Source: Haloarcula taiwanensis
Lineage (GTDB): Archaea > Halobacteriota > Halobacteria > Halobacteriales > Haloarculaceae
Assembly (NCBI GenBank): GCA_002844335.1
Contig: CP019155.1
Span: forward strand, 1 to 64,000
Length of the DNA stretch: 64,000 nucleotides
Direction of reading: 5' to 3'
Positions 1-64,000 of this stretch are shown in pieces. Position numbers and translations under genes: made by a program. The notes beneath the pieces are model-generated. The model made no database searches. It worked only from the letters and a program-made list of their open reading frames with translations, and was not told the DNA's origin. Position 1 is the first letter of the stretch. Every line of letters begins with the position of its first letter.

Positions 1-560
1 GGGTGTGTCTACGCCGCCGAAAGCCAATTCATTGAGGGATATACCTAAACTAGCTGAATGGTATAAAACGGGCCTACGTTCGCATTGCTATTACATTCAT
101 ACGTTTGTAACAGCAGCTCCGATTGTGGCGCAGAAACTGTTACAGCAGTACCACTGTAATCAGTCAGCGGCCGTATCCAGCGCTATGGAGTACAGGTGGT
201 CTACACAAGAGGTACAGGCGAATAGAGAGGGGGTCCCCGACAATTCGTCCAATTTCTCTTGTTTTTCCTGGATATTCTACTATTCATATGATGGGAGCAG
301 TCCTATTCGAATCAGTAGAACAGTTCTATTGAGAAAAACAGAGGTTACAGGCATCCAAAGTGAGTGATGCTCCCAGATTCCAGTGCTGTCTCATGATCGA
401 ATTACTTGAACAGCACAGCAAGTCAGTTGGTTTCGCAGGGACCCGAGCCCCCCATGCAGCCATAGCTGCTGTACCTTTGCACCCCAAACTCTATATCTTG
501 GGAGTGACCCACAGTGAGACGTAACGCAACGATCGATAATGACAGCCAAATTTACTACGT
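1..560. other. Intergenic region without a confident gene
   Basis: No reading frame here has the strong G/C third-position bias seen in every neighbouring gene, and the frames that stay open have no recognisable domain. The stretch is visibly richer in A and T than the flanking coding DNA. It holds a short inverted repeat (GTAACAG at 107-113, CTGTTAC at 137-143) and a weak copy of the 17-bp palindrome found near the iclR genes (395-411). It may be eroded DNA plus the upstream region of the ThDP enzyme gene. Confidence 0.5.
395..411. promoter_or_regulatory. Weak candidate IclR-type palindrome
   Basis: GATCGAATTACTTGAAC has two 6-base arms separated by 5 bases and fits the pattern RTTCAA-N5-TYGAAY seen near both iclR genes with mismatches in one arm. 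It lies about 150 bases before the ThDP enzyme gene. This is the least convincing member of the family. Confidence 0.2.
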
Positions 561-2264
561 ATGACTGACACAGGAAAGCGCCTTGTCGAAGAACTGGACG
601 AGCAAGGCGTCGAGTACGTCTTCGGATATCCCGGTGGTCGCGCCATCGAGATTCTTGACCACGTCCCGGATGCCGATGTGGAGATGGTCCGGCCACGCGA
701 TGAGCGGGAAGCCAGCGTCATGGCCGAGATGCACGGACGACTCACCGGAGACCCCGGGGTCCTCGCGGGACAAGGTCCCTGGATCGGGAGCCTCGGCGCA
801 ATCGGCCAGATGGAAGGAAAACTGGCTTCGTCACCGATGGTCGTCATTACCGAGGCCAGCGAGCGGGGCGACTATTCGACGCTCGCGCCGTATCAGCAGG
901 CTCGCGGTGACTACGGTGGGCTGGACCTCCCGTCAGCGCTCGATGCCTACACCAAGGAAAACTGGTTCCCGCGCTCACCGACAGAGACGGTACGAAGCCT
1001 CCAGCTCGCGTTCAAACACGCGACTGCCGGCCGGCCCGGGCCAACGGCAATAATCCTCGACGGCGACGCCTTCACCGAGGAAATGCCCGACGACCCGATT
1101 CCGCCGGTCTGGGACGGCCACGATCAGGTGCAAAACTGGGACTCGCGACCGGCCCACAAGGACGTCCAGACAGCGATAACAGCCCTGAGCGAAGCTGACC
1201 GCCCGGTCATCATTTCCGGCAACGGCGTTCACGCCGCCGACGCCTACGACCAGCTCGAAACTGTCGCAGAGGCGACTGATGCCGTCGTCACTACCTCCTA
1301 TCTGGGCAAGTCGACGTTCCCCGAAACCCACGACCTGGCTGCGGGCGTTATCGGCTCCTTCGGGCACGAGGGCGCAAATCAGGTCGTCAGCGAGGCAGAC
1401 GTCCTCCTCGTCGTGGGTTGTCGCATGAACCCGATGGACACGAACTGGCAGTCCCCGGAGTTCATCCGGCCTGACGAGCAAACTATTATTCACGCAGACA
1501 TCGACACGCGCAACGCTGGCTGGGTCTACCCCGCAGATGTCGCACTCATCGGTGATGCGGCACACAGTCTCGACGACCTGGCGGCGAACCTTCCCGAGAG
1601 CGCTGGAAACGACTGGGCGCACGACCGTGCGGCCGCGGCGCAGGAGTCGTTTTACGCCCCCAGATGTGAGTCGGACGCGTCGCCGATCAAGCCACAGCGG
1701 GCGGTCAAGGAGATCGAGGCAGTGGTTGATTCGGAGACCATCGTGACCGCGGACTCGGGCAACAACCGATTCTGGTTGCTCAATTATCTTCAGACACCGG
1801 ACACCGGGACCTACTACGGCAGCGGTGGCGTCGGCGCGATGGGATGGGCAACGCCGGCCGCGGTGTCCGCCGCCATCACAACGGGGAAAGATGTCATCGC
1901 CGTCGCGGGAGACGGTGGCTTCACGATGACGATGACCAGCGTGGAGACAGCCGTCGAGAACGGCGTCGCGCCCACGTTCGTCGTCCTCAACGACACCAGC
2001 CTGGGCATGGTCCGTCAGATGCAACACGAGGCGGGCGACATCGCTGGTGTCGAGTTCCACGACACTGACTTCGTGAAGGCAGCCGAGGCGTTCGGCGCTG
2101 ATGCGACGCGGGCAGTAACGCCCGCTGAACTGTCGGCTGCACTCGAAGAAGGAACCAGCGCCGATGTCCCGTTCGTCATCGACGTTCGCATCGACCGCGA
2201 CGAAGAGATGGTCGAGTCCCTCCAGTCGTCGTTCTACAAGGAAGTCGGCGGGCTGCACGAATGA
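561..2264 (+). CDS. Thiamine-diphosphate-dependent enzyme, acetolactate synthase-like
   Basis: A 567-residue protein with the usual order of this family: N-terminal Pyr domain, central domain, C-terminal ThDP (PP) domain. The Pyr domain carries the activating glutamate in the motif DEREASVMA (E48), matching HEQGAAHMA of acetohydroxyacid synthases. The PP domain has the GDGGF start of the metal/diphosphate motif near residue 450 and its closing asparagine in VVLND. Substrate class is open: acetolactate synthase, benzoylformate decarboxylase, sulfopyruvate- and oxalyl-CoA-type enzymes share these motifs. No small regulatory (ACT) subunit gene or ilvC neighbour is present, which argues against a biosynthetic role and fits a catabolic decarboxylase or carboligase. 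The start is a clean ATG; an SDR gene follows 61 bases later. Confidence 0.85.
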   Translation: MTDTGKRLVEELDEQGVEYVFGYPGGRAIEILDHVPDADVEMVRPRDEREASVMAEMHGRLTGDPGVLAGQGPWIGSLGAIGQMEGKLASSPMVVITEASERGDYSTLAPYQQARGDYGGLDLPSALDAYTKENWFPRSPTETVRSLQLAFKHATAGRPGPTAIILDGDAFTEEMPDDPIPPVWDGHDQVQNWDSRPAHKDVQTAITALSEADRPVIISGNGVHAADAYDQLETVAEATDAVVTTSYLGKSTFPETHDLAAGVIGSFGHEGANQVVSEADVLLVVGCRMNPMDTNWQSPEFIRPDEQTIIHADIDTRNAGWVYPADVALIGDAAHSLDDLAANLPESAGNDWAHDRAAAAQESFYAPRCESDASPIKPQRAVKEIEAVVDSETIVTADSGNNRFWLLNYLQTPDTGTYYGSGGVGAMGWATPAAVSAAITTGKDVIAVAGDGGFTMTMTSVETAVENGVAPTFVVLNDTSLGMVRQMQHEAGDIAGVEFHDTDFVKAAEAFGADATRAVTPAELSAALEEGTSADVPFVIDVRIDRDEEMVESLQSSFYKEVGGLHE

Positions 2265-2290
2265 AGTCCCGAGCATGGTTTAGCAAAGAA

Positions 2291-2298
2291 TATAAATC
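2291..2298 (+). promoter_or_regulatory. TATA box for the epimerase gene
   Basis: TATAAATC lies 28 to 35 bases before the ATG at 2326, the spacing of a haloarchaeal promoter giving a leaderless or very short-leader transcript. It suggests the epimerase gene has its own promoter despite the same-strand gene upstream. Confidence 0.5.
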
Positions 2299-2325
2299 AA
2301 CTACGGAACACACATTGATACAACA

Positions 2326-3288
2326 ATGACAGATACAACAGTACTCGTCACCGGCGGAACCGGCTTCCTCGGCTCGTATGTCGTCGAGGACCTCATCGAA
2401 CACGGTCACGACGTCGTCGCCTACGACCTCTCGACGGACGACCACATCCTCTCGAAGCTGGGTGTCGCCGACGATGTGACCATCCGGCGCGGTGATGTCT
2501 CCGAGGCGACGGACGTGATTCGTGCCGTCAAAGAGACGGAGACGACGCATATTGTGCACCTCGCGGCACTGCTGACGAACACGGCACGGGACAACCCGCG
2601 GGCTGGCCTCGATGTCAACATCAAGGGGACCAACAACATCTTCGAGGCTGCACGCACCCTCGACGACCAGATCGAGCGCGTCACATGGGCTTCCAGCGCG
2701 GCGGTGTACGCGCCGCCACATAATTACGCCGCCGACTACGTCGATGAGAACGAACTCGTCTATCCTGATACGCTCTACGGCGCGACAAAAGAGTACAACG
2801 AACATCAGGCCCGTGTCTACCACGAGGATTACGATGTTGACCACGTTGGACTCCGCCCGACTGTGGCGTACGGCCCCTACCGCGAAACCGGAGGCTCGGC
2901 GTTCCTCGCAAACATCATCGAGAAGCCGGCACTGGGCGAACCGTTCAGCGTCGAGTACGGTGATCAGGTGATCGACTGGCAACACGCCCGCGATATCGCA
3001 CAGGCGTTCCGGAAAGCGACGTTCGTCGACGAGGACAATCTCAGCCAGCGCATCTACAACGTCCGCGGCGTCCTCGCGACGATCCGCGAAGCCGCCAACA
3101 CGGTCCGGGAAATCGTCCCGGATGCCGACCTGTCGGTCTCTGATGAGGGCGAACTCCCCTGGACCCAGAATCTCGATATGACCGCTGCGCAGCAAGACTT
3201 CAGCTACGAGGTCGAGTACGGCCTCGAATCCGGGTTCCGGTCGTACATCAACACGCTCCGGGAGGAGAACGGCCTCGAACCGCTCTGA
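2326..3288 (+). CDS. NAD-dependent epimerase/dehydratase family protein
   Basis: A 320-residue extended short-chain dehydrogenase. The N-terminal Rossmann fold has the NAD-binding motif GGTGFLG (residues about 9-15) with a strand and acidic residue that favour NAD. The catalytic YxxxK appears as YGATK near residue 151, preceded by an SSAAVYA segment supplying the conserved serine. The family acts on nucleotide sugars, but many catabolic members reduce or oxidise small hydroxy compounds; no sugar-nucleotide genes are nearby, so a metabolic dehydrogenase is as likely. Next to a ThDP enzyme and an M24 hydrolase-like gene on the same strand it may belong to one small catabolic group. Substrate unknown. 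Confidence 0.85.
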   Translation: MTDTTVLVTGGTGFLGSYVVEDLIEHGHDVVAYDLSTDDHILSKLGVADDVTIRRGDVSEATDVIRAVKETETTHIVHLAALLTNTARDNPRAGLDVNIKGTNNIFEAARTLDDQIERVTWASSAAVYAPPHNYAADYVDENELVYPDTLYGATKEYNEHQARVYHEDYDVDHVGLRPTVAYGPYRETGGSAFLANIIEKPALGEPFSVEYGDQVIDWQHARDIAQAFRKATFVDEDNLSQRIYNVRGVLATIREAANTVREIVPDADLSVSDEGELPWTQNLDMTAAQQDFSYEVEYGLESGFRSYINTLREENGLEPL

Positions 3289-3401
3289 AACGCCAGTCCC
3301 GCCGTCGAAGCGTACTGCACCCCGTGGGTTCGCCCGCGTTTCGCTCAGTGCTCCAGAGTGACCCCAGTGTTTGATTAGGGACCTGCCTGTACGCCTACGT
3401 G

Positions 3402-4670
3402 ATGTACGAGCGCGACTTCATGGAAGGAACGCGTGGCACCATGGCCGTCGACTGGGAAGAACGGATCGACGTCAAGCGGATGCGACGCGAACGCAAAGAA
3501 CGAGCTCTCGACCGACTGCGGGATTCCGAACTCGGGTCGATGCTGCTGATCAACGACCCGAACGTCCGGTACGTCACCGGGCTGGCGATGACCGGCGGGA
3601 GCGGGGCGGACCACTACACGCTCCTGACCGAAGACGGCGATATCGTCCACTGGGACACTGCGGACCACGCATCGAACCAGCGGTTCAACTGTCCCTGGCT
3701 CGACGACATCCGATATGCCTGTCCGGGACTCGGCAACGTTCCTCGGGCGTCGGGCAGCGCTGCCGCGCGCGACTGGCTCAAAGACAAGATGGCCGAGACG
3801 GTGTACACCGCCATGGAAGAGTACGGTGTCGACAGGGAGCCGATGGGCATCGACGTGGGCAACGGGGCGCTCATCGAGAAGTTCGAGGACCGTGGCGTCG
3901 ATGTCGACACCAGCGCGGCGACTGACATTATGCTCGACGCGCGGAAGACCAAAACCCGCGACGAGGTCGAGTGTCTGCGACAGGTCGCTGCCATCTGTGA
4001 GGCAGGCTTCCAGAGGATTACTGAGAGTGCAAAACCGGGCAAGCGGGAATCTGAAGTCTGGGGTGATGCAGTCGGCGAACTCTGGCGGCACGGCGCAATG
4101 GCCCAGGGTGGCTACGTGACCTCTGGCCCGAACACCTGGCCGAAACATCAGGCGAACACGACCGACCGGGTGATTCGACCGAACGACCTCGTGTACGCTG
4201 ATTTCTACAACATCGGCTATCTGGGCTACCGCTCCTGTTACTACCGCACGTTCAGCATGGGCGAACCGACGCAGGCACAGAAAGACGCCTACGAGAAGGC
4301 CCGTGACGACCTCTATGACGTCCTCGAACGGATCGAGCCGGGGGCCACGACCGACGAGATTTGCAAGGGCTTCCCCGACAGAGACGGCGAGCATATGGAC
4401 TGGTACGACGCCGACGAGTTCTGGCAGATGACGACCAACCACTGGGCGCATGGGCTGGGGCTACAGCTCTACGAGACGCCGCTCATCTGGCGCGGGCTCT
4501 CACCGGACCATCCGATTGAAATCGAGGAGGGCATGACGATGGCTGTCGAGACGATGCAACCCGCGGAACGGCAGGGCGTCCGCGTCGAAGAGATGGTTGT
4601 TGTCCGCGAGAACGGCGTTGAGATCCTCAGTGAGTGGCCCGTTTCGGAGATTACTCGAATCGACTACTGA
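3402..4670 (+). CDS. M24 (creatinase / Xaa-Pro peptidase-like) family protein
   Basis: About 422 residues: a creatinase-N-type domain (residues about 15-170) followed by a pita-bread fold. Late metal-site residues are present in order: histidine in NHWAHGLGL, glutamate in TMAVETMQP, glutamate in VRVEEMVVV. In the first metal motif (VYADFYNIGYLGYRSCYYRT) the second aspartate, normally in SDxTRT, is replaced by cysteine. Loss of a metal ligand is seen in creatinase and in lyases of this fold such as DddP, so this is more likely a small-molecule hydrolase or lyase than an aminopeptidase. GTG at 3399 directly precedes the ATG at 3402; I use the ATG. Likely cytoplasmic; no signal peptide. Confidence 0.8.
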   Translation: MYERDFMEGTRGTMAVDWEERIDVKRMRRERKERALDRLRDSELGSMLLINDPNVRYVTGLAMTGGSGADHYTLLTEDGDIVHWDTADHASNQRFNCPWLDDIRYACPGLGNVPRASGSAAARDWLKDKMAETVYTAMEEYGVDREPMGIDVGNGALIEKFEDRGVDVDTSAATDIMLDARKTKTRDEVECLRQVAAICEAGFQRITESAKPGKRESEVWGDAVGELWRHGAMAQGGYVTSGPNTWPKHQANTTDRVIRPNDLVYADFYNIGYLGYRSCYYRTFSMGEPTQAQKDAYEKARDDLYDVLERIEPGATTDEICKGFPDRDGEHMDWYDADEFWQMTTNHWAHGLGLQLYETPLIWRGLSPDHPIEIEEGMTMAVETMQPAERQGVRVEEMVVVRENGVEILSEWPVSEITRIDY

Positions 4671-4754
4671 CTGGCAGTATCCAGCCGGTCTCACGCACTG
4701 TCCGATTGCCAGCGCGTCACTACCATTAAGTCGGTCGCGTCGTAATTGAGAGGT

Positions 4755-5759
4755 ATGCAACTGGGAACAGGCCTGTTTACCTGTCAGCAGCGCCCGGACG
4801 ACGACCGCGAAACCAGTGACATTTACGACGAAATGCTCGAACTGGGGGCAGTTATCGACACCGCAGGTCTCGATAGCGCCTGGGTCTCAGAGCATCACTT
4901 CCTCGACGACGACTATCTGTCGGGCGTCACACCGGCACTCGGGGCGTTAGCTGCAGTCACCGATAATATCGAAATCGGCTCTTGTATCGCACTCGCGCCG
5001 CTGTATGACTCAATCCGGCTCGCCGAGGATATCGCAACGGTGGATCAGATCTCCGGTGGCCGAACTACCCTCGGGCTGGCAATCGGGTCAAACGTCTCCG
5101 AGTTTGATGCCTTCGGGATTCCCGACGACGAGCGGGCTGACCGGCTGGCCGATACGGTCGATACGCTTCGCGGTGCTTGGTCTGACGGACCGCTCGACTA
5201 CGAGCCGGAGTTCCACGACATCTCATCGGATGTCACTGTGACACCGAAGCCAGCACACGATGTTCCTCTCATGCTCGGTGGGGCGTCGCGACCTGCCGTC
5301 CGGCGGGCCGCCCGGACCGCTGACGCATGGTGTGCCCCGTCGTCGCTGTCAGTCGATGGCGTCCGGAAGCGTGTCGAGGATATCAGGCACGTCCGTGACG
5401 ACGAGGAAATCGAGGGCGATTTTCAAGTGTATGTCCTCCAGCACGGGTTCGTCGGTGACTCCCGCGAAGACGCATGGGAGCAGATGCGCGACGGCTACCT
5501 CTACATCCAGCGCCGGTACGAGGAGATATTCTCGGGCGAGACGGTTCCGGAACTGGACGACGACCGCAAACAGGAACTCAAAGAACAGGCTCTCTTCGGG
5601 ACACCCGACCAAGTCGCGGCCGAACTGGAAACGTACCGGGAGGCGCTGGGCGATGACATCCACTTCATTTTCCGGACGTACCACCCCGGAACCGGAACGC
5701 AGGAAATGGCCGAGTGCATCCGGCGGCTGGGTGAAGAGGTGCGACCGAAGGTCAGCTAG
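4755..5759 (+). CDS. LLM-class (luciferase-like) flavin-dependent oxidoreductase
   Basis: A 334-residue TIM-barrel protein of the bacterial-luciferase superfamily: the N-terminus QLGTGLFTCQ, the SEHHF motif near residue 50, the ALAPLYDSIRLAEDIATVDQISGGR segment around residues 80-105 and the PLMLGGASRPAVRRAAR segment are typical. Members use FMN or F420. An F420:NADP reductase-like gene two genes downstream makes an F420-dependent dehydrogenase or reductase plausible, but nothing in the sequence decides the cofactor. The ATG at 4755 is preferred over an upstream TTG because the conserved barrel strand begins there. Confidence 0.85.
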   Translation: MQLGTGLFTCQQRPDDDRETSDIYDEMLELGAVIDTAGLDSAWVSEHHFLDDDYLSGVTPALGALAAVTDNIEIGSCIALAPLYDSIRLAEDIATVDQISGGRTTLGLAIGSNVSEFDAFGIPDDERADRLADTVDTLRGAWSDGPLDYEPEFHDISSDVTVTPKPAHDVPLMLGGASRPAVRRAARTADAWCAPSSLSVDGVRKRVEDIRHVRDDEEIEGDFQVYVLQHGFVGDSREDAWEQMRDGYLYIQRRYEEIFSGETVPELDDDRKQELKEQALFGTPDQVAAELETYREALGDDIHFIFRTYHPGTGTQEMAECIRRLGEEVRPKVS

Positions 5760-5914
5760 AGACTGCCAGACCGTGTCGGTAGCTGCTGAGACGACAGACA
5801 CAGTCCGGCGGAGAGGGTTGTGACAGCGCGCGCCAGCAGTTATCTGCGTGTCGCCCGTGGATTTCGGACCCGGTGAACACCAATACTTATTTCCCTAGGT
5901 AAAGAACCTAATTG

Positions 5915-6304
5915 ATGAGTATGGACATCGAAGCATTCTTCGAGAACATGCCGTTTGCCGACCTGCTCGATATCGAGATAACCACCGTCGATAACGGGCA
6001 CGCCGAAGGCCACATCGAGATGCGCGAGGAACTGTCGTGGAACGAGGACCAAATAATGGCCCACGGCGGTGTTACATTCACCCTCGCCGACACTGTTGGT
6101 GGGGCCGCTCTCGTGTCCCTCGTCGAACAGCCGGTGCCCACCATCGATATGCGCATCGATTACCTCGAAGCCGGGACAGGGAACCTCCGAGCGGAGGCGG
6201 ACGTGATTCGGCACGGTGGTGACGTTGGCGTCGTCAGTGTCGAGGTGTACGCCGAAGACGGTGCACAGGTCGCGACTGCACGCGGCGTCTACAAGACAGG
6301 CTAA
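5915..6304 (+). CDS. PaaI-family hotdog thioesterase
   Basis: A 129-residue single hotdog-domain protein. The motif HGGVTFTLADTVGGAALVSL (about residues 49-68) is the helix-and-active-site segment of the PaaI/YdiI group that hydrolyses acyl- or aryl-CoA thioesters, and IDMRIDYLEAG is the following core strand. It works as a tetramer in known relatives. Its presence among CoA-ester catabolic genes suggests a housekeeping role, releasing CoA from stalled intermediates. TTG 5912, ATG 5915 and ATG 5921 are all in frame; ATG 5915 is used. A second PaaI-like gene is at 30568-30963. Confidence 0.85.
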   Translation: MSMDIEAFFENMPFADLLDIEITTVDNGHAEGHIEMREELSWNEDQIMAHGGVTFTLADTVGGAALVSLVEQPVPTIDMRIDYLEAGTGNLRAEADVIRHGGDVGVVSVEVYAEDGAQVATARGVYKTG

Positions 6305-6434
6305 GCTCAGCTGCGGCAAGTGAACAGGCCCATGTCTGAGTGTGGCGGTTTGCAGAGACGTCGAAAGCAAGAGTGCAATCGACCGCGCGGCGCTACTATC
6401 TGAGCCGTGGCGGAGGACAGAACGTTGCCGGCGT

Positions 6435-7106
6435 CTAATTGAAAGTCACACCGACATCGTGCATCCCCTCGTTGTATCGAGCGATGTTGATGAGCAGCGG
6501 CGTCAGACTCTCGACTTCCGCGGCGTTCGAAAGCGGGCCAGCAGGGATCGGTCGGACGCCCGCGAGGTCAGCAGTTAGCGTCACGACGCGGTCACTGACC
6601 GCCGGATCGTCCGCGACGACCAGCGTATCCACATCGAGCGTGGCCTCTAGATCCGCCAGCCGGTCCGCCGCAAGATTGTGGAATGCGCCCGCCACTGGAA
6701 CCGATTCAGGGGCCCGCTGTGCGACAAATTCGGTAACGCTTCCCGTCGACGGCGGTCGGTAGTGAAGTCCATCTCCGTCGCCGCTCATCCCGACAGCAGG
6801 GCTGATGAGTAGTTGATCCGAAAGCACGTTATCTTCAGTTAGTTCTTCGACTGTATCGCCGACGTGATGTGGCGGAATGGCCAGGATAACCACGTCTGCG
6901 CTAGCCGCGGCACTGCTGTTGTCAGTTCCGCTGATTTCAGTCTCAACATCGTGAGCGGACAATCGCTTTTCGTACGCTCTGGCTCGCTCGCTGGCTTTTG
7001 CAGCGTCCCGCGAGCCGACGGTAATCGTGTGGTCTGTGTCGGAGGCAAAGCGCATCGCAAGTCCCTCACCGATATCACCAGTACCGCCAAGTATGGCTAA
7101 CTCCAT
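6435..7106 (-). CDS. npdG: NADPH-dependent F420 reductase-like protein
   Basis: A 223-residue Rossmann protein starting MELAILGGTGDIGEGLA, the NADP-binding GGTGxxG of F420H2:NADP oxidoreductases. The middle ADVVILAIPPHH segment and the C-terminal PAGPLSNAAEVESLTPLLINI helix also match this family, which moves hydride between F420H2 and NADP. Length is normal for the family (about 210-225). The start at 7106 is set by the dinucleotide fold; upstream in-frame sequence does not look coding. It may supply reduced F420 for the luciferase-like enzyme at 4755-5759, which is an inference from proximity. Confidence 0.85.
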   Translation of the reverse strand: MELAILGGTGDIGEGLAMRFASDTDHTITVGSRDAAKASERARAYEKRLSAHDVETEISGTDNSSAAASADVVILAIPPHHVGDTVEELTEDNVLSDQLLISPAVGMSGDGDGLHYRPPSTGSVTEFVAQRAPESVPVAGAFHNLAADRLADLEATLDVDTLVVADDPAVSDRVVTLTADLAGVRPIPAGPLSNAAEVESLTPLLINIARYNEGMHDVGVTFN

Positions 7107-7319
7107 GCGCCCGCATAACGCCCCTTGAAACAAGAAGCTTTGTCCTGTCACACAAATCGCTGACGACCGTCCCTGATACTGCAGTAACAATCGAAACAAT
7201 TAATACCGAGCACACTGCAGCCGTGCACTCGGGTGTACATTGACTGTCAATGGCTACTACAGCCGTAAAAACCGGGCACGCCAGCAAGAGAAGTATGACC
7301 CAGTCGCAAACCCCGGCAG

Positions 7320-8681
7320 TTATTCGACCCAGACCGTCTTTTTGTTGACGAACTCTTTGATACCCATCTCCGAGAGTTCACGGCCGTAGCCGGCGTCTTT
7401 GATGCCGCCGAACGGGACCCGCGGGTCCGATTTAGTCATCTCGTTGATGTAGACGCAGCCCGCGGAAATATCTCGTGCCAGACGCTGGCCGCGTTCTCGG
7501 TCCGAAGTCCAGAGACTTGCACCCAGCCCGAAACGGGTGTCGTTTGCGACCGTAATCGCTTCATCCGCATCGGCAACCTCATACACGGTCGCCACTGGTC
7601 CGAACATCTCCTCTGTGTCGGCGGGGCACCCAGACGGGACAGCAGTCAGTACTGTCGGCGGGTAGAACGCTCCGGTCCGGGCAAGCGGCTCGCCCCCGGT
7701 CAACAGCGTCGCACCAGCGTCGACGCTTTCCTGTACCTGGTCGTGCAGTTCGGCCATGAGGTCAGGGTCGGCCTGCGGGCCGATATCGGTTTCTTCGGAC
7801 ATCGGATCGCCGACAGTGAGGTCTTCGAAGGCAGCGACGAGCCGATCAACGTATTCGTCATAGACATCTGTGTGAACGATAAATCGCTTGGCGGCGATGC
7901 AGGACTGGCCGCCGTTTAGTGTCCGTGCCTGCACTCCAGTCTTGAGGGCCGCATCGAGGTCTGCATCGTCGAGGACGATAAACGGGTCAGACCCGCCGAG
8001 TTCCAGCACAGTCTTTTTCAGATGCTTGCCGGCGGTTTCGGCGACGGCACGCCCGGCGGGACCACTTCCGGTCAGCGTCGCCGCGCGGACACGGTCGTCT
8101 GCGAGAATGCTGTCGACGTTACTGGATCCAACCAACAGCGTTTGAAAAGCGCCGTCAGGATAACCGGCTTCGGCAAACACTTCTTCGAGCGCGAGCGCAC
8201 ACCCGGGGACGTTTGAGGCGTGTTTGAGGAGGCCCACGTTACCGGCAGTGAGATAGGGCGCGGCAAAGCGAATGACCTGCCAGAACGGATAGTTCCAGGG
8301 CATCACTGCTAGCACGGGCCCGAGCGGATCATGGACCGTCTTTACCTCCGTTCCCGGCGGACTGGGGTGGTGTTCATCGGAGAGATACTTGTGTGCGTAT
8401 TCGGCGTAATGGTCACACGCCCACGCACACTTTTCAACTTCAGCGATGGCCTGCGTGATTGGTTTTCCCATCTCCCGGGTCATCAGTTCAGCGTACCGCT
8501 GTTTGTTCTCCCGTAGAACATCGCTGGCGTTTTCAAGCAACTCCTCCCGTTCGCGCAGCGGGACCTCACGCCAGTCCTCGAACGTCGACGTGGCGTGGTC
8601 TAGCTTTCGCTCGACTGTGTCGTCATCATCAGGGTCGTACACGTCTAGGCGCTCGCCCGTAGCGGGGTTGACTGCCTCCAT
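7320..8681 (-). CDS. Aldehyde dehydrogenase, succinate-semialdehyde dehydrogenase-like
   Basis: A 453-residue NAD(P)-dependent aldehyde dehydrogenase. Catalytic residues are visible: glutamate in LELGGSDPF (about residue 228-235) and the nucleophilic cysteine in NGGQSCIAAKR (about residue 265). MPWNYPFWQVIRFAAP is the cofactor-side segment typical of the GabD/Sad group, and length is at the short end used by that group. It oxidises a small aldehyde or semialdehyde to the acid in the cytoplasm. Start MEAVNPATGE matches the usual family N-terminus. The gene is monocistronic: a 213-base gap separates it from npdG and a divergent EthD operon starts 104 bases upstream. Confidence 0.9.
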   Translation of the reverse strand: MEAVNPATGERLDVYDPDDDDTVERKLDHATSTFEDWREVPLREREELLENASDVLRENKQRYAELMTREMGKPITQAIAEVEKCAWACDHYAEYAHKYLSDEHHPSPPGTEVKTVHDPLGPVLAVMPWNYPFWQVIRFAAPYLTAGNVGLLKHASNVPGCALALEEVFAEAGYPDGAFQTLLVGSSNVDSILADDRVRAATLTGSGPAGRAVAETAGKHLKKTVLELGGSDPFIVLDDADLDAALKTGVQARTLNGGQSCIAAKRFIVHTDVYDEYVDRLVAAFEDLTVGDPMSEETDIGPQADPDLMAELHDQVQESVDAGATLLTGGEPLARTGAFYPPTVLTAVPSGCPADTEEMFGPVATVYEVADADEAITVANDTRFGLGASLWTSDRERGQRLARDISAGCVYINEMTKSDPRVPFGGIKDAGYGRELSEMGIKEFVNKKTVWVE

Positions 8682-8755
8682 ATTGGTTCAGTGTTCGGCG
8701 TCACGGATACATTAATCTTTACTGACCCAAATTTCCTGACAGGTGACAGCGGTAG

Positions 8756-8764
8756 TTTTTATAC
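8756..8764 (+). promoter_or_regulatory. TATA box of the EthD-HD operon
   Basis: TTTTTATAC ends 22 bases before the ATG at 8786, a normal haloarchaeal core-promoter distance for a leaderless mRNA. It lies in the 104-base divergent gap with the aldehyde dehydrogenase gene. Confidence 0.45.
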
Positions 8765-8785
8765 TCATAGGTCAGAAATGTGCTG

Positions 8786-9505
8786 ATGATGTACAAGCAT
8801 GTAGCCCTGCTAGTCAGACAGGAGGGCATGTCTCACAAGGAGTTCGTCGACTACTGGCAGACCAACCACACGCCAATCGCGAAAGACATCGAAGGCGTGG
8901 TTCGCTACCAGCAAGTTCTTCCAACAGAACCAGCACACGCCGAGTTTGACGGCGTAGCGGAACTGTACTTTGAGACGCTCGACGACCTGCACGAGGCGCT
9001 GGGCAGTCCTGGGTCCCGAGATTACGACCCAACAAAGGAAATCGCCGCGAAGGCCCGTGAGGACGTGAATAACTTCCTCGCTGTCGAGGAGCGGCCGCGT
9101 ATTATCGGCGAAGAGATCGTCCAGAAAGACGAGGTCGACGGCGACACCGACGGCCTCTACAAGCACTCGGCGTTTCTCGTCCGGCAGGACGACATGACAC
9201 ACGATGAGTTCGTCGACTACTGGCAGACCAACCATACGCCGATCGCGCGCGAAATAGAGGGCGTCGTCAGGTACAATACGGTCATCCCCACTGACCCCGA
9301 GAACGCCGAGTTCGACGGCGTCGCCGAACTCTACTTTGACGACCTCGAGAAGCTATACGACGCGCTCGGCAGCGAAGGGTCGCGGGATTACGCGCCTGAC
9401 AGAGGGAAAGCGAAAGCGGCCCGCGAGGACGTGGATAACTTCTTGGCTATCGACGAGCGGCCCCGGTTTATCGGCCAGGAACAGCTCGTCAAGGACGAGG
9501 GGTAG
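8786..9505 (+). CDS. Tandem EthD-domain protein
   Basis: A 239-residue protein made of two copies of a dimeric alpha/beta-barrel EthD-type domain (residues about 3-115 and 123-237). Each copy holds the same sequence KHV/HSA-x-LVRQ, then the EFVDYWQTNHTPIA segment and the EFDGVAELYF strand. Stand-alone EthD proteins are about 100 residues and form dimers, so this fusion probably builds the dimer within one chain. Relatives occur next to degradation enzymes, but no general catalytic role is proven. The copies are nearly identical even in DNA in one stretch, pointing to recent duplication. An HD-domain gene begins 1 base after its stop. A single-domain relative is at 22279-22605. Confidence 0.85.
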   Translation: MMYKHVALLVRQEGMSHKEFVDYWQTNHTPIAKDIEGVVRYQQVLPTEPAHAEFDGVAELYFETLDDLHEALGSPGSRDYDPTKEIAAKAREDVNNFLAVEERPRIIGEEIVQKDEVDGDTDGLYKHSAFLVRQDDMTHDEFVDYWQTNHTPIAREIEGVVRYNTVIPTDPENAEFDGVAELYFDDLEKLYDALGSEGSRDYAPDRGKAKAAREDVDNFLAIDERPRFIGQEQLVKDEG

Positions 9506-9506
9506 T

Positions 9507-10091
9507 ATGCCCGACTACGAGGAGCAAGTCACGGAGGCGTTCCCGGAACTCGACTACATCTCGTCGGACAGCCTCCGCAGCAACGTCATCGAGGCGTGGG
9601 CACTCGCGCTCGACCGAGGTGGTTGGCGCGACATTACGGATATCCCCTACGCCTGGAACATCCACGAAGTAACCAACGTCAGGCACGTCCGCGGTGTCAC
9701 CAGAATCGCACGGGAATCCGCTATCGAGCAGCAGGAGTTCCACGGTGCCGACCCCGATATGGACGTCATCGTGGCAGCCACACTACTCCACGACGTCGGA
9801 AAGTGCTACGAGTACGTCGACTTCGTCGAGGACGAGAAGCTACTCGACCCGGACCCGAAATACGCAACCGAAGAGGTCCCACACTCCCTGTCGGGCTATG
9901 CACTCGCACACGAGGTCGGCTGTCCGCTGGCGGTCCAACGAGCGATTCCGCACTTTATCGGCGAGATCCCGACGCGGACACTGGAAGCCGAACTCGTCAA
10001 GAGTGCGAACTCCGCATCCTCGAACGCGATTACGCAGTCAACGATGGGCATCACGCTGCAGGAGTGGGTCGATGAGTATTCCCAGACGTAG
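9507..10091 (+). CDS. HD-domain protein
   Basis: A 194-residue protein with an HD metal-dependent phosphohydrolase fold: an early histidine in NVRHVRGVTRIA, the HD pair in ATLLHDVGK near residue 95, and a later HEVGC / PHFIG segment. Such proteins hydrolyse phosphoesters or, in some catabolic cases, carry out other metal-dependent chemistry. ATG at 9507 follows the stop of the EthD gene by one base, so the two are surely co-transcribed and translationally linked; the pair is probably one functional unit. Substrate unknown. A long in-frame upstream extension overlaps the EthD gene and is not used. Confidence 0.8.
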   Translation: MPDYEEQVTEAFPELDYISSDSLRSNVIEAWALALDRGGWRDITDIPYAWNIHEVTNVRHVRGVTRIARESAIEQQEFHGADPDMDVIVAATLLHDVGKCYEYVDFVEDEKLLDPDPKYATEEVPHSLSGYALAHEVGCPLAVQRAIPHFIGEIPTRTLEAELVKSANSASSNAITQSTMGITLQEWVDEYSQT

Positions 10092-10380
10092 CCACTGGCG
10101 CGAACGATAGCACTCTGCCACAGCGTCGACCGACGAAACTAGTCCCTACGGGGGCTTTCATTTTTAATTTTCAATGGATTTCTACGTCTCCAACCAGCAT
10201 TTACGTCTAAGTATACCGAAGATGCCCCATATATCAATAATTTCTTGCCATAAATATCCCTAGAGGAGCCTTATTTCGAAAATCCTCGTCAAAAGATGAT
10301 TGAAACAATTATCCATGAGGAAGCGCGGAGAAATACCACTCTTTCGAGTGTATATACACATATCGAGAGTATTCTGGGGC
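10092..10380. other. AT-rich intergenic stretch
   Basis: This stretch is unusually rich in A and T for the window (for example the run CATTTTTAATTTTCAATGG near 10159-10177). No gene-like frame is seen. It separates the HD gene from the 3' end of the truncated glucose dehydrogenase and marks the left edge of the eroded segment. Confidence 0.5.
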
Positions 10381-11152
10381 TTATGCGCTGAATTCGATGT
10401 ACGATTTGATGGTATCCGGCGACTTTTCGAATGCGTCTGCAAACCCCGACACCGAGCACTGGGTCGTCATGATAGACGCAAGGAACCAGTCCGGGTATTC
10501 CGCGAGTGTGTTACGAGCGCGTTTGTAATGCCGGACGTTGGAGTTCACGCTCCCGAGCAACGCTTTGTTCTGGAGGACCAACTGCCTGTGAAGCGCCCCA
10601 CCGTTGACAGTAAATTCCCAGTCCTCAGGGATGCCGAGGAGGACGCCGACTCCGTTCGCACCGAGTGCCTCGACCGTCGAAAACGCGTGTTTTGCATGCC
10701 CTGTCGCCTCGAACACCAGATCCATCGGCTCGTGGACATCGGGTATCTCGTCGACGGCCGTCTGTTGAGAATTAACGTAGGTAGCCCCCAGTTCCTCGAT
10801 AATGTCGATGGTCGGGTCCGGCCGTTCACGACGGCCGAGACAGTACGTCCGCTCACACCGGTCTACAAGCATCGCCAATGTGAGCAGTCCTAGCGGTCCG
10901 TTTCCGAGGACGAGTCCGGCAGCATTCTGCCACTCGAAGGTCGACCTGGAACGCTGTGCCAGCTCAAGTGCCTTTTCGACATTGCTGATCGGTTCGACCA
11001 GAAATCCGACATCCGCAAGCGATTCCGGGACCGGGACGAGAAACGATGCGGGTGTGGTGAAGTACTCGGCCATGTAGCCGTGCGCCCCCGCAATCCCCCG
11101 TTCGACATACTCACCTAGTGGAGCCATATCGGGCTCGTTGTTCTCGAAGAAC
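10381..11152 (-). pseudogene. Glucose 1-dehydrogenase remnant, N-terminus missing
   Basis: The frame encodes the last two thirds of a haloarchaeal glucose 1-dehydrogenase of the zinc-dependent MDR family. The ERGIAGAHGYMAEYFTTP substrate-side segment, the cofactor motif GNGPLGLLTLAML and a normal C-terminus are present. The first methionine is at 11127, but recognisable homology (FFENNEPDMAP) continues in frame to about 11152 and then stops abruptly. About 100 N-terminal residues, which hold the catalytic zinc ligands, are absent, so an active enzyme is not expected. The broken end abuts a truncated ABC ATPase on the other strand. Confidence 0.8.
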
Positions 11153-11725
11153 CGACTCGACGTGACAACGATCTACGTTACTCACGACCAGACGGAAGCA
11201 ATGACGATGGGCGACCGTATCGCTATTCTGGACGATGGCGTGTTACAGCAGGTTGGAACGCCACTGGAGTGTTATCACCGTCCAGCCAATCGGTTTGTCG
11301 CCGGGTTCATCGGGTCGCCCTCGATGAACTTCATTCCTGCCGCTGTCGAGGACGGGTCGCTAGTGCACCAGGAGTTTACCTACGAGCTGTCCGCTGAGAC
11401 CGCCGCCCAGCTCGACGGGTACGAGGAAGTCATCCTCGGTGTCCGGCCTGAAGATATTCAGCTCAGCCCCGCGACTGGCCCGGAGCAGACCGTTACCGCG
11501 ACCGTCGACGTCGTCGAGCCACTTGGGGACCTGTTTCATGTATACGTGACGATCGACGGGCAGCAGTATACGGTCACCGTCGAGGATGGAGCAAACCTCG
11601 GGAATGGCGTCACGGTCGGATTGCGGTTCCCAGAGGAGGTCATCCATCTGTTTGATGCGGACTCCGGCACTGCGATCAAGAACAGTGAAACGGAAATCGA
11701 CGAAGAGAGTCCGGTTGCAGCCTGA
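11138..11725 (+). pseudogene. Sugar ABC transporter ATPase remnant (UgpC/MalK type), N-terminus missing
   Basis: The frame encodes 195 residues: the H-loop segment VTTIYVTHDQTEAMTMGDR, then the C-terminal regulatory TOBE-type region with GVRPEDIQL. Walker A, Q-loop, signature motif and Walker B are missing, so it cannot hydrolyse ATP. A TTG at 11138 could start it, but the first dozen bases read as the tail of the opposite-strand glucose dehydrogenase, and homology to the ATPase begins at about 11153 (RLDVTT). In haloarchaea such ATPases serve sugar importers, so both fragments look like relics of a former sugar-uptake locus. Confidence 0.8.
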
Positions 11726-12079
11726 TTTTCTCATTCCGCGACGCTCGATAGAACGTGGCTTGAGAATACCCGAGAAGGGTACCAGTGGCAGTGACAGCCG
11801 GAAGAATACCAAAGGAGCCACTGGGAGGACCAGCGCGGAACCGACCTATTTTGACGGCTCTGTGAGCAGGGCTTGCTGACGAGATGGTCTGAGACGTGCT
11901 TGCTCAGTATTCAATATTTCCGCTCTGCGAGCGGGTGTGGGAGTTAGTTTCGTAATGTGAAATTCATTCACGCAGTCACCAGCGAGGCGCAGTCACTTGC
12001 TATATGAACTGTTGTCGTTGTAGAGGGTCAGTACCGCAACGGCACTGTGTTTCGTAATACGACATCCACATGGCCATCA

Positions 12080-12103
12080 GATAACAGGCGTACAAATATT
12101 ATC
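12080..12103. repeat. 24-base repeat, copy 1
   Basis: The copy reads GATAACAGGCGTACA, two variable bases, then TATTATC. The ends (GATAA / TTATC) are inverted repeats of each other. An identical copy apart from the two variable bases starts at 12263, in the same orientation. Confidence 0.7.
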
Positions 12104-12176
12104 GGAGTAGTCGACTGCTCTACACGTCTCATTAGGCGTCGGGAGCAGGGGAGAGACAGATGCAACCCTGACTGAG

Positions 12177-12193
12177 ATTCAACACATGTGAAC
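12177..12193. promoter_or_regulatory. Candidate IclR-type palindrome
   Basis: ATTCAACACATGTGAAC has outer arms ATTCA / TGAAC, with the same 17-base length and 5-base spacer as the better sites at 12510 and 22664. It is about 620 bases before the iclR start; function is uncertain. Confidence 0.3.
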
Positions 12194-12262
12194 AACCCTC
12201 ACTGTAGGCCGGATGGTTGCACTGCGCTCTGGAGCGCGCACACCTCAGAGATACAGCCATAG

Positions 12263-12286
12263 GATAACAGGCGTACATCTATTATC
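12263..12286. repeat. 24-base repeat, copy 2
   Basis: Second copy of the element at 12080-12103: same 15-base core GATAACAGGCGTACA, two different bases, then TATTATC. Start-to-start distance is 183 bases. Confidence 0.7.
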
Positions 12287-12509
12287 TATTTCAGAATCAG
12301 CCTGAGAGTTACCGGCCGTAGGTGATAGTGTCGGCGTTGGAGTGCAGACCAGTACCGAGGCGATACGAGAAGTGATTGCGGTGGTGCAAGGAGAGTGCTG
12401 AGCACGAACAGGGCGAATCGAAACGGACTGGGAGACCGTGACGGGACTAGTCCCGGTAACGCTGCTATCCTCGCTATGTTCTCATTTGTATTTCGTATGC
12501 TGCGGCCGA

Positions 12510-12526
12510 GTTCAAGCTAATTGAAC
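12510..12526. promoter_or_regulatory. Candidate IclR operator
   Basis: GTTCAAGCTAATTGAAC is a perfect palindrome with 6-base arms and a 5-base spacer, about 285 bases before the iclR start. It shares 10 leading bases with the site in front of the second iclR gene (22664-22680). Confidence 0.45.
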
Positions 12527-12761
12527 ATCCTGATGTACAGCAAGTGCCACCGTCCGACATCTGCATCGGCCGGCATTAGAGCACCGGGACGACGCCGCCT
12601 TACTCCGTTTCTCAGTGGCAATACAGTGGTCAGTAGGTACGTAAACGGACGGACGGAATTTAGGAGAGTCACTGGATTGCCGAGTTTTGGGTAGTATATC
12701 ATGCTGCAGTCGTCGCGATGCCACTGGGAATACACCTGATAACACAGTCTCCGGACATAGA

Positions 12762-12778
12762 GTTCAAACTGATTGAAT
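12762..12778. promoter_or_regulatory. Candidate IclR operator next to the promoter
   Basis: GTTCAAACTGATTGAAT has arms with one mismatch and ends three bases before the TATA-like TTTTATAAT (12781-12789), which is 22-30 bases before the ATG at 12811. A protein bound here would contact or block TFB/TBP, so autoregulation is a fair inference. Confidence 0.5.
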
Positions 12779-12810
12779 GATTTTATAATCATTTAGCCAA
12801 ATATACTGGT

Positions 12811-13563
12811 ATGACAGGACAAGACCCGATCGAGTCCGCCGGAAGGGTGCTGGACATTGTTGAAGCACTGAAAACGGAACAGGCACTCGGCGTCACTGAG
12901 CTGGCAGAGCGGGTAGAGATGCCCAAGAGCACAGTCCACGTTCATCTCTCGACACTCCAGAGCCGAGGCTACGTCGTCCAGGACCAGAACAAGGCGTATC
13001 GGCTGAGCTTGCGGTTTCTGGATATCGGGATGAAAGTCCGCGAGCGACAGGAAATGTACCAGGAGGTCGCCCCGAAACTGAACGAGATAGCCGACGAAAC
13101 CGACGAGAAAGCGTGGTGGATCGTCGAAGAGAACGGAAAGGCGGTCTTCCTGGCCAAAGCGCTCGGCAGTCGGGCGATTCAGACAAACTCACAGATCGGC
13201 CAGTACACCGAACTGTACAGGCTCGCTGGAGGCATGGCAATCCTCTCAGTGTTGCCGAAACACCGGCGGGAGACAATCCTCGAAAGCTACGACTACCCCC
13301 TCCCCGACGGTCGGGATCGGCAGGAACTCGAAGCAGAACTCGACGAGATTCAGGACCGCGGCGTCGCCTACGGAATCGACCAGTTCCTCGAAGGCGTAGC
13401 CGGCGTCGGTGCCCCGCTGGTAGACAACGCCGGTAACACGTACGGTGCCATCAGTGTCTCAGGACCGGCAAACCGGCTGGACTCGGAACGCATCGAAAAC
13501 GAACTGACCGACCTTATCCGTGGGATCTCCGGCGAGCTACAGGTGAATCTCTCGTATCAGTAG
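12811..13563 (+). CDS. IclR-family transcriptional regulator
   Basis: A 250-residue regulator: winged helix at residues about 5-65 (ALGVTELAERVEMPKSTVHV is the helix-turn-helix) and an IclR effector domain from about 80 onward with the usual AGVGAPL and SVSGPANR segments. IclR proteins sense small aromatic or aliphatic acids and control catabolic genes. The gene is convergent with the LIV-type importer operon and has its own TATA element and palindromes, suggesting autoregulation. Its targets are unproven; the importer and the aromatic-acid genes are the obvious candidates. Start is the first ATG after the TATA box. Confidence 0.9.
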   Translation: MTGQDPIESAGRVLDIVEALKTEQALGVTELAERVEMPKSTVHVHLSTLQSRGYVVQDQNKAYRLSLRFLDIGMKVRERQEMYQEVAPKLNEIADETDEKAWWIVEENGKAVFLAKALGSRAIQTNSQIGQYTELYRLAGGMAILSVLPKHRRETILESYDYPLPDGRDRQELEAELDEIQDRGVAYGIDQFLEGVAGVGAPLVDNAGNTYGAISVSGPANRLDSERIENELTDLIRGISGELQVNLSYQ

Positions 13564-13579
13564 TTCTATTGACTCGAAC
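13563..13579. promoter_or_regulatory. IclR-type palindrome at the 3' end of iclR
   Basis: GTTCTATTGACTCGAAC, arms GTTCTA / TCGAAC with one mismatch and 5-base spacer. It overlaps the last base of the iclR stop codon. Being downstream of a gene, it may be chance or a distal binding site. Confidence 0.25.
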
Positions 13580-13654
13580 ACCACTGATCTGGGCAAGACA
13601 CCTGTGAGACCGTTCGAATCCCTTCGGAACAACGCTATAGCACAATAGAAGCCG

Positions 13655-13671
13655 ATTCAATAGAATAGAAC
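13655..13671. promoter_or_regulatory. IclR-type palindrome in the convergent gap
   Basis: ATTCAATAGAATAGAAC, read on the other strand GTTCTATTCTATTGAAT, fits the 6-5-6 layout with one arm mismatch. It lies between the convergent iclR and livF-like genes. Confidence 0.25.
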
Positions 13672-13720
13672 TGACTGTGTGATGTGTTGACACTCTAGTG
13701 GTCGTTACCGCTCGGTGCAT

Positions 13721-13762
13721 GGGGCTCGAACTATGGTCGGTAAGCCCCGTCTCGAACGGGGC
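13721..13762. terminator. Two mutually exclusive GC-rich hairpins between convergent genes
   Basis: GCCCCGT (13744-13750) pairs perfectly with ACGGGGC (13756-13762) around a CTCGA loop. The same left arm can instead pair upstream: GGGGCT (13721-13726) with AGCCCC (13743-13748). The structure sits between the 3' ends of iclR and livF and may end transcription from both sides, but it has no T-run, so archaeal termination here is uncertain. Confidence 0.4.
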
Positions 13763-13820
13763 CCTGCGCTATACGGCTAGTGACCGGGGATCGGGTCGTG
13801 CCCGGCGATTGTCGCCATAG

Positions 13821-14543
13821 TCAGTCAGTGACACCGACGCCGAGGTGTCTGTCGAGTACGTCCTCGTTGTTCTGGATCTCCGCCGCAGTTCCCTCGTGGA
13901 CGATCTCGCCCTTTTCGAGAATGTACGTGTACTCCGAGACCGCCAATGCGACCGGGATGTTCTGCTCGACGACCAGCACCGTGATACCCTGTTCGTTCAG
14001 TTCGAGGATAAGGTCCTCTATCTGCCGGACGACATAGGGTGCGAGCCCTTCCGTCGGTTCGTCAAGCAACAACAGATCCGGGTCGGCAGTCAGAGCGCGG
14101 CCGACCGCAAGCATCTGCTGTTCGCCACCGGAAAGGACCGATCCGTCCTTGTGTTCTCGCTCCGCGAGGTTCTCGAACATATCCAGTACGTCGTCGACTG
14201 ACGGCCCGTCAGGCGACTCGGCACCGATTTCACCCATTCTGATGTTCTCTCGGACGGTCAACTCGGGGAAGATCCGTCGCTCTTCGGGAACGAACCCGAT
14301 GCCGCTCCGGATCGTCGCCTCGGAGTTGCGTGTCGTGATGTCCTCGCCGTTGAACGTTATTGACCCACCAGTCGGGGTGATGTTACCGACAATCGACCGT
14401 AGCGTCGTTGTCTTGCCGACGCCGTTGCGCCCGACCAGCGACACGACGCTTCCGCGTTCGACATCCATCGAGACGCCCTGTAGTACCTCAGTCATCCCGT
14501 ATCCAGCCCGGACGTCTTCGAGGGAGAGTAGCGGGTCGGTCAT
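13821..14543 (-). CDS. livF: LIV-type ABC transporter ATP-binding protein (LivF-like)
   Basis: A 240-residue ATPase with Walker A GRNGVGKTT (about 38-46), signature LSGGEQQM (about 139-146) and Walker B DLLLLDEPTEGLAP (about 156-169), the LivF type. It pairs with the LivG-like ATPase to drive uptake through the fused permease. Its start overlaps the end of the livG-like gene by 4 bases (ATGA), so translation is coupled. It is the last gene of the operon; an alternative hairpin structure follows. The substrate may be a branched-chain amino acid or an aromatic or aliphatic acid; many LIV-type systems in catabolic loci carry the latter. Confidence 0.92.
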   Translation of the reverse strand: MTDPLLSLEDVRAGYGMTEVLQGVSMDVERGSVVSLVGRNGVGKTTTLRSIVGNITPTGGSITFNGEDITTRNSEATIRSGIGFVPEERRIFPELTVRENIRMGEIGAESPDGPSVDDVLDMFENLAEREHKDGSVLSGGEQQMLAVGRALTADPDLLLLDEPTEGLAPYVVRQIEDLILELNEQGITVLVVEQNIPVALAVSEYTYILEKGEIVHEGTAAEIQNNEDVLDRHLGVGVTD

Positions 14544-15304
14544 TCGCGAACACCACCGAGGTACGCATCGCGGACGTCGTCGTTGTTTGCGATCTCTTCG
14601 GGCGTCCCGCTTGCGAGTTCTTCGCCGCGCGTCAGAACAGTAATCCGGTCCGAGACACGCATCACAAGGTCGATATCGTGTTCGATGAGCATCAGCGACC
14701 GGTCTGAAAGGACTTCATCGATAAGATTCATTGTGGCCTGTGTTTCCTCGCTACTCATGCCAGCAGTTGGTTCGTCAAGCATGACAAGATCCGGGTCTGT
14801 CGCCAGTACGAGACCCAGTTCGAGGCGACGCTGGTCGCCGTACGCCAGAGCCTCAGCGTGCTCGTCAGCCCTGTCTTGGAGCCCGATCTGTTCCAGCACC
14901 GTCCCGGTTTGCTCCGTAATCTCGTCGAAGCCGTTCTTGTCACGGAACAGCGCTTCGCTGGGATTGATCTCGTCACTGTGGACGGACTGTGCTGCCAGCC
15001 GCACGTTTTCTCGCACGGTGAGGCCGCCGAAAACGTTCGTAATCTGGAACGACCGGCCCAGTCCGCGGCCAACCCGTTCGTGTGGCGCGACGTCAGTGAT
15101 GTCCTCACCTTTGAACCGCACGACGCCCGCTGACGGCGATAGCGCCCCAGTGATGAGATTAAACGTCGTTGTCTTCCCGGCCCCGTTTGGCCCGATAACG
15201 CTCCTGAACTCACCGTCGGCAACCGACAGCGACACGTCGTCAACGGCGGTGAGCTTGCCGAACCGCTTCGTCAGTCCGTCCGTTTCGAGTACAGTCTCAG
15301 TCAT
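14540..15304 (-). CDS. livG: LIV-type ABC transporter ATP-binding protein (LivG-like)
   Basis: A 254-residue ATPase with Walker A GPNGAGKTT (about 38-46) and Walker B DLVMLDEPTAGMS. The signature position reads LAYGDQRRLE, the LivG form in which LSGGQ is replaced by AYGxQR. The GRSFQITNVFGGLTVREN segment is the Q-loop region. It overlaps the permease gene by 8 bases and the LivF-like gene by 4, so the three are one translationally coupled unit. It forms the ATPase pair with LivF on the cytoplasmic face of the fused LivH-LivM permease. Confidence 0.92.
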   Translation of the reverse strand: MTETVLETDGLTKRFGKLTAVDDVSLSVADGEFRSVIGPNGAGKTTTFNLITGALSPSAGVVRFKGEDITDVAPHERVGRGLGRSFQITNVFGGLTVRENVRLAAQSVHSDEINPSEALFRDKNGFDEITEQTGTVLEQIGLQDRADEHAEALAYGDQRRLELGLVLATDPDLVMLDEPTAGMSSEETQATMNLIDEVLSDRSLMLIEHDIDLVMRVSDRITVLTRGEELASGTPEEIANNDDVRDAYLGGVRE

Positions 15305-17321
15305 CGCTTCTCACTTCCGGCTCATCCATGTCGACAGGACCGTCCGCGTTGTTGGCCGTCTCCAGCCGTTGTGCGACGAGAGACGGAATCGATACGATAC
15401 CGCGTGGGACGAACAGCACGAACAGGATAAACATCGTCCCGATGATAAGCCGCCACTGGTCGGTGTACGACGAGAGGAACTCCTCGGCACCGAAGAAGAC
15501 ACCGGAGCCGATCATGGGACCGTACAGTGTCCCCATTCCGCCAAACAGCGCAATAACGATGACCTCCCCTGAGTGGATCCAGTTGAGTGTCTGGTCCGGT
15601 GAGATGATGACAGTTGACGGACTGACGGCGAGGAGCCCGCCGGCCAGTCCAGCCATACCGCCGCTGATGACAAACGCTCGGCGCTTGTATCTGTTGACGT
15701 CGTACCCGATGAACTCCGCCCGCTCTTCGCTTTCCCGGATCGACTGCAGAACACTGCCAAACGGTGCGTTCATCATTCGCCGAGCGAACAGGAACGAGAG
15801 CACAGCAAGTAGCAGGGCGAGATAGTAGAACACGACCTGCTGTCCGACTTCGTACCCGAGGAGCCCGAACTCAATGTTCGAGAGCGACGCCCCGACACTA
15901 CCGAGTCCGAGGAAGGCCTCAAAACCGAGCAGACCGTCGCTCCCACCGGTGAAGTCGAACTTGAACACAGCGCTGTAGAGTAACTCCGCAAACGCCAGCG
16001 TAATCATCGCGAAATACACGCCGGAAACTCGAATAGAGAGGCTGCCAACGATCCAGGCCAAGAGGGCACAGAGGAGGATCGCCCCGAGTAACACGACAAA
16101 AACCGACTGCGAGTAGTGCAACATCACGAGCGCGGCGGTGTAAGCGCCGACGCCGTAGAACATCGTGTGGCCGAGCGGCACCAGTCCAGCATAGCCCATC
16201 ACGATATCGAGACTCAGTGCGAAGATAGCCCAGATGAGGATCTCGTTGAGGACGACAAGGTAGTACTGATCGCCCATGAGCAGAATCGCCACTGGCGCGA
16301 CTGCGAGTGCGGCGACGGCGATACCGCCGAGTCGGACCCGAGTACTGTCTGCCAGTACCCCGCCATACCCGCCGACGAGAAGTTCGCCTTCGCTTTTTGA
16401 CTCTTCACCCCGAGTTCCGAACAGTCCTTGCGGTTTGACGAGCAACACCGCGATCATAAGCAGGTACACGGTCAGCCCTTCGAGATTGGGAACGCTCAGC
16501 GTGGTCTCACCGAACGTGGCGAGGACAGTCCCGCTGTAGGCCCGCATCAGTGTCTGGACGACCCCGACGAGCAATCCGCCGAAGACAGCCCCTCTGAAAC
16601 TACCGAGGCCACCGAGGACGACAACAACGAACGCCGGAATGATGACGCTGTTGCCCATGCCGGTGTTTACGTTCTGGTAGCCGCCAAGGACAATCCCGGC
16701 GACGGCAGCGAGCGCCGCACCGACGCCAAAGACCAGCGTGTAGTACTGGTCGATATCAATCCCGACGTTACGAACCATCTCACGGTCCTGTGACCCGGCA
16801 CGGATAATCATCCCGTACTTTGTCCGGTTCAGCAGATACCACGTCACAACCGCGAGCAACGCCGCAAAGACAATCATGAAATAGTTATACACGGACACCT
16901 GAACGCCCAGTATAGACACCGGGCGACTCAGGTACGCCGGGACAGCTAGCTGTCGTTGCTGTGTCCCCCAGATAAGACGGATGCCGTCGTTGATCACGAG
17001 CACCAGCCCGAACGTCAGGAGAATGTGATACAGCGGGTCCCGACCGTATAACGGCCGGACAGTCGTTCGCTCGATAGCGGCACCGATGAGACCGACGACG
17101 ACCGGGGCAACCACTATCGCGACCCAGAATCCAGTCCCCGCTCCGAACGGCGCAATGATGGTCAGCGCGAAATACGCACCGAGTGCGAACAGTTCGCCAT
17201 GGGAGAAGTTGATCACGTCCATCACGCCGAAAATGACTGACAGTCCGGCGGCTAGCAGGACGTAAACCATCCCAAGGGTGAGGCCATTCAGCAGTTGTTC
17301 GATGAAGTCGGCAGCGACCAT
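15297..17321 (-). CDS. Fused LIV-type ABC permease (LivH-LivM)
   Basis: A 674-residue membrane protein joining two permeases normally made separately. Residues about 1-300 are LivH-like (LLNGLTLGMVYVLLAAGLSV start, EAA-type loop around YLLNRTKYGMIIRAGSQDREM). Residues about 325-660 are LivM-like (LALDIVMGYAGLVPLGHTM-type segment, then SIRVSGVYFAMITLAFAEL and the loop SIRESEERAEFIGYD). A short hydrophilic linker near residue 300-318 (EESKSEGE) connects them. Each half has several transmembrane helices. Fusion fixes a 1:1 heterodimer in one chain. It is encoded between the binding-protein and ATPase genes. Confidence 0.9.
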   Translation of the reverse strand: MVAADFIEQLLNGLTLGMVYVLLAAGLSVIFGVMDVINFSHGELFALGAYFALTIIAPFGAGTGFWVAIVVAPVVVGLIGAAIERTTVRPLYGRDPLYHILLTFGLVLVINDGIRLIWGTQQRQLAVPAYLSRPVSILGVQVSVYNYFMIVFAALLAVVTWYLLNRTKYGMIIRAGSQDREMVRNVGIDIDQYYTLVFGVGAALAAVAGIVLGGYQNVNTGMGNSVIIPAFVVVVLGGLGSFRGAVFGGLLVGVVQTLMRAYSGTVLATFGETTLSVPNLEGLTVYLLMIAVLLVKPQGLFGTRGEESKSEGELLVGGYGGVLADSTRVRLGGIAVAALAVAPVAILLMGDQYYLVVLNEILIWAIFALSLDIVMGYAGLVPLGHTMFYGVGAYTAALVMLHYSQSVFVVLLGAILLCALLAWIVGSLSIRVSGVYFAMITLAFAELLYSAVFKFDFTGGSDGLLGFEAFLGLGSVGASLSNIEFGLLGYEVGQQVVFYYLALLLAVLSFLFARRMMNAPFGSVLQSIRESEERAEFIGYDVNRYKRRAFVISGGMAGLAGGLLAVSPSTVIISPDQTLNWIHSGEVIVIALFGGMGTLYGPMIGSGVFFGAEEFLSSYTDQWRLIIGTMFILFVLFVPRGIVSIPSLVAQRLETANNADGPVDMDEPEVRSDD

Positions 17322-17329
17322 TGTACTAC

Positions 17330-18577
17330 CTACATCTCACAGCCGAGGTCACTGGCTGGTGGCAGCGTCTCCGACCCTGGGACCTGGTCGAGGAGTTCAA
17401 CATCCGCTGTGTCACCGTCGCCCTCGGTGAGTTTCGCCATCCACGTCGGGTTCGTGGCCTGATGGTCGCTCTCTCGAAGGGTAATGTCTCCCAGTACTGT
17501 CGTGAACGTGCCACCTTCGAGGGCGTCTCGGACATCCGCCGGTTCAGTGCTTCCGGCCTCGGCCATTCCTTTGGCCATCAACCGCAGCGAGTCGTAGCCA
17601 ACGCGGGCGAAGTTGCCTGGCTCACGGTCGTTCTCGCTGGCGTAGGCCTCAACGAACGCCTGATTGTCACCGGTGTCGAGCGAAGGGTCGTACCGAGCGC
17701 CGCCGAATGTGCCGACGCTGTTCGACCCGGTCCCGGCACGGACACTCTGGAACGTCTGGGTCGGACCGACAACAGCGATCTGGTCAGTGAGGCCCTGATC
17801 CGCGGCCTGGTTGGTGAAGTTCACCAGATCACCACCGGTCATCCCTAGAACGACCACGTCGGCGTCAGAGTTGCTGATCTGCGTGATGAACGAGCCGTAG
17901 TTGCTAGCACCCAGCTCGGACGTTGATGTCCCGACCTCGGTGTAGTCGTCGCTGGCGGCCGCCATGCGCCTGCTGGTACGGTTGTACACCGAGTCGCCGT
18001 ACGCGTAGTCCGCGTAGTGGAACCAAACGTTGGTCCCCAGATTGTTGACTGAGTACGCCGATATCGCCTCGGCAATCTGTGCGGTGTTCGTTTCGAATCG
18101 GAACACCCATTCGTTGCAGGCAGACCCGGTGATCGGGACGGCTGCGCCGCCGGGGAAGTAGATATGCTCCGACTGAGCGGCAAAGTCGTTCAGCCCGAGT
18201 GCAACGGAGCTTGATATCGCACCGAACACAAACTCTGCTCCCTCTTCTTGAACGACGCGCTGTGCCTCGGACTGTGCAGCCCCGGCCTCGGTTTCTGTAT
18301 CGCCCGTCACCAACTCGAACTCGAAGTCGTAATCGTCGTTGTTGTTTATCTCCGTTACAGCGAGTTCAGCCCCAGTGCGCTGGCCCGGTCCGAGAGAGCT
18401 GAACGGGCCAGTCATCGGGTTCAGGCTCGCAACGGTCACTGCCGCGTCACCACCTGTTGAGCCACCCTGACAACCGGCGAGGCCAAGCGCGCCGACCGCG
18501 CCGGCGGCGGCGAGGAACTGTCTCCGTGACCGGGCGATTCCTACAGTACGGTCTGGTGAAGTACCTTCGCTCGACAT
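17330..18577 (-). CDS. LIV-type ABC transporter substrate-binding lipoprotein
   Basis: A 415-residue type-1 periplasmic-binding-fold protein. The N-terminus has a twin-arginine motif (RSRRQFLAAAG, residues 16-26) followed by a lipobox LAGC with C36, so it is probably exported folded through Tat and lipid-anchored outside the cell, as is usual in haloarchaea. The mature part begins with the VTVASLNPMTGPFSSLG strand of LivK/AmiC-type receptors. First gene of the importer operon, 8 bases before the fused permease. LivK-fold receptors in degradation loci often bind aromatic acids, so branched-chain amino acids should not be assumed. Confidence 0.9.
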   Translation of the reverse strand: MSSEGTSPDRTVGIARSRRQFLAAAGAVGALGLAGCQGGSTGGDAAVTVASLNPMTGPFSSLGPGQRTGAELAVTEINNNDDYDFEFELVTGDTETEAGAAQSEAQRVVQEEGAEFVFGAISSSVALGLNDFAAQSEHIYFPGGAAVPITGSACNEWVFRFETNTAQIAEAISAYSVNNLGTNVWFHYADYAYGDSVYNRTSRRMAAASDDYTEVGTSTSELGASNYGSFITQISNSDADVVVLGMTGGDLVNFTNQAADQGLTDQIAVVGPTQTFQSVRAGTGSNSVGTFGGARYDPSLDTGDNQAFVEAYASENDREPGNFARVGYDSLRLMAKGMAEAGSTEPADVRDALEGGTFTTVLGDITLRESDHQATNPTWMAKLTEGDGDTADVELLDQVPGSETLPPASDLGCEM

Positions 18578-18706
18578 AGGTTCATTATCTATTGTTAAGC
18601 AAATCGTATTAAAGCCTTGCCCCTGTCAGCGCGTATCGCGCCGTTCAAGCGGGTCAGTAGCTGTGGTGTCCCGGCTCGTGACTCCTGCTTCCCACTGCGG
18701 TGGTGA

Positions 18707-21556
18707 CTATCTGGTGGTGTCGGTTTGTCTGTACAGCCACGCCAGCGCCGTCCCGAGTACCGCTGTCGCCCCAGTCAGTGTCGTGAAGCCGGGTCCACTG
18801 GCGTCCGTCACAGGAGGCGTCCCCGTTGCTGTGTCCGCGCTCTCCGTCTCATCGGTAGTCGTTGCGCCGCTCGCCGCAGTACCCTCGTCTGTCTCGGTGC
18901 CGTCCGGCGTCGGCGTGTTACCGATAGCAGCGCCAGTTGAGTTTGCCGGCAGCGCCAGCGTTCGGGACTCGGTTGTGGCGGACTCAATAGCTGCGTCGGC
19001 GAACAACAGCTGTTTGTACTCGAAATTCTCGAACATCGCCAGCTGGTCGGCATAATGCTCGCCAGTGGTGCCGTCTGGTGCGACGTAGCCGTCGTTCCCG
19101 GGCGGGAGGATGTTCTCTGCCTCCGGGTCGTCACTGAGCCGGACGACGTGGTTCTCAGTTCCGCGGTTCATCAGCGCCGTGTTCCCCGCGGATGTGGCAC
19201 CGATAGGCATCCCGAACAGCGCGAGATTGTCGAACTCATGGAGTGCTGCCTCACGACGCCAGGTCTTTGGGGCCCCGTCGTATTGCTCGGCGAGTTCGCC
19301 CACGGCCGTCCGGAACGCGCTGACCAGCGCGTCGGTAATATCTCCATCCGCGTACTCTGCCTGCGTCGTCAGTGCTGTCTCCGCCGGGTTGAGGACCCGC
19401 ATCAGGGTGCCGCGACCGTAGTCGTAGCCGAGGAAGAACGATGCCGGGCCGTAGGCACTCCCGAACGTCTCGCTGAAAACCTCGTCCAGAATGTACGGGA
19501 ACGTCGCATCCCAGATGGTGTACCCGGGAGAGTGGCGTCCCTCGTTGTCTTCGCCGTCGGCCTGTGCGAAGTGGTCCCACGAGGCCAGTTCGTCGCGTGC
19601 TTGCTGTTCGGTGTCGGAGAGGTCTACGTCCGCAAGCGCATCCAGCAAATGGTCTCTATACCGAATCGAACGCAGGTCGGTGAAGGAGATATCGTAGACG
19701 ACAGTCTTCAGGAAGTCGTAATCAACTGTTCCCTCCTGTGCTAACCGCTGCTCAACTAGATTGATGATCCGTTGCACACGGTGGTCGGTCGACCACGAGT
19801 AGCTCAGGTCGCCGTTGTTCCACGCAGGCGCGGGTTTGTTGTTCCACTGTGCCGAGTACCCCGGCTCGGGGTTGATTGCGTAGGGCACGTCACCGTCAGC
19901 CGCGCGCAGGTAGTCCGACGCCGTGAGTTCGTACTGTGTTCCATCTGCTGGCAACCGAGTGTCCCAGTCGACCGCTTCGCTGTCCGGGTACCGACCGAGA
20001 TGGACATACGCGATGTCACCGTCTTTGTCGGCCCACATGAAGTTCAACGCATAGTCACACCGCTGGGCTGATTCCCGGAACTCCTCGGCGTCCGTCGCGA
20101 ACTGACACTCATAGAAGGCCCGCCAGCAGTTCATATGCCGGCCGGCGTATGACTTCGTCTGTGCCAGTGCTTCCCCGTTGTCAGGGTCCCACTGGGTCAC
20201 GACACCGTGGCGAGTGAACCGTTCAGTATACGTCACGTCCTCGCCGTCAGCGACGGTGATTGTCTGTTCGGCCGTTTCGACCTCGTACTCCTCGCCCTGA
20301 AAGGAGTACGTGTCCGGCCCCGACGAGTTGGTCGTGATCGACTCCGTGAACATCTGGATGCAGTTATCGATTCCGGCAGTCGAGGTCAGTGCCCCGTTGC
20401 GGTTGTGTCCGAACATGATGAAGGGATACCCCGCAACAGTGACACCGGCGATGTCGAAGTCCGGGCCGTGCAGGCTCGCCTCGTACATTATCGAGGGCGT
20501 GTTGAACCCCATCTGTGGCCCGCCCATCAGTAGCGCATCGCCGCTGGCCGTGATGTCACCCTGGACAGCGAGAGCGTTGCTGCCGTACTTGATCGGGAGG
20601 CCAAGCCTGTCGAGTCCGGACGCAATCGTTCGCATCCGCTCCATTTCGCCTTCGTGCATCCCTTCGGGGTCAGCTGGCGGCGTGTACTCCCCACCAGTCA
20701 CCAGATTGCTCGGCAGCACAGACGAACCGCTTGCCCCACGTGTCACCCTGTCTGTCTCCTGTCCCTCAGTCACGTTGGGTGTTGGCTCCGCACCCACGTC
20801 GGTATAGGGAGGAGAGTAGATATCCGATGGCTGGACCGTCGAGGTCGGGCAACCGGGGTCGTCGCCCCATTGCAGGTCCTCGAATAGCTCCATCGCACGC
20901 TGTTCGCTACCAGTTTCCTGCGTGAGCGTGTCGAGAACTGTCGCACCGAGTGTTTCGAGCTGGAAGCCGCTGAAATACGCCATACTGGCGACGAACATCC
21001 CGGCAGCGTCCGTCGTGGTAAACTCCTCGGGCTCGAACCCGTGCTCCTGAAAGGCCTGATGGAATTGCAGTTCCTCGCTTTCACGGACTTCGGTAATGTA
21101 TCGGTTGATACCATCTGTAAACGCCTGCAGGACCGCTCGCTGGTCCGCCGTCAACTGTTCAGCGGCCTGCTCGTCCAGTGACGGCTCGCCGGCGGTGTTG
21201 CGCCGCGCCTCGATATCGAACTGGACCCAGTCGGTGTCCTCGTCGCCCGCACCGAGGACCGCCGCGACAGTCCCGTGATAGTACCGCCGGTACAGTTCGA
21301 GCTGATAAAGCCGGTCTGCCGCCGTTGCGTATCCGAATCCGTAGAACGCCGGTGCGCGGCTGTCGGCGTCGCGGGCGTAAACATGTGGGACGCCATAGTC
21401 GTCTCGTCGTATCGTGACCGTGGCATCGTCTTCTTGCGCGTAGGCTAACTCCGTCTCGATGGCACCGATTCCAGCCATGCCGGTAACCGCAGCGCCTGTC
21501 TTCAGAAGCGTTCGTCGCGAGAGGTGCTGCCACGAGTGCTGGTGCTGTGCTGGCAT
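18707..21556 (-). CDS. Exported penicillin-acylase-family amidase with C-terminal anchor
   Basis: A 949-residue Ntn-hydrolase of the penicillin/acyl-homoserine-lactone acylase family. The N-terminus has a Tat signal (SRRTLLKTGAAVTG, about residues 13-26) ending near AYA. The chain then follows the family: alpha-chain, spacer, and the autocleavage site G-S in KYGSNALAV, where S326 would be the new N-terminal nucleophile of the beta-chain. The C-terminus has a Thr/Ser/Asp-rich linker followed by PGF, a hydrophobic helix and a basic tail, the layout of PGF-CTERM proteins processed by archaeosortase A. So it is likely displayed on the cell surface. Known relatives cleave phenylacetyl or acyl amides. 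The start at 21556 gives the Tat signal; an upstream extension is ignored. Confidence 0.88.
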   Translation of the reverse strand: MPAQHQHSWQHLSRRTLLKTGAAVTGMAGIGAIETELAYAQEDDATVTIRRDDYGVPHVYARDADSRAPAFYGFGYATAADRLYQLELYRRYYHGTVAAVLGAGDEDTDWVQFDIEARRNTAGEPSLDEQAAEQLTADQRAVLQAFTDGINRYITEVRESEELQFHQAFQEHGFEPEEFTTTDAAGMFVASMAYFSGFQLETLGATVLDTLTQETGSEQRAMELFEDLQWGDDPGCPTSTVQPSDIYSPPYTDVGAEPTPNVTEGQETDRVTRGASGSSVLPSNLVTGGEYTPPADPEGMHEGEMERMRTIASGLDRLGLPIKYGSNALAVQGDITASGDALLMGGPQMGFNTPSIMYEASLHGPDFDIAGVTVAGYPFIMFGHNRNGALTSTAGIDNCIQMFTESITTNSSGPDTYSFQGEEYEVETAEQTITVADGEDVTYTERFTRHGVVTQWDPDNGEALAQTKSYAGRHMNCWRAFYECQFATDAEEFRESAQRCDYALNFMWADKDGDIAYVHLGRYPDSEAVDWDTRLPADGTQYELTASDYLRAADGDVPYAINPEPGYSAQWNNKPAPAWNNGDLSYSWSTDHRVQRIINLVEQRLAQEGTVDYDFLKTVVYDISFTDLRSIRYRDHLLDALADVDLSDTEQQARDELASWDHFAQADGEDNEGRHSPGYTIWDATFPYILDEVFSETFGSAYGPASFFLGYDYGRGTLMRVLNPAETALTTQAEYADGDITDALVSAFRTAVGELAEQYDGAPKTWRREAALHEFDNLALFGMPIGATSAGNTALMNRGTENHVVRLSDDPEAENILPPGNDGYVAPDGTTGEHYADQLAMFENFEYKQLLFADAAIESATTESRTLALPANSTGAAIGNTPTPDGTETDEGTAASGATTTDETESADTATGTPPVTDASGPGFTTLTGATAVLGTALAWLYRQTDTTR

Positions 21557-21747
21557 CCCGTAGTCGACAGTCCGGATATTTAATAAATATTTGGGGACAT
21601 TTCTGGGCGTGTCAATGAGATGCCTTTCCAGATGCGGTATCAGGGTCGGTCTGTCCCGGCCAATTCGCCCAGCACCCGCACTGAGTTCAACGGCCGCCCG
21701 CACTCACGGCCCAAGCATATAATTGGGAGCCTGCCGCAGTTCTCGCC

Positions 21748-22218
21748 ATGTCTGTGGACCCGCCGATCCGTGTCGACCACATCGGGATCGCTGTCGAGCA
21801 TATCGCCGACGCTGAGCCGTTCCTGTTCGCACTCGGCTGCCGGAAACTCGTCGAAGAGTCCGTCGAAGGGCGGTTTCGCTGGGCGCAGTACGACTTCAAT
21901 CAAGACGCGTCGCGGCTCGAACTTATCGCACCCGAGGCACCGGACACGTTCCTCACGTCGTACCTCGACGACTACGGGCCGGGATTGCACCACATCACGC
22001 TCGAAGTGGCTGCTGTTGACGCGGTGAAAGCAGTACTGGAGCGCAACGGATACAGTGTCGTCGAATACCATGAATATCAGGACTGGACCGAGGCGTTTGT
22101 GCCACCATCGAACCCGACCGGAGCGCTCGTTCAGCTGTTCGAGTATCACGATAGTTACGACGCTGACCGGCCACCTGCCGAGAAGCTCTACGTCGATGGG
22201 AGCCGACTCGATGGCTGA
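21748..22218 (+). CDS. VOC-superfamily protein, methylmalonyl-CoA epimerase-like
   Basis: A 156-residue glyoxalase/VOC-fold protein with two beta-alpha-beta-beta-beta repeats. Candidate metal ligands are visible: histidine in VDHIGIAVEH, the pair in GLHHITLEV and glutamate in LVQLFEYH, the pattern of methylmalonyl-CoA epimerases and related lyases. The epimerase would fit propionyl-CoA handling by the biotin-dependent carboxylase at 40865-44370, but VOC proteins also act as aromatic dioxygenases, so the assignment is tentative. It is divergent from the acylase gene. Confidence 0.75.
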   Translation: MSVDPPIRVDHIGIAVEHIADAEPFLFALGCRKLVEESVEGRFRWAQYDFNQDASRLELIAPEAPDTFLTSYLDDYGPGLHHITLEVAAVDAVKAVLERNGYSVVEYHEYQDWTEAFVPPSNPTGALVQLFEYHDSYDADRPPAEKLYVDGSRLDG

Positions 22219-22278
22219 CATCTGCGACGGTTCGCTCTCGGGAAGCTGAGTCAAGCGGGAACAGCAGGAGCGACGCTA

Positions 22279-22605
22279 TCAGTCGTCTCTTTCGTCGAGC
22301 TGGACCGTTTCCTCGACGATAAGCCGTGGGCCTGCGTCCAGATCGATAAACTCGGCCGCGTCAGCCTGAACCGTCTCGGCAAGGTCTGAATCGAACGCAG
22401 CGCTGAGTGCGTCCATGTCCTCGAAATACAGCTCCAGCACGCCGTCGTAGGCTGCACGCTCTGGGTCCGTTGGGACAGACGTCACGTAGCGTTGCAGCCC
22501 TGGCAGGTCCTTTGCTAACTCCGAGTGGTCCCCTTGCCATCGGTCGGCGAACTCCTCGTGAGTGTACCCATCTCTCCGGACGAGTAAGTCGACAATTTTT
22601 GTCAT
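22279..22605 (-). CDS. EthD-domain protein
   Basis: A 108-residue single EthD-type dimeric alpha/beta-barrel protein (KIVDLLVRRDGYTHEEFADRW start, YDGVLELYFEDMDAL strand). It resembles each half of the tandem protein at 8786-9505: the same arginine, the HxEF(A/V)DxW segment and the TDPE turn. Such proteins are found beside aromatic and ether degradation genes and may act as small isomerases, decarboxylases or carriers; no catalytic residues can be assigned. It is divergent from the second iclR gene, whose operator-like palindrome lies between them, so both may be controlled by it. Confidence 0.8.
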   Translation of the reverse strand: MTKIVDLLVRRDGYTHEEFADRWQGDHSELAKDLPGLQRYVTSVPTDPERAAYDGVLELYFEDMDALSAAFDSDLAETVQADAAEFIDLDAGPRLIVEETVQLDERDD

Positions 22606-22663
22606 GCGTGCGCCAAGTCGTCAGGGATTGGCTTTTAGCTACCGATCCGATCTGGCTGTATTA

Positions 22664-22680
22664 GTTCAAGCTACTCGAAC
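22664..22680. promoter_or_regulatory. Candidate IclR operator between ethD and iclR
   Basis: GTTCAAGCTACTCGAAC, arms GTTCAA / TCGAAC with one mismatch. It lies 25-41 bases before the iclR ATG at 22705, where the TATA region would be, and 59 bases before the divergent EthD start at 22605. Ten leading bases equal those of the site at 12510. Confidence 0.5.
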
Positions 22681-22704
22681 ACAACACTTGTAAGCCAATT
22701 AGAC

Positions 22705-23487
22705 ATGTGTGTACGTATGGCAATCCCACCCGCTGTCAACAGGCCGGTCGGAACAATCGAGCGAGCAATCGAGATTATGGAGTATCTCAAGAGACACGAC
22801 ACGGCCACGGTGTCGGAGATGACAGAGCACCTCGGCTGTGCGAAGAGTACGACGCACAGATACATGAAGACACTCGCGGCCAATAGCCTCCTCGTCGAGG
22901 ACGACAACGAGTATCAGCTCGGCATCCGCTTTCTGGACTACGGCGAAGTGGCACGGAACAAGTACCGTCTCTACGACGAGGCAAAGCCGAGAGTCGACGA
23001 ACTCGCGGAGGAGACCGAGGAGAAAATCTGGTGTGCAGTCGAAGAGCACGGCCGCAGCGTCCACATCTACGGCGCTCAGGGCAAACACTCGGTACAGACG
23101 TACGCCCGGGTTGGCCATCGGAACTATCTCCACCAGCACGCTGCGGGGAAAGCCATACTGGCACACCTTCCGGATAGCCAGATCACAGAGACCATCGACA
23201 GGCATGGGTTGCCCGGCCGGACGCCACAGACCATCACCGACCGGGACGAACTCTGGGCGGAAATCGAGACCATCCGTGACCGCGGATACGCGTTCAACTT
23301 TCAGGAATCGGTGGAGGGACTGCACGCGGTCGGGGCCCCGATTACGGATGAAAACGACATTGCCATCGGAGCAATCAGTGTTTCCGGCCCGGCAAGCCGG
23401 CTTGAGGGGGCCATTCTCCGGGACGAACTGCCGACGCTGCTACTGGGCGTCGTCAACGAGATCGGGATCAATATGGCCCATCCGTGA
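22705..23487 (+). CDS. IclR-family transcriptional regulator (second copy)
   Basis: A 260-residue IclR protein: winged helix at about residues 12-75 (TVSEMTEHLGCAKSTTHRYM is the helix-turn-helix) and effector domain with the EKIWCAVEEHGRSVHIYGAQG and AVGAPITDENDIAIGAISVSGPASR segments. It is clearly a paralogue of the regulator at 12811-13563. A second in-frame ATG at 22717 is also possible. It is convergent with the enoyl-CoA hydratase operon and divergent from an EthD gene. Aromatic or acyl acids are the likely effectors by family. Confidence 0.9.
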   Translation: MCVRMAIPPAVNRPVGTIERAIEIMEYLKRHDTATVSEMTEHLGCAKSTTHRYMKTLAANSLLVEDDNEYQLGIRFLDYGEVARNKYRLYDEAKPRVDELAEETEEKIWCAVEEHGRSVHIYGAQGKHSVQTYARVGHRNYLHQHAAGKAILAHLPDSQITETIDRHGLPGRTPQTITDRDELWAEIETIRDRGYAFNFQESVEGLHAVGAPITDENDIAIGAISVSGPASRLEGAILRDELPTLLLGVVNEIGINMAHP

Positions 23488-23592
23488 GGTCAGCAGCAGG
23501 GTTCGAACGGAGCAACGGGAGGGGTTGGCATTGTGTGTCGCTGGGTATGGCTGTGACTGTGCGGGCGTCCCCGTTCCCGGGACAGCGCGGGC

Positions 23593-24405
23593 TCACTCGC
23601 TGGCCCACTCCGGCTCTCTGTCTTCGAGGAACGCGTCGATCCCCTCGTCCTTGTCGCCAGTTGCGAACAGCTGTGCGAACAGTTCGGCTTCGTACTCGAT
23701 GCCGGCTTCGAGATCCATTCGGGAACTGGCACGGACGGCTTTCTTCGCCAGTTCGAGCGCCGCGGGGCTTTTCTCTGCAATCGACGCCGCTATCTCGTAG
23801 ACCCGCTCATCGAAGACGTCGTCGTCGTGGACCTCGTCGACGAGGCCGATGTCGGCGGCCTCTGTTGCGTCGATGAGGTCGCCGGTAAGGATAAGCCGCA
23901 TAGCGTGGCCTTCGCCAACCAGACGCGGCAGTCGCTGTGTCCCGCCGCCGCCGGGCATGATGCCGAGGTTGATTTCCGGCTGGCCGAACTTCGCGTCCGT
24001 ATGCGCAATCCGGATATCAGCAGCCTGAATCAGCTCACAGCCGCCGCCGAGCGCGTGCCCGTTGATGCGGGCGATGACCGGCATCGGGCATTCGTCGACG
24101 TATTCGTAGACCCGGGGTCGCTTGCTCGCCTCCCGTTGCTCTAGCATATCCCGCTCGCGGAGTTCCGTCACGTCCGCACCCGCAACGAATGCGCCGGTGT
24201 CTGCCGCGCCAGTCAACACGACAGCACGGACATCGCTGTCCGGGATTGCGTCGAAGACCTGTTTGAACTCCGACCGCAACTGGGTATTGAGCGCGTTTCG
24301 AGCCTCCGGCCGGTGTAACTCGACGGTGGCGACATTCTCGACGCGGTCACCGACGCTCACCGAAACCGTTTCACAGTCCGCCGCGGCGTCAGCGAGGTCC
24401 GTCAT
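23593..24405 (-). CDS. Enoyl-CoA hydratase (PaaF-like)
   Basis: A 270-residue crotonase-fold protein. Both hydratase glutamates are present: E124 in GGGCEL and E144 in FGQPEINLG, equal to E144 and E164 of rat enoyl-CoA hydratase. The oxyanion-hole segment VAGADV is near residue 75. So it should hydrate 2-enoyl-CoA esters to (S)-3-hydroxyacyl-CoA; in the phenylacetate pathway this is the PaaF step on dehydroadipyl-CoA. Its start overlaps the upstream 3-hydroxyacyl-CoA dehydrogenase gene by 4 bases, giving direct coupling of consecutive steps. Other short- or medium-chain enoyl-CoA substrates are possible. Confidence 0.85.
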   Translation of the reverse strand: MTDLADAAADCETVSVSVGDRVENVATVELHRPEARNALNTQLRSEFKQVFDAIPDSDVRAVVLTGAADTGAFVAGADVTELRERDMLEQREASKRPRVYEYVDECPMPVIARINGHALGGGCELIQAADIRIAHTDAKFGQPEINLGIMPGGGGTQRLPRLVGEGHAMRLILTGDLIDATEAADIGLVDEVHDDDVFDERVYEIAASIAEKSPAALELAKKAVRASSRMDLEAGIEYEAELFAQLFATGDKDEGIDAFLEDREPEWASE

Positions 24406-25286
24406 GCGTCCCCCCAGTCGCCGCTGGTACCGACGACGTCACCGTCCTCCCAGACGTAGAACCCCTCGCCGGATTTCTTGCCGAGTTTTCCGGCCCGGAC
24501 CTTCCGTTTCAGGATCTGTGGCGGGCGGAACCGTTCGCCGAGTTCCGCACGCAGGTATTCGAGGATGTCGAGTCGGACGTCGAGACCGACGACATCGCCG
24601 AGTTCGATCGGTCCCATCGGGTGATTGTAGCCGAGTTCCATCGCGGTGTCGATGTCCCGCGGTGTTGCAACGCCCTCCTGCACCATCCGCATCGCTTCGA
24701 CGCCCAGAGAGACACCAAGCCGAGAGGAGGCAAAGCCCGGTGCGTCAGCCACCTCCACCGGTGTCTTGTCGATCCCGTTCACGAACTCCCGGGCACGCGA
24801 AACGGTCTCGGCGCTCGTCTGTTCCGCGACGACGATCTCGACGAGTGCCATGATATGTACAGGATTGAAGAAGTGGAGGCCGATAGCTCGTTCCGGATAG
24901 TCGAGGACACTCGCTATCTCAGTCAGTGACAGCGAGGAGGTGTTTGACGCGATAAGCGTCGCCGGGTCGACGTGGGATTCGACCTCGGTGAGCGTCTCGT
25001 GTTTGATATCCATGTCTTCGGGGACTGCTTCCACGACGAGGTCTGCGCCGGTCACAGCCTCCTCGAGCGATGTTGTCCCCGTGAGACGGTCCAGTGCTGC
25101 TTCGGCCGTCGGCTCTGACACTTTCTCCCGGGCGATACCCTCTTCGAGATTCGACTCGATGGCGGCCAGGCCGTCATCAACGATATCTGCCTCGATATCG
25201 CGGAGAAAGACGTCGTGACTAGCCATTGCCGACACTTGAGCGATACCGTGGCCCATGGTACCGGCGCCTAGAATAGCTACGTGCAT
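24402..25286 (-). CDS. 3-hydroxyacyl-CoA dehydrogenase (PaaH/Hbd-like)
   Basis: A 294-residue NAD-dependent enzyme with the dinucleotide motif GAGTMGHG at residues about 6-13, the catalytic histidine in GLHFFNPVHIMALVEIV (about residue 135-152) and the C-terminal domain with NHPMGPIELGDVVGLD. Length matches stand-alone short-chain 3-hydroxyacyl-CoA dehydrogenases, not the fused FadB type. In this setting it fits oxidation of 3-hydroxyadipyl-CoA (PaaH). A second ATG three bases upstream (25289) is equally possible. It overlaps the hydratase gene by 4 bases and is divergent from a thiolase gene about 99 bases away, so the pathway steps sit together. Confidence 0.88.
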   Translation of the reverse strand: MHVAILGAGTMGHGIAQVSAMASHDVFLRDIEADIVDDGLAAIESNLEEGIAREKVSEPTAEAALDRLTGTTSLEEAVTGADLVVEAVPEDMDIKHETLTEVESHVDPATLIASNTSSLSLTEIASVLDYPERAIGLHFFNPVHIMALVEIVVAEQTSAETVSRAREFVNGIDKTPVEVADAPGFASSRLGVSLGVEAMRMVQEGVATPRDIDTAMELGYNHPMGPIELGDVVGLDVRLDILEYLRAELGERFRPPQILKRKVRAGKLGKKSGEGFYVWEDGDVVGTSGDWGDA

Positions 25287-25384
25287 CATTTCTCAGCACA
25301 GTAGCGAGGGGTAAAAACGTTGCCTGCGTCCCGCCGCAGTGTGGCCTGCATTTAATACAGCGGCCACGGTAAGAGTCGGTGAGG

Positions 25385-26527
25385 ATGACTGGTTCCGACT
25401 CGCAAGCCGTCGTTGTCGATGCTGTACGAACGCCACAGGTGCCGAAGGATGGCGCGCTGGCCGGGACACACCCCGAAGACCTCGTCACCACCGTGCTTGC
25501 TGCACTCGTCGACCGGACCGGTGTTCCGGCTGTCGAGTGGGACGACTTCCGACTCGGGTGTGCAAATCAGGAGGGAGAGCAGGGACGAAACCTCGCCCGG
25601 CAGTCGATACTCGCCGGCGGGTTTCCGGAAACAGTGCCCGGAGCGACAACGACCCGCCTGTGTGGCTCGTCACTGACAACGCTCGTCGACGCCGCTCGTG
25701 CCATCGAGGCGGGCGACGGTGCGGTGTATCCAGTCGCCGGCGTGGAACACATGAGCACCGTCCCCTTCTCTGACTGGCTGCATCCCGCTATCGAGCGGCG
25801 GTACGACCCCGACAGGCTGCCGATGGGACAGACGGCCGAAACCATCGCACGAAACCACGATATCAGCCGAAAATCTCAGGACGAGTTTGCGCTGCGGTCA
25901 CACGAGCGGGCGATCGCTGCGATGAACGGCGGCCGATTCGATGCAGAGACCGTGCCCGTCCACACCGACGAGACAGCGATAGAGGCCGACAAGACACCAC
26001 GGGCAGACACGTCAGTCGAGCAGTTGAGCGAACTCCCGACTGTGTTTCGCGACGACGAGGCGGCGACGGTTACGCCGGGGAACGCGTCACCGCTGACCGA
26101 CGGGGCCGCTGGGATGCTCGTCACCTCGGCAGCGTACGCAGACCAGCACGATCTCGATGTCCTCGCCCGGGTCGAGACGCGGGCCGTCGCCGGTGTCGAC
26201 CCGCTAGTCATGGGACGGGGGCCGATTCCGGCGACCCATGCTGCACTGGACGACGCCGACCTGACAATCGACGATATCGACCTTGTGGAACTCAACGAGG
26301 CGTTTGCAGCCCAGAGCCTCCACTGCAAACGCGAACTGGGGATTCCGACCGAACGGCTCAACGTCAACGGCGGGGCTATCGCGTTAGGGCATCCGCTTGG
26401 CTGTTCGGGGGCACGAATCACGACGACGTTACTGCATGAGATGCAACGGCAAGACGCGACGCACGGACTGGCGACGATGTGTGTCGGGTTTGGTCAGGGT
26501 GTCGCGGTTGTGTTCGAGCGTCCCTGA
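25385..26527 (+). CDS. Acetyl-CoA acyltransferase / thiolase (PaaJ-like)
   Basis: A 380-residue thiolase with the full catalytic set: acyl-accepting cysteine in RLCGSSL (about residue 93), the NEAFAAQ asparagine motif, the GHPLGCSGAR histidine and the C-terminal cysteine in MCVGFGQG. This is the degradative or biosynthetic thiolase I/II layout. Placed divergently from the hydroxyacyl-CoA dehydrogenase and hydratase genes it would complete beta-oxidation; in the phenylacetate route the equivalent is PaaJ, which cleaves 3-oxoadipyl-CoA and its unsaturated homologue. The ATG at 25385 is preferred over a GTG two codons upstream. Confidence 0.88.
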   Translation: MTGSDSQAVVVDAVRTPQVPKDGALAGTHPEDLVTTVLAALVDRTGVPAVEWDDFRLGCANQEGEQGRNLARQSILAGGFPETVPGATTTRLCGSSLTTLVDAARAIEAGDGAVYPVAGVEHMSTVPFSDWLHPAIERRYDPDRLPMGQTAETIARNHDISRKSQDEFALRSHERAIAAMNGGRFDAETVPVHTDETAIEADKTPRADTSVEQLSELPTVFRDDEAATVTPGNASPLTDGAAGMLVTSAAYADQHDLDVLARVETRAVAGVDPLVMGRGPIPATHAALDDADLTIDDIDLVELNEAFAAQSLHCKRELGIPTERLNVNGGAIALGHPLGCSGARITTTLLHEMQRQDATHGLATMCVGFGQGVAVVFERP

Positions 26528-26536
26528 TACTGGCGG

Positions 26537-27973
26537 CTATCGGCGCTGACTGGCGACCTGTGCCTTGAAGCCGTATCTGATGACGCCTTCCTGGGTGTAG
26601 ATGCGCCGCGTCGTCAGCACGACAGGGGTGCCGATTGTGACTTCCGCCCCCGCCTGAAGCACCTGTGCAGGGACACTCACGGTCTGTGCACCCGACGGGC
26701 TGTCGAGCGCGACGATAGCGCTATCGAACTGGCCGCTCTTGGACTGCTGAGCGACGAACTCCGGCGGGGCACCGCCCTGTTCGATGGTCGTTACTGCCTC
26801 GACTGTCCCTGTTCCGGGCAGTTCGACAGCCTCGAAATCACCGGTGCGCTCGTGACAGTCCGTACAGGCCCCGGTCGGCGGGAAGTTCAACGCACCACAC
26901 GCAGAACACCGGCCGGCGACGAGTCGGTGGCGTTGTGGGATCGTCCGTTGCCAGGACGGGACGCTAACGTAGGCTCCGCCGCCCTTTGGTTCGTCGCGTG
27001 TAATCTCGCCGCGCCGCCGGAGGTACTCGGCGTAGGACAGGGAGGCAGTCCCATCCAGTGCAGTTTCGACCGGAACGGGACCAGCAACGGCGAACAGCGT
27101 CGCGCTCGCGCCGCTTCCGTACGCGGCAATCAGCACGCGCTCGGCGTCGTCCGCAAATGCTGTTGCGGCCCCGAGAAACGCACTTGCCGCGCCGGTGTCC
27201 CCGAGCGTACTGACTGTGTCCGCGGCGGCGATTGTCTCTGCGTCAACCCCGAGCGCACCAGTCGCCCGATAGGGGAGTTTGCCGTCCGGAGACTGGACCG
27301 CTGCTGCATCAACTGTCTCCATCGACACGTCCAGTCTCTCTGCCGCACTGGAAAGCGTGGTCGTGAACGCGTCGCGGTCGTACTGCGTAACGCCCAGACC
27401 GGTCGTCCGGTCGTCGCCGCCCGTTCTGAAGCGCGTTCCGGGATAAGCCGCCGTATGTGACGCTCGCTCAATGACGCTTCCGGGACCGTCCTCGTCAACA
27501 ACGAGCGCAACACTGCCGGCACCGGCGGCGTGTTCGACCTCGCTGTCAGGGTCGCCCTGCGGACAGTCGCTGATGATGACGAGGCCGATACCGTCCCCGA
27601 ACGGCCCGCCGTCCATGGTTGCGTCCAGCGCCTGCGCACCGGCGTGCGTGGAGCCGGTCATGGTCTGCGTCTTTGCGCTGTCTGGGACGGTGAGAATACT
27701 GCAGAGTCGCGCCGCGAGGTCCTCTTCCGCCATCGGCGGTGTCGTTGTCGCGAAGGCCAAGTGCGCGACGTCCGTGCCGGACGCGTCGGCGGCAGTGAGC
27801 GCACGGCGGGCTGCTTCGACACCCATCGTGACCGCATCCTCGTCGGCGTCGGGAACCGCCTTCTCGTCGATCCCCGCTGCATCGAATCGGCCCCAGGCGG
27901 CTTCGAACTCCGCGGCGTCGATCCGTAGCCGAGGTGCGTACGCGCCGATGGCCGCGAGCCCTGAGACAGTCAT
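26537..27973 (-). CDS. HMG-CoA synthase-like protein fused to DUF35 (zinc ribbon/OB), catalytic residues missing
   Basis: A 478-residue fusion. Residues about 1-315 align with archaeal HMG-CoA synthase; residues about 340-475 are a DUF35 acyl-CoA-binding unit with a zinc ribbon (C356, C359, C370, C373) and an OB fold. The three residues HMG-CoA synthase needs are all changed: the glutamate of ATES is T77 in ATTT, the cysteine of ACxAGT is T109 in STHAG, and the histidine of FHxPNGK is Q227 in VQSPDGK. It therefore probably does not condense acetyl-CoA. Its start overlaps the thiolase stop (TGA/ATG, 4 bases), and in methanogens thiolase, HMG-CoA synthase and DUF35 form one complex. It may be a scaffold or CoA-ester channel for the thiolase. 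Confidence 0.85.
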   Translation of the reverse strand: MTVSGLAAIGAYAPRLRIDAAEFEAAWGRFDAAGIDEKAVPDADEDAVTMGVEAARRALTAADASGTDVAHLAFATTTPPMAEEDLAARLCSILTVPDSAKTQTMTGSTHAGAQALDATMDGGPFGDGIGLVIISDCPQGDPDSEVEHAAGAGSVALVVDEDGPGSVIERASHTAAYPGTRFRTGGDDRTTGLGVTQYDRDAFTTTLSSAAERLDVSMETVDAAAVQSPDGKLPYRATGALGVDAETIAAADTVSTLGDTGAASAFLGAATAFADDAERVLIAAYGSGASATLFAVAGPVPVETALDGTASLSYAEYLRRRGEITRDEPKGGGAYVSVPSWQRTIPQRHRLVAGRCSACGALNFPPTGACTDCHERTGDFEAVELPGTGTVEAVTTIEQGGAPPEFVAQQSKSGQFDSAIVALDSPSGAQTVSVPAQVLQAGAEVTIGTPVVLTTRRIYTQEGVIRYGFKAQVASQRR

Positions 27974-29142
27974 CGTGCAGCCTCCCGTTCGAGGATATGG
28001 ACAACTGCGCTGCCCCCGCTTCCACCCACGTTATGAGTCAGCCCGTACTTCGGGGCAGCTAGCTGCCGGTCTGCGGCGCTGCCGGTGAGCTGTTTGAACG
28101 CCTCGACGACCTGTCCGGCACCGGTTGCGCCGATAGGGTGGCCCTTCGATTTCAGACCGCCGGAGAGATTGACCGGTATCGCTCCGTCAGCGTCGGTCGT
28201 TCCCGCGTCGAGCAACTGCGGTGCCTCGCCACGGTCACAGAACCCGAGGTCCTCGTATGCAAGCAGTTCTGCGATTGTAAAGCAGTCGTGGACCTCCGCG
28301 AAATCGAGGTCCGCAGGGCTGACTCCGGCACGGTTGTATGCTGTGTCCGCGGCCTTCTTCGACGCGGAAATGCCGGTGTAGCTGTCTCGCTGGAAGAGAC
28401 CGACCCGGTCGCTGGCCGCCCCGACTCCAGCGACCCGGACCGGCTTGTCAGTGTACTGCTCGACGACATCCTCACTGGCGACGAGCGCGACCGCTGCGCC
28501 GTCAGAGGTCGGACAGCAGTGATAGAGGTTCAGCGGGTCTGCAACAACCGGGGCGTCGACGGCGTCTTCGAGGGAACACTCGAAGCCAAGGTGGGCCTTC
28601 GGGTTCTTCGCGCCGTTCCGGTGATTCTTGACTGCCACCATTGAAAGGTGTTCCTCGCTGGCCCCGTACTCTCGTAGATACGCGCTTGCCATCTGTGCGT
28701 AGACGCCGGAGAACGTCGTCCCGGTCAGCCGTTCCCACTCTGTTTCGCCGGAAACGCCGAGCCAGTACTTCGTCACGTCGCTACTCATATCCGTCATGAC
28801 TTCGACGCCGCCAGCCAGCGCCACGTCGGCCATCCCACTTTTGACCGCCTGAATTGCCTGTCGGACGGCATAGCCCGACGCGGCACAGGCGTTTTCAACG
28901 CGTACGCTGGGGACGCCGTGCAGCCCAGCGTGTTCGGTTGCTGCCGGGCCAGAGAGACCGAGTTGTCGACCGCCCACGCCGAGTGAGCCGACGACCGCTT
29001 CGTCTATTGCATCCGTGTCGATACCGTGGTCGACACTGTCGATGGCTTCGCTGACTGCGTGGTCGAACAGTGATCTGTAGCTCTCTTCGGGCATCGAGCC
29101 AAACGGCGTTTGCCCTGCGCCGATGAGATACGCGTCCCGCAT
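27970..29142 (-). CDS. SCP-x/Ltp-type thiolase
   Basis: A 390-residue thiolase-fold protein of the archaeal/SCP-x branch. The nucleophile C86 sits in VENACAASG; KGHPIGATGAG provides the conserved histidine, and a second motif LTHNVGGSGG ends the fold, where classic thiolases have a cysteine. This branch includes the acetoacetyl-CoA thiolase of the archaeal thiolase/HMGS/DUF35 complex and the steroid side-chain aldolase Ltp2, which needs a DUF35 partner. The downstream gene encodes exactly such a DUF35 (fused to an HMGS-like domain) with a 4-base overlap. Carbon-carbon cleavage of a 3-oxoacyl-CoA, or a retro-aldol step, is possible. Confidence 0.85.
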   Translation of the reverse strand: MRDAYLIGAGQTPFGSMPEESYRSLFDHAVSEAIDSVDHGIDTDAIDEAVVGSLGVGGRQLGLSGPAATEHAGLHGVPSVRVENACAASGYAVRQAIQAVKSGMADVALAGGVEVMTDMSSDVTKYWLGVSGETEWERLTGTTFSGVYAQMASAYLREYGASEEHLSMVAVKNHRNGAKNPKAHLGFECSLEDAVDAPVVADPLNLYHCCPTSDGAAVALVASEDVVEQYTDKPVRVAGVGAASDRVGLFQRDSYTGISASKKAADTAYNRAGVSPADLDFAEVHDCFTIAELLAYEDLGFCDRGEAPQLLDAGTTDADGAIPVNLSGGLKSKGHPIGATGAGQVVEAFKQLTGSAADRQLAAPKYGLTHNVGGSGGSAVVHILEREAAR

Positions 29143-29274
29143 ACATGGAACTCTGAGGGTACTGAAAAATAGCTTTGCATCACTCGTCGAGAGTCACACA
29201 CCACGCACGCTATTGGCAGCGGAGTGACCAATCCCAAACCATTTTATCACTCTTACCCCATTCTGTCACTGAAG

Positions 29275-30564
29275 ATGGTGTACAAGCCACTGGAGGCGTC
29301 TGGCCGTACAGAGCTGCGTGCGTTGCAAACTGACCGATTGAAAGAGACTGTCACACACGCCTATGAAAACGTCCCGTTTTACCGGGAAAAGCTCGATGAG
29401 GCGGGCGTCTCGCCCGAAGACATCCAGAGTATCGACGACATCACGAAGTTGCCGATGACGACGAAAGAGGATTTCCGCGACGAGTACCCCGACGGGCTCT
29501 TCGCCGTAGACGACGCGGACGTTGCACGTATCCACGCGTCGTCCGGGACGACCGGCAAACCCAAAATCGTCTCGTACACGGACGACGACCTCGACACCTG
29601 GAGCGAAGTCGTCGCACGGTCGTTGGCTGCGAGCGGGACCGAAGCAGGGGACACCGTCCAGAACGCCTACGGCTACGGATTGTTCACCGGCGGACTGGGG
29701 CTCCACTACGGAACTGAGGAACTGGGGGCCTCGGTTATTCCGATCGGGAGCGGCCAGACACAGCGACAGGTCGAGTTGATGACCGACTTGGAGAGCGATG
29801 TGTTCGCCTGCACCCCGTCGTATGCCCTCTATCTCGCCGAGACGGCCGAAGAGATGGGTCACGACCCCAGAGAGCTACCGATCTCGACGATTATCTTCGG
29901 AGCGGAACCGTGTACAGACCCGATGCGGGAGGAAATCGAGGCGCGGCTGGGTGTCGATGGCATCGATATTTATGGACTGTCCGAGATCATCGGTCCCGGC
30001 GTCTCGTGTGAATGCCACGAAGCGCAGGACGGGCTTCACATCTGGGAGGACCATTTCTACCCGGAGGTCATCGACCCACACACGAAAGAGCCGGTCGAGG
30101 AAGGCGAAGAGGGGGAACTCGTTCTCACAACGCTCACCAAGGAGGCGTTGCCGGTCTTCCGGTACCGGACCGGTGACCTCACGACGCTGAACTACGACGA
30201 GTGTGCGTGCGGCCGGACGATGGTACGGATGGACAACGTCACTGGCCGGACCGATGACCTCCTCATCATCCGTGGCGTCAACCTCTACCCTAGCGAAATC
30301 GAACACGCAGTACTAGATATCGACGGCGTCGCCCCGCACTACCGAATCGACCTCTACGAGGAGGACAACCTCGACGTGCTTGAACTCACCATCGAACGGA
30401 CTGCGGAGCAGGGGCCGGGCGACAAAGCGCTGGAAGATGAAATCATCGAACGTCTGGAAAACGTGCTCGCGTTCACCCCGGACGAACTCGAACTTGTCGC
30501 GCCCGGTAGCATCGAACGAACGCAGGTCGGGAAGGTGAAACGCGTTTACGACCACCGTGACTGA
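29275..30564 (+). CDS. paaK: Phenylacetate-CoA ligase
   Basis: A 429-residue AMP-forming ligase of the PaaK type, which activates phenylacetate with ATP and CoA in the cytoplasm. The P-loop SSGTTGKPK is at residues about 89-97; FGAEPCTDPMREEIE and the YGLSEIIGPGVSCEC segment form the AMP site; GRTDDLLIIRGVNLYPSEIE is the hinge to the C-terminal domain, and the terminal GKVKRV lysine motif is present. Length matches PaaK (about 430) better than longer acyl-CoA synthetases. ATG 29275 (MVYKPLEASG) is chosen over a GTG at 29224 because family homology starts there. It begins the phenylacetate block. Confidence 0.9.
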   Translation: MVYKPLEASGRTELRALQTDRLKETVTHAYENVPFYREKLDEAGVSPEDIQSIDDITKLPMTTKEDFRDEYPDGLFAVDDADVARIHASSGTTGKPKIVSYTDDDLDTWSEVVARSLAASGTEAGDTVQNAYGYGLFTGGLGLHYGTEELGASVIPIGSGQTQRQVELMTDLESDVFACTPSYALYLAETAEEMGHDPRELPISTIIFGAEPCTDPMREEIEARLGVDGIDIYGLSEIIGPGVSCECHEAQDGLHIWEDHFYPEVIDPHTKEPVEEGEEGELVLTTLTKEALPVFRYRTGDLTTLNYDECACGRTMVRMDNVTGRTDDLLIIRGVNLYPSEIEHAVLDIDGVAPHYRIDLYEEDNLDVLELTIERTAEQGPGDKALEDEIIERLENVLAFTPDELELVAPGSIERTQVGKVKRVYDHRD

Positions 30565-30567
30565 CTG

Positions 30568-30963
30568 TCAGGGCCGGTAGACTCGGCCGCGAAACGTCGC
30601 GATACGCTCGCCATCCTGTGCGGTCACCGTCACCTCGTACTCCGCGGTGCTGTCCGCAAGATGTGTCTCTTCAGCGACCGCAGACAGCGTCTCACCGGTG
30701 TCGATGGCGTCTAAATACGAGATGTTCGTCTCCAGGGCAACCGCAACCTCGCCGTGAGAGTTCGACGCCGCAGCGAACGCTGCATCGGCGAGTGAGTAAA
30801 TCGCCCCGCCGTGGGGTGTCCCATGAAAGTTCAGCAAGTCCTCGGTAATCGTCAACTCAGTCCGGGCGAACCCTGAATCGAGTTCGACCAGGTCGATGCC
30901 AAGGGTTTCACAGTACGCGTCCGATTCGATACGCTCTCTGACTTCGTCAGCGACGCCGGACAT
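30568..30963 (-). CDS. paaI: PaaI-family acyl-CoA thioesterase
   Basis: A 131-residue hotdog protein with the PaaI motif NFHGTPHGGAIYSLADAAFA (about residues 44-63). PaaI hydrolyses phenylacetyl-CoA derivatives, notably hydroxylated ones, and is thought to rescue CoA from dead-end ring products. It lies between paaK and the split paaZ genes, convergent with paaK with only three bases between the stops, which strongly supports a Paa role. It differs from the second hotdog gene at 5915-6304. Confidence 0.85.
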   Translation of the reverse strand: MSGVADEVRERIESDAYCETLGIDLVELDSGFARTELTITEDLLNFHGTPHGGAIYSLADAAFAAASNSHGEVAVALETNISYLDAIDTGETLSAVAEETHLADSTAEYEVTVTAQDGERIATFRGRVYRP

Positions 30964-31030
30964 ACAGCCTGTGGTTCCATCAGGAATAACAAATATATAC
31001 CGGTCACTGCTGGTGCTGTCAGCGGAGCGT

Positions 31031-31041
31031 AAAAATATAAA
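31031..31041 (+). promoter_or_regulatory. TATA box of the MaoC-type gene
   Basis: AAAAATATAAA ends 23 bases before the ATG at 31065, consistent with a leaderless transcript. It lies in the divergent gap with the paaI-like gene. Confidence 0.5.
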
Positions 31042-31064
31042 TGGCTGCTATCAGATGACAAACT

Positions 31065-31523
31065 ATGGCGTACAGCTACGAGCCACACCACTTCGAGGAC
31101 TTCGAAGAGGGGCAGGAGTTTATCAGTGTCGGCCGGACGGTTACCGAGTCCGATTTCGTCATGCACTCTGCCCTGTCAGGAGACTGGACTGAACTGCATA
31201 CGAACAAGGAATACGCGGAACAACAGGAGTTCGGTGAGCGGATCGCACACGGTCCGATGACGTTCGTGCAGGCGACTGGCTTCGTCTACCGGACGGGCAT
31301 CGTCGAACGGACCGCGTTCGCGTTTCTCGGAATGAACTACATGGACCTCCCGAACCCGGTCCATATCGGCGATACACTCCAACTGGAGATTGTCGTTGAC
31401 AACACCAAGGAGGTCGGGCGCGACGACGCCGGGTTAGTCGTTCTCGACACCGAAATGGAAAATCAGGACGGGACCGTCGTCTTCGAGGGCGATATGAAGT
31501 TCCTGATAAAGAAACGCGAGTAA
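31065..31523 (+). CDS. MaoC-family hydratase, possible oxepin-CoA hydrolase half of a split PaaZ
   Basis: A 152-residue hotdog hydratase of the MaoC type. The catalytic aspartate and histidine appear in SGDWTELHTNKEYA (about residues 38-51), followed by the conserved ERIAHGPMTF segment. In E. coli the PaaZ protein joins an aldehyde dehydrogenase to a MaoC-type ring-opening domain; here a MaoC gene and an aldehyde dehydrogenase gene lie 145 bases apart on one strand inside a paa cluster, so this is probably the separate ring-hydrolysing half, as in bacteria that use a stand-alone ECH enzyme. A generic (R)-enoyl-CoA hydratase is the alternative. Confidence 0.8.
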   Translation: MAYSYEPHHFEDFEEGQEFISVGRTVTESDFVMHSALSGDWTELHTNKEYAEQQEFGERIAHGPMTFVQATGFVYRTGIVERTAFAFLGMNYMDLPNPVHIGDTLQLEIVVDNTKEVGRDDAGLVVLDTEMENQDGTVVFEGDMKFLIKKRE

Positions 31524-31668
31524 ATCCACTGACGCGTCCGAAAGCTGCAGCTGTAGCGGATAGCACCGCAATGTTGCGGCTTGAAAGTCGCAGACCGCGC
31601 TCTCGTCAGCCAGACATTAATAATCAATAATAACAACTAAGACGCCGCGCACTCCCACTCTTATTGCA

Positions 31669-33120
31669 ATGGAGTACACCGGTCCGACAGACCTGTATAT
31701 CGGTGGCGAATGGCGAGAAGCGACCAACGGCGACAAGATTGAGACGGAGGACCCAGCAACTGAACAGACCTACGCATCGGTACAGCAGGCCGAGGCGGCC
31801 GATATCGACGATGCAGTACAGGCGGCACGGGCAGCCGTCGCAGACGGTTCCGAGTGGGCGACGATGGACCCGGGAACGCGTCGGGAGAAGCTCCATGCGA
31901 TGGCCGACGCCATCGAGGCGATGAAAGACGAACTGTCGATGGTTGAATCCCACGACAACGGGAAAACCCCCTTCGAAGCCGGGCTGGAAATCGACATGGT
32001 CGTCGATACGTTCCGCCATTACGCTGGGTGGACGGACAAGATACGCGGCGACGAGATTCCCGTCGAGAACGGCCGGCTCAACTACACTACCCGTGAACCA
32101 GTCGGCGTGACGGCACACATCGCGCCGTGGAACTATCCCTTCCAGCTCGCCGGCCGCGGACTAGCACCGGCGCTGGCGGCGGGAAACAGCGTTATCCTCA
32201 AGCCATCTGCTATGACGCCGCTTTCGGCGCTGTACTATGCGAAAGCCGCCGAAAAAGCGGGCCTGCCTGACGGCGTCGTCAACGTCGTTCCAGGGAAGGG
32301 GTCAGAGGCCGGCGACGCCCTCACCGGGCACGAGGGCGTCGATCACGTTACATTCACCGGGAGTACTGGCGTCGGAAAGACGGTCCAGCGTACTGCTGCG
32401 GATGCGGTCGCCGATGTGACGCTCGAACTCGGCGGAAAGGGTCCGGCAGTCGTGTTCCCCGACGCTGACCTCGATACCGCCGCCCGCGGCATCCAGTACG
32501 GAATCTTCATGAACGCCGGACAGATGTGCTGGGCGAACTCACGTATTGTCGTCCACGAAGACGTCTACGACGAGATGGTCTCCCGGATGGCTGAGATCGC
32601 CGAAAACATCCCGCTCGGCGGCGGTATCGACGACGATGGACAGATGGGACCAGTCGTCAGCGCGGGCCAGCAACAGGAGATCCTCGACTATATCGAGACC
32701 GGGAAAGAAGAGGGGGCGACTGTCGCGGCCGGCGGTGGCGTCCCTGCTGACAGAGACACCGGTCACTTCGTCGAGCCGACAGTCTTTGCCGACGTGGACA
32801 ACGAGATGACGATTGCACGGGAGGAAATCTTCGGTCCCGTGCTTACCGCAATCGAAGTGAGCGACGAGGAAGAAGCGATTGCGGTCGCAAACGACTCACC
32901 GTTTGGCCTCACCGCCTGTGTCTGGACGAACGACCTGACTCGCGCTCACACCGTCACAGACAGACTAGACTACGGGATGGTGATGGTCAACGAGACGCCC
33001 AACACGTGGCCACAGACGCCCTTCGGCGGCACGAAACAGAGTGGCCACGGCCGCGCACAGGGCGAGCAGGCCATCGAGGCCTACACCGAGGTGAAAAACG
33101 TCCACATCAACCTCGGCTGA
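31669..33120 (+). CDS. Aldehyde dehydrogenase, possible dehydrogenase half of a split PaaZ
   Basis: A 483-residue NAD(P)-dependent aldehyde dehydrogenase with the cofactor segment APWNYPFQLAGRGLAPALAA, glutamate in LELGGKGPA and nucleophilic cysteine in NAGQMCWANS (about residue 285). By sequence alone it also resembles betaine-, phenylacetaldehyde- and other semialdehyde dehydrogenases. Context favours oxidation of 3-oxo-5,6-dehydrosuberyl-CoA semialdehyde, the product of the ring-opening step, since a MaoC gene precedes it and paaABCD follow. The alternative is phenylacetaldehyde to phenylacetate, which would also feed PaaK. ATG at 31669 begins the conserved N-terminus. Confidence 0.85.
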   Translation: MEYTGPTDLYIGGEWREATNGDKIETEDPATEQTYASVQQAEAADIDDAVQAARAAVADGSEWATMDPGTRREKLHAMADAIEAMKDELSMVESHDNGKTPFEAGLEIDMVVDTFRHYAGWTDKIRGDEIPVENGRLNYTTREPVGVTAHIAPWNYPFQLAGRGLAPALAAGNSVILKPSAMTPLSALYYAKAAEKAGLPDGVVNVVPGKGSEAGDALTGHEGVDHVTFTGSTGVGKTVQRTAADAVADVTLELGGKGPAVVFPDADLDTAARGIQYGIFMNAGQMCWANSRIVVHEDVYDEMVSRMAEIAENIPLGGGIDDDGQMGPVVSAGQQQEILDYIETGKEEGATVAAGGGVPADRDTGHFVEPTVFADVDNEMTIAREEIFGPVLTAIEVSDEEEAIAVANDSPFGLTACVWTNDLTRAHTVTDRLDYGMVMVNETPNTWPQTPFGGTKQSGHGRAQGEQAIEAYTEVKNVHINLG

Positions 33121-33221
33121 GGGTCAAGTCGGCGGCAGACTCCAGCCACCGTCATCATTGGCACCACCGTTCTGTTTCGCAGTATCAAACTACGAAGGTA
33201 ATACTCGCAAGTAATAGCGGC

Positions 33222-33389
33222 TTACTCGAACTTCTTGAACTGCTGGAGGCACTCGTTACAGTAATGAATCGACTGACAGCGAGACGGTCCGCGTGGATGT
33301 TTTCGCTCAGTGTCAGTTGAGCTGCAGTACGGGCACTCAGCGCCCGTCTGTTCGCCGCTGGTCGTGACGCTGGGGTCGGGCTCGCTCAT
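33222..33389 (-). CDS. Small zinc-ribbon protein, detached C-terminal domain of PaaD
   Basis: A 55-residue protein not long enough for ordinary gene calling. It contains CPYCSSTDTE (C19, C22) and CNECLQQF (C44, C47), plus a further cysteine at residue 38 in SRCQSIHYC. Bacterial PaaD proteins end in a cysteine-rich zinc-ribbon domain of this type after their DUF59 domain. Here that domain is a separate gene whose ATG overlaps the stop of the DUF59 gene by 4 bases (33386-33389), so the two are made together. It probably binds zinc or takes part in assembling the iron centre of the epoxidase. Last gene of the paaABCD operon. Confidence 0.85.
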   Translation of the reverse strand: MSEPDPSVTTSGEQTGAECPYCSSTDTERKHPRGPSRCQSIHYCNECLQQFKKFE

Positions 33390-33820
33390 CCGTCGAAACT
33401 CATTCCGAAGTCCCGAAGCGCTTCTTTGCCCTGTTCGGTGACCAAGTCAATCGACCAGTCCGGGGCCCAGACCAGTCGGACCGACGCGGTCTCGATTCCG
33501 TCGACACTCTCGGCGGCTTCTTCGACCTCATCAAGGATGATCTCGCGTGCCGGACAGCCGCTGTATGTGAGTGTCATGTCGACCGTGACAGCACCATCGG
33601 ACACGTCAAGCCCATATATGAGGCCCAGATCGACGATGCTGACCGGCATCTCCGGGTCCTCGACCTGATACAGGGCCGCCCACACGTCGCGTTCGATGCC
33701 GTCGGCGTCCTCGCCTGTGGCCGGCACGTCGTCCGCTGCGTGGTCTTTGGTCTCGTAGTCGGTGTACGAACACGCGGTGGCGTCAGCGTCCGCGCGTGGC
33801 CGGTCGTAGTCGCTACTCAT
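33386..33820 (-). CDS. paaD: Phenylacetyl-CoA epoxidase subunit D, DUF59 part
   Basis: A 144-residue protein with a DUF59/MIP18 domain (residues about 45-144): DPEMPVSIVDLGLIYGLDV and the SGCPAREIILDEVEEA segment containing the reactive cysteine. PaaD is required for active PaaABC in bacteria and is believed to help mature the diiron or iron-sulfur centres. It lacks the usual C-terminal cysteine-rich part, which is the overlapping downstream gene. The start overlaps the end of paaC by 8 bases. Confidence 0.85.
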   Translation of the reverse strand: MSSDYDRPRADADATACSYTDYETKDHAADDVPATGEDADGIERDVWAALYQVEDPEMPVSIVDLGLIYGLDVSDGAVTVDMTLTYSGCPAREIILDEVEEAAESVDGIETASVRLVWAPDWSIDLVTEQGKEALRDFGMSFDG

Positions 33821-34646
33821 CGTCGGCCGCCATTATCAGCGTCGCTTTGTCGCGTCCCAGATTCCGGTAGCTGGACGTCATCTGTTCGTGCAGGTCGTGC
33901 CAGTGGTCAGTGTGTTCGTTGTCCCGGCCCGTCGGCGTTGCGGGGTCGGCATCGGTCGGCACGTCGAACCCGAGTTCGGTCAGGAACGGTTCGACGCGGG
34001 TCTCCCACTCGGTGCGCATCTCGTCGAGAGTCATCGTTCGGATGCCCAGCCGTTCGATGTCGGCTTCCACGTCACCGACGGGTTCGAACAGCGTGAGGGC
34101 GTACGGATAGAGGTCATCGATAGCCGCCTGAACGCGTTCGCTGGCTTCCTCGTCCAGTGCCATCCGGTTCAGCCAGCTTTCGGCGTGTTCGAGATGATAG
34201 CCTTCCTCGCCCTGAATGCGGCTCGTTCGGTTCCGGATTGTCTCGTACGATGAGTCCTCAAGCGCAGAGAGGCGGATATCCTCGGCCGCATCGTAGAGGT
34301 ACGCTCTGACGATGGCGCCGGCCCAGTCGCCTTCCGCAAACGGCAGCTCGACGAGCGTACTGTGCTGGAAGTCGCTGGGGTCGCTCTCGTAAATGAGCGA
34401 TTCCTCGGAGTAGCCGAGTTGCTGCACTGCATCATACCACAGTCGTGCGTGACCCAGTTCGTCCTGCGCGTTGTTCGAAATCGAGAGGTCCGATTCCAGT
34501 GTCGGCGCACGCACCTGCCAGAACGTGTAGCGTTCGGCCTGAATCAGCTCGTCGTCAGCAAGCCGGAGTAGCTGTGCCTCGACTGCACGCTGTTCGTCCT
34601 CGGACAGGTCAGCTGGACCGCCGAGGTCGGATTCCGTTGTTGCCAT
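33813..34646 (-). CDS. paaC: Phenylacetyl-CoA epoxidase subunit C (structural)
   Basis: A 277-residue ferritin-like protein. PaaC pairs with PaaA in the epoxidase core. DELGHAR near residue 62 and EEGYHLEHAESWL near residue 147 are the helix motifs that carry diiron ligands in PaaA; in PaaC they are kept partly but the protein is structural in bacteria. It overlaps paaB by one base and paaD by eight, in the bacterial order A-B-C-D. Length fits the family (about 250-280). Confidence 0.88.
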   Translation of the reverse strand: MATTESDLGGPADLSEDEQRAVEAQLLRLADDELIQAERYTFWQVRAPTLESDLSISNNAQDELGHARLWYDAVQQLGYSEESLIYESDPSDFQHSTLVELPFAEGDWAGAIVRAYLYDAAEDIRLSALEDSSYETIRNRTSRIQGEEGYHLEHAESWLNRMALDEEASERVQAAIDDLYPYALTLFEPVGDVEADIERLGIRTMTLDEMRTEWETRVEPFLTELGFDVPTDADPATPTGRDNEHTDHWHDLHEQMTSSYRNLGRDKATLIMAADDE

Positions 34647-35173
34647 TAGATCTCACCTCGCTGTTTCTCCGCTTCTATCTGCTCAGTCTCGGAGGCTTCG
34701 ACCTCCTCAGCGGCCGGATCGACGTTGTACGTCTGTGCGAACCGGTAGGACTTGTTGGTCGTCCCGCCGAAGCTCACGTCGTCCTCGGTGACTTCGCCGA
34801 TGTACTGGTGCTGGACGACCCAGAGACTGTTCGGGTCGTCGTCAGTGAACGCCGCAATCGCCGCCTGTTCTGCGTCGGCGGCGCTGGCAGCTTCGACATC
34901 ACCACAGTGCGTGTGATACCCACCAGGCTTGTCCTGCCGGAAGACGGCCCACGGTTTCTCGGCGCTGTCCTCGGTCTCGCCATGGCTCTCCGCCCCAGAG
35001 TCGACCTGCGTGATTTTCTCCTGCGGGGCAACCCAGAGCGCGTGGGTTGGTTTCCGGCGTCCGTGCTGGATGACGGCGAACTGCTTTGCCATCTCTCGGT
35101 CGGGTGCGTGGACATCTCGGCAGTGAACGAACGCCGCGTCCGGACTCTGTTGTCGGAATACTTCCCAGATCAT
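34646..35173 (-). CDS. paaB: Phenylacetyl-CoA epoxidase subunit B
   Basis: A 175-residue protein. The start is the PaaB fold (MIWEVFRQQSPDAAFVHCRDVHAPD), a short subunit that bridges PaaAC dimers in bacteria. The family is usually near 95 residues; here a further part (residues about 90-175, with FRQDKPGGYHTHCGDVEAASA) repeats features of the first half (FRQ-x-H-C-x-DV), so the protein looks like an internal duplication of PaaB. It sits between paaA (5-base gap) and paaC (1-base overlap). Confidence 0.85.
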   Translation of the reverse strand: MIWEVFRQQSPDAAFVHCRDVHAPDREMAKQFAVIQHGRRKPTHALWVAPQEKITQVDSGAESHGETEDSAEKPWAVFRQDKPGGYHTHCGDVEAASAADAEQAAIAAFTDDDPNSLWVVQHQYIGEVTEDDVSFGGTTNKSYRFAQTYNVDPAAEEVEASETEQIEAEKQRGEI

Positions 35174-35178
35174 TGTTC

Positions 35179-36120
35179 TCAGTCAGCCGCCTGTGACTGC
35201 GGGCCGCTGTTCGTCGTCGTCTGGTCGTCCATCATGTCACGGACCCACTGAACCGCTTCCTGAGCCTGTCGGCGACCCGTGATCTGCTCGATACTGCCGT
35301 CGTAATCGTTCTGTGAGACAGTGAAGAACTCGTCCCAGTCGAGGTCGTCCTCGACGACCTCGTATGTCCCGTCACCGTTATCCCGGATGCGTGGCTCATC
35401 GGGCATCTCCAGCCCGTATTTCTTGGCTTTCGGGATGTACGTATTGAGGAACGCGTTTCGAAGTTCGTCGTTCGTACACGTCTTCAGCCCGACTTCCGCG
35501 GCGAAGTCGTGATGGGTGCTCTGGTCGTCGGTCGGGCCGAAGAACTGCAAGATTCGCGGCCACCACTCTTCGAAGGCTTCCTGCACCATGCGCTGTTCCT
35601 TCCGGGAGCCGTTCATCAGTTCGCGGAGGATCGACTCGCCGTGTTTGACGTGCATCCCCTCCTCGAAGCAGATCTTGTCCATCGCGTGGGCGTACGGTTC
35701 CCAACTGGACTTTTTCAGGGTCGCTTGGCGGCGCATCGCGGCCCCGTCGACGAAGAATGCGATCATCGGCGTCTCGACGTAGCTCTCCATCGGATAATGG
35801 AAGCAGTTCAGGAACTTCCCGTCCCCGTTCGCCAGGTCTGCAAGCATCTCGTCGCGGGTCTTGACACCGAGTGACTCCGCCGCTCGGTAGAGCATCTGGC
35901 CGTGGCCGATTTCGTCCTGCACCTTCGCGCTGAAGGCCATCTTTCGCTCAATACTCGGTGCTTTTCTGATGAAGGGCCGTTCGAGGTACGCCCCCATAAT
36001 CTCGCTGTTTGCGTGGAACTCGAGCATCCGCGTGGCTGCCTTCCGATACTCTTCGGGAAGGTCGTCTTTCGGGCTGAATTCTCGGGGTCCAGCGCGGTCT
36101 TTGACTTCGTCAACGTTCAT
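35179..36120 (-). CDS. paaA: Phenylacetyl-CoA epoxidase catalytic subunit A
   Basis: A 313-residue diiron oxygenase that adds one oxygen atom to the ring of phenylacetyl-CoA. Ligand motifs of the carboxylate-bridged centre are visible: SIERKMAFSAKVQDEIGHGQ (ExxH pair) and EEGMHVKHGE (second ExxH). The start at 36120 gives MNVDEVKDRAG; the in-frame sequence further upstream crosses a promoter region and is not coding. First gene of paaABCD plus zinc-ribbon. No PaaE-type reductase gene follows, so the electron donor must be encoded elsewhere or be a ferredoxin. Confidence 0.92.
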   Translation of the reverse strand: MNVDEVKDRAGPREFSPKDDLPEEYRKAATRMLEFHANSEIMGAYLERPFIRKAPSIERKMAFSAKVQDEIGHGQMLYRAAESLGVKTRDEMLADLANGDGKFLNCFHYPMESYVETPMIAFFVDGAAMRRQATLKKSSWEPYAHAMDKICFEEGMHVKHGESILRELMNGSRKEQRMVQEAFEEWWPRILQFFGPTDDQSTHHDFAAEVGLKTCTNDELRNAFLNTYIPKAKKYGLEMPDEPRIRDNGDGTYEVVEDDLDWDEFFTVSQNDYDGSIEQITGRRQAQEAVQWVRDMMDDQTTTNSGPQSQAAD

Positions 36121-36162
36121 ATCTATCCCAAAAATCGTGAGGAATATTCTTACTAATTTGCC

Positions 36163-36185
36163 CCTATATAGACGGGTTTTATATG
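36163..36185. promoter_or_regulatory. Divergent paaA / regulator promoter region
   Basis: TATATAGG on the minus strand (36163-36170) is 43-50 bases before the paaA ATG, and TTTTATATG on the plus strand (36177-36185) is 24-32 bases before the regulator ATG at 36209. The two core promoters nearly touch, so one bound protein could control both. Confidence 0.45.
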
Positions 36186-36208
36186 TAATTCCGCACATGT
36201 ATGAGGTG

Positions 36209-36883
36209 ATGATAGAGGAGTGTCTCATGGTCGAGTTTCGCATTGAGGGCGACGACTGCCCGCTGGCAGATGCAAGCAGTGCCACGGGGACATCCATTGA
36301 AGCGGCCCCGCCGCTCCTCCGGGATGACCGTAACGTATTGCTGCGGTTCAGTGCGCAGGCGAGTGACAAGCTTATCGACTATCTCGATGAGGACGACCGG
36401 ATCCGCTATCTCTACCAGTCAGTTACCGATGGTCGGTATAATTACCGATGTCTATCGCTCCAGCAATGTGTTGTACATAAACTCATCAGTGCGGGCTTCA
36501 TGGTTGAATCGCTGACGTATCGGAACGGCAACGCGATTTTAACTGGCGCTGTGGTGGGCCACGAGATTCTCCAAACCGTCATGGAGACGGCCGGTGAAAC
36601 TGTCGGCGTGAAACTACAGCGGGTGTACGCACTGCGTGCAACAGAGGACGCGTCTATCGCACAGCAGTGGGACCTGACCCCGGCACAGACTGAGAGTCTC
36701 CGGTACGCAGTTGAGATGGGGTATTTTCTCGTCCCACGACAGACGACAGCTAGTGAAGTCGCTGCCGAACTCGGTATCAGCAAGTCCGCGTTCCTCGAAC
36801 GACTCCACCGCGCACAGCACTCGTTGTTCACGCAGCTGTTCGGTGACACCGACGGCGGCCATCCGGGCGACGACGGACAGTAA
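36209..36883 (+). CDS. HTH-10 (bacterio-opsin activator type) transcriptional regulator
   Basis: A 224-residue regulator: an N-terminal sensor-like domain opening with MIEECLMVEFRIEGDDCPLA, typical of haloarchaeal Bat-type proteins, and a C-terminal HTH-10 domain (SLRYAVEMGYFLVPRQTTASEVAAELGISKSAFLERLHRA, about residues 168-207). Starts at 36197, 36209 and 36227 are in frame; 36209 fits the TATA distance and family N-terminus. It is divergent from paaA with an 88-base gap, so it probably controls the phenylacetate operon. The effector is unknown; phenylacetyl-CoA would parallel bacterial PaaX, an unrelated repressor. Confidence 0.85.
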   Translation: MIEECLMVEFRIEGDDCPLADASSATGTSIEAAPPLLRDDRNVLLRFSAQASDKLIDYLDEDDRIRYLYQSVTDGRYNYRCLSLQQCVVHKLISAGFMVESLTYRNGNAILTGAVVGHEILQTVMETAGETVGVKLQRVYALRATEDASIAQQWDLTPAQTESLRYAVEMGYFLVPRQTTASEVAAELGISKSAFLERLHRAQHSLFTQLFGDTDGGHPGDDGQ

Positions 36884-36908
36884 AGTGCCCGGGCACCTGA
36901 ATACGACC

Positions 36909-37670
36909 ATGCGCGTTGAAGACGGTGCTGTTCGACGAATCGTATTCGACCGTCCCGGTGTCAAAAACGCGATGACCGGGGCGGTCGCGACTGAGCTCGC
37001 TGATGCGCTCGCTGATCTCGACCCGGCGACGCACGACGCCGTTCTCCTCACCGGTGACGGTGATTCGTTCAGTGCCGGCGGGGATATTGAGGCGATGAGC
37101 GAGCGTGAGGAATCGGCAACGGAAGCCTACGAACGAGTCCGGAAAACGCTGGGTCGGGTGGCCAGCAATATCCTCGAAGCGCCGGTGCCTGTCGTCGCAA
37201 AGGTCAACGGGGACGCGGTCGGTGCCGGACTGTCGCTCGTGGCCGTCGCCGATTTCGCCTACGCCGCCACGTCCGCGCGGTTCGGTGCGTCGTTCATCAG
37301 CGTCGGCCTCGTCCCAGACATGGGCGCAACCGCCATACTACCTCGGCTTATCGGGCTCAGGAAAACTAAAGAACTCGCGTTCACCGGGAAACTAATCGAC
37401 GCCGAAAGCGCCGCCGACATGGATCTGATCAACGAGGCTGTCGAACCAGCCAAGCTTGATGCGCGGACGGCCGACCTGCTCGAAACACTTCAGGCACAGC
37501 CGACAGCGAACCTCGGGCTGGCGAAGGAGGCGATCCACGATAATCTCGGCCAGTCTCTGCGAACCGGGCTGCGTCGGGAAGCACGCATCCAGTCGCTGGC
37601 GTACGATACGCCGGCACACTCACGCGGAGTCGAGGCGTTTCTGGACGGGCGGACCCCGGATTTCGACTAG
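36909..37670 (+). CDS. paaG: Enoyl-CoA isomerase, PaaG-like
   Basis: A 253-residue crotonase-fold protein. The two hydratase glutamates are absent: GCEL reads GLSL and QPE reads ASF. Instead an aspartate, D137 in LVPDMGA, occupies the place of D136 in E. coli PaaG, which isomerises the ring 1,2-epoxide of phenylacetyl-CoA to the oxepin. Oxyanion-hole segment FSAGGDIEAM is near residue 54. It follows the HTH-10 regulator by 25 bases, on the same strand and close to paaABCD. The ATG at 36909 is chosen over a longer in-frame extension overlapping the regulator gene. Confidence 0.85.
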   Translation: MRVEDGAVRRIVFDRPGVKNAMTGAVATELADALADLDPATHDAVLLTGDGDSFSAGGDIEAMSEREESATEAYERVRKTLGRVASNILEAPVPVVAKVNGDAVGAGLSLVAVADFAYAATSARFGASFISVGLVPDMGATAILPRLIGLRKTKELAFTGKLIDAESAADMDLINEAVEPAKLDARTADLLETLQAQPTANLGLAKEAIHDNLGQSLRTGLRREARIQSLAYDTPAHSRGVEAFLDGRTPDFD

Positions 37671-38542
37671 CGGTCGAAAAATTCCCGGGCGTTTTCGAAC
37701 AGAATCTTCCGCTGGACATCCGTGTCAAAGTCCGTGTCACGGGCGAACGATTCGAGCCACGTTTCGGGGTCGATCATCGGATAATCAGTGCCGAACATCA
37801 CCTTGTCTTTGAGCACTGTCCCGGCGTAATGGAGCACCTGCTCGTCGATGTACTTCGGCACCCAGCCGGAGAGATCCATGTACACGTTGCCTTTTTGCTG
37901 GCATATCGCCAGTTGCTCTTTCTCCCACGGGAAGGCGGGGTGAGCGATGAGGATGTCGAGATCCGGATGTGCAGCAGCCACGTCGTCGATAAGCATCGGG
38001 TTACCGTACTTGATTTTCAGGCCGCGACCGCCGGCGCTACAGGCCCCCAGTGTCGAGTTCCCGCCGTGGAAGACAACGGGGACCCCGAGGTCTTCGATGG
38101 TACTCCACAGGTGGTCGTGGCGTTCGTCCGAGGGGTCAAAGCCCTGTGCGATCTGCTGGAACTTGAACCCCGAGAGGTCCAGATCCTCGACGCACCGGAT
38201 CGCCTCCTGTACGCAGTCATCTTTCAGTGGATCGACGCTTCCGAACCCAACGAAGAAGTCGGGGTACTCGTCCCGGACTTCGGCGACATAGTCGTTGGGG
38301 ACGGGTGGGTTTCCGGTGTTCGTCTCCGCGTCCCAGCCAAGCAGGACAGCGCCACCGACACCCGCCTCGTGGTACTCCGCGAGCATTTCGTCGTAGTCCC
38401 ACGTCTCCAGATCAGTGCCAAAGCGGTCGGCGGCGTCTTGCATCATTTCGCCGCCGGCGTCGTGGAGGAACTCACTGGTCGGTTGGTGGGCGTGCGTGTC
38501 GAACAGTTGCCTGTCGTCGACACCAGGGAGGTCGGTTGTCAC
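37667..38542 (-). CDS. Amidohydrolase-2 family protein (ACMSD-like)
   Basis: A 291-residue TIM-barrel metal-dependent hydrolase or decarboxylase. Metal-site residues are visible: DTHAHQP near residue 14-20 (HxH), histidine in VVFHGGNST, histidine in ILIAHPAFPWEKEQ and aspartate in MFGTDYPMI. This set is typical of the amidohydrolase-2 group, which includes 2-amino-3-carboxymuconate semialdehyde decarboxylase, gamma-resorcylate decarboxylase and 4-oxalomesaconate hydratase. So a decarboxylation or hydrolysis in aromatic catabolism is plausible. It is convergent with paaG; the two stop codons share the four bases CTAG (37667-37670). Confidence 0.85.
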   Translation of the reverse strand: MTTDLPGVDDRQLFDTHAHQPTSEFLHDAGGEMMQDAADRFGTDLETWDYDEMLAEYHEAGVGGAVLLGWDAETNTGNPPVPNDYVAEVRDEYPDFFVGFGSVDPLKDDCVQEAIRCVEDLDLSGFKFQQIAQGFDPSDERHDHLWSTIEDLGVPVVFHGGNSTLGACSAGGRGLKIKYGNPMLIDDVAAAHPDLDILIAHPAFPWEKEQLAICQQKGNVYMDLSGWVPKYIDEQVLHYAGTVLKDKVMFGTDYPMIDPETWLESFARDTDFDTDVQRKILFENAREFFDR

Positions 38543-38738
38543 AGAGAGAGATTTTACCCAGTGTCATAAAAATCCATGCTGTTTCTGCTGTCCAGCGGCC
38601 ACGCTGAAGTGTCACGGCAGTCGTGCCACCGGTAGCTAATTCGAGCGGCGGTGGTCATACCTGCGGCAGGCGACGAGTCCACAGCGCACGGTCACCCCGT
38701 GCATAGCCGGGTGTCTATCCCCTACCATCTTACTGCTG

Positions 38739-38746
38739 GGAGGTGA
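38739..38746 (+). promoter_or_regulatory. Strong Shine-Dalgarno for the CitE-like gene
   Basis: GGAGGTGA is a near-perfect match to the 16S 3' end, 10 bases before the ATG at 38757. Many haloarchaeal transcripts are leaderless, so this clear site suggests a leadered mRNA for this gene. Confidence 0.5.
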
Positions 38747-38756
38747 AGGGGCGGCC

Positions 38757-39590
38757 ATGGTTCGTCGCAGTGTCCTGTTTGCACCGGGTGACAACACAGA
38801 GTTGATGCGAAAGGCGGCCGGTGGCGACGCTGACGTGGTCGTTTTCGACCTCGAAGATGCGGTTGCACCGGCTGACAAAGAACAGGCCCGTGAATCTGTT
38901 CAATCGGTCCTATCAACTGTCAGTTCAGATAGCCACATCTGCGTTCGCATCAATCCCGTGGGAGTCAGCGCTACAGCCGACCTTGCGGCAATACTGACGG
39001 ATACCAGTCCCGACAGTGTGATGCTCCCGAAGGCCAGTTCTGCCGACGACATATCGGTCCTGGAACGGCTCCTCGGGGAGCACAGTGTGGACCTCCCAGT
39101 GCTTTCGCTGGTCGAATCGGCCGCTGGCGTCCTCAACGCGGCGGAGATCGCAGCCGCCGACCCAACAGATGCCCTCCTGTTCGGAGCCGAAGACCTCGCG
39201 GCCGACATCGGTGCGAGTCGGACCAGCGACGGACGAGAGGTGCTCTATGCACGCCAGCGAGTCGTCGTTGCGGCCAGCGCCGCTGGAATCGATGCGATAG
39301 ATACGATATACCCCGACTACGGCGATCTAGATGGCCTCCGCGAAGCGACGGAGTTCGCGGCCCAGCTCGGATACGATGGGAAGATGGCGATCCATCCGGA
39401 TCAGGTCGCGGTCATCAACGACGCGTTCTCCCCCGATGACGAGGAAATAGCATGGGCTGAACGCGTTGTTGCAGCCGACGACGAGACAGATGCCGGGGTT
39501 TTCGAGGTCGACGGAGAGATGATTGACGCACCGCTTATCGCGCAAGCAGAGCGCGTCCTCGAACGCGCTCGCGAGGCCGGGCAGCGGTAA
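38757..39590 (+). CDS. HpcH/HpaI aldolase / citrate-lyase beta (CitE-like) protein
   Basis: A 277-residue TIM-barrel lyase. The start RRSVLFAPGDNTELMRKAA and VVFDLEDAVAP (about residues 24-34) are the CitE/malyl-CoA lyase pattern, with metal-binding acidic residues. LFGAEDLAADIGA and IDTIYPDYGD also match. The family cleaves or joins CoA esters of malate, methylmalate or citramalate; Haloarcula relatives include beta-methylmalyl-CoA lyase of the methylaspartate cycle. Together with the MaoC gene at 40397 it could form a hydration-plus-cleavage pair for a branched-chain CoA ester. Which substrate is unknown. Confidence 0.85.
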   Translation: MVRRSVLFAPGDNTELMRKAAGGDADVVVFDLEDAVAPADKEQARESVQSVLSTVSSDSHICVRINPVGVSATADLAAILTDTSPDSVMLPKASSADDISVLERLLGEHSVDLPVLSLVESAAGVLNAAEIAAADPTDALLFGAEDLAADIGASRTSDGREVLYARQRVVVAASAAGIDAIDTIYPDYGDLDGLREATEFAAQLGYDGKMAIHPDQVAVINDAFSPDDEEIAWAERVVAADDETDAGVFEVDGEMIDAPLIAQAERVLERAREAGQR

Positions 39591-39632
39591 CCAACGGCAA
39601 CACCTATCCGAGACCTTACTGTGCTGTCGTGT

Positions 39633-40355
39633 ATGAAAAACGTCGTCCGGCGAAATTTCGATGCCAGCGTCGACGCCTACACGACCTACGAGCGGCGGAC
39701 CAATCGTTTCACGTCGCTCGCTCGGCTGCTCGCCGCCGAGATGAGCACTCGTCCTGACGGGCGACTCGGGACAGTGCTCGATGCGGGCGCTGGAACAGGC
39801 GTAAGCACGCGCGTGTTCGCCGAGACGGCAGCGGATACTATTGCGCTCGATATCAGTCGCGAGATGCTACGCGAAATCGACTCCGCTGCCCGGTTGCAGG
39901 CCGATTTCGACCACCTTCCGCTCAGTGACCAGTCGGTCGACGGCGTGGCTTTTACCGCCTCACTCTTTCTGGTCCCTGACCCAGCGACTGCAGTACGGGA
40001 AGCCGCCAGAGTCCTCCGCCCGGACGGCGTGGTTGGCGCTGTCGCACCGCTGGGGTGGTTCTGTCCCGACGGCACGGACGTGTTCGAACAGTTCGAGCGC
40101 GAGTCACGCTCCCCGTCCGACACATCAACCCTCCAAGACGCCCTGGCGAGTGACTTCTCGACGACGACAGGCACATGGCGGTTTTCGACGACTGCCGAAA
40201 ACATCCGGCTGTTCCACGCGATTCCCGCGATGGCCGCACGGCTCTATCCGAAACTCGACACAGAACAGCGGGTACGACAGGCCCACGAACTCCTCGGCGC
40301 TCTGGACGGGACGTTCGAGCAACGATGGCGGTGGGTCATCGGCGTGCCCGAATAG
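39633..40355 (+). CDS. Class I SAM-dependent methyltransferase, BioC-like
   Basis: A 240-residue Rossmann methyltransferase. LDAGAGTGVSTRVFA (about residues 46-60) is the SAM-binding motif I; DQSVDGVAFTASLFLVPDP holds motif III and IV; EAARVLRPDGVVGAVAPL is the next strand. The N-terminus NVVRRNFDASVDAYTTYERR resembles BioC-type enzymes. The substrate is unknown and no biotin synthesis genes are nearby, although a biotin-dependent carboxylase is. The ATG at 39633 is preferred over GTG 39621. Confidence 0.78.
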   Translation: MKNVVRRNFDASVDAYTTYERRTNRFTSLARLLAAEMSTRPDGRLGTVLDAGAGTGVSTRVFAETAADTIALDISREMLREIDSAARLQADFDHLPLSDQSVDGVAFTASLFLVPDPATAVREAARVLRPDGVVGAVAPLGWFCPDGTDVFEQFERESRSPSDTSTLQDALASDFSTTTGTWRFSTTAENIRLFHAIPAMAARLYPKLDTEQRVRQAHELLGALDGTFEQRWRWVIGVPE

Positions 40356-40396
40356 GTGACTTGAATCTGCGGTTCGTCAGTCGGGCAGTCACAGCG

Positions 40397-40861
40397 TCAC
40401 TCGGCGTGGTCCCGCTTCAGCGACAGCACGGTGCGGTCGAACTCACAGACGAGGACATCGTCCGAATCTGTGAGTTTGAACACCTCGACGTGCATCGTGA
40501 CGACGCCGCGGTCACCGTCGCTGGTCTCGCGTTTGTCGGTCACAGTCGATTGCACGCGGATCGTGTCGCCGTGAAACACGGGGTTCGGATGCTCGACGCT
40601 GTCGTAGGACAGGTTCGCGACGATGGTGCCGTCAGTCGTCTCTGGAATGGTCAGTCCGACCGCTAGGCTCATCGTGTAGAGGCCGTTGACCAGTCGCTCG
40701 CCGAACTCCGTCTCGGCCGCGAACTCGGCGTCGAGATGGAGCGGCTGCTGGTTCATCGTCATATCGCAGAACTGCTGATTGTCGCGCTCGCTGACGGTAC
40801 GGCGCTTCTCGTGTTCGATGGTCTCGCCGACCTCGAACTCTTCGTAGTAGCGTCCTGTCAT
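40397..40861 (-). CDS. MaoC-family hydratase, mesaconyl-CoA hydratase-like
   Basis: A 154-residue hotdog hydratase: RYYEEFEVGETIEHEKRRTV start, the catalytic aspartate/histidine segment FCDMTMNQQPLHLDAEFA (about residues 32-49), and GERLVNGLYTMSLAVGL. This is the form seen in mesaconyl-CoA and related hydratases. It is the last gene after the carboxylase subunits (3 bases from the carboxyltransferase gene), so it acts on a product of the same pathway. With a CitE-like lyase close by, hydration of a 2-enoyl-CoA followed by cleavage is a reasonable guess. Confidence 0.82.
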   Translation of the reverse strand: MTGRYYEEFEVGETIEHEKRRTVSERDNQQFCDMTMNQQPLHLDAEFAAETEFGERLVNGLYTMSLAVGLTIPETTDGTIVANLSYDSVEHPNPVFHGDTIRVQSTVTDKRETSDGDRGVVTMHVEVFKLTDSDDVLVCEFDRTVLSLKRDHAE

Positions 40862-40864
40862 AGC

Positions 40865-42583
40865 TCAGAGGATGGTCCCGTGTTTCTTGTCCGGGAGGTC
40901 TTTCTCGACGGTCTCGTAGAACGCAAACCGGTTCGTCAGTTCCGTTCTGAGATCGCTGGGTGGGACGATGTCGTCGACGACAACTTCGCTAGCCATTCGA
41001 TGAATGTCGATATCCTCGCGGTAGGCCTCGCGGAGTTCCTGCTCCTTTTGCTGTCGTTCGTCCTCGTCCTCGATCTCGGAGAGCTTCCGGGCGTAGACGG
41101 CATTGATAGCCGCTTCCGGCCCCATAATCGCGATTTCGCCGCTTGGAAGGCCGATTGTCGACTCGGGGTCGTACGCGGGGCCGGACATCGCGTAGATGCC
41201 CGCACCGTATGCTTTCCGCACCACGACGGACTGCTTGGGCACTGTCGCCGAAGACGTGGCGTAGATCATCTTCTTGCCCTGTTCGAGGATGCCCTCCTTC
41301 TCGACGCCTGACCCAGCCATGAACCCCGGCGTATCACAGAGGTACAATAGCGGAATATTGTAAGCGTCGCAGGTCCAGATGAACTGGGCGGCTTTCTCCG
41401 CTGCGTCCGGGAAGATGGCTCCCGCACGCTGGGCTGGCTGATTGGCGATGACTCCGACTGGCCGACCATCGATCCGAGCAAACGACGTGATAATCTCTTT
41501 CCCGTACTCGGGCCGGAGTTCGAGGGGCGACCCGGCGTCGACGACCCGCTCGATCACGTCGAACATATCGTAGCCTTTGTTGGGCTTGTCCGGGACGACG
41601 GCGTCGATACCCTCTGGCGAGCGCTTCGGGGCCGTCCCACTGGTCTGTGGTGGGTCTTCGTCGGCGTTGTCTGGCAGATAACCGATGAGTTGCGCGACGA
41701 GTTCGCGGGCGTGTTCCTCGTCGTCGGCGATGAGATCTGCGCTTCCGGAGTGCTGTGCGTGTACGTCGGGGCCGCCGAGGTCTTCGAGGCTGATTTCCTC
41801 GCCAGTGACCATTTCGACCATCCGGGGGCTGGCAATGGCCATTGCGCTCATGTCCCGAACCATGACGGTGAAGTCTGCGAAGACTGGCGTGTAGGCCGCA
41901 CCGGCGATACAGGGACCGTACAGCACACAGATCTGGGGGACCCGCCCCGAGAGCATCGAGTGGTTGTAGTAGAACTTCCCGATTCCCTCGCGGTTGGCGA
42001 AAAAGCCCGTCTGCTGGTCTATACGGCCGCCCGAGGAGTCCATCAGATACAGCACCGGTCGCCCGGTTTTCAGTGCCCGTTGTTGCATCCGGAGGAACTT
42101 CTCGACACCTTTTGCGGCCATGCTTCCACGTTTGACCGTGTAATCGTTGGCCATGAAATGCAGGTCACGGCCCTCGAACTCCGCGGCCCCCGTGATGAGT
42201 CCGTCAGCCGGGAGCTGGTCGTCGGCGTCAAACTCCGCAAACGTCCCGTCCTCGAAGAGGAAATCGTCGCCGAACCACAGGTCGATACGGTCACGAACGA
42301 ACAGCTTGCCCTCCTCAGGCAACTGCTCCTTGTACTTTTCCGGCCCGCCTTCGTGGATCTCTTCGATCTCCTTGCGCAGATTCTCCTCGCGTTCGGTCGG
42401 CCCGAGGTCGTCGTCGACCTGTTCCGCGGCTTCGTCCCCCCGAGTGCCGTCGTACGTGGCACTGGCGGCCGTTTCGCCGCTGTCAATGACGAGTGTAATG
42501 TCGTCCTCGAAGTGTGTCGCCAACGCCTCTGCAATGGCCTGTGCTTCCGATTCGGTCGCGTCGTCTGAAATTCTGACTTGCAT
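40865..42583 (-). CDS. Biotin-dependent acyl-CoA carboxylase, carboxyltransferase subunit with N-terminal extension
   Basis: A 572-residue carboxyltransferase beta/alpha protein like those of propionyl-CoA or methylcrotonyl-CoA carboxylase. Two crotonase-fold CT domains are recognisable (SGGRIDQQTGFF in the first; DTPGFMAGSGVEKEGI and GKEIITSFARIDGRPVGVIANQP in the second). The first about 70 residues are not part of the usual CT fold; MQVRISDDATESEAQAIAEALATHF recalls the small epsilon subunits of acyl-CoA carboxylases, here fused. The acceptor (propionyl-, acetyl-, methylcrotonyl- or geranyl-CoA) cannot be decided from motifs. Stop of the biotin carboxylase gene is 2 bases away, so they are one operon. 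Confidence 0.88.
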   Translation of the reverse strand: MQVRISDDATESEAQAIAEALATHFEDDITLVIDSGETAASATYDGTRGDEAAEQVDDDLGPTEREENLRKEIEEIHEGGPEKYKEQLPEEGKLFVRDRIDLWFGDDFLFEDGTFAEFDADDQLPADGLITGAAEFEGRDLHFMANDYTVKRGSMAAKGVEKFLRMQQRALKTGRPVLYLMDSSGGRIDQQTGFFANREGIGKFYYNHSMLSGRVPQICVLYGPCIAGAAYTPVFADFTVMVRDMSAMAIASPRMVEMVTGEEISLEDLGGPDVHAQHSGSADLIADDEEHARELVAQLIGYLPDNADEDPPQTSGTAPKRSPEGIDAVVPDKPNKGYDMFDVIERVVDAGSPLELRPEYGKEIITSFARIDGRPVGVIANQPAQRAGAIFPDAAEKAAQFIWTCDAYNIPLLYLCDTPGFMAGSGVEKEGILEQGKKMIYATSSATVPKQSVVVRKAYGAGIYAMSGPAYDPESTIGLPSGEIAIMGPEAAINAVYARKLSEIEDEDERQQKEQELREAYREDIDIHRMASEVVVDDIVPPSDLRTELTNRFAFYETVEKDLPDKKHGTIL

Positions 42584-42585
42584 AC

Positions 42586-44370
42586 TTACTCCTCCAGTAC
42601 AACCAGGGTGTCACCCATGTCCACGGAATCGCCCTCCGTGATCGGGACGGACGCGACAGTTCCGCCCGTGGATGCCACCACGTCGTTTTCCATTTTCATC
42701 GCCTCGAGTACGCAGACGACATCGCCCGCTGCGATATCGTCACCGGGCGCGACTTCGGTCGAGAGGATAGTGCCCTGCATCTCGGCCGTAATCGCACCCG
42801 ACGTGGTCACGTCCACCGTGCCGCCACCGGATGAATTGCCGCCCGAAGCGCCAGTGTCGGAGCCGGCACTGGCGTTGCCATCACGGGCTACGCGGGGCAG
42901 TCCGTCCGTAACAACGACATCGAAGCGCTTCCCATCGACTTCGACAGCGATTTCATCCGTCGACGCCGACTGGGCGTCGCCACCGACCTCGTCTGTCCCC
43001 CACCGCGCGACGGCCGCGTCAAGGGCATCGTCGGCGAGTTCCTGGTCGAGGTATTTCGTCGTGTGCGTCCCGGCACGGAACGTGTCGTCGTCCAGCATCA
43101 ATCGATGGAACGGGATAGTCGTGTGGACCCCCTCAACGGTGAAATGGTCGAGGGCACGCCTCGACCGGTCCAGACAGTGGTCCCGGTCCTCACCAGCGAC
43201 GATGAGCTTTGCAATCATCGAGTCGTAATCGCCCCCGATATCGTCGCCCTGCGAGACCGCGTGGTCGAGCCGCACACCGATACTGCTTGGCGGCGCGTAC
43301 GTCGTCAGCGGCCCCGGCGTCGGAGCGAAGTCCTCGGCCGGGTTCTCCGCGTTGATTCGGTACTCAACGGCGTGGCCGTCTATCGACACGTCCTCCTGTG
43401 TAAAGTCCAGTTGCTCGCCCGCAGCGACCCGGAGCTGCCAGCGAACGATGTCGATACCAGTCACCGCTTCGGTGACGGTGTGTTCGACCTGAATGCGGGT
43501 GTTCACCTCCATGAAGTAGAACTCCCCGTCCTCGACGAGGAACTCCACCGTGCCGGCGTTCGTGTACCCGGCTTCGCTGACACCGCGTCTGGCAGCCGCA
43601 CCGATCTCCGTACGGAGTTCGGCATCGAGAGCCGGACTCGGTGCTTCCTCGATGACCTTCTGGTGGCGGCGTTGCAGCGAGCAGTCGCGCTCGCCCAGAT
43701 GGCGGACGTTGCCGTGTTCGTCCGCAAGCACCTGCACCTCGACGTGTTTTGGGGCTTCGAGGTACTTTTCGACGTACACCGAGTCATTGCCGAAGTAGGC
43801 TTCGCCCTCGCGCTGTGCGCTTTTGAGCGCCTCCGCAACCTCGGCCTCGCTCCGGACGATTTTCATGCCGCGACCGCCGCCACCGCCTTCAGCCTTGATC
43901 GCGATGGGGTAGCCGTACTCTGCGCCCAGCGCCCGTACTTCGTCTGGGTCGTCGACCAGATCCGTCGTGCCGGGAACGACTGGGACGCCAGCCTCCTGCA
44001 TCACTGTTCGGGCTTTCGTCTTTTCGCCCAGTGTCTCCATCGCGTCACTTGGCGGGCCGACCCACGTGAGACCGTCGGTAGCCTCGACGCGGCTAGCGAA
44101 CTCGGCGTTTTCCGCGAGGAAACCGTAGCCGGGATGGATTGCATCGGCTCCAGCCCGCTCAGCGACATCGAGTATCGCTGTCTGGTCGAGATACGACTCG
44201 CTTGCAGGTGCCGGGCCGACGTTGTATGCGTCGTCAGCGTACTCGACGTGGCCGGCGTTGCGGTCGGCGTCGCTGTAGACGGCGACCGTCTCGATACCCA
44301 GCTCTTCACACGCAGCCATCACACGAACCGCGATTTCGCCGCGGTTTGCGACAAGGACTTTCTCGAACAT
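42586..44370 (-). CDS. Acyl-CoA carboxylase, biotin carboxylase fused to biotin carrier
   Basis: A 594-residue alpha subunit: biotin carboxylase domain (residues about 1-450; [19 protein letters not shown] start, ATP-binding [10 protein letters not shown] loop, [22 protein letters not shown]), a linker with a Gly/Ser-rich stretch, and a biotinyl domain with the attachment lysine in LEAMKMEND near the C-terminus. It carboxylates biotin, which the CT subunit then uses. Upstream in-frame sequence is antisense to the acyl-CoA dehydrogenase gene and not coding; ATG 44370 starts the conserved fold and overlaps the previous stop by one base (TAATG). Confidence 0.92.
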
Positions 44371-45536
44371 TAGTAGGATCGTGGGAAGCCGAGGTGTTGC
44401 CCGATGTGGTTGTACGCCATCTGCTGAGAGACCGGGGCCAGCCGCGTCAGGTTGATTTCGCGCCACCACCGCTCGATGTCGTACTCCTTCGCGTAGCCCC
44501 AGCCGCCGAACGCCTGCATCGATTGTTTGACCGCTTCGATGCCAGCACTGACAGCTGTCGCCTTCGCAACGTTTGTCTCGTACCCACACTCCTCGCCCTG
44601 GTCGTACAACCAGGACGCCTTCTCACGCATGAGCGCGGCCGTTTCCATGCGGGCATACGCCTTGGTGATGGGGAACGAGACCGCCTGATGGGTCCCGATA
44701 GGCGCATCGAACACCTCCCGGTCGCTCGCGTACTCAATAGCAGTGTCGGCGGCTAGCTTGCCGATGCCGGTCCCGGCGGCCGCGAAGCCGATTCGTTCCG
44801 GGTTCAGCATATCGACGAGAGTCCACCAGCCGTCGTCTTCCTCGCCCAGCAAGTTCTCCTCGGGGACCCGAACATCCTCGATGAAGACCTCACAGGACTT
44901 CGAGTAGTTGATACCGTGTTTGGGGATCGGCGACACGTCGATGCCGGGGTCGTCCATATCGACGATGAAGAGGCTTATGCCGTCAGTCCCGCGGTCGACC
45001 TCGTCACGCGGAGTCGTTCGCGTGACGAGAATCATATTGTCGGCCCGGTCCGCGAAGGTAATCCACGCCTTGTTCCCGTTCAGCACGTACTCGTCGCCGT
45101 CTTTCTCGGCGCGGGTCGCGACGTTCAGCGTGTTCGTTCCGGCTTCGGGCTCTGTAATCCCGATAGAGAAGTTTCGCTTCCCGTTGGCGATGTCGGGTAG
45201 ATAGGTCTGTTTCTGCGCTTCTGTCCCGTTCTCACTGATACCGACAGCGGCCATGCCGGCGGTAAGTACGAGATACCACGTACCCGCCATGCCACAGCCT
45301 TCGGCACAGAGCGTCTCCATGACCAGTCCCATCTCCTGTATCCCCATCCCGGCCCCTTCGTACTCCTGTGGGACCAGTAGGCCGTGGAAGCCGGCCGCAG
45401 CCAGTTCGTCCCAGAATTCCTGTCCGAACTCGCCTGTCTCCTCTTTCTCGCGCCAGTACTCCGGTCCGTACTCGGCCGCTACGTCCGCCGCAGTCGACCG
45501 AATCATCGAACGCTCCTCTGTAGATTCGAAATTCAT
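44370..45536 (-). CDS. Acyl-CoA dehydrogenase
   Basis: A 388-residue FAD-dependent dehydrogenase making 2-enoyl-CoA. Signature segments are [19 protein letters not shown]-like [11 protein letters not shown] (about 125-135), [19 protein letters not shown]-type [20 protein letters not shown] near residue 345-365, and a C-terminal [16 protein letters not shown]. The active-site base is likely in the ERWWRE region, the position used in many family members. Coupled to biotin carboxylase genes it resembles isovaleryl-CoA or citronellyl-CoA dehydrogenases, but substrate is not proven. ATG 45536 ([11 protein letters not shown]) begins the conserved N-terminus. Confidence 0.88.
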
Positions 45537-45582
45537 TGGTAGTCGTGTCTGTGTTGGCACTCGTACTGCTTGATACCCTATG

Positions 45583-47265
45583 TCAGGATTCGACTTCGGC
45601 TTCTGCTTCAGCGTCGTCGTGAAGTTCGGTTCGGCGAATCTTTCCGGTCACGGTCTTGGGCAGTTCCTCGCGAAACTCGATTTCGCGCGGGTATTCGTGT
45701 GCTGAGAGCTCTTCTTTCACGTAGCTCTGAATGTCTTCTTTGAGGGGGTCGGACGGCTCAGCGTCCTCGCTTGGCACGACGTAGGCCTTGACGATGTTCC
45801 CCCGCGCTTCGTGTGGTTTGGGGACGACAGCCGCCTCAGCGACCGCTTCGTGTTCGCCCAGCGAACTTTCGACTTCGAATGGCCCGATCCGGTAACCGGA
45901 GGAAAGGATCACGTCGTCTGCACGCCCCTCGAACCAGAAGTAGCCGTCCTCGTCTTTGTGCGCCAGATCGCCCGAGAGATACCACGTCCCGTCTGGACCG
46001 TCGATGAACGCCCGCTGGGTCTTCTCGGGCTTGTTCCAGAACTCGGCGAAGAAACACGGGTAATCGCCCCGCTGTGCTATCTCACCCGTCTCGCCGGGGG
46101 CCAGAACTTCACCGCTCTGCGGGTCGACGATATCGGCTTCGATTCCGGGGAGTGGTTTTCCCATCGACCCGGGCCGGAGTTCCATCGTCGGGTAGTTGTT
46201 GATAATCATGTTCCCGGTCTCGGTCTGGCCGTACGTATCCAGGATCGTGACGCCGAGTTCGTCTTCCCCCCACTCGACGACGCCGGCACTGAGTGGTTCG
46301 CCGATAGAGAGCGCGTGACGTAAATCGAGGTCGGCGTCAGCGAGGGCTTCCTCGTTCTCCCGGAGCATTCGGTACGCCGTCGGGACCGAGAACAGAACGC
46401 TGATCGGATATTCGTCGAGTAGGTCTGCCCACTCGTCGGTGTCGAACTCGCCCTCGTACGTGAACAGCGACGCACCCCAGAACCAGGCACCGAGCGTGTT
46501 GATCGCGCCCGTTAGCCAGCCGAGGTCGCCGGTCGACCAGTACAGGTCACCGTCCTGGAGGTCTACGGCGTACTTCTGTGTCGCCGCGACACCGGCGATC
46601 CAGCGCTGTTTGTGGAGGACACCCTTGGCCAGCCCGGTCGTCCCTGAGGTGTAGTACAGCAGTGCGTCGTCCTCCCCGCTGGTCTCTGCGACCTCGTAGG
46701 CCGTACTCGCGCCGTCCAGCGCAGTATTGAAAACCACGTCATCAGCAGGTGCCCCACTCCCGCGGTCAACGGTAATGACGTGTTCGACTGCGGGCGCATC
46801 GTCCAGTGCGTCTTCAACCGTGTCCCGGTTGTCAGTCGTGGTGACGACGACCGTCGCGTCACAGTCGTCCAGACGGTACGAGATACCCTCGGGACCGAAC
46901 CGCTCGTTGACGCTTCCCCAGACAGCGCCGTGTTTGAGCGTGCCGACCAGCGCCACGTAGTGCTCCGGGATCCGGGGCATGTACGAGAAGACCCGGTCAC
47001 CCTGCGCAACCCCGAGGTCGTCGAGGACGTTGGCAAACTGGCTTGAGCGGTCAGCAAGCTCCCAGAACGTCATTGTCGACAGCTCTCCGTCGGTCCCGAC
47101 CTGATAGAGTGCGACCTGGCCTCGGTCTGTCGCGTGTCGGTCAGCGACTTCGTGCCCGATGTTCAAGCTATCCGGTGCGTCCCAGTCCGCTTCTGCGTAG
47201 ATATCGTCCCACGTGAACTCTTGCCGTGCTGTGTCGTAGTCGGGGAGGTTGTGGCTGGTCGCCAT
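45583..47265 (-). CDS. AMP-forming acyl-CoA synthetase (acetyl-CoA synthetase-like)
   Basis: A 560-residue ligase. ATP loop LLYYTSGTTGLAKGVLHKQR (about residues 196-215), TYGQTETGNMIINNYP in the A5 position, GDLAHKDEDGYFWFEGRADDVILSSGYRIGPFEVE (hinge) and the catalytic lysine in LPKTVTGKIRR. Sequence is intermediate between acetyl-CoA and medium-chain acyl-CoA synthetases, so the acid it activates is open. As first gene before acyl-CoA dehydrogenase and carboxylase genes it should feed that pathway. The promoter holds a perfect inverted repeat (47280-47306). Confidence 0.88.
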   Translation of the reverse strand: MATSHNLPDYDTARQEFTWDDIYAEADWDAPDSLNIGHEVADRHATDRGQVALYQVGTDGELSTMTFWELADRSSQFANVLDDLGVAQGDRVFSYMPRIPEHYVALVGTLKHGAVWGSVNERFGPEGISYRLDDCDATVVVTTTDNRDTVEDALDDAPAVEHVITVDRGSGAPADDVVFNTALDGASTAYEVAETSGEDDALLYYTSGTTGLAKGVLHKQRWIAGVAATQKYAVDLQDGDLYWSTGDLGWLTGAINTLGAWFWGASLFTYEGEFDTDEWADLLDEYPISVLFSVPTAYRMLRENEEALADADLDLRHALSIGEPLSAGVVEWGEDELGVTILDTYGQTETGNMIINNYPTMELRPGSMGKPLPGIEADIVDPQSGEVLAPGETGEIAQRGDYPCFFAEFWNKPEKTQRAFIDGPDGTWYLSGDLAHKDEDGYFWFEGRADDVILSSGYRIGPFEVESSLGEHEAVAEAAVVPKPHEARGNIVKAYVVPSEDAEPSDPLKEDIQSYVKEELSAHEYPREIEFREELPKTVTGKIRRTELHDDAEAEAEVES

Positions 47266-47279
47266 ACACCGCTCGGGAT

Positions 47280-47306
47280 ACCGGTATCTGGTATAACTGT
47301 ACCGGT
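47280..47306. promoter_or_regulatory. Inverted repeat in the acyl-CoA synthetase promoter
   Basis: ACCGGTA (47280-47286) and TACCGGT (47300-47306) are perfect 7-base arms around 13 bases that, on the minus strand, read AGTTATACC, a TATA-like element about 26-34 bases before the start codon. A repressor bound here would cover the core promoter. It differs from the GTTCAA-type palindromes, so another regulator is implied. Confidence 0.45.
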
Positions 47307-47434
47307 TAGTTTTTACAGATAATATATTGAATATATTTTACTTTCACTCCCACAAAGGAAGTATACGCTTGCTGTATTGCGTAAACAGAACTGATTACTA
47401 CATATTTAAATGTATACACACTCGGGAAACACGT

Positions 47435-48838
47435 TCAGTGGGACGATTCGTTTTCAGTCCTCACTCCGGAAGCGATATCTGAGTCGTCCCACAGGACACG
47501 AGCCATGTCGCGGACGCTGCTTGGGAACGAGTTCTCGAACGTGACTCGCGGCGCGATGTACGTTTCTTTCCAGCGTGGGTCCCACGCCGCATTCACGTAC
47601 AGACGCGAACCGGTTTCGTTGTTCTGTCGATAGTGCGGCCGTGTCGCCGCCGGCGCATCCGACTCGCTGAACGTCCAGTCGCGAGCCGGATGAGATTTCA
47701 GCCAGACATCGGCCAGAACGCGGCCGAAGTCCTGTGGCGGAACGTCTTCGTCGACGATAACCACCGTGTCGAAAAGCGACGAGAACGAAAAGAGGATGTT
47801 CGCGAGTTGCCACTCGAACCCGCCGTACAGTATGTCACTGGCCACGAAGCAGATGCCGAGTTCGGCCTCTGCCGGTAACATAACCCATTCCACTGGCGAG
47901 ATACCCCAGTAGTTGTTGACCCGGTGATAGAGCGTTGCGGCGGTCACAAGCCCTGTGAGCTGGCTATCATCCGCGAGCGGGCAACCGACCGGAGAGATAG
48001 GAATGACAGGGTTTTCAGTAGCGCGGACGCTCTCGACCGCCAACGAGAGCGGCCCGCTCGCAACGACGTACTCCCAGCCTTCTCGACGGTCAGAGCGGAA
48101 GTCAGGCTGGCGGTCCGCAACCGTCGTCTCGATGACGACCTCCGTCGCACTCGGGACGAGTCCGCCGTTGGTCGGGACGAGCGGGACAGTTCCGGTTACC
48201 CCACAGGACTGGATTGGCGTGGCAGTTTGCTCGGTGACAGCAAGCAGGTATGCCGTCGTGATCGCCGCTGGCGGCACGCCAAGCGCTATCGTCATCGTCG
48301 CCCCGTCAGCAACAAGCGACGACAGCGCGTCCGGAACGCGCACTCTGAGCGTATCCCCACTCACAACCGAGCCGTGGACCGGTGCCCAGTGTGTGCCGTC
48401 AGCGGTCGAGATCGATGCGACACCGAGCGTCACTGTTGGCCACGTCTCAGTTTCTCCCTGCGGGAATTGCAGGTCCTGTCCGTCGATATCTGTCCCCGAG
48501 GCCGCCTGACCTGTGTATGTCGGCTCCGGATTTTCCCCGGCCGGGCCGAGATCGCCGATAGTCTCTAGCAGGTCAACGAGCGGGGCCTCCGGGTCAAGTC
48601 CGAGGCCGAGCGACAGCCGCGACCACGGCCGCGCCTCGCGGTGCTGTGTCTGGTCCGGACCGCTGAACACACCGCTAACCAAGTCGATACCCGTAGACCG
48701 CTGGAACCGAAGCGCCGGCCCACTCGCTCGGAGCGCCTCCGCCGCAAGCGCGTCAACCGGGATTTCGAATGGGCCGTCGAGTCGGACGAGGTCGTCGTCG
48801 CCAGCCAGTCCACGAACGTACTGTGTGAACGGTATCAC
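47435..48838 (-). CDS. UbiD-family protein lacking the active-site motif
   Basis: A 467-residue member of the UbiD (prenylated-FMN decarboxylase) family, recognisable from the C-terminal NILFSFSSLFDTVVIVDEDVPPQDFG segment and overall order. The active-site segment expected to read like EGPFGxxxGY is replaced here by DFRSDRREGWEYVV around residue 245, so the catalytic glutamate pair is lost. It probably needs the adjacent full UbiD protein, whose stop overlaps its start by four bases. A regulatory or structural partner role is inferred, similar in gene layout to the alpha/beta UbiD pair of phenylphosphate carboxylase. Confidence 0.78.
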   Translation of the reverse strand: MIPFTQYVRGLAGDDDLVRLDGPFEIPVDALAAEALRASGPALRFQRSTGIDLVSGVFSGPDQTQHREARPWSRLSLGLGLDPEAPLVDLLETIGDLGPAGENPEPTYTGQAASGTDIDGQDLQFPQGETETWPTVTLGVASISTADGTHWAPVHGSVVSGDTLRVRVPDALSSLVADGATMTIALGVPPAAITTAYLLAVTEQTATPIQSCGVTGTVPLVPTNGGLVPSATEVVIETTVADRQPDFRSDRREGWEYVVASGPLSLAVESVRATENPVIPISPVGCPLADDSQLTGLVTAATLYHRVNNYWGISPVEWVMLPAEAELGICFVASDILYGGFEWQLANILFSFSSLFDTVVIVDEDVPPQDFGRVLADVWLKSHPARDWTFSESDAPAATRPHYRQNNETGSRLYVNAAWDPRWKETYIAPRVTFENSFPSSVRDMARVLWDDSDIASGVRTENESSH

Positions 48839-50340
48839 TGTGATTGCTCCTCCCGTTCATCAAGTCGGTCGAACCGCGCAGCGTCCAGTCCCGCTTCGAC
48901 CAGCCGTACCTGGGCTCGCTTACGAGTTTCTGTGGTCGCCGTCGTGTCCGTCGCGTCACCGTCAGTCGTCGCGTCGATGTAGGCTTTGGCCGTCTTCGCC
49001 TTCGAAGTCCCCACATCCGCACTGCCCTTCTCGTCGGGCGTCTGGTAGATGTTGAGCGGGACTTTCGGCATCCGCTCGACGCCGAACTGGTGGAAGTCGG
49101 CATCGGGGTCTGCCTCAAGTGCGATAGCTGTCAAGACTGCCCGTGGGTCAAGTGGGTCGACAGCAGCGTCGACAAAGACGAAAAAGTCGATGTGAAGCAT
49201 CCCCCACGTCGTGAAAATAAAGTTCGCCAGTTCGTGGAGATACCCCGGATACGGTCGGTCCGTCGCGATGACCCAGACGGTGCGGGACGTGAATCGCCAC
49301 GGGACCGCCATCGAAACATCGAATCCGGCGGCTCGGAGCCCGACAGTCGCGTCGGGTCCGGCTGCGACGAGTCGCAGCGTGCTGGTCGAGTTCTGCCCGT
49401 ATCCGACGCCGCTCCCCTCGACGCAAAACGGGATGTGCGGTTCGTCCCGGTGGGTGATTGCATCGACCTCGAACACCGGCATAGAGCGACGCGGACCGTT
49501 CATGTAGCCGAAATAGTCTCCGAACGGGCCCTCGTCGAGTCGGTCGTCGGGTCGAACGTGCCCTTCGAGAACTAGCTCGGCCGTCGCCGGGACGTACAGG
49601 TCATTGGTTTCGCACTGGACGAGGTCGACAGGCGCGTCTTTCAGGCCGCCCGCGAAGGCCGCTTCACTCCGTCCAGTCGGGATCCACATATCTGCAGTAC
49701 TCTCGACGGTGGGTTCCGAACCGATGACGACCGCGACTGGCATCGGTTCGCCACGCGGCTCGTAGTCGTAGTAGTAGCGGTTAGGAACCTGTTCACCGGC
49801 CAGTAACAGCAGACTGGCCCGGGAGCTGTCGTGGATCATCATGCGATGGCTCGACCAAGTCCCCCACTCCGTGTCGGGGTCCGGTGCGACGATGGTGTGG
49901 TGATTCGAGTACCGTCCCCCGTCACCCTCGTGGATGTACGGCCACGGGAACGACAGGAGGTCAACCTCGTTCCCTGTCCGCACTGTTTCTTTACAAGGGG
50001 CTTGGTGATTTGCGACAGTTCGAGGCGCTTTCGGCGCGTTGAGGCGCTCAATCACTCGGTCGTAGTACGTACGGCCCGAAAGACCGTCTGGGTGCCCCAG
50101 CGCTTGTGCGAAGTGATTCCAGGGGCGAGTCTGCGGGCCGCGGTACGGGTCCCCAACCAGTTTCGACTCCGTCTCAATCCCTGTGACGGACTCGAAAACA
50201 GGAATCGGTCCGTCACGGATATTGGCAAGCATCGTGGCTGCACTCGCTTCAAGGTCCCACGACACTGGCTGGTCGAACGGACAGAGCCAGCCGGTCGTGT
50301 CGAGCAAATCGAGGTACTCACGGAGGGAATTGACCGCCAT
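48835..50340 (-). CDS. UbiD-family decarboxylase
   Basis: A 501-residue UbiD-type enzyme that would reversibly (de)carboxylate an aromatic or unsaturated acid using prenylated FMN. The triad matching Fdc1 R173-E277-E282 is visible as R166 (SSHRMM), E270 and D275 in EGPFGDYFGYM. The flavin-loading enzyme UbiX is not in the window. The gene precedes a degenerate paralogue (4-base overlap) and follows a 164-residue protein gene (4-base gap), forming a three-gene unit. ATG at 50340 starts a family-like N-terminus. Substrate unknown; the neighbourhood suggests an aromatic carboxylate. Confidence 0.85.
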   Translation of the reverse strand: MAVNSLREYLDLLDTTGWLCPFDQPVSWDLEASAATMLANIRDGPIPVFESVTGIETESKLVGDPYRGPQTRPWNHFAQALGHPDGLSGRTYYDRVIERLNAPKAPRTVANHQAPCKETVRTGNEVDLLSFPWPYIHEGDGGRYSNHHTIVAPDPDTEWGTWSSHRMMIHDSSRASLLLLAGEQVPNRYYYDYEPRGEPMPVAVVIGSEPTVESTADMWIPTGRSEAAFAGGLKDAPVDLVQCETNDLYVPATAELVLEGHVRPDDRLDEGPFGDYFGYMNGPRRSMPVFEVDAITHRDEPHIPFCVEGSGVGYGQNSTSTLRLVAAGPDATVGLRAAGFDVSMAVPWRFTSRTVWVIATDRPYPGYLHELANFIFTTWGMLHIDFFVFVDAAVDPLDPRAVLTAIALEADPDADFHQFGVERMPKVPLNIYQTPDEKGSADVGTSKAKTAKAYIDATTDGDATDTTATTETRKRAQVRLVEAGLDAARFDRLDEREEQSQ

Positions 50341-50343
50341 CTA

Positions 50344-50838
50344 TCACTCCTGTTCTTCGAGGACCCGCCTGAGTGGGTCGTCATCAAATTCGCGACGGAC
50401 TTCCGCGTAAGCGTCAAGGAGTGCCGGTCGTTCCGTGGCGAGGTGGTCGAACGCGATTTCCCGAAGCGCATCGGACGTTGACTCGTACTCGCCGGTCTCG
50501 ACGAGATACTGCAAGAGTACTTTCAGGTCGTCAGAGCGAGTATTGAGGATATTCGACGCCGTCTCCTGTTCAGCCGCCAGATGAGCGACTAGCTCGTGAT
50601 CAATACCGGTCTCGTCAGTCTCGTCGAGCAATTCGACGTATCTGGTCTCACTGACACTCTCGTGTGGTCCGGCGACGATTGTTAGAGGGTCCGGGTCAGT
50701 GAGTTCAGCAGGGTCCCTGGCAATCCGAACGCGCGCTTCGAAAATGCGTTTCGTCTGGGCATCCGTAATCTGCAGTGTGGTTTCGGTCTGTTCTTCCTCT
50801 GGAAGATGGTCCGCTGACGTGATGTAGTGGCTCGACAT
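50344..50838 (-). CDS. Small protein encoded with the UbiD pair, family not recognised
   Basis: A 164-residue, very acidic protein without a recognised domain. It is mostly charged helix: the C-terminal two thirds (DDLKVLLQYLVETGEYESTSDALREIAFDHLATERPALLDAYAEVRREF) look alpha-helical; the N-terminal part holds short strands. It begins the UbiD unit, 4 bases before the larger UbiD gene, so it is likely a subunit or a regulator of the pair; phenylphosphate carboxylase also has a small gamma subunit, but no sequence link was visible. It has no Cys or metal motif. A 24-base tandem repeat lies about 180 bases upstream. Confidence 0.6.
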   Translation of the reverse strand: MSSHYITSADHLPEEEQTETTLQITDAQTKRIFEARVRIARDPAELTDPDPLTIVAGPHESVSETRYVELLDETDETGIDHELVAHLAAEQETASNILNTRSDDLKVLLQYLVETGEYESTSDALREIAFDHLATERPALLDAYAEVRREFDDDPLRRVLEEQE

Positions 50839-51011
50839 TACCTGCCCTCAGTTGGATTGTTGATGTTCTTAGCAACCTCTTGTCCCAGTGGCAAATATCT
50901 ACCGTCGTGGAGCCATTGTTGTCCCGGTTCACATGCCCCGGTCACGATCTGAGTAAAGTGAGATAGTAAAGCGTGGTCCCAACATCTGCAGGTGGAATTG
51001 CTCCACACCCC

Positions 51012-51058
51012 CACCCCACTGGTTCCGCTGTTAGCCACCCCACCGGTTCCGCTGTTAG
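51012..51058. repeat. Tandem 24-base direct repeat upstream of the UbiD unit
   Basis: Two copies of a 23-base unit (CACCCCAC-Y-GGTTCCGCTGTTAG, one mismatch) are spaced by one base, at 51012-51034 and 51036-51058. They lie 174-220 bases before the first gene of the UbiD unit. Binding sites for a regulator or remnants of duplication are possible. Confidence 0.55.
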
Positions 51059-51085
51059 ACAGAGAACTATCAGAGTCATCGTCGA

Positions 51086-51604
51086 TTACATGATGGCTAG
51101 CGTAGAAGACCCGACAGACCGAGAGTGAACACAGTCCGTCGGAAACAAGCGCACAGAGATGCTGCTCCTAGTATCGCTGTCTCGGGAAGCGGCTCGGGTC
51201 CCGACACAGGACGAGCACTCGTCACAGATCTGATCGTTGATAACATCCGCAACGCGCTGGTAATTGAACAGGCGCTCCGCTTCGGATACGGGATCTCCGA
51301 GACCATTCCACGCACCGAACTGGCCGGGGTACAGTTGCTTTGCGGCGGCCTCCGTCTGAAAGAGGTTGATGACCGGGCCTTGGTACTCGGTGCCGCCGCG
51401 GTAGAGCCGGTTCGCGTCGACAGCGGTTAGCTGGCTCCCGACAGGGTCGTCTCGTATATGCTCAACGCTGGACTCGAAGTCCTCGGCGCTTGCGTGTGAG
51501 AATCGGTAAAGGAATACGAGGCCGTCTGGGTCAGACGACAGGAGTGTGCGTAGTGGAAGTTGGTCTGTGCGTGCCCGAACTGTCCGGCGAACATAAATAT
51601 CGCC
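51086..51604 (-). pseudogene. Eroded reading frame of unknown family
   Basis: On the minus strand 172 codons stay open without ATG, GTG or TTG near their start. The middle part reads like protein (DPDGLVFLYRFSHASAEDF, then a Tyr-Gln-Gly-Pro-Val segment, then DPVSEAERLFNYQRVADVI) with the G/C third-position bias of the window. The last about 40 codons look random. So it is probably a gene that lost its 5' end and decayed at its 3' end. No family was recognised. The rest of the gap (50839-51085 and 51605-51663) shows no gene. Confidence 0.45.
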
Positions 51605-51663
51605 AAGCTACCTCGCGGTATGCAGGTCGGAATAGAAGCGGCACCGGCGTATCACTCACGCCG

Positions 51664-52380
51664 TCACATCGTCGAGATGTACGCTTCGACGAGTGCCGCC
51701 TCGGCCTGACGCAGCCTGTACGAGACCGTCGAGCGCGGCCAATCGAGTTCCGCCGCGATATCGTCGAGGGTCGTCTCGCGTGGCGTCTCGTAGTAGCCCT
51801 TCTCGGCAGCCAGTTCGAGCACCCGGCTCTGTTCCGGCCGAACAGAAACTGAGTCAAACAGGGTAAGCAACGGGCCGGCCGCGTCGCCTACGTGGTCGAA
51901 GTGAAAAGAGAGTCCGTCCTGAAGGACGCCCCTCAGTGTATCGTACAGCATCCCGACTTTCTTATCGTCCTCCATGAGGATGCGCCAGCGCTCGGTGTTC
52001 TCCTGCCGGGTTATCTCGAAGAGGAGTGCGCCGTTGATATACCGGTTCGTGATCGTTGGCACCGAGTCGCAGTGGACGAGATCCTCGAAGTAGCTGTAGA
52101 CGAGACTGCGCTGGGAGCCGTTTTCGAGCACGTCACTGTAGTGGCGGCCGCCGCAGGGGCGGTCACTGATACTCAGTTGATTGTACGCCGACCCCGTCAA
52201 CAGCGCCGTCGCGTCTTCCACGACAGAAGTGGGGCCCGTTATTCGGTCCAGCCGCCAGAGTTGCGCGTTCCCCATCGAACAGAGGAACGTCGTCGAACGG
52301 GCTTCCGGTGTCTCGATGAACAGATCCATTAGCTCGTCGACGCCGTCGTTGTACCGGATCTCGAAGACAAACTCCCGCAT
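51664..52380 (-). CDS. HTH-10 (bacterio-opsin activator type) transcriptional regulator
   Basis: A 238-residue regulator: an N-terminal sensor-like domain (REFVFEIRYNDGVDELMDLF start) and a C-terminal HTH-10 domain at about residues 185-232 (AAEKGYYETPRETTLDDIAAELDWPRSTVSYRLRQAEAALV). ATG 52380 starts the conserved N-terminus; an in-frame extension to 52473 overlaps intergenic DNA. It is divergent from a small membrane-protein gene that precedes the oxidase locus and lies downstream of the UbiD unit, either of which it may control. It differs from the paa-linked regulator at 36209. Confidence 0.82.
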   Translation of the reverse strand: MREFVFEIRYNDGVDELMDLFIETPEARSTTFLCSMGNAQLWRLDRITGPTSVVEDATALLTGSAYNQLSISDRPCGGRHYSDVLENGSQRSLVYSYFEDLVHCDSVPTITNRYINGALLFEITRQENTERWRILMEDDKKVGMLYDTLRGVLQDGLSFHFDHVGDAAGPLLTLFDSVSVRPEQSRVLELAAEKGYYETPRETTLDDIAAELDWPRSTVSYRLRQAEAALVEAYISTM

Positions 52381-52536
52381 CTGTTCTGTTTTGCGTGTGG
52401 ACAGTACAGTCAATTTCGGTTCTGGTTGTTCGTTTTTTGAGCGGCAACCAGATCGCGTCTCTGCTGACAGCATCCCCTCGCGCGCTTGTCGCAGGACAAG
52501 ACAAGATACAGGCGTTCAGGGACACAACACAGCTAT

Positions 52537-52659
52537 ATGAGCAACACTGCCGCTGATGACTCCCTTCCGTGGTTCGTCAAAGTTGTTATTGCGATAGCGC
52601 TGTTGATAATCCTCTTTATAATCGGTATCGATCTGCTAACGTTCGCCGCAGCTTGGTAG
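52537..52659 (+). CDS. Single-helix small membrane protein
   Basis: A 40-residue protein: a short acidic N-terminus (MSNTAADDSLPWF) then one strongly hydrophobic helix (about residues 13-35). It is too short for usual gene calling but has a clean ATG and TAG and lies in front of the rhodanese and oxidase genes. Single-helix subunits are normal in ba3-type oxidases (for example subunit IIa of Thermus), so it may be an oxidase accessory subunit, though a second candidate subunit is encoded at 54884. No promoter motif beyond the AT-rich TATATG just upstream. Confidence 0.5.
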   Translation: MSNTAADDSLPWFVKVVIAIALLIILFIIGIDLLTFAAAW

Positions 52660-52799
52660 CGGTATCTGTCGGTTCCGGTCTGAAACCGTCTCGCCGGCCA
52701 CTGGAATTTTCGCACAGTTGTCAGTCGGCGAACGTAGAACTATGTATTTATTTTAAGTATCAGCAGACACGACAGCACTACGACCGACCGAACTGGACA

Positions 52800-53675
52800 A
52801 TGAGTGCCCACCGGAATCAGCCACAGCGGATCAAGAACGCGCTGGTCACGCCAGAATGGCTTGAGCATCGGCTCGAGACTGTCGCGTCTGATTCGCCGGA
52901 CCTGCGACTCGTCGAAGTCGACCTTAACACCGATTTCTATGCTGAAGCGCACATCCCCGGTGCGGTTTCGATCGACTGGCGACGACACCTCCAGCACGAA
53001 ACGCGACGCGATATCCCATCGAAAGCGGCGCTCGCAGACCTCCTTGGCACACGTGGCATCACGGACCAATCGACGCTTGTTCTCTACGGAGACAGCTCGA
53101 ACTGGTTTGCGGCGCACCTGTACTGGATGCTCACCTACTACGGCCACGAAGACATCTATCTCCTCGATGGGGGCCGGAGACACTGGCTTGAGTCGGGGCG
53201 ACCGACGAGCGAGAGCGTCCCGTCGTACACGCCACGGTCGTATCGGCCGGGTGGCCCGTACGAGCATGTGAGAGCGTATCGACACGACGTGCACCGAGCA
53301 CTGTCCAAGCCGACCGCGCTTGTCGATGTCCGGCTTCCCGAAGAGTACGACGGGACTATCCTCGCACCGCCGGGGATGACGGAATCCGCGCAGCGAGGCG
53401 GGCATATTCCCGGCGCAGTGAACATCGTCTGGTCCGAGAATCTCCGCTCTGACGGTCGATTCAAATCTCTCGAAGCACTCCGTCGGCTCTACTGCGAGTA
53501 TGATATCGACAGCGACCGCGACATAATTGTCTACTGCCGGATCGGCGAACGATCGTCGTTAACGTGGTTTGTGCTGTCTGAACTTCTTGGTTATTCCTCG
53601 GTCAGAAACTACGACGGGGCGTGGACTGAGTGGGGGAACCTCGTTGCTGTTCCCGTGACAACTGACCGGACGTAG
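52800..53675 (+). CDS. Thiosulfate sulfurtransferase (rhodanese), two-domain
   Basis: A 291-residue tandem rhodanese. The inactive N-terminal domain (residues about 15-140, HIPGAVSIDW) and the active C-terminal domain (YCRIGERSSLTW, nucleophile cysteine near residue 246) are typical of TssA-type enzymes that move sulfane sulfur from thiosulfate to an acceptor. ATG 52800 begins the conserved part; a longer in-frame extension overlaps the 40-residue gene and is not used. With the TusA, DsrE and SQR-like genes 6-11 kb away it may belong to sulfide and thiosulfate handling. Confidence 0.88.
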   Translation: MSAHRNQPQRIKNALVTPEWLEHRLETVASDSPDLRLVEVDLNTDFYAEAHIPGAVSIDWRRHLQHETRRDIPSKAALADLLGTRGITDQSTLVLYGDSSNWFAAHLYWMLTYYGHEDIYLLDGGRRHWLESGRPTSESVPSYTPRSYRPGGPYEHVRAYRHDVHRALSKPTALVDVRLPEEYDGTILAPPGMTESAQRGGHIPGAVNIVWSENLRSDGRFKSLEALRRLYCEYDIDSDRDIIVYCRIGERSSLTWFVLSELLGYSSVRNYDGAWTEWGNLVAVPVTTDRT

Positions 53676-53761
53676 CGAGAGTGCGCTTTACCCCCTGTTG
53701 CTACCCGGAGTTGTCACAGGCCAAACGGAAGACTAACTCACGGAAGGTGGGACTGCCTGGT

Positions 53762-53959
53762 ATGCTTTCGATACCTGTCTCGCGGTTGCCCCTCATCGGA
53801 CTGTTCGCAATTCCGTTCGTAGTCGCGTTCGTAGTCGCACTCGAACCAGTTGCGTTCCTGGCAGTCATCAATACGGCCCTCATCGTCGTCGCCGTTCGGG
53901 TCATGTTCGGCGCGGATGATATCACCACTATCAAGCGTGCGGTGAGCCGACGGCGATGA
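53762..53959 (+). CDS. Small two-helix membrane protein
   Basis: A 65-residue protein with two hydrophobic helices (about residues 8-30 and 32-50) and a basic C-terminus (KRAVSRRR). No family was recognised. Its last four bases overlap the start of the TauE/SafE-type gene, so the two are translationally coupled and likely act in one membrane process, possibly oxidase or metal-cofactor assembly. ATG 53762 gives a clean start; the upstream in-frame part is not membrane-like. Confidence 0.6.
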   Translation: MLSIPVSRLPLIGLFAIPFVVAFVVALEPVAFLAVINTALIVVAVRVMFGADDITTIKRAVSRRR

Positions 53960-54735
53960 TGACCGGTGGCCACGGCACAGGGGTGGTGAGCGGCGATATC
54001 GGCCTCGTAGTCTTCGCCTTGATTGGGCTCCTCGGCGGTGCACACTGCCTGGGAATGTGTGGACCGCTCGTTACCCTGTACGCCGACCGGTTAGGCGACG
54101 ACGGCCCGGTCGCCTGGGCAGAGATCCGCCAGCACCTCCTGTTCAACTTCGGACGAACGGTGAGCTACGCGCTTCTCGGCGCGCTCATGGGGCTGCTCGG
54201 AACCATCGTCTATGACACGGCAGCCGTCGTTGCGCTGGCAGATAGCTTTCGGGCAGTCGCCGGAATCGCTGTTGGGGGATTCATCATGGTGACCGGGGGG
54301 CTGTACCTCCGGACAGGGACGGCGACGAGCGCTATTGCTGGGGTCGGGTCTGGGTCACTGCTGTGGCGTTTTAGCACGCGATTACACAAGCACGTCGACC
54401 AGTGGGTCGGCGGTCCGCGTATCATCGCGCTAGGTGCGGTGCACGGTATTCTCCCGTGCCCGCTCCTTTATCCGGCGTTTCTGTACGCATTCGCTATCGG
54501 GTCACCGGCCTATGGCGCGCTTGCACTGTCCGTGCTTGGACTCGGAACCGTCCCTGCAGTGTTCGGGTACGGTGTCGCGTTCAACTCGGTTTCACCGCGG
54601 TTTCAGTCCCGACTGCATCGCGCGCTCGGAGTAGTGTTCCTCGTTCTGGGGTATCTTCCGCTGTCGCATGGACTGATGATTTTCGGTCTGACGGTTCCAC
54701 ATCCATCGGTTCCCATCTACCAGCCACTGGGCTAA
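53956..54735 (+). CDS. TauE/SafE (UreH-like) membrane protein
   Basis: A 259-residue protein with about six helices. The first helix holds the GGAHCLGMCGPLV motif and a later helix HGILPCPLLYP, the paired Cys/His-Cys-Pro pattern of the DsbD-like sulfite exporter/UreH group. In bacteria such proteins next to haem-copper oxidases are needed for copper or haem loading; in other contexts they export sulfite or sulfonate. Position between a rhodanese and cbaDBA supports either oxidase assembly or sulfur transfer. Cysteines could move metal or redox equivalents across the membrane. Confidence 0.78.
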   Translation: MMTGGHGTGVVSGDIGLVVFALIGLLGGAHCLGMCGPLVTLYADRLGDDGPVAWAEIRQHLLFNFGRTVSYALLGALMGLLGTIVYDTAAVVALADSFRAVAGIAVGGFIMVTGGLYLRTGTATSAIAGVGSGSLLWRFSTRLHKHVDQWVGGPRIIALGAVHGILPCPLLYPAFLYAFAIGSPAYGALALSVLGLGTVPAVFGYGVAFNSVSPRFQSRLHRALGVVFLVLGYLPLSHGLMIFGLTVPHPSVPIYQPLG

Positions 54736-54883
54736 CCCGCCGAAGGAGTTGATCGCCGCGATCAGTGCACTAGCACCGTCGTTCCGACGATAGCCCAGCG
54801 TCGAGGGGAGCCGTCAGGTGTTGCGGACTTGTCCTGCGACAAGGGAGGTTACAATTCCATCGGGTCGCAGAAGACGAAACAGT

Positions 54884-55387
54884 ATGGGTACTACAGAGGA
54901 CCGATCAGGCACCGTGAGGCCGCAAGCCGGCCGCGACCGACTGCATAGCTGTCGACGCATCCGTAGAGTGGTCTTCCGAGCGGCGTCGTCAGTGGCTGCA
55001 CTCGTGTCCGTCGGCGCTGCAAGTGCACAGGAAGCAGGCGCTGGCACCGCGAGCGGGGGTAGCGGGTCCGGGCTCGTCGTCACGGTAGTGGCACTGGGGC
55101 TTACTGGACTCAGTATCGGTGCGGTATATCTACTGAGTTGGCGAGATAGACCGGAGCCGTCGTTTTCTCCCGCGACGACCACCACTGAACGAGTCGCCAC
55201 TCCACACAGTGGACAGATGTTCGAGTCCGAAGTCCCACAACGCGAGACGGAGTCGGTCGACCACGACGCGTTCGACCCGGTCGGGACCGGACTACTGCTC
55301 GTGCTGTACTTCGTGGTCATCTCGCTGATGTGGCTGTTCATGTACTTCGTCGAATTTCTCGGGAACGGGCCGTCGGTGGTGGGATAA
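54884..55387 (+). CDS. cbaD: Small subunit of ba3-type oxidase (CbaD-like) with N-terminal extension
   Basis: A 167-residue protein. The C-terminal part is a single-helix module (FDPVGTGLLLVLYFVVISLMWLFMYFVEFL, about residues 128-157) that resembles the small CbaD subunit of haloarchaeal ba3 oxidases. The N-terminal half adds a hydrophobic stretch (about 30-55) and a second helix (GLVVTVVALGLTGLSIGAVYLL), with an Ala/Gly-rich linker. So this is a CbaD-type subunit extended at its N-terminus, unlike the small form. One base separates it from cbaB. Start ATG 54884 is the first plausible one; an upstream part is too basic. Confidence 0.7.
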   Translation: MGTTEDRSGTVRPQAGRDRLHSCRRIRRVVFRAASSVAALVSVGAASAQEAGAGTASGGSGSGLVVTVVALGLTGLSIGAVYLLSWRDRPEPSFSPATTTTERVATPHSGQMFESEVPQRETESVDHDAFDPVGTGLLLVLYFVVISLMWLFMYFVEFLGNGPSVVG

Positions 55388-55388
55388 A

Positions 55389-55904
55389 ATGCACGTCCAC
55401 AGATTCGAACGGCTGTGGCTGGTGGCCGCGCTCGCGATGATTGTCCTGTTCATTGGCACTGTGACATACGGCGCTGTCGGCGCTGGCTACGGGATGGTCG
55501 ATGACACTGGCGGCCAGGTCGACCCCACAGATGCGACGGCCAGCGAGAACTTCCGAGAGCCAGGTGTGTACAACGGCAGTGAACCGGGCCACTACGACGT
55601 GTATATCGAAGCGAAGCAGTTCCTGTTCGTCCCCGGGACAAGCGAGCCAGTCCGTGTCCCGGCTAACAGCACCGTCACGTTCCACGTGACAAGCACGGAC
55701 GTGATCCACGGCTTCGAGGTCGTCGGCACGAACATCAACACGATGGCCGTCCCTGGACAGGTAGCGACGGTCACTGTCGAATTCGATGAACCGGACGAGT
55801 ACGGACTCGTCTGCAACGAGTACTGCGGGAGCGGCCATCACACGATGGAAGGCTCGTTGCACGTCGTTCCGGCCGCGCAGTTTACTCAGACCGAGGTGAA
55901 CTGA
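55389..55904 (+). CDS. cbaB: ba3-type oxidase subunit II (CbaB, CuA-binding)
   Basis: A 171-residue protein: N-terminal transmembrane helix (residues about 8-32), linker, then a cupredoxin domain. CuA ligands are visible: histidine in VIHGFEVVG and CNEYCGSGHHTM (C-x3-C-x3-H-x2-M) near residue 140-153. It takes electrons from a small copper protein or cytochrome c and passes them to subunit I. The gene is one base from the subunit I gene. Confidence 0.92.
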   Translation: MHVHRFERLWLVAALAMIVLFIGTVTYGAVGAGYGMVDDTGGQVDPTDATASENFREPGVYNGSEPGHYDVYIEAKQFLFVPGTSEPVRVPANSTVTFHVTSTDVIHGFEVVGTNINTMAVPGQVATVTVEFDEPDEYGLVCNEYCGSGHHTMEGSLHVVPAAQFTQTEVN

Positions 55905-55905
55905 G

Positions 55906-57654
55906 ATGGCACACCCACACAAGTCAGAACAGCCACAAGCCTACGAAAGCGACACGGCACAACTGTCGGACCGCCTCGCCTTTGTCGACAAGTTCCCCAG
56001 CGCTGCGCGCATCACTCGTCTCTCGATGGGGGTTTCGTTTACCGCACTGACAATCGGTGCGCTCCTAGGTATCGTCCAGGCCCTCCACCGAACAAATGTC
56101 TTCCGGGGCGTGATCAGTTCTGCCGATTACTACTCCGTGTTGACAGGCCACGGCGTCTTGCTCGCGCTGTTTTTCACCATCTTCTTCCTGACAGGCATCT
56201 TCACGTGGGGCACGAGCCGAAGCCTCGGCAGGGAGCTCCCCTCGCCGCGGTTTTCTCTGGCGTGGTTCCTGCTCATGTTCTCCGGTGCGGTGATGACAGC
56301 AACAGCCATCTTCGGCGGGCTGGTCGGCCAAATCCCGTTTTCTGCGGACGTATTGTACACGTTCTACGCGCCGCTGCAAGCCCATCCGCTGTTTTATGCT
56401 GGGTTGGCAGCCTGGCTTGTCGGGACGTGGCTTGCCGGGGCCGACTGGATACGTACCTACTACCACTGGCGGCAAGACAACCCCGGTGAGCGTATTCCAC
56501 TCCAGATGTTCATGATCGTGACGACGATGCTAATGTGGTACATTGCCACGCTCGGCGTCGCCGTCGAAGTGTTGTTCTTCCTCCTCCCGCTCTCACTTGG
56601 CCTCATTGAGAGCGTGGACCCGCTGTTGACCCGGACGCTGTTCTGGTTTTTCGGCCACCCTGTCGTCTACTTCTGGCTGATGCCGGCGTACTTCGCGTGG
56701 TACACCGTCCTCCCGAAGCTCTCCGGCGGACGGCTGTTCAGTGACCCGCTCGCACGCGTTGTGTTCATCCTCTTTCTTATCCTCTCGACGCCGGTCGGCT
56801 TCCACCACCAGTATGCTGACCCCGGCGTGCCGGAAGGATTCAAATTTATCGCCATGACCAACACGATGTTCCTGTTGCTGCCGAGCTTCCTCACCGCGTT
56901 CACCGTCGTCGCGAGCATGGAGTACGGCGCTCGCCAGCGTGGCGGGACCGGCTATCTGGGCTGGCTGAGGGCGCTTCCGTGGGGGAAGCCGGCCTTTGCC
57001 GGCTGTGCGCTCGCAGGCATGATGTTCGCCGCCGGCGGCTTTTCCGGCATTATCAACGCCGGAATGAACATCAACTCCCTCATCCACAACACACTGTGGG
57101 TTCCCGGCCACTTCCACCTCACCGTCGGGACGGCCAGCGCCCTGACGATGATGGCGATAAGCTACTGGCTCTACCCGCAGATTACCGGGAAACGGCTCCA
57201 GTTCTACGGCATCGCGCAGGTCCAGCCCTACATCTGGTTCATCGGGATGGGGCTGATGTCGAACGCGATGCACCGCGCGGGACTCGCCGGTGTCCCCCGG
57301 CGGACCGCAGAACCCCAGTACCAGCAGTTCGACTTTGCGCCGGTACTGGGGTCAATGGCGGAGATGCGTCTCCAGATTGCTATTGGCGGGACGCTACTGA
57401 CGCTCGGGGCGCTCATGTTCGTCCTCGTGATGGTCGGGACCTGGCTGGCTGAGCGGGGTCGCGGTCGGTTGCGCGTCGACAGCCACCTCCCCGAACCTAT
57501 CTCCGGGCCGTCCGACAGTCCGCGGGTCCTCGACAACGTCAAGCTCTGGTTCGTCATCGCTGTCGTGCTCGTTGTCATCGCTTACGGATTCCCTATCTAC
57601 TCGATGGTGGCTGACGGCGCGCTGAATCCCGCGGCACCGCCGTTCCCGGTCTGA
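55906..57654 (+). CDS. cbaA: ba3-type haem-copper oxidase subunit I (CbaA)
   Basis: A 582-residue oxidase with about 13 helices. Ligands are in the standard places: histidine in LTGHGVLLALFF (low-spin haem), the CuB set FFGHPVVYFWLMPAY (with tyrosine in the same helix) and GFHHQYAD, and WVPGHFHLTVGT (high-spin and low-spin haem histidines). The lack of the classic D- and E-channel glutamate motifs and the ba3-like PVVYFWL order place it in the B-type branch. It reduces oxygen and pumps protons. A CbaC or halocyanin gene was not seen directly downstream. Order cbaDBA matches the haloarchaeal ba3 locus. Confidence 0.92.
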   Translation: MAHPHKSEQPQAYESDTAQLSDRLAFVDKFPSAARITRLSMGVSFTALTIGALLGIVQALHRTNVFRGVISSADYYSVLTGHGVLLALFFTIFFLTGIFTWGTSRSLGRELPSPRFSLAWFLLMFSGAVMTATAIFGGLVGQIPFSADVLYTFYAPLQAHPLFYAGLAAWLVGTWLAGADWIRTYYHWRQDNPGERIPLQMFMIVTTMLMWYIATLGVAVEVLFFLLPLSLGLIESVDPLLTRTLFWFFGHPVVYFWLMPAYFAWYTVLPKLSGGRLFSDPLARVVFILFLILSTPVGFHHQYADPGVPEGFKFIAMTNTMFLLLPSFLTAFTVVASMEYGARQRGGTGYLGWLRALPWGKPAFAGCALAGMMFAAGGFSGIINAGMNINSLIHNTLWVPGHFHLTVGTASALTMMAISYWLYPQITGKRLQFYGIAQVQPYIWFIGMGLMSNAMHRAGLAGVPRRTAEPQYQQFDFAPVLGSMAEMRLQIAIGGTLLTLGALMFVLVMVGTWLAERGRGRLRVDSHLPEPISGPSDSPRVLDNVKLWFVIAVVLVVIAYGFPIYSMVADGALNPAAPPFPV

Positions 57655-57953
57655 ACACGGGTCAAGTTACAGACTGCTTCGTCTCGTTGTGGACTGAGCG
57701 ACAGAGGGAACCGGGAAATGAGGGCCACCGCGATCTGAGCAGTGCGGTCTTGATGACGCTGGCACGACGCTCGGGGCCATGGGCGGCGTGAGATTCAGGG
57801 CAGCGCCCAGAGACATGACTCCTCAGCAAGACGCTGTCCTGATAAGCAAGTGTGTCGTGACCGGCTTGGAGGGGGCGGGCCGCCCGCCACAGGAGATAGT
57901 ATTGTATGAAAACTGCAAAACAAATAAACGCACCGAGCACATACTGGACGGTG
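57655..57953. other. Intergenic gap of about 300 bases
   Basis: No gene-like frame is visible between the oxidase subunit I stop and the thioredoxin start. The ends are GC-rich, with no clear terminator stem. Confidence 0.4.
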
Positions 57954-58364
57954 ATGGCCGACGAGCTAGCAGAAATTCGACAGAAGAAGCTCGAAGAACT
58001 CCGAAACGGAGAGCGAGGGACCGCCGCTGAGAACCGGAACAACGAGTCGCCGGCCGACCCCGTCCACGTCCACGGCGCGGGAGAACTACAGGACACCATC
58101 GGTGATGGGGTCGTCCTCGTAGACTTCTACGCTGACTGGTGTGGACCGTGCAAGCAACTCGAACCCGTCGTCGGACGCATCGCCGCTGACACTGTCGCGA
58201 CCGTGGCGAAAGTCGATATCGACGCAAACCAGCAGTTAGCAGCAAAATACGGCGTCCGTAGCGTGCCAACGCTGTTGCTGTTCACCGATGGGGAGCCGGT
58301 CGAGCGCATGGTGGGAATGCAACAGGAGCCACGGCTCCGCTCGCTGATCGAGAGCTACGCCTGA
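57954..58364 (+). CDS. Thioredoxin
   Basis: A 136-residue thioredoxin-fold protein. The active-site motif WCGPC is in FYADWCGPCKQLEPVV (about residues 59-74) and the cis-proline is in VRSVPTLLLF. The first about 40 residues (MADELAEIRQKKLEELRNGE) form a charged helix not seen in the shortest thioredoxins. Downstream of the oxidase genes it may reduce disulfides during CuA or oxidase assembly, or serve the sulfur-transfer genes nearby. ATG 57954 is chosen over an in-frame ATG at 57906. Confidence 0.9.
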   Translation: MADELAEIRQKKLEELRNGERGTAAENRNNESPADPVHVHGAGELQDTIGDGVVLVDFYADWCGPCKQLEPVVGRIAADTVATVAKVDIDANQQLAAKYGVRSVPTLLLFTDGEPVERMVGMQQEPRLRSLIESYA

Positions 58365-58576
58365 TTCTTCGGCCGTGTTATCCGCGTTCGATATCGCAGT
58401 GGAACCACATCGCGTGGGCTGATAGGTCCACGCCGCAATCGCCAGCAAGAGACCGAAATCGGTTCGGCGGTGAGACAGTATGGCTGGTGAACGCTGGTAC
58501 CCGTGAGTTCGGGGGCCGCTATTGTTTATATTGCACAATCGAAACGCTATTATCCTCGGAGGATCTAGTGTGTAGC

Positions 58577-58801
58577 ATGGAGCGCAACGTCGGTTCGACA
58601 GACAAGACTGCCAGAATTCTCATCGGTGCCCTCGCAGGGTTGCTATCGCTCGGTATCCTCGCCACCGCCGTTCCGCTGCCGGCGATACTCGCGCCTGTGC
58701 TCGGGTTTGCCTCGGTGTTGCTGCTCGCCACTGGGGTCACCGGCTTTTGCGGGCTGTACGGACTCTTGGGTATCGACACCTGTTCTGTCGACACACGGTG
58801 A
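58577..58801 (+). CDS. DUF2892 (YgaP-like) membrane protein
   Basis: A 74-residue protein with two hydrophobic helices (about 14-32 and 35-52) and the C-terminal motif GFCGLYGLLGIDTC, the DUF2892 signature. Such proteins follow or are fused to rhodanese domains in bacteria and are often in sulfur-handling loci. The N-terminus MERNVGSTDKTARILIGAL is typical. ATG 58577 is chosen over an earlier in-frame start that does not match the family. Confidence 0.8.
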   Translation: MERNVGSTDKTARILIGALAGLLSLGILATAVPLPAILAPVLGFASVLLLATGVTGFCGLYGLLGIDTCSVDTR

Positions 58802-58907
58802 ACAGTCTGGACCTACCGGTTTCACAGTAACCGACAACTGATTCTTCAGAAGGTAGATGGGAGCCGGTTTCCGCTTGTTCGCGCGCGTGACGACAAAAAA
58901 TCCGCTT

Positions 58908-59306
58908 TCACTGGTTTTGCGCGGCGCGTCCGAGAGACCGAACGACCGCGAGCAAGTATCGGACGCCGGTGAGAAACTCGCCGCTTCGAATCCCATCCCA
59001 GACGTCGTGCAGGTCAACTGGTCCGCTGGAGTTCGCGTCGCCGAGTGCGCCGAGGACGGTCTGTAGCGCGCCCCGTGTGTCGTCGCTGGCGGCCGTATCC
59101 GCAAGTTCACCAAGCGAGGCCCCGGTCCCGGCGAGGGATGTGATCATCTCGTCGTCCATCGCAGCAGTCCCGAGTTCGGCTACTTCGACCATTTCGTTGA
59201 CAGTATCCAGGTTGCGGACGAACGTGGCGAACGCCTCAGGGTTCTCTTCGATGGCGGTGGTCAGTTCCTCGGTCAAGTCGTCGGCTGATGGTTGTTGTTC
59301 ACTCAT
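58908..59306 (-). CDS. DUF1641 family protein
   Basis: A 132-residue, helix-rich acidic protein. The NPEAFATFVRNLDTVNEMVEVAELG segment (about residues 20-45) and the C-terminal SGEFLTGVRYLLAVVRSLGRA are DUF1641 hallmarks. DUF1641 proteins accompany SQR-like flavoproteins and formate-dehydrogenase-type loci in archaea and bacteria; no activity is known. The gene is 11 bases downstream of the SQR-like gene and on the same strand, so they form one operon. Confidence 0.82.
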   Translation of the reverse strand: MSEQQPSADDLTEELTTAIEENPEAFATFVRNLDTVNEMVEVAELGTAAMDDEMITSLAGTGASLGELADTAASDDTRGALQTVLGALGDANSSGPVDLHDVWDGIRSGEFLTGVRYLLAVVRSLGRAAQNQ

Positions 59307-59317
59307 AAGTGGTCACC

Positions 59318-60463
59318 TCAGAGCAGCCCCCGCGCTGTGAGCCAGTACGACTCGTTGTAGGCAAGCTTCGACCAGTGCATGGCCCGGGTCGGCTCACTCG
59401 GTTCCGGCGGGCGTTCGTAGTCGAACTCGACGAACGTGGCGTCGTCCATCCCGGTCTCGATGAAGCAGATGGTCTTACCGCCGTAGACCGCCGTCGCTGG
59501 CTGGCCTCGAAGATCGCTTGCAAGCCGTTGAGCGACGACATTAGCCTGATAGTGCGCCGCGCTCCCGGCCTTTGGGACCCCGGTCTGGGCGGCATCGCCG
59601 ATTGCGTACACGTCGTCGAAGCCGGTCGCCTCGAGCGTGTGCTTGTCGACATCCACCCACCCTCCCTCGCCGAGCCCAGCCGACTCAACGAAATCGCTAC
59701 CGGTGTGTGGCGGGATAGCGACGAGGAGGTCATAGTCCAGCTCTGTCCCTTCCATCGACGTGATCGTCTGTGCCTCGGGATCGACCGCCTCGGCGTTGAA
59801 CATCGTCTCGATGCCGATGTCGCGCTCCCGGAGGCGTGGGTCGGCCCATTCCGCGATGTGTTCGTTCCCGTGGACCCGCATGATGGGGTAGGTGTACGTG
59901 ATATTGAACGCCTCTCGACGGCCGCGTTCTCGGAGCCAGTCGTCGACCATGAACGTGAACTCAAGCGGCGCGGCCGGACACATATGTGGCGTCCCGACAA
60001 CGCTCAGGACGATGTGGCCGCCGTCCATTTCCAAGAGTTCGTCACGGAGAGCTTGCGCACCCTCCTCCCCGTAGAAGTGGTGCCCGGCTTCAGCGAGGCC
60101 CGGAACCCGCTCCGGTTCGAGCTGTGCCCCCGTCGCGACGACGAGTTTGTCGTACGGCGCGGGGTCGATGGCGTCAACAAGTTCGAGTTCTTTTCGCTCG
60201 TAGTCCACATCGACGACGTAGTCCTGCCGGATGGTAACGCGGTCGTCGACGACCTCTCGAAGAGGCCGCCGGCCGTCCGCGGGTTCGCGCTGTCCGAACG
60301 CGACGTAGAGCCACACCGGTTTGTAGACGTGGTCTTCACTGTCGTTGAACAGCGTGATTTCGACCTCGCCGGCGGCTAGCTCTGCGTCGAGTTTCTCCGC
60401 GAGGGTGTTCGCCAGTACGGTACCACCGGTGCCGCCGCCGACGATTGCGATGTGTTCGGTCAT
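59318..60463 (-). CDS. Sulfide:quinone oxidoreductase-like flavoprotein
   Basis: A 381-residue FAD protein: GGGTGGTVLA (about residues 9-18) is the FAD motif, and GFDDVYAIGDAAQT (about 281-294) the second. Two redox cysteines of SQRs are in place: C162 in PHMCPAAP and C333 in KTICFIETG. The third Cys of some SQRs was not identified. So oxidation of sulfide or a persulfide with transfer to quinone is likely; the quinol can feed the ba3 oxidase nearby. It overlaps the upstream tusA gene by 4 bases. Confidence 0.85.
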   Translation of the reverse strand: MTEHIAIVGGGTGGTVLANTLAEKLDAELAAGEVEITLFNDSEDHVYKPVWLYVAFGQREPADGRRPLREVVDDRVTIRQDYVVDVDYERKELELVDAIDPAPYDKLVVATGAQLEPERVPGLAEAGHHFYGEEGAQALRDELLEMDGGHIVLSVVGTPHMCPAAPLEFTFMVDDWLRERGRREAFNITYTYPIMRVHGNEHIAEWADPRLRERDIGIETMFNAEAVDPEAQTITSMEGTELDYDLLVAIPPHTGSDFVESAGLGEGGWVDVDKHTLEATGFDDVYAIGDAAQTGVPKAGSAAHYQANVVAQRLASDLRGQPATAVYGGKTICFIETGMDDATFVEFDYERPPEPSEPTRAMHWSKLAYNESYWLTARGLL

Positions 60464-60702
60464 AGTTTCTTCACGTGAATCCTGTAGTGGTCGCCTTCAT
60501 CGGCAATGTCGAGGACTTCGTTGCCGGACTCGTCGGCCCACTCCTGAACCTCTGTCGGCGACTTCTCGGCGTCGCTCAACAGGGCGATAACGGTGTCGGT
60601 GTCAACGGCCCGAATCTCCGAGATGAGGTCCATCAGCGGACCCGGACAGGTCGCGCCCCGAGCGTCGACGGTCGTGTCAGCCTCAGTTTGCTTGGTGGTC
60701 AT
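60460..60702 (-). CDS. tusA: TusA-family sulfurtransferase
   Basis: An 80-residue TusA-fold protein with the active cysteine C19 in DARGATCPGPLM. TusA proteins receive sulfane sulfur as a persulfide and pass it to DsrE, MoaE-type or thiouridine enzymes. The overlap with the SQR-like gene suggests it accepts sulfur from that enzyme. ATG 60702 is chosen; an earlier ATG adds nine residues without homology. A second tusA lies at the right edge. Confidence 0.88.
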   Translation of the reverse strand: MTTKQTEADTTVDARGATCPGPLMDLISEIRAVDTDTVIALLSDAEKSPTEVQEWADESGNEVLDIADEGDHYRIHVKKL

Positions 60703-60866
60703 ACCTTCTCGTCTGTACGTAGGCAAGCTATGCTTTTAATAATGTATGGTGATTCCAAGACTATGGGAAAGCACCGCTTGACCATGCACAAATACGCCCG
60801 GGCGAGCACACACCAGTTTATGAAAAGTTCGGGACGAAAGCATCAACCTTCGGAGCGGGGAGGATG

Positions 60867-61229
60867 TCAGTCGCGGTACTGAGTGAAGACGAGGACCAGC
60901 AGCGCCACGAGCAGTACCACCTGAACGGCCTTATCAACGTAGCCGACGAGCGTGTAGTTGCCTGCTTTTATCACCAGCCACAGCGGTATCTGGACGGCTG
61001 TGTACGGTATCGCCGCGATGACAAGCGTGCGCCTGCGGATACCGCGGACGTACAGCATCGCGCCGCCGAGAAAGCCCAGGCCGGCGAGCACAAGCGGCGG
61101 TGCGCCCTCCACGATGCCAGGGTAGATGTGCGTTATCGCAGTAATAACTACGAGAACGACGACTGCTCGTTCGAGTGCAGCCAGCGAGGCGACTCGTCCA
61201 CCGGCCGACTGCGACCGTGTGTCTGTCAT
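60867..61229 (-). CDS. Small membrane protein, unknown function
   Basis: A 120-residue protein with about four hydrophobic helices after a charged N-terminus (MTDTRSQSAGGR). It resembles small haloarchaeal membrane proteins of no known function; no Cys, His or charged motif within the helices suggests a carrier role. Start at 61229 is the first in-frame ATG in a coding-like context. It is transcribed toward the tusA-SQR operon. Confidence 0.55.
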   Translation of the reverse strand: MTDTRSQSAGGRVASLAALERAVVVLVVITAITHIYPGIVEGAPPLVLAGLGFLGGAMLYVRGIRRRTLVIAAIPYTAVQIPLWLVIKAGNYTLVGYVDKAVQVVLLVALLVLVFTQYRD

Positions 61230-61498
61230 GTCAGAACCGACACGCGAAACCAGCATATACCTGTGGTTGGCACACGACAACGGACCATCCCAGCACTGGA
61301 CAGGCGGACGATGCTCCGTTACTGGGAAGCGGGTCCGCCGCTGCTCTTGAGCTGTAGCGGCGGCGTGATCAGGCCCGGCCGGGACAGCAGACAACTAGAT
61401 TCCCGGTGAGTACCGGACCGTAACGGGTCTAAACGGCCAGCAGTACCGGCCCACCGTCGCAGGGCCTAAGTGCATTCGGAGTATTGTAACAAATACAC

Positions 61499-62434
61499 AT
61501 GGCTGGTGTCGCGATTATCGGTGGCGGACCGAGCGGATTGAGCGCAGCCATCTAAACGGCACGGGCCGACCGGCGGACACTCGTCTTCGACAGTGGTGGT
61601 GGGACGACCCGGGACGTCGATACGATGGAGAACGTCTACGGCTTTCCCGACGGCGTGACCGGTCCGGAACTGGTCGAACTCGGGCGCGAGCACGCGACGA
61701 AGTTCGGCGCGGAGATCGTCGAGGAGGAAGTCGTCCACGTCGGGCGTGCCGGCGACAGCTACCGCGTCGAAACCACCGTCGATGCGTACGAGGTGGAGGG
61801 CGTGATACTGGCAACCGGCGCCGACTATGAACGACCCGCTATCGCTGACGTGGAAGCGTACGAAGGGAATGGCGTCTCCTACTGTGTCGAGTGTGACGCG
61901 TTTTTCTACCAGAATAGCCCTGTCGCCGTGGTCGGCACTGGGAACTACGCTGCAAAGGAGGCGCTGATGTTGCTGGACTACACCGACGATGTCCGGTTGC
62001 TGACTAACGGCTCTCCGTTTGAGGCCAACTCCGAACTGCAAGCCCGGATCGAGGAGGCCGATATCTCGGTCCGCACTGACCGACTCGACAGGCTGGTCGG
62101 TACCGATGGACTGGAAGCTATCCGCACCGGGGCAGGCGAGCGAATCGCCGTCGATGGCCTGCTCGTCGCGCTGGGCACTGCTGGTGGCACCGACATCGCG
62201 GAGACGCTCGGTATCACGGTCGAGGGTGGGGAGATCAAGACCGAACCCGACCAGTCGACGGCAGCCGACCGAGTATACGCGGCCAGCGACGTGACCGGTG
62301 GTCAGCAACAAATTTCCACGTCAGTCGGAGAGGGCGCTCGGGCAGCGATGGACCTGCTTGAGGATTTTCGTGGGGCCGATTACGTCGACTACAAGAAGAT
62401 CGGCGACGCGACGGCACTGACGGCGGAATTCTGA
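61499..62434 (+). pseudogene. Thioredoxin-reductase-like flavoprotein with in-frame stop
   Basis: The frame starting ATG 61499 reads MAGVAIIGGGPSGLSAAI, then TAA at 61553-61555 (codon 19), then TARADRRTLVFDSGGG and a full thioredoxin-reductase-like body in the same frame. The position of the stop is where relatives have tyrosine (AAIYTAR), so one base change (TAC to TAA) accounts for it. The CxxC is present (SYCVECDAFF), as are the NADPH motif VVGTGNYAAKE and the second FAD motif AASDVTGG. Without the first 18 residues the FAD-binding GxGxxG is lost, so an internal start such as ATG 61625 should not give an active flavoprotein. Possibilities: recent mutation, sequencing error, or readthrough. 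Confidence 0.8.
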
Positions 62435-62443
62435 CGTACCGAG

Positions 62444-63154
62444 TCAGTCGAACCGACCCGACCGCCGCTGGTGGGTGGCGACCAGTCCGAGGAAGTTCTC
62501 GAACACCGTCCTCGCCTCCTGAGCGGCCGCGACCGACTCATCGGTAATCGTTGACGTAACTGCCGCTCGCCGGTCGTCGGTGAGGTCCTTGTTGCCGATG
62601 ACCCACTCGGCTGTCTCGCGGTCGTACTCGGGGTGGAACTGGACGCCGTAGCGCGTGCCGAGTCGAAACGCCTGTATGCCGTACTCGTTTCGTGCCAGTT
62701 CCACCGCGCCCGCAGGCAGTTCGGCGACCCGGTCGGAGTGTGTCTGGAACGCGGTGAACGACGACGACATGTCTGCAAACAACGGGTCCTCGCCTCGACG
62801 ATTGACTGTTCGGTAACCGAGTTCGTGTTCGCCCATGTCGACCACGCGCCCGCCGAGAGACTGAGCGAGGAACTGGTGGCCCCAGCAGATCCCCAGAGCC
62901 GGGACGTCCGCGCGGTGTACAGCCCGGACCCACGACGTGAGGTCGTGAATCCAGCCGCGGTCGTCGTACACCGATGTCTGTGACCCGCTGATGACTACGC
63001 CGTCGTACCGCCAGTCGCCGCCCGCGGGCACCGGTGGGAGATGACCATCGCTGATTTTGTACACCGCCGTGTCGGCGTTGAGCGACCGGGTCAGGTTTCG
63101 TTCTGCGGGTGTCTCACCGACTGATGCATCAACGATTGCGAGTGTCTGGTTCAT
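62444..63154 (-). CDS. Class I glutamine amidotransferase-like protein
   Basis: A 236-residue single-domain GATase1. Nucleophile cysteine in GICWGHQFLAQ (about residue 95), histidine and glutamate in VQFHPEYD (about 180-187). Stand-alone members of this type, close to GMP synthase glutaminase, often act on gamma-glutamyl amides or as toxin-defence hydrolases; the substrate is unknown here. It is convergent with the flavoprotein gene, ten bases apart. Its place inside a sulfur cluster may be coincidental. Confidence 0.82.
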   Translation of the reverse strand: MNQTLAIVDASVGETPAERNLTRSLNADTAVYKISDGHLPPVPAGGDWRYDGVVISGSQTSVYDDRGWIHDLTSWVRAVHRADVPALGICWGHQFLAQSLGGRVVDMGEHELGYRTVNRRGEDPLFADMSSSFTAFQTHSDRVAELPAGAVELARNEYGIQAFRLGTRYGVQFHPEYDRETAEWVIGNKDLTDDRRAAVTSTITDESVAAAQEARTVFENFLGLVATHQRRSGRFD

Positions 63155-63194
63155 TAGTAGGGTCCGTCAGAAGCCGCTCAGTGGCTTTCGTCGC

Positions 63195-63767
63195 TCAGAC
63201 GAGCAGTTGGATGTCGGACTCGGCCATGTGCTGGAGCGCGGTGGCCGCGCCGACGCCGACAGTGACGTCATCGTGGAAGTCGTCCTCGTCGTAGTCCATC
63301 AGCTCGATAGTCATCTGACACGCCTGCAGTTCGACGCCCTGGTCCAGCGACAGCTCGATGAGTTCGTCGATCGTCGCCGTCCCGTTGTCGTCGATGCGCT
63401 TTTCCATCATCCGCGTCGCCATGCGGTCCATGCCAGGCAACGCCGCGAGCGCGTTCGGCATCGGCATGTTCGGGTTACCGACAGCCGACAGCTGGAGGTC
63501 CCCGGATTTCTCCTCGTGGAGGATATCCAGTCCCCAGAACGTGTGGAACACGACGACGTCCCAGCCGAACGCGGCCGCGGTGCTGGCAAGGATAAGGGGC
63601 GGATACGCCATATCGAAGGTCCCCTGCGTCGCGATGATGGTCATCTTCTTTTGCTCGTCGTCGGCTTCCAGGTCGGCGACGGTCTCTTCGAGTTCTTCGA
63701 TGCGAGCCTGTAGCTCCGCCTCGGTCATCGAATCGTCGTCACCCGCCGATGGTGTGTCCGTGCTCAT
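63195..63767 (-). CDS. DsrE-family (DsrE2-like) sulfur-carrier protein
   Basis: A 190-residue protein: an N-terminal coiled-coil (residues about 15-40, AELQARIEELEETVADLEAD), then a DsrE/F-fold domain with KKMTIIATQGTFDMAYPPLILA and the conserved cysteine in ELQACQMTIELM (about residue 155). DsrE2-type proteins carry persulfide sulfur in tandem with TusA and rhodanese. One base separates it from the next gene, also a TusA protein, so the pair is co-translated. ATG 63767 is the first in a coding-like context. Confidence 0.85.
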   Translation of the reverse strand: MSTDTPSAGDDDSMTEAELQARIEELEETVADLEADDEQKKMTIIATQGTFDMAYPPLILASTAAAFGWDVVVFHTFWGLDILHEEKSGDLQLSAVGNPNMPMPNALAALPGMDRMATRMMEKRIDDNGTATIDELIELSLDQGVELQACQMTIELMDYDEDDFHDDVTVGVGAATALQHMAESDIQLLV

Positions 63768-63768
63768 T

Positions 63769-64000
63769 TTAGGCCGTCTTCTCGACGTAGTGTTTGTACA
63801 CGTCGCCCTCGTCGACCTGTTCGAGCAGCGCCACGCCGTTCGTTCCGTCGGCCCATCCTTTGATGTCACTCATACTGCCGCTGTCGGTCGCGATGACCTC
63901 CAGTACTGAGCCCTCTGCAAGGTCGTCTATCGCCTGTTTCGTCTTGACGACCGGCATTGGGCACGATGCACCTTTCACGTCGAGCGTCTCCGCGATATCG
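63769..64000 (-). CDS. tusA: TusA-family sulfurtransferase, truncated by window edge
   Basis: The C-terminal 76 residues of a TusA-fold protein: the active cysteine is in GASCPMPVVKTKQ, followed by the IDDLAEGSVLEVIATD strand. The frame stays open through the right edge (DIAETLDVKG), so the real start lies outside the window and a GTG at 63978 is not the likely start. It precedes the DsrE2-like gene in the same operon. Confidence 0.8.
   Translation of the reverse strand, partial: DIAETLDVKGASCPMPVVKTKQAIDDLAEGSVLEVIATDSGSMSDIKGWADGTNGVALLEQVDEGDVYKHYVEKTA

Follow-up and report, generated by a model that had tools for sequence, protein, structure and literature searches.

An HMG-CoA-synthase-like/DUF35 fusion protein, probably non-catalytic, paired with a thiolase in the phenylacetate cluster of Haloarcula taiwanensis

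In 64,000 nucleotides of Haloarcula taiwanensis DNA (contig CP019155.1, positions 1 to 64,000; the window), one gene encodes an HMG-CoA-synthase-like domain joined to a DUF35 domain. A thiolase gene lies beside it on the same strand, the two overlapping by 4 bp (ATGA; Table 1). What does such a protein do when the catalytic residues of HMG-CoA synthase (HMGS) appear to have been replaced, and what could it contribute to a thiolase? It had been proposed, in the original prediction, to act as a channel or scaffold for its partner. We think, with a probability of about 0.6, that the two genes encode a single heteromeric degradative beta-ketothiolase, with the fusion as its non-catalytic second subunit.

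Table 1. Features of the window in and around the fusion gene
Feature	Position	Strand	Basis or detail
Fusion gene	26537..27973	-	ORF; 478 aa; HMG-CoA-synthase-like domain and DUF35 (ChsH2-type zinc ribbon and OB fold)
HMGS-like domain, residues 1-325	26999..27973	-	VIA-align
T77, catalytic Glu position	27743..27745	-	Alignment
T109, catalytic Cys position	27647..27649	-	Alignment
Q227, catalytic His position	27293..27295	-	Alignment
DUF35 domain, residues 338-472, zinc ribbon C356/C359/C370/C373	26558..26962	-	Profile, alignment
Partner thiolase, 390 aa, SCP2/archaeal type	27970..29142	-	NF004720 444.5 bits, cut-off 420; 6esq_A
Enoyl-CoA hydratase	23593..24405	-	PF00378 230 bits; best NCBIfam match PaaF-like, below cut-off
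3-Hydroxyacyl-CoA dehydrogenase	24402..25289	-	PF02737/PF00725
Second, canonical thiolase, convergent with fusion	25379..26527	+	TIGR01930 417 bits
PaaK phenylacetate-CoA ligase, divergent from thiolase gene	29224..30564	+	NF041878 816.8 bits, cut-off 700
PaaI thioesterase	30568..30963	-	TIGR02286 124.9 bits, cut-off 118.9
MaoC hydratase, resembles C-terminal half of PaaZ	31065..31523	+	PF01575; TIGR02278 positions 524-658
PaaD, PaaC, PaaB, PaaA (phenylacetyl-CoA epoxidase subunits)	33386..36102	-	All four above NCBIfam cut-offs

Loss of the HMGS catalytic residues from the fusion

The predicted coordinates, strand and overlap were exact. The C-terminal part of the fusion matches PF12172, a ChsH2-type zinc ribbon, with 39.3 bits and continues into an OB fold, and the four predicted cysteines of the ribbon are intact. 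The best PDB sequence matches of the protein were the HMGS of the Methanothermococcus complex 6ESQ, PhlA (5M3K, 9SKH) and the DUF35 chain of 6ESQ. An AlphaFold2 model made with 44 homologues as input had a pLDDT of 87 and a pTM of 0.89, and its residues 2-325 superposed on 6esq_I with a Z score of 41.6 (322 residues, 2.1 A; VIA-align). PhlA-type chains (9skh_A, 5mg5_A, 5m3k_A; Z 39.4-40.8) ranked just below the 6ESQ HMGS, and other HMG-CoA synthases ranked below the PhlA-type subunits. A phage origin was considered and rejected, the fusion having no match in phage records.

Alignment with phmmer and MAFFT placed T77 and T109 at the Glu and Cys of Methanothermococcus HMGS, which are the catalytic Glu82 and Cys114 (PMC6392133), and Q227 at its active-site His. 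The Glu/Cys/His set of HMG-CoA synthase is thus absent from the fusion, in agreement with the original prediction, while stand-alone archaeal HMGSs keep Glu-Cys-His-Asn. The fusion also scores below the HMG-CoA synthase equivalog cut-offs (NF003274, 139.8 of 244; TIGR00748, 86.2 of 353; NF041302, 28.9 of 800). As a bona fide haloarchaeal HMG-CoA synthase is encoded elsewhere in the genome (869 bits, cut-off 800), we do not regard the fusion as the mevalonate enzyme.

Glu and Cys were absent from every one of the more than 100 aligned proteins with a C-terminal DUF35 fusion, which came from haloarchaea, other Halobacteriota, Proteobacteria and Actinobacteria. The loss of His is less general, as a small minority retains it, namely a divergent haloarchaeal subclade (L017-L020) and one bacterial member. 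Nearly all haloarchaeal orthologues of the fusion keep T or S at position 77 and T at position 109, a pattern that, judged from the alignment, is far above chance. To judge by these relatives, the fusion is not a case of one-off decay.

The strong conservation of Thr at both positions within haloarchaea would fit an HMGS-like half that is still catalytic through other residues, for example in hydrolysis or acyl transfer by Thr109 or by a relocated residue. Across the wider fusion family, however, position 109 can be T, I, L, V, M, F, A, Q, P or R. Catalytic residues placed elsewhere in the protein were looked for by checking every Cys and His of the HMGS-like half in the alignment, and a relocated nucleophile is disfavoured because none of these residues is conserved across the family. 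Residual catalysis of this kind seems very improbable, and the alignments support a non-catalytic HMGS-like half.

The partner thiolase and its pairing with the fusion

The thiolase retains C86, H285-D-C287-F (HDCF), H335 and N371, and Cys86, His285, Asp286, Cys287, Phe288, His335 and Asn371 were invariant in 18 diverse partner thiolases. It has the thiolase fold, Cys nucleophile, HDCF and GHP motifs of an SCP2-type thiolase. Structural matches of both subunits were sought with single-chain models. The best match of the thiolase model was 6esq_A (Z 56.8, 383 residues), followed by BbsB (Z 55) and then SCP2 thiolases; against the sequence model for BbsB it scored 217, with a cut-off of 750. A role as an Ltp2/Sal aldolase was ruled out by motif, the protein having HDCF and C86 without the Tyr-based motif.

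The structural ranking of the fusion raises the question of whether the pair is instead a PhlABC-like acyltransferase, moving acyl groups from one substrate to another instead of thiolysing 3-oxoacyl-CoA. Among characterised proteins the closest non-catalytic HMGS-like subunit is PhlA, it too has D at the Asn position, and PhlA-type chains come just behind the 6ESQ HMGS in structure. The thiolase argues otherwise: PhlC, with about 25% identity and a Z of about 52, fits it worse than do the 6ESQ thiolase, BbsB and SCP2 thiolase. The gene context is catabolic, and in our tree PhlA, on a long branch, stands beside the catalytic HMGS clade and not with the fusions. We therefore consider an acyltransferase of this type highly unlikely.

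The thiolase gene is immediately upstream of the fusion gene on the same strand at 76/79 haloarchaeal loci, mostly with an overlap of 4-10 bp; in other archaea and in bacteria it is immediately downstream. Mean pairwise identity is 76% for the thiolase against 60% for the fusion. Over 74 loci the distance matrices of the two proteins correlate with r=0.83, and none of 1000 permutations exceeded 0.22; shared species history contributes to this correlation. Three further thiolases of this type are encoded in the genome, and a DUF35 gene lies close to each.

A degradative context and a proposed role

The pair lies in a phenylacetate cluster with paaK, paaI, a MaoC hydratase, an aldehyde dehydrogenase and paaABCD, and downstream of the fusion, on its strand, are the genes for a hydroxyacyl-CoA dehydrogenase and an enoyl-CoA hydratase. 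The dehydrogenase gene is found downstream on the same strand at 39/71 haloarchaeal loci with enough flank, 23 of which have no canonical thiolase nearby. A canonical thiolase convergent with the fusion, as in the window, occurs at a minority of related loci only. The canonical thiolase found in the window has a close orthologue in only 7/117 Halobacteriales genomes, a rough comparison since the threshold was stricter than that for the fusion. At two loci (L152, L153) a gene fusing the dehydrogenase and the hydratase is directly upstream. Bacterial pairs adjoin genes for acyl-CoA dehydrogenase, SDR, enoyl-CoA hydratase, MaoC (L105, L163 and L165 are examples of these) or ring-hydroxylating dioxygenase. 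On the Haloferax mediterranei megaplasmid pHME505 (L160; record 220107-237510) the cluster recurs with paaK, paaI, MaoC, thiolase, fusion, thiolase, hydroxyacyl-CoA dehydrogenase and enoyl-CoA hydratase; paaABCD was not in the 17 kb examined there. The context of the pair is degradative.

Elsewhere in the window, an ORF at 18707-21703 (-), of 998 aa, has a twin-arginine-like start region (RRTLLKTGAAVTGMAG) and may belong to the penicillin acylase family.

The link to phenylacetate is also seen across genomes. Among 117 Halobacteriales genomes, the fusion was present in 54/59 with paaA and in 16/58 without it (odds ratio 28, p 3.6e-13, uncorrected for phylogeny, as are all p values here). PHA synthase served as a control: the fusion had no detectable association with phaC in the same 117 genomes (odds ratio 1.8, p 0.18), and phaC and paaA gave an odds ratio of 1.6.

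This control bears on two other explanations. The pair could be a relic or a spare thiolase with no dedicated role, co-occurring with paaA because large genomes are versatile. In many Natrialbaceae it does stand among unrelated genes, away from paa and beta-oxidation genes. The catalytic residues of the thiolase and the zinc ribbon are maintained, however, and phaC shows no such association, so there is little chance that this explanation is right. Alternatively, the pair could be a biosynthetic two-subunit ketothiolase like Haloferax BktB/PhaA, making acetoacetyl-CoA or 3-ketovaleryl-CoA for PHA or isoprenoids. Haloarchaea provide an established case of a two-subunit thiolase that depends on its OB-fold subunit (PMC7137286), and the best structural match, the 6ESQ thiolase, is biosynthetic. 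Against this are the lack of association with phaC, the degradative context, a nucleophile position occupied by Cys and not by the Ser reported for BktB/PhaA, and the three other thiolase/DUF35 pairs of the genome, which could do that job. We think a biosynthetic role unlikely.

The degradative ketothiolase we prefer would work as follows. The SCP2-type subunit (390 aa) would carry out the retro-Claisen chemistry through Cys86, His285/Cys287 and His335. The DUF35 half would clamp the fusion onto the thiolase and help to form the CoA/substrate pocket, and the HMGS-like half, taking the place of HMGS in the 6ESQ complex or of PhlA in PhlABC, would complete the CoA or substrate cavity. We infer that the two proteins form a physical complex in which the fusion is required and may itself bind CoA, and that the reaction runs in the thiolytic direction, cleaving a 3-oxoacyl-CoA to close a beta-oxidation-type sequence. 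In haloarchaea the leading candidate substrates are the 3-oxo intermediates of aerobic phenylacetyl-CoA degradation; elsewhere other beta-oxidation substrates seem likely.

The original idea of a channel or scaffold thus survives in part. The apparently non-catalytic half, the intact thiolase, the conserved adjacency and the matching divergence are consistent with an assembly of thiolase, HMGS-like and DUF35 parts whose CoA-ester substrate is not acetoacetyl-CoA. Channelling as in methanogens is unsupported, as the pair lacks a second active site that could receive an intermediate.

In bacteria the thiolase for the 3-oxo intermediates of phenylacetate is PaaJ. Some observations weigh against a heteromeric thiolase in this role: 16 genomes have the fusion but no paaA, the canonical thiolase of the window could serve as PaaJ, and in BbsAB and BktB a DUF35 subunit suffices, so that the HMGS-like half need not be essential. 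A broader proposal is made tentatively, and we put it at somewhat less than an even chance: that the pairs represent an unrecognised class of heteromeric degradative beta-ketothiolase, widespread among both archaea and bacteria, whose second subunit is an HMGS paralogue that gave up catalysis, was joined to DUF35 and came to be required for binding the CoA ester, and that in haloarchaea this enzyme is the missing PaaJ of phenylacetate degradation.

The wider family and its relation to known systems

Our sample comprised 80 loci from named genomes, loci of relatives, 20 loci of other Halobacteriota and bacterial plasmid records. The fused form is found throughout haloarchaea and in many bacteria. 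Not every fusion of HMGS and DUF35 domains is non-catalytic, a generalisation that we tried and found to be wrong. Proteins with the reverse order, DUF35-HMGS (L140-L143, about 505 aa), which come from a single family of the phylum, retain all four catalytic residues (Glu, Cys, His and Asn), so fusion per se does not imply loss. In an LG+C20 tree, which is unrooted and so gives no direction of change between catalytic and non-catalytic forms, the catalytic proteins lie on one side of a branch with support of 100/96.

Two further variants were seen. Bacterial fusions L106 and L165 no longer have the cysteines of the zinc ribbon (the four positions read CTSD and -QPA), while the partner thiolase is intact. 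At L022, L023, L130, L132, L134 and L135 a catalytic archaeal HMGS adjoins a thiolase with Asp for the nucleophilic Cys (EAADASG/EAGDASG) and HDSY or HDSF instead of HDCF, which suggests a mirror image, with an inactive thiolase and an active HMGS.

Automatic pipelines annotate family members as 'OB-fold domain-containing', 'zinc ribbon domain-containing', '3-oxoacyl-ACP synthase III C-terminal' or 'hydroxymethylglutaryl-CoA synthase'. One protein (L144:504-1970 (+)) scores 329 bits against the cut-off of 244 for NF003274, an HMG-CoA synthase equivalog, yet has T, A and D at the Glu, Cys and His positions, and this assignment is a likely source of misannotation. In open full-text papers, annotation names included, we found no description of the fused non-catalytic HMGS-DUF35 family, its breadth or its link to beta-oxidation and phenylacetate, and the openly readable literature yielded no biochemistry for this thiolase/fusion pair. 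Seeing the family as non-catalytic thiolase subunits would correct mevalonate-pathway annotations. It would also give a candidate thiolase for haloarchaeal phenylacetate catabolism, the archaeal versions of which were described in 2026 as predominantly incomplete (PMC13186573). The pair would further allow genetic tests of how the fold of an enzyme can be taken over for a structural subunit, and Haloferax mediterranei has it beside paaK on its megaplasmid.

All three folds of the Methanothermococcus thiolase/HMGS/DUF35 complex (6ESQ) are common to the window pair. The 6ESQ thiolase is 42% identical to the partner thiolase in structural alignment, with the Cys, HDCF and GH motifs kept in both. 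The thiolase with catalytic Cys and His is therefore present here, but the HMGS active-site residues are not: in 6ESQ the HMGS is catalytic (Glu82, Cys114 and His) and DUF35 is a separate chain, whereas here the half lacking all three is fused to DUF35. The 6ESQ complex also belongs to a mevalonate context, the window pair to a degradative one.

BbsAB, a benzoylsuccinyl-CoA thiolase (7PXP, 7PYT), is likewise degradative and combines a thiolase, our second-best structural match, with a DUF35 subunit; we know of no HMGS-like part in it. Haloferax mediterranei BktB and PhaA are haloarchaeal two-subunit thiolases whose OB-fold beta subunit is indispensable (PMC7137286). That feature is present here as the DUF35 of the fusion, with an extra HMGS-like half; BktB/PhaA are biosynthetic and reportedly have Ser-His-His where the partner thiolase has Cys86, and that review mentions no HMGS-like half in the beta subunit. 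The steroid aldolases Ltp2/ChsH2 and Sal/Shy resemble the pair in having a thiolase fold clamped by DUF35, but carry a YDCY motif or paired Tyr (PMC12329534) where C86, HDCF and H335 are kept here.

The multi-component acyltransferase PhlABC (5M3K, 9SKH), like its relative MucABC (9VBO), brings together an HMGS-like subunit, a catalytic thiolase-fold subunit and a DUF35/OB-fold subunit (PMC6392133), and the window pair has the same parts. In PhlABC the catalytic residues are solely in PhlC, all three subunits contribute to the lining of the cavity, and PhlA has been shown to lack Cys and Glu (PMC6392133), as the fusion does. The complete PhlACB operon is required for a functional enzyme although PhlC is the catalytic subunit (PMC12955522). 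The combination of an HMGS-like part without Cys and Glu, an intact thiolase and an OB fold with zinc ribbon is thus also that of the window pair. PhlABC differs in having three separate chains, in acting on phenols without CoA-activated reagents, in its distant PhlC and in the separate branching of PhlA. The novelty implied by the original prediction was accordingly too high, given PhlA and a description from 2010 (PMC2954200) of DUF35 combined with two thiolase-superfamily members, one active and one inactive. The arrangement is precedented in parts: by the methanogen thiolase/HMGS/DUF35 complex, by the empty HMGS-like subunit of PhlABC, by the DUF35-dependent thiolase BbsAB and by the pair of 2010.
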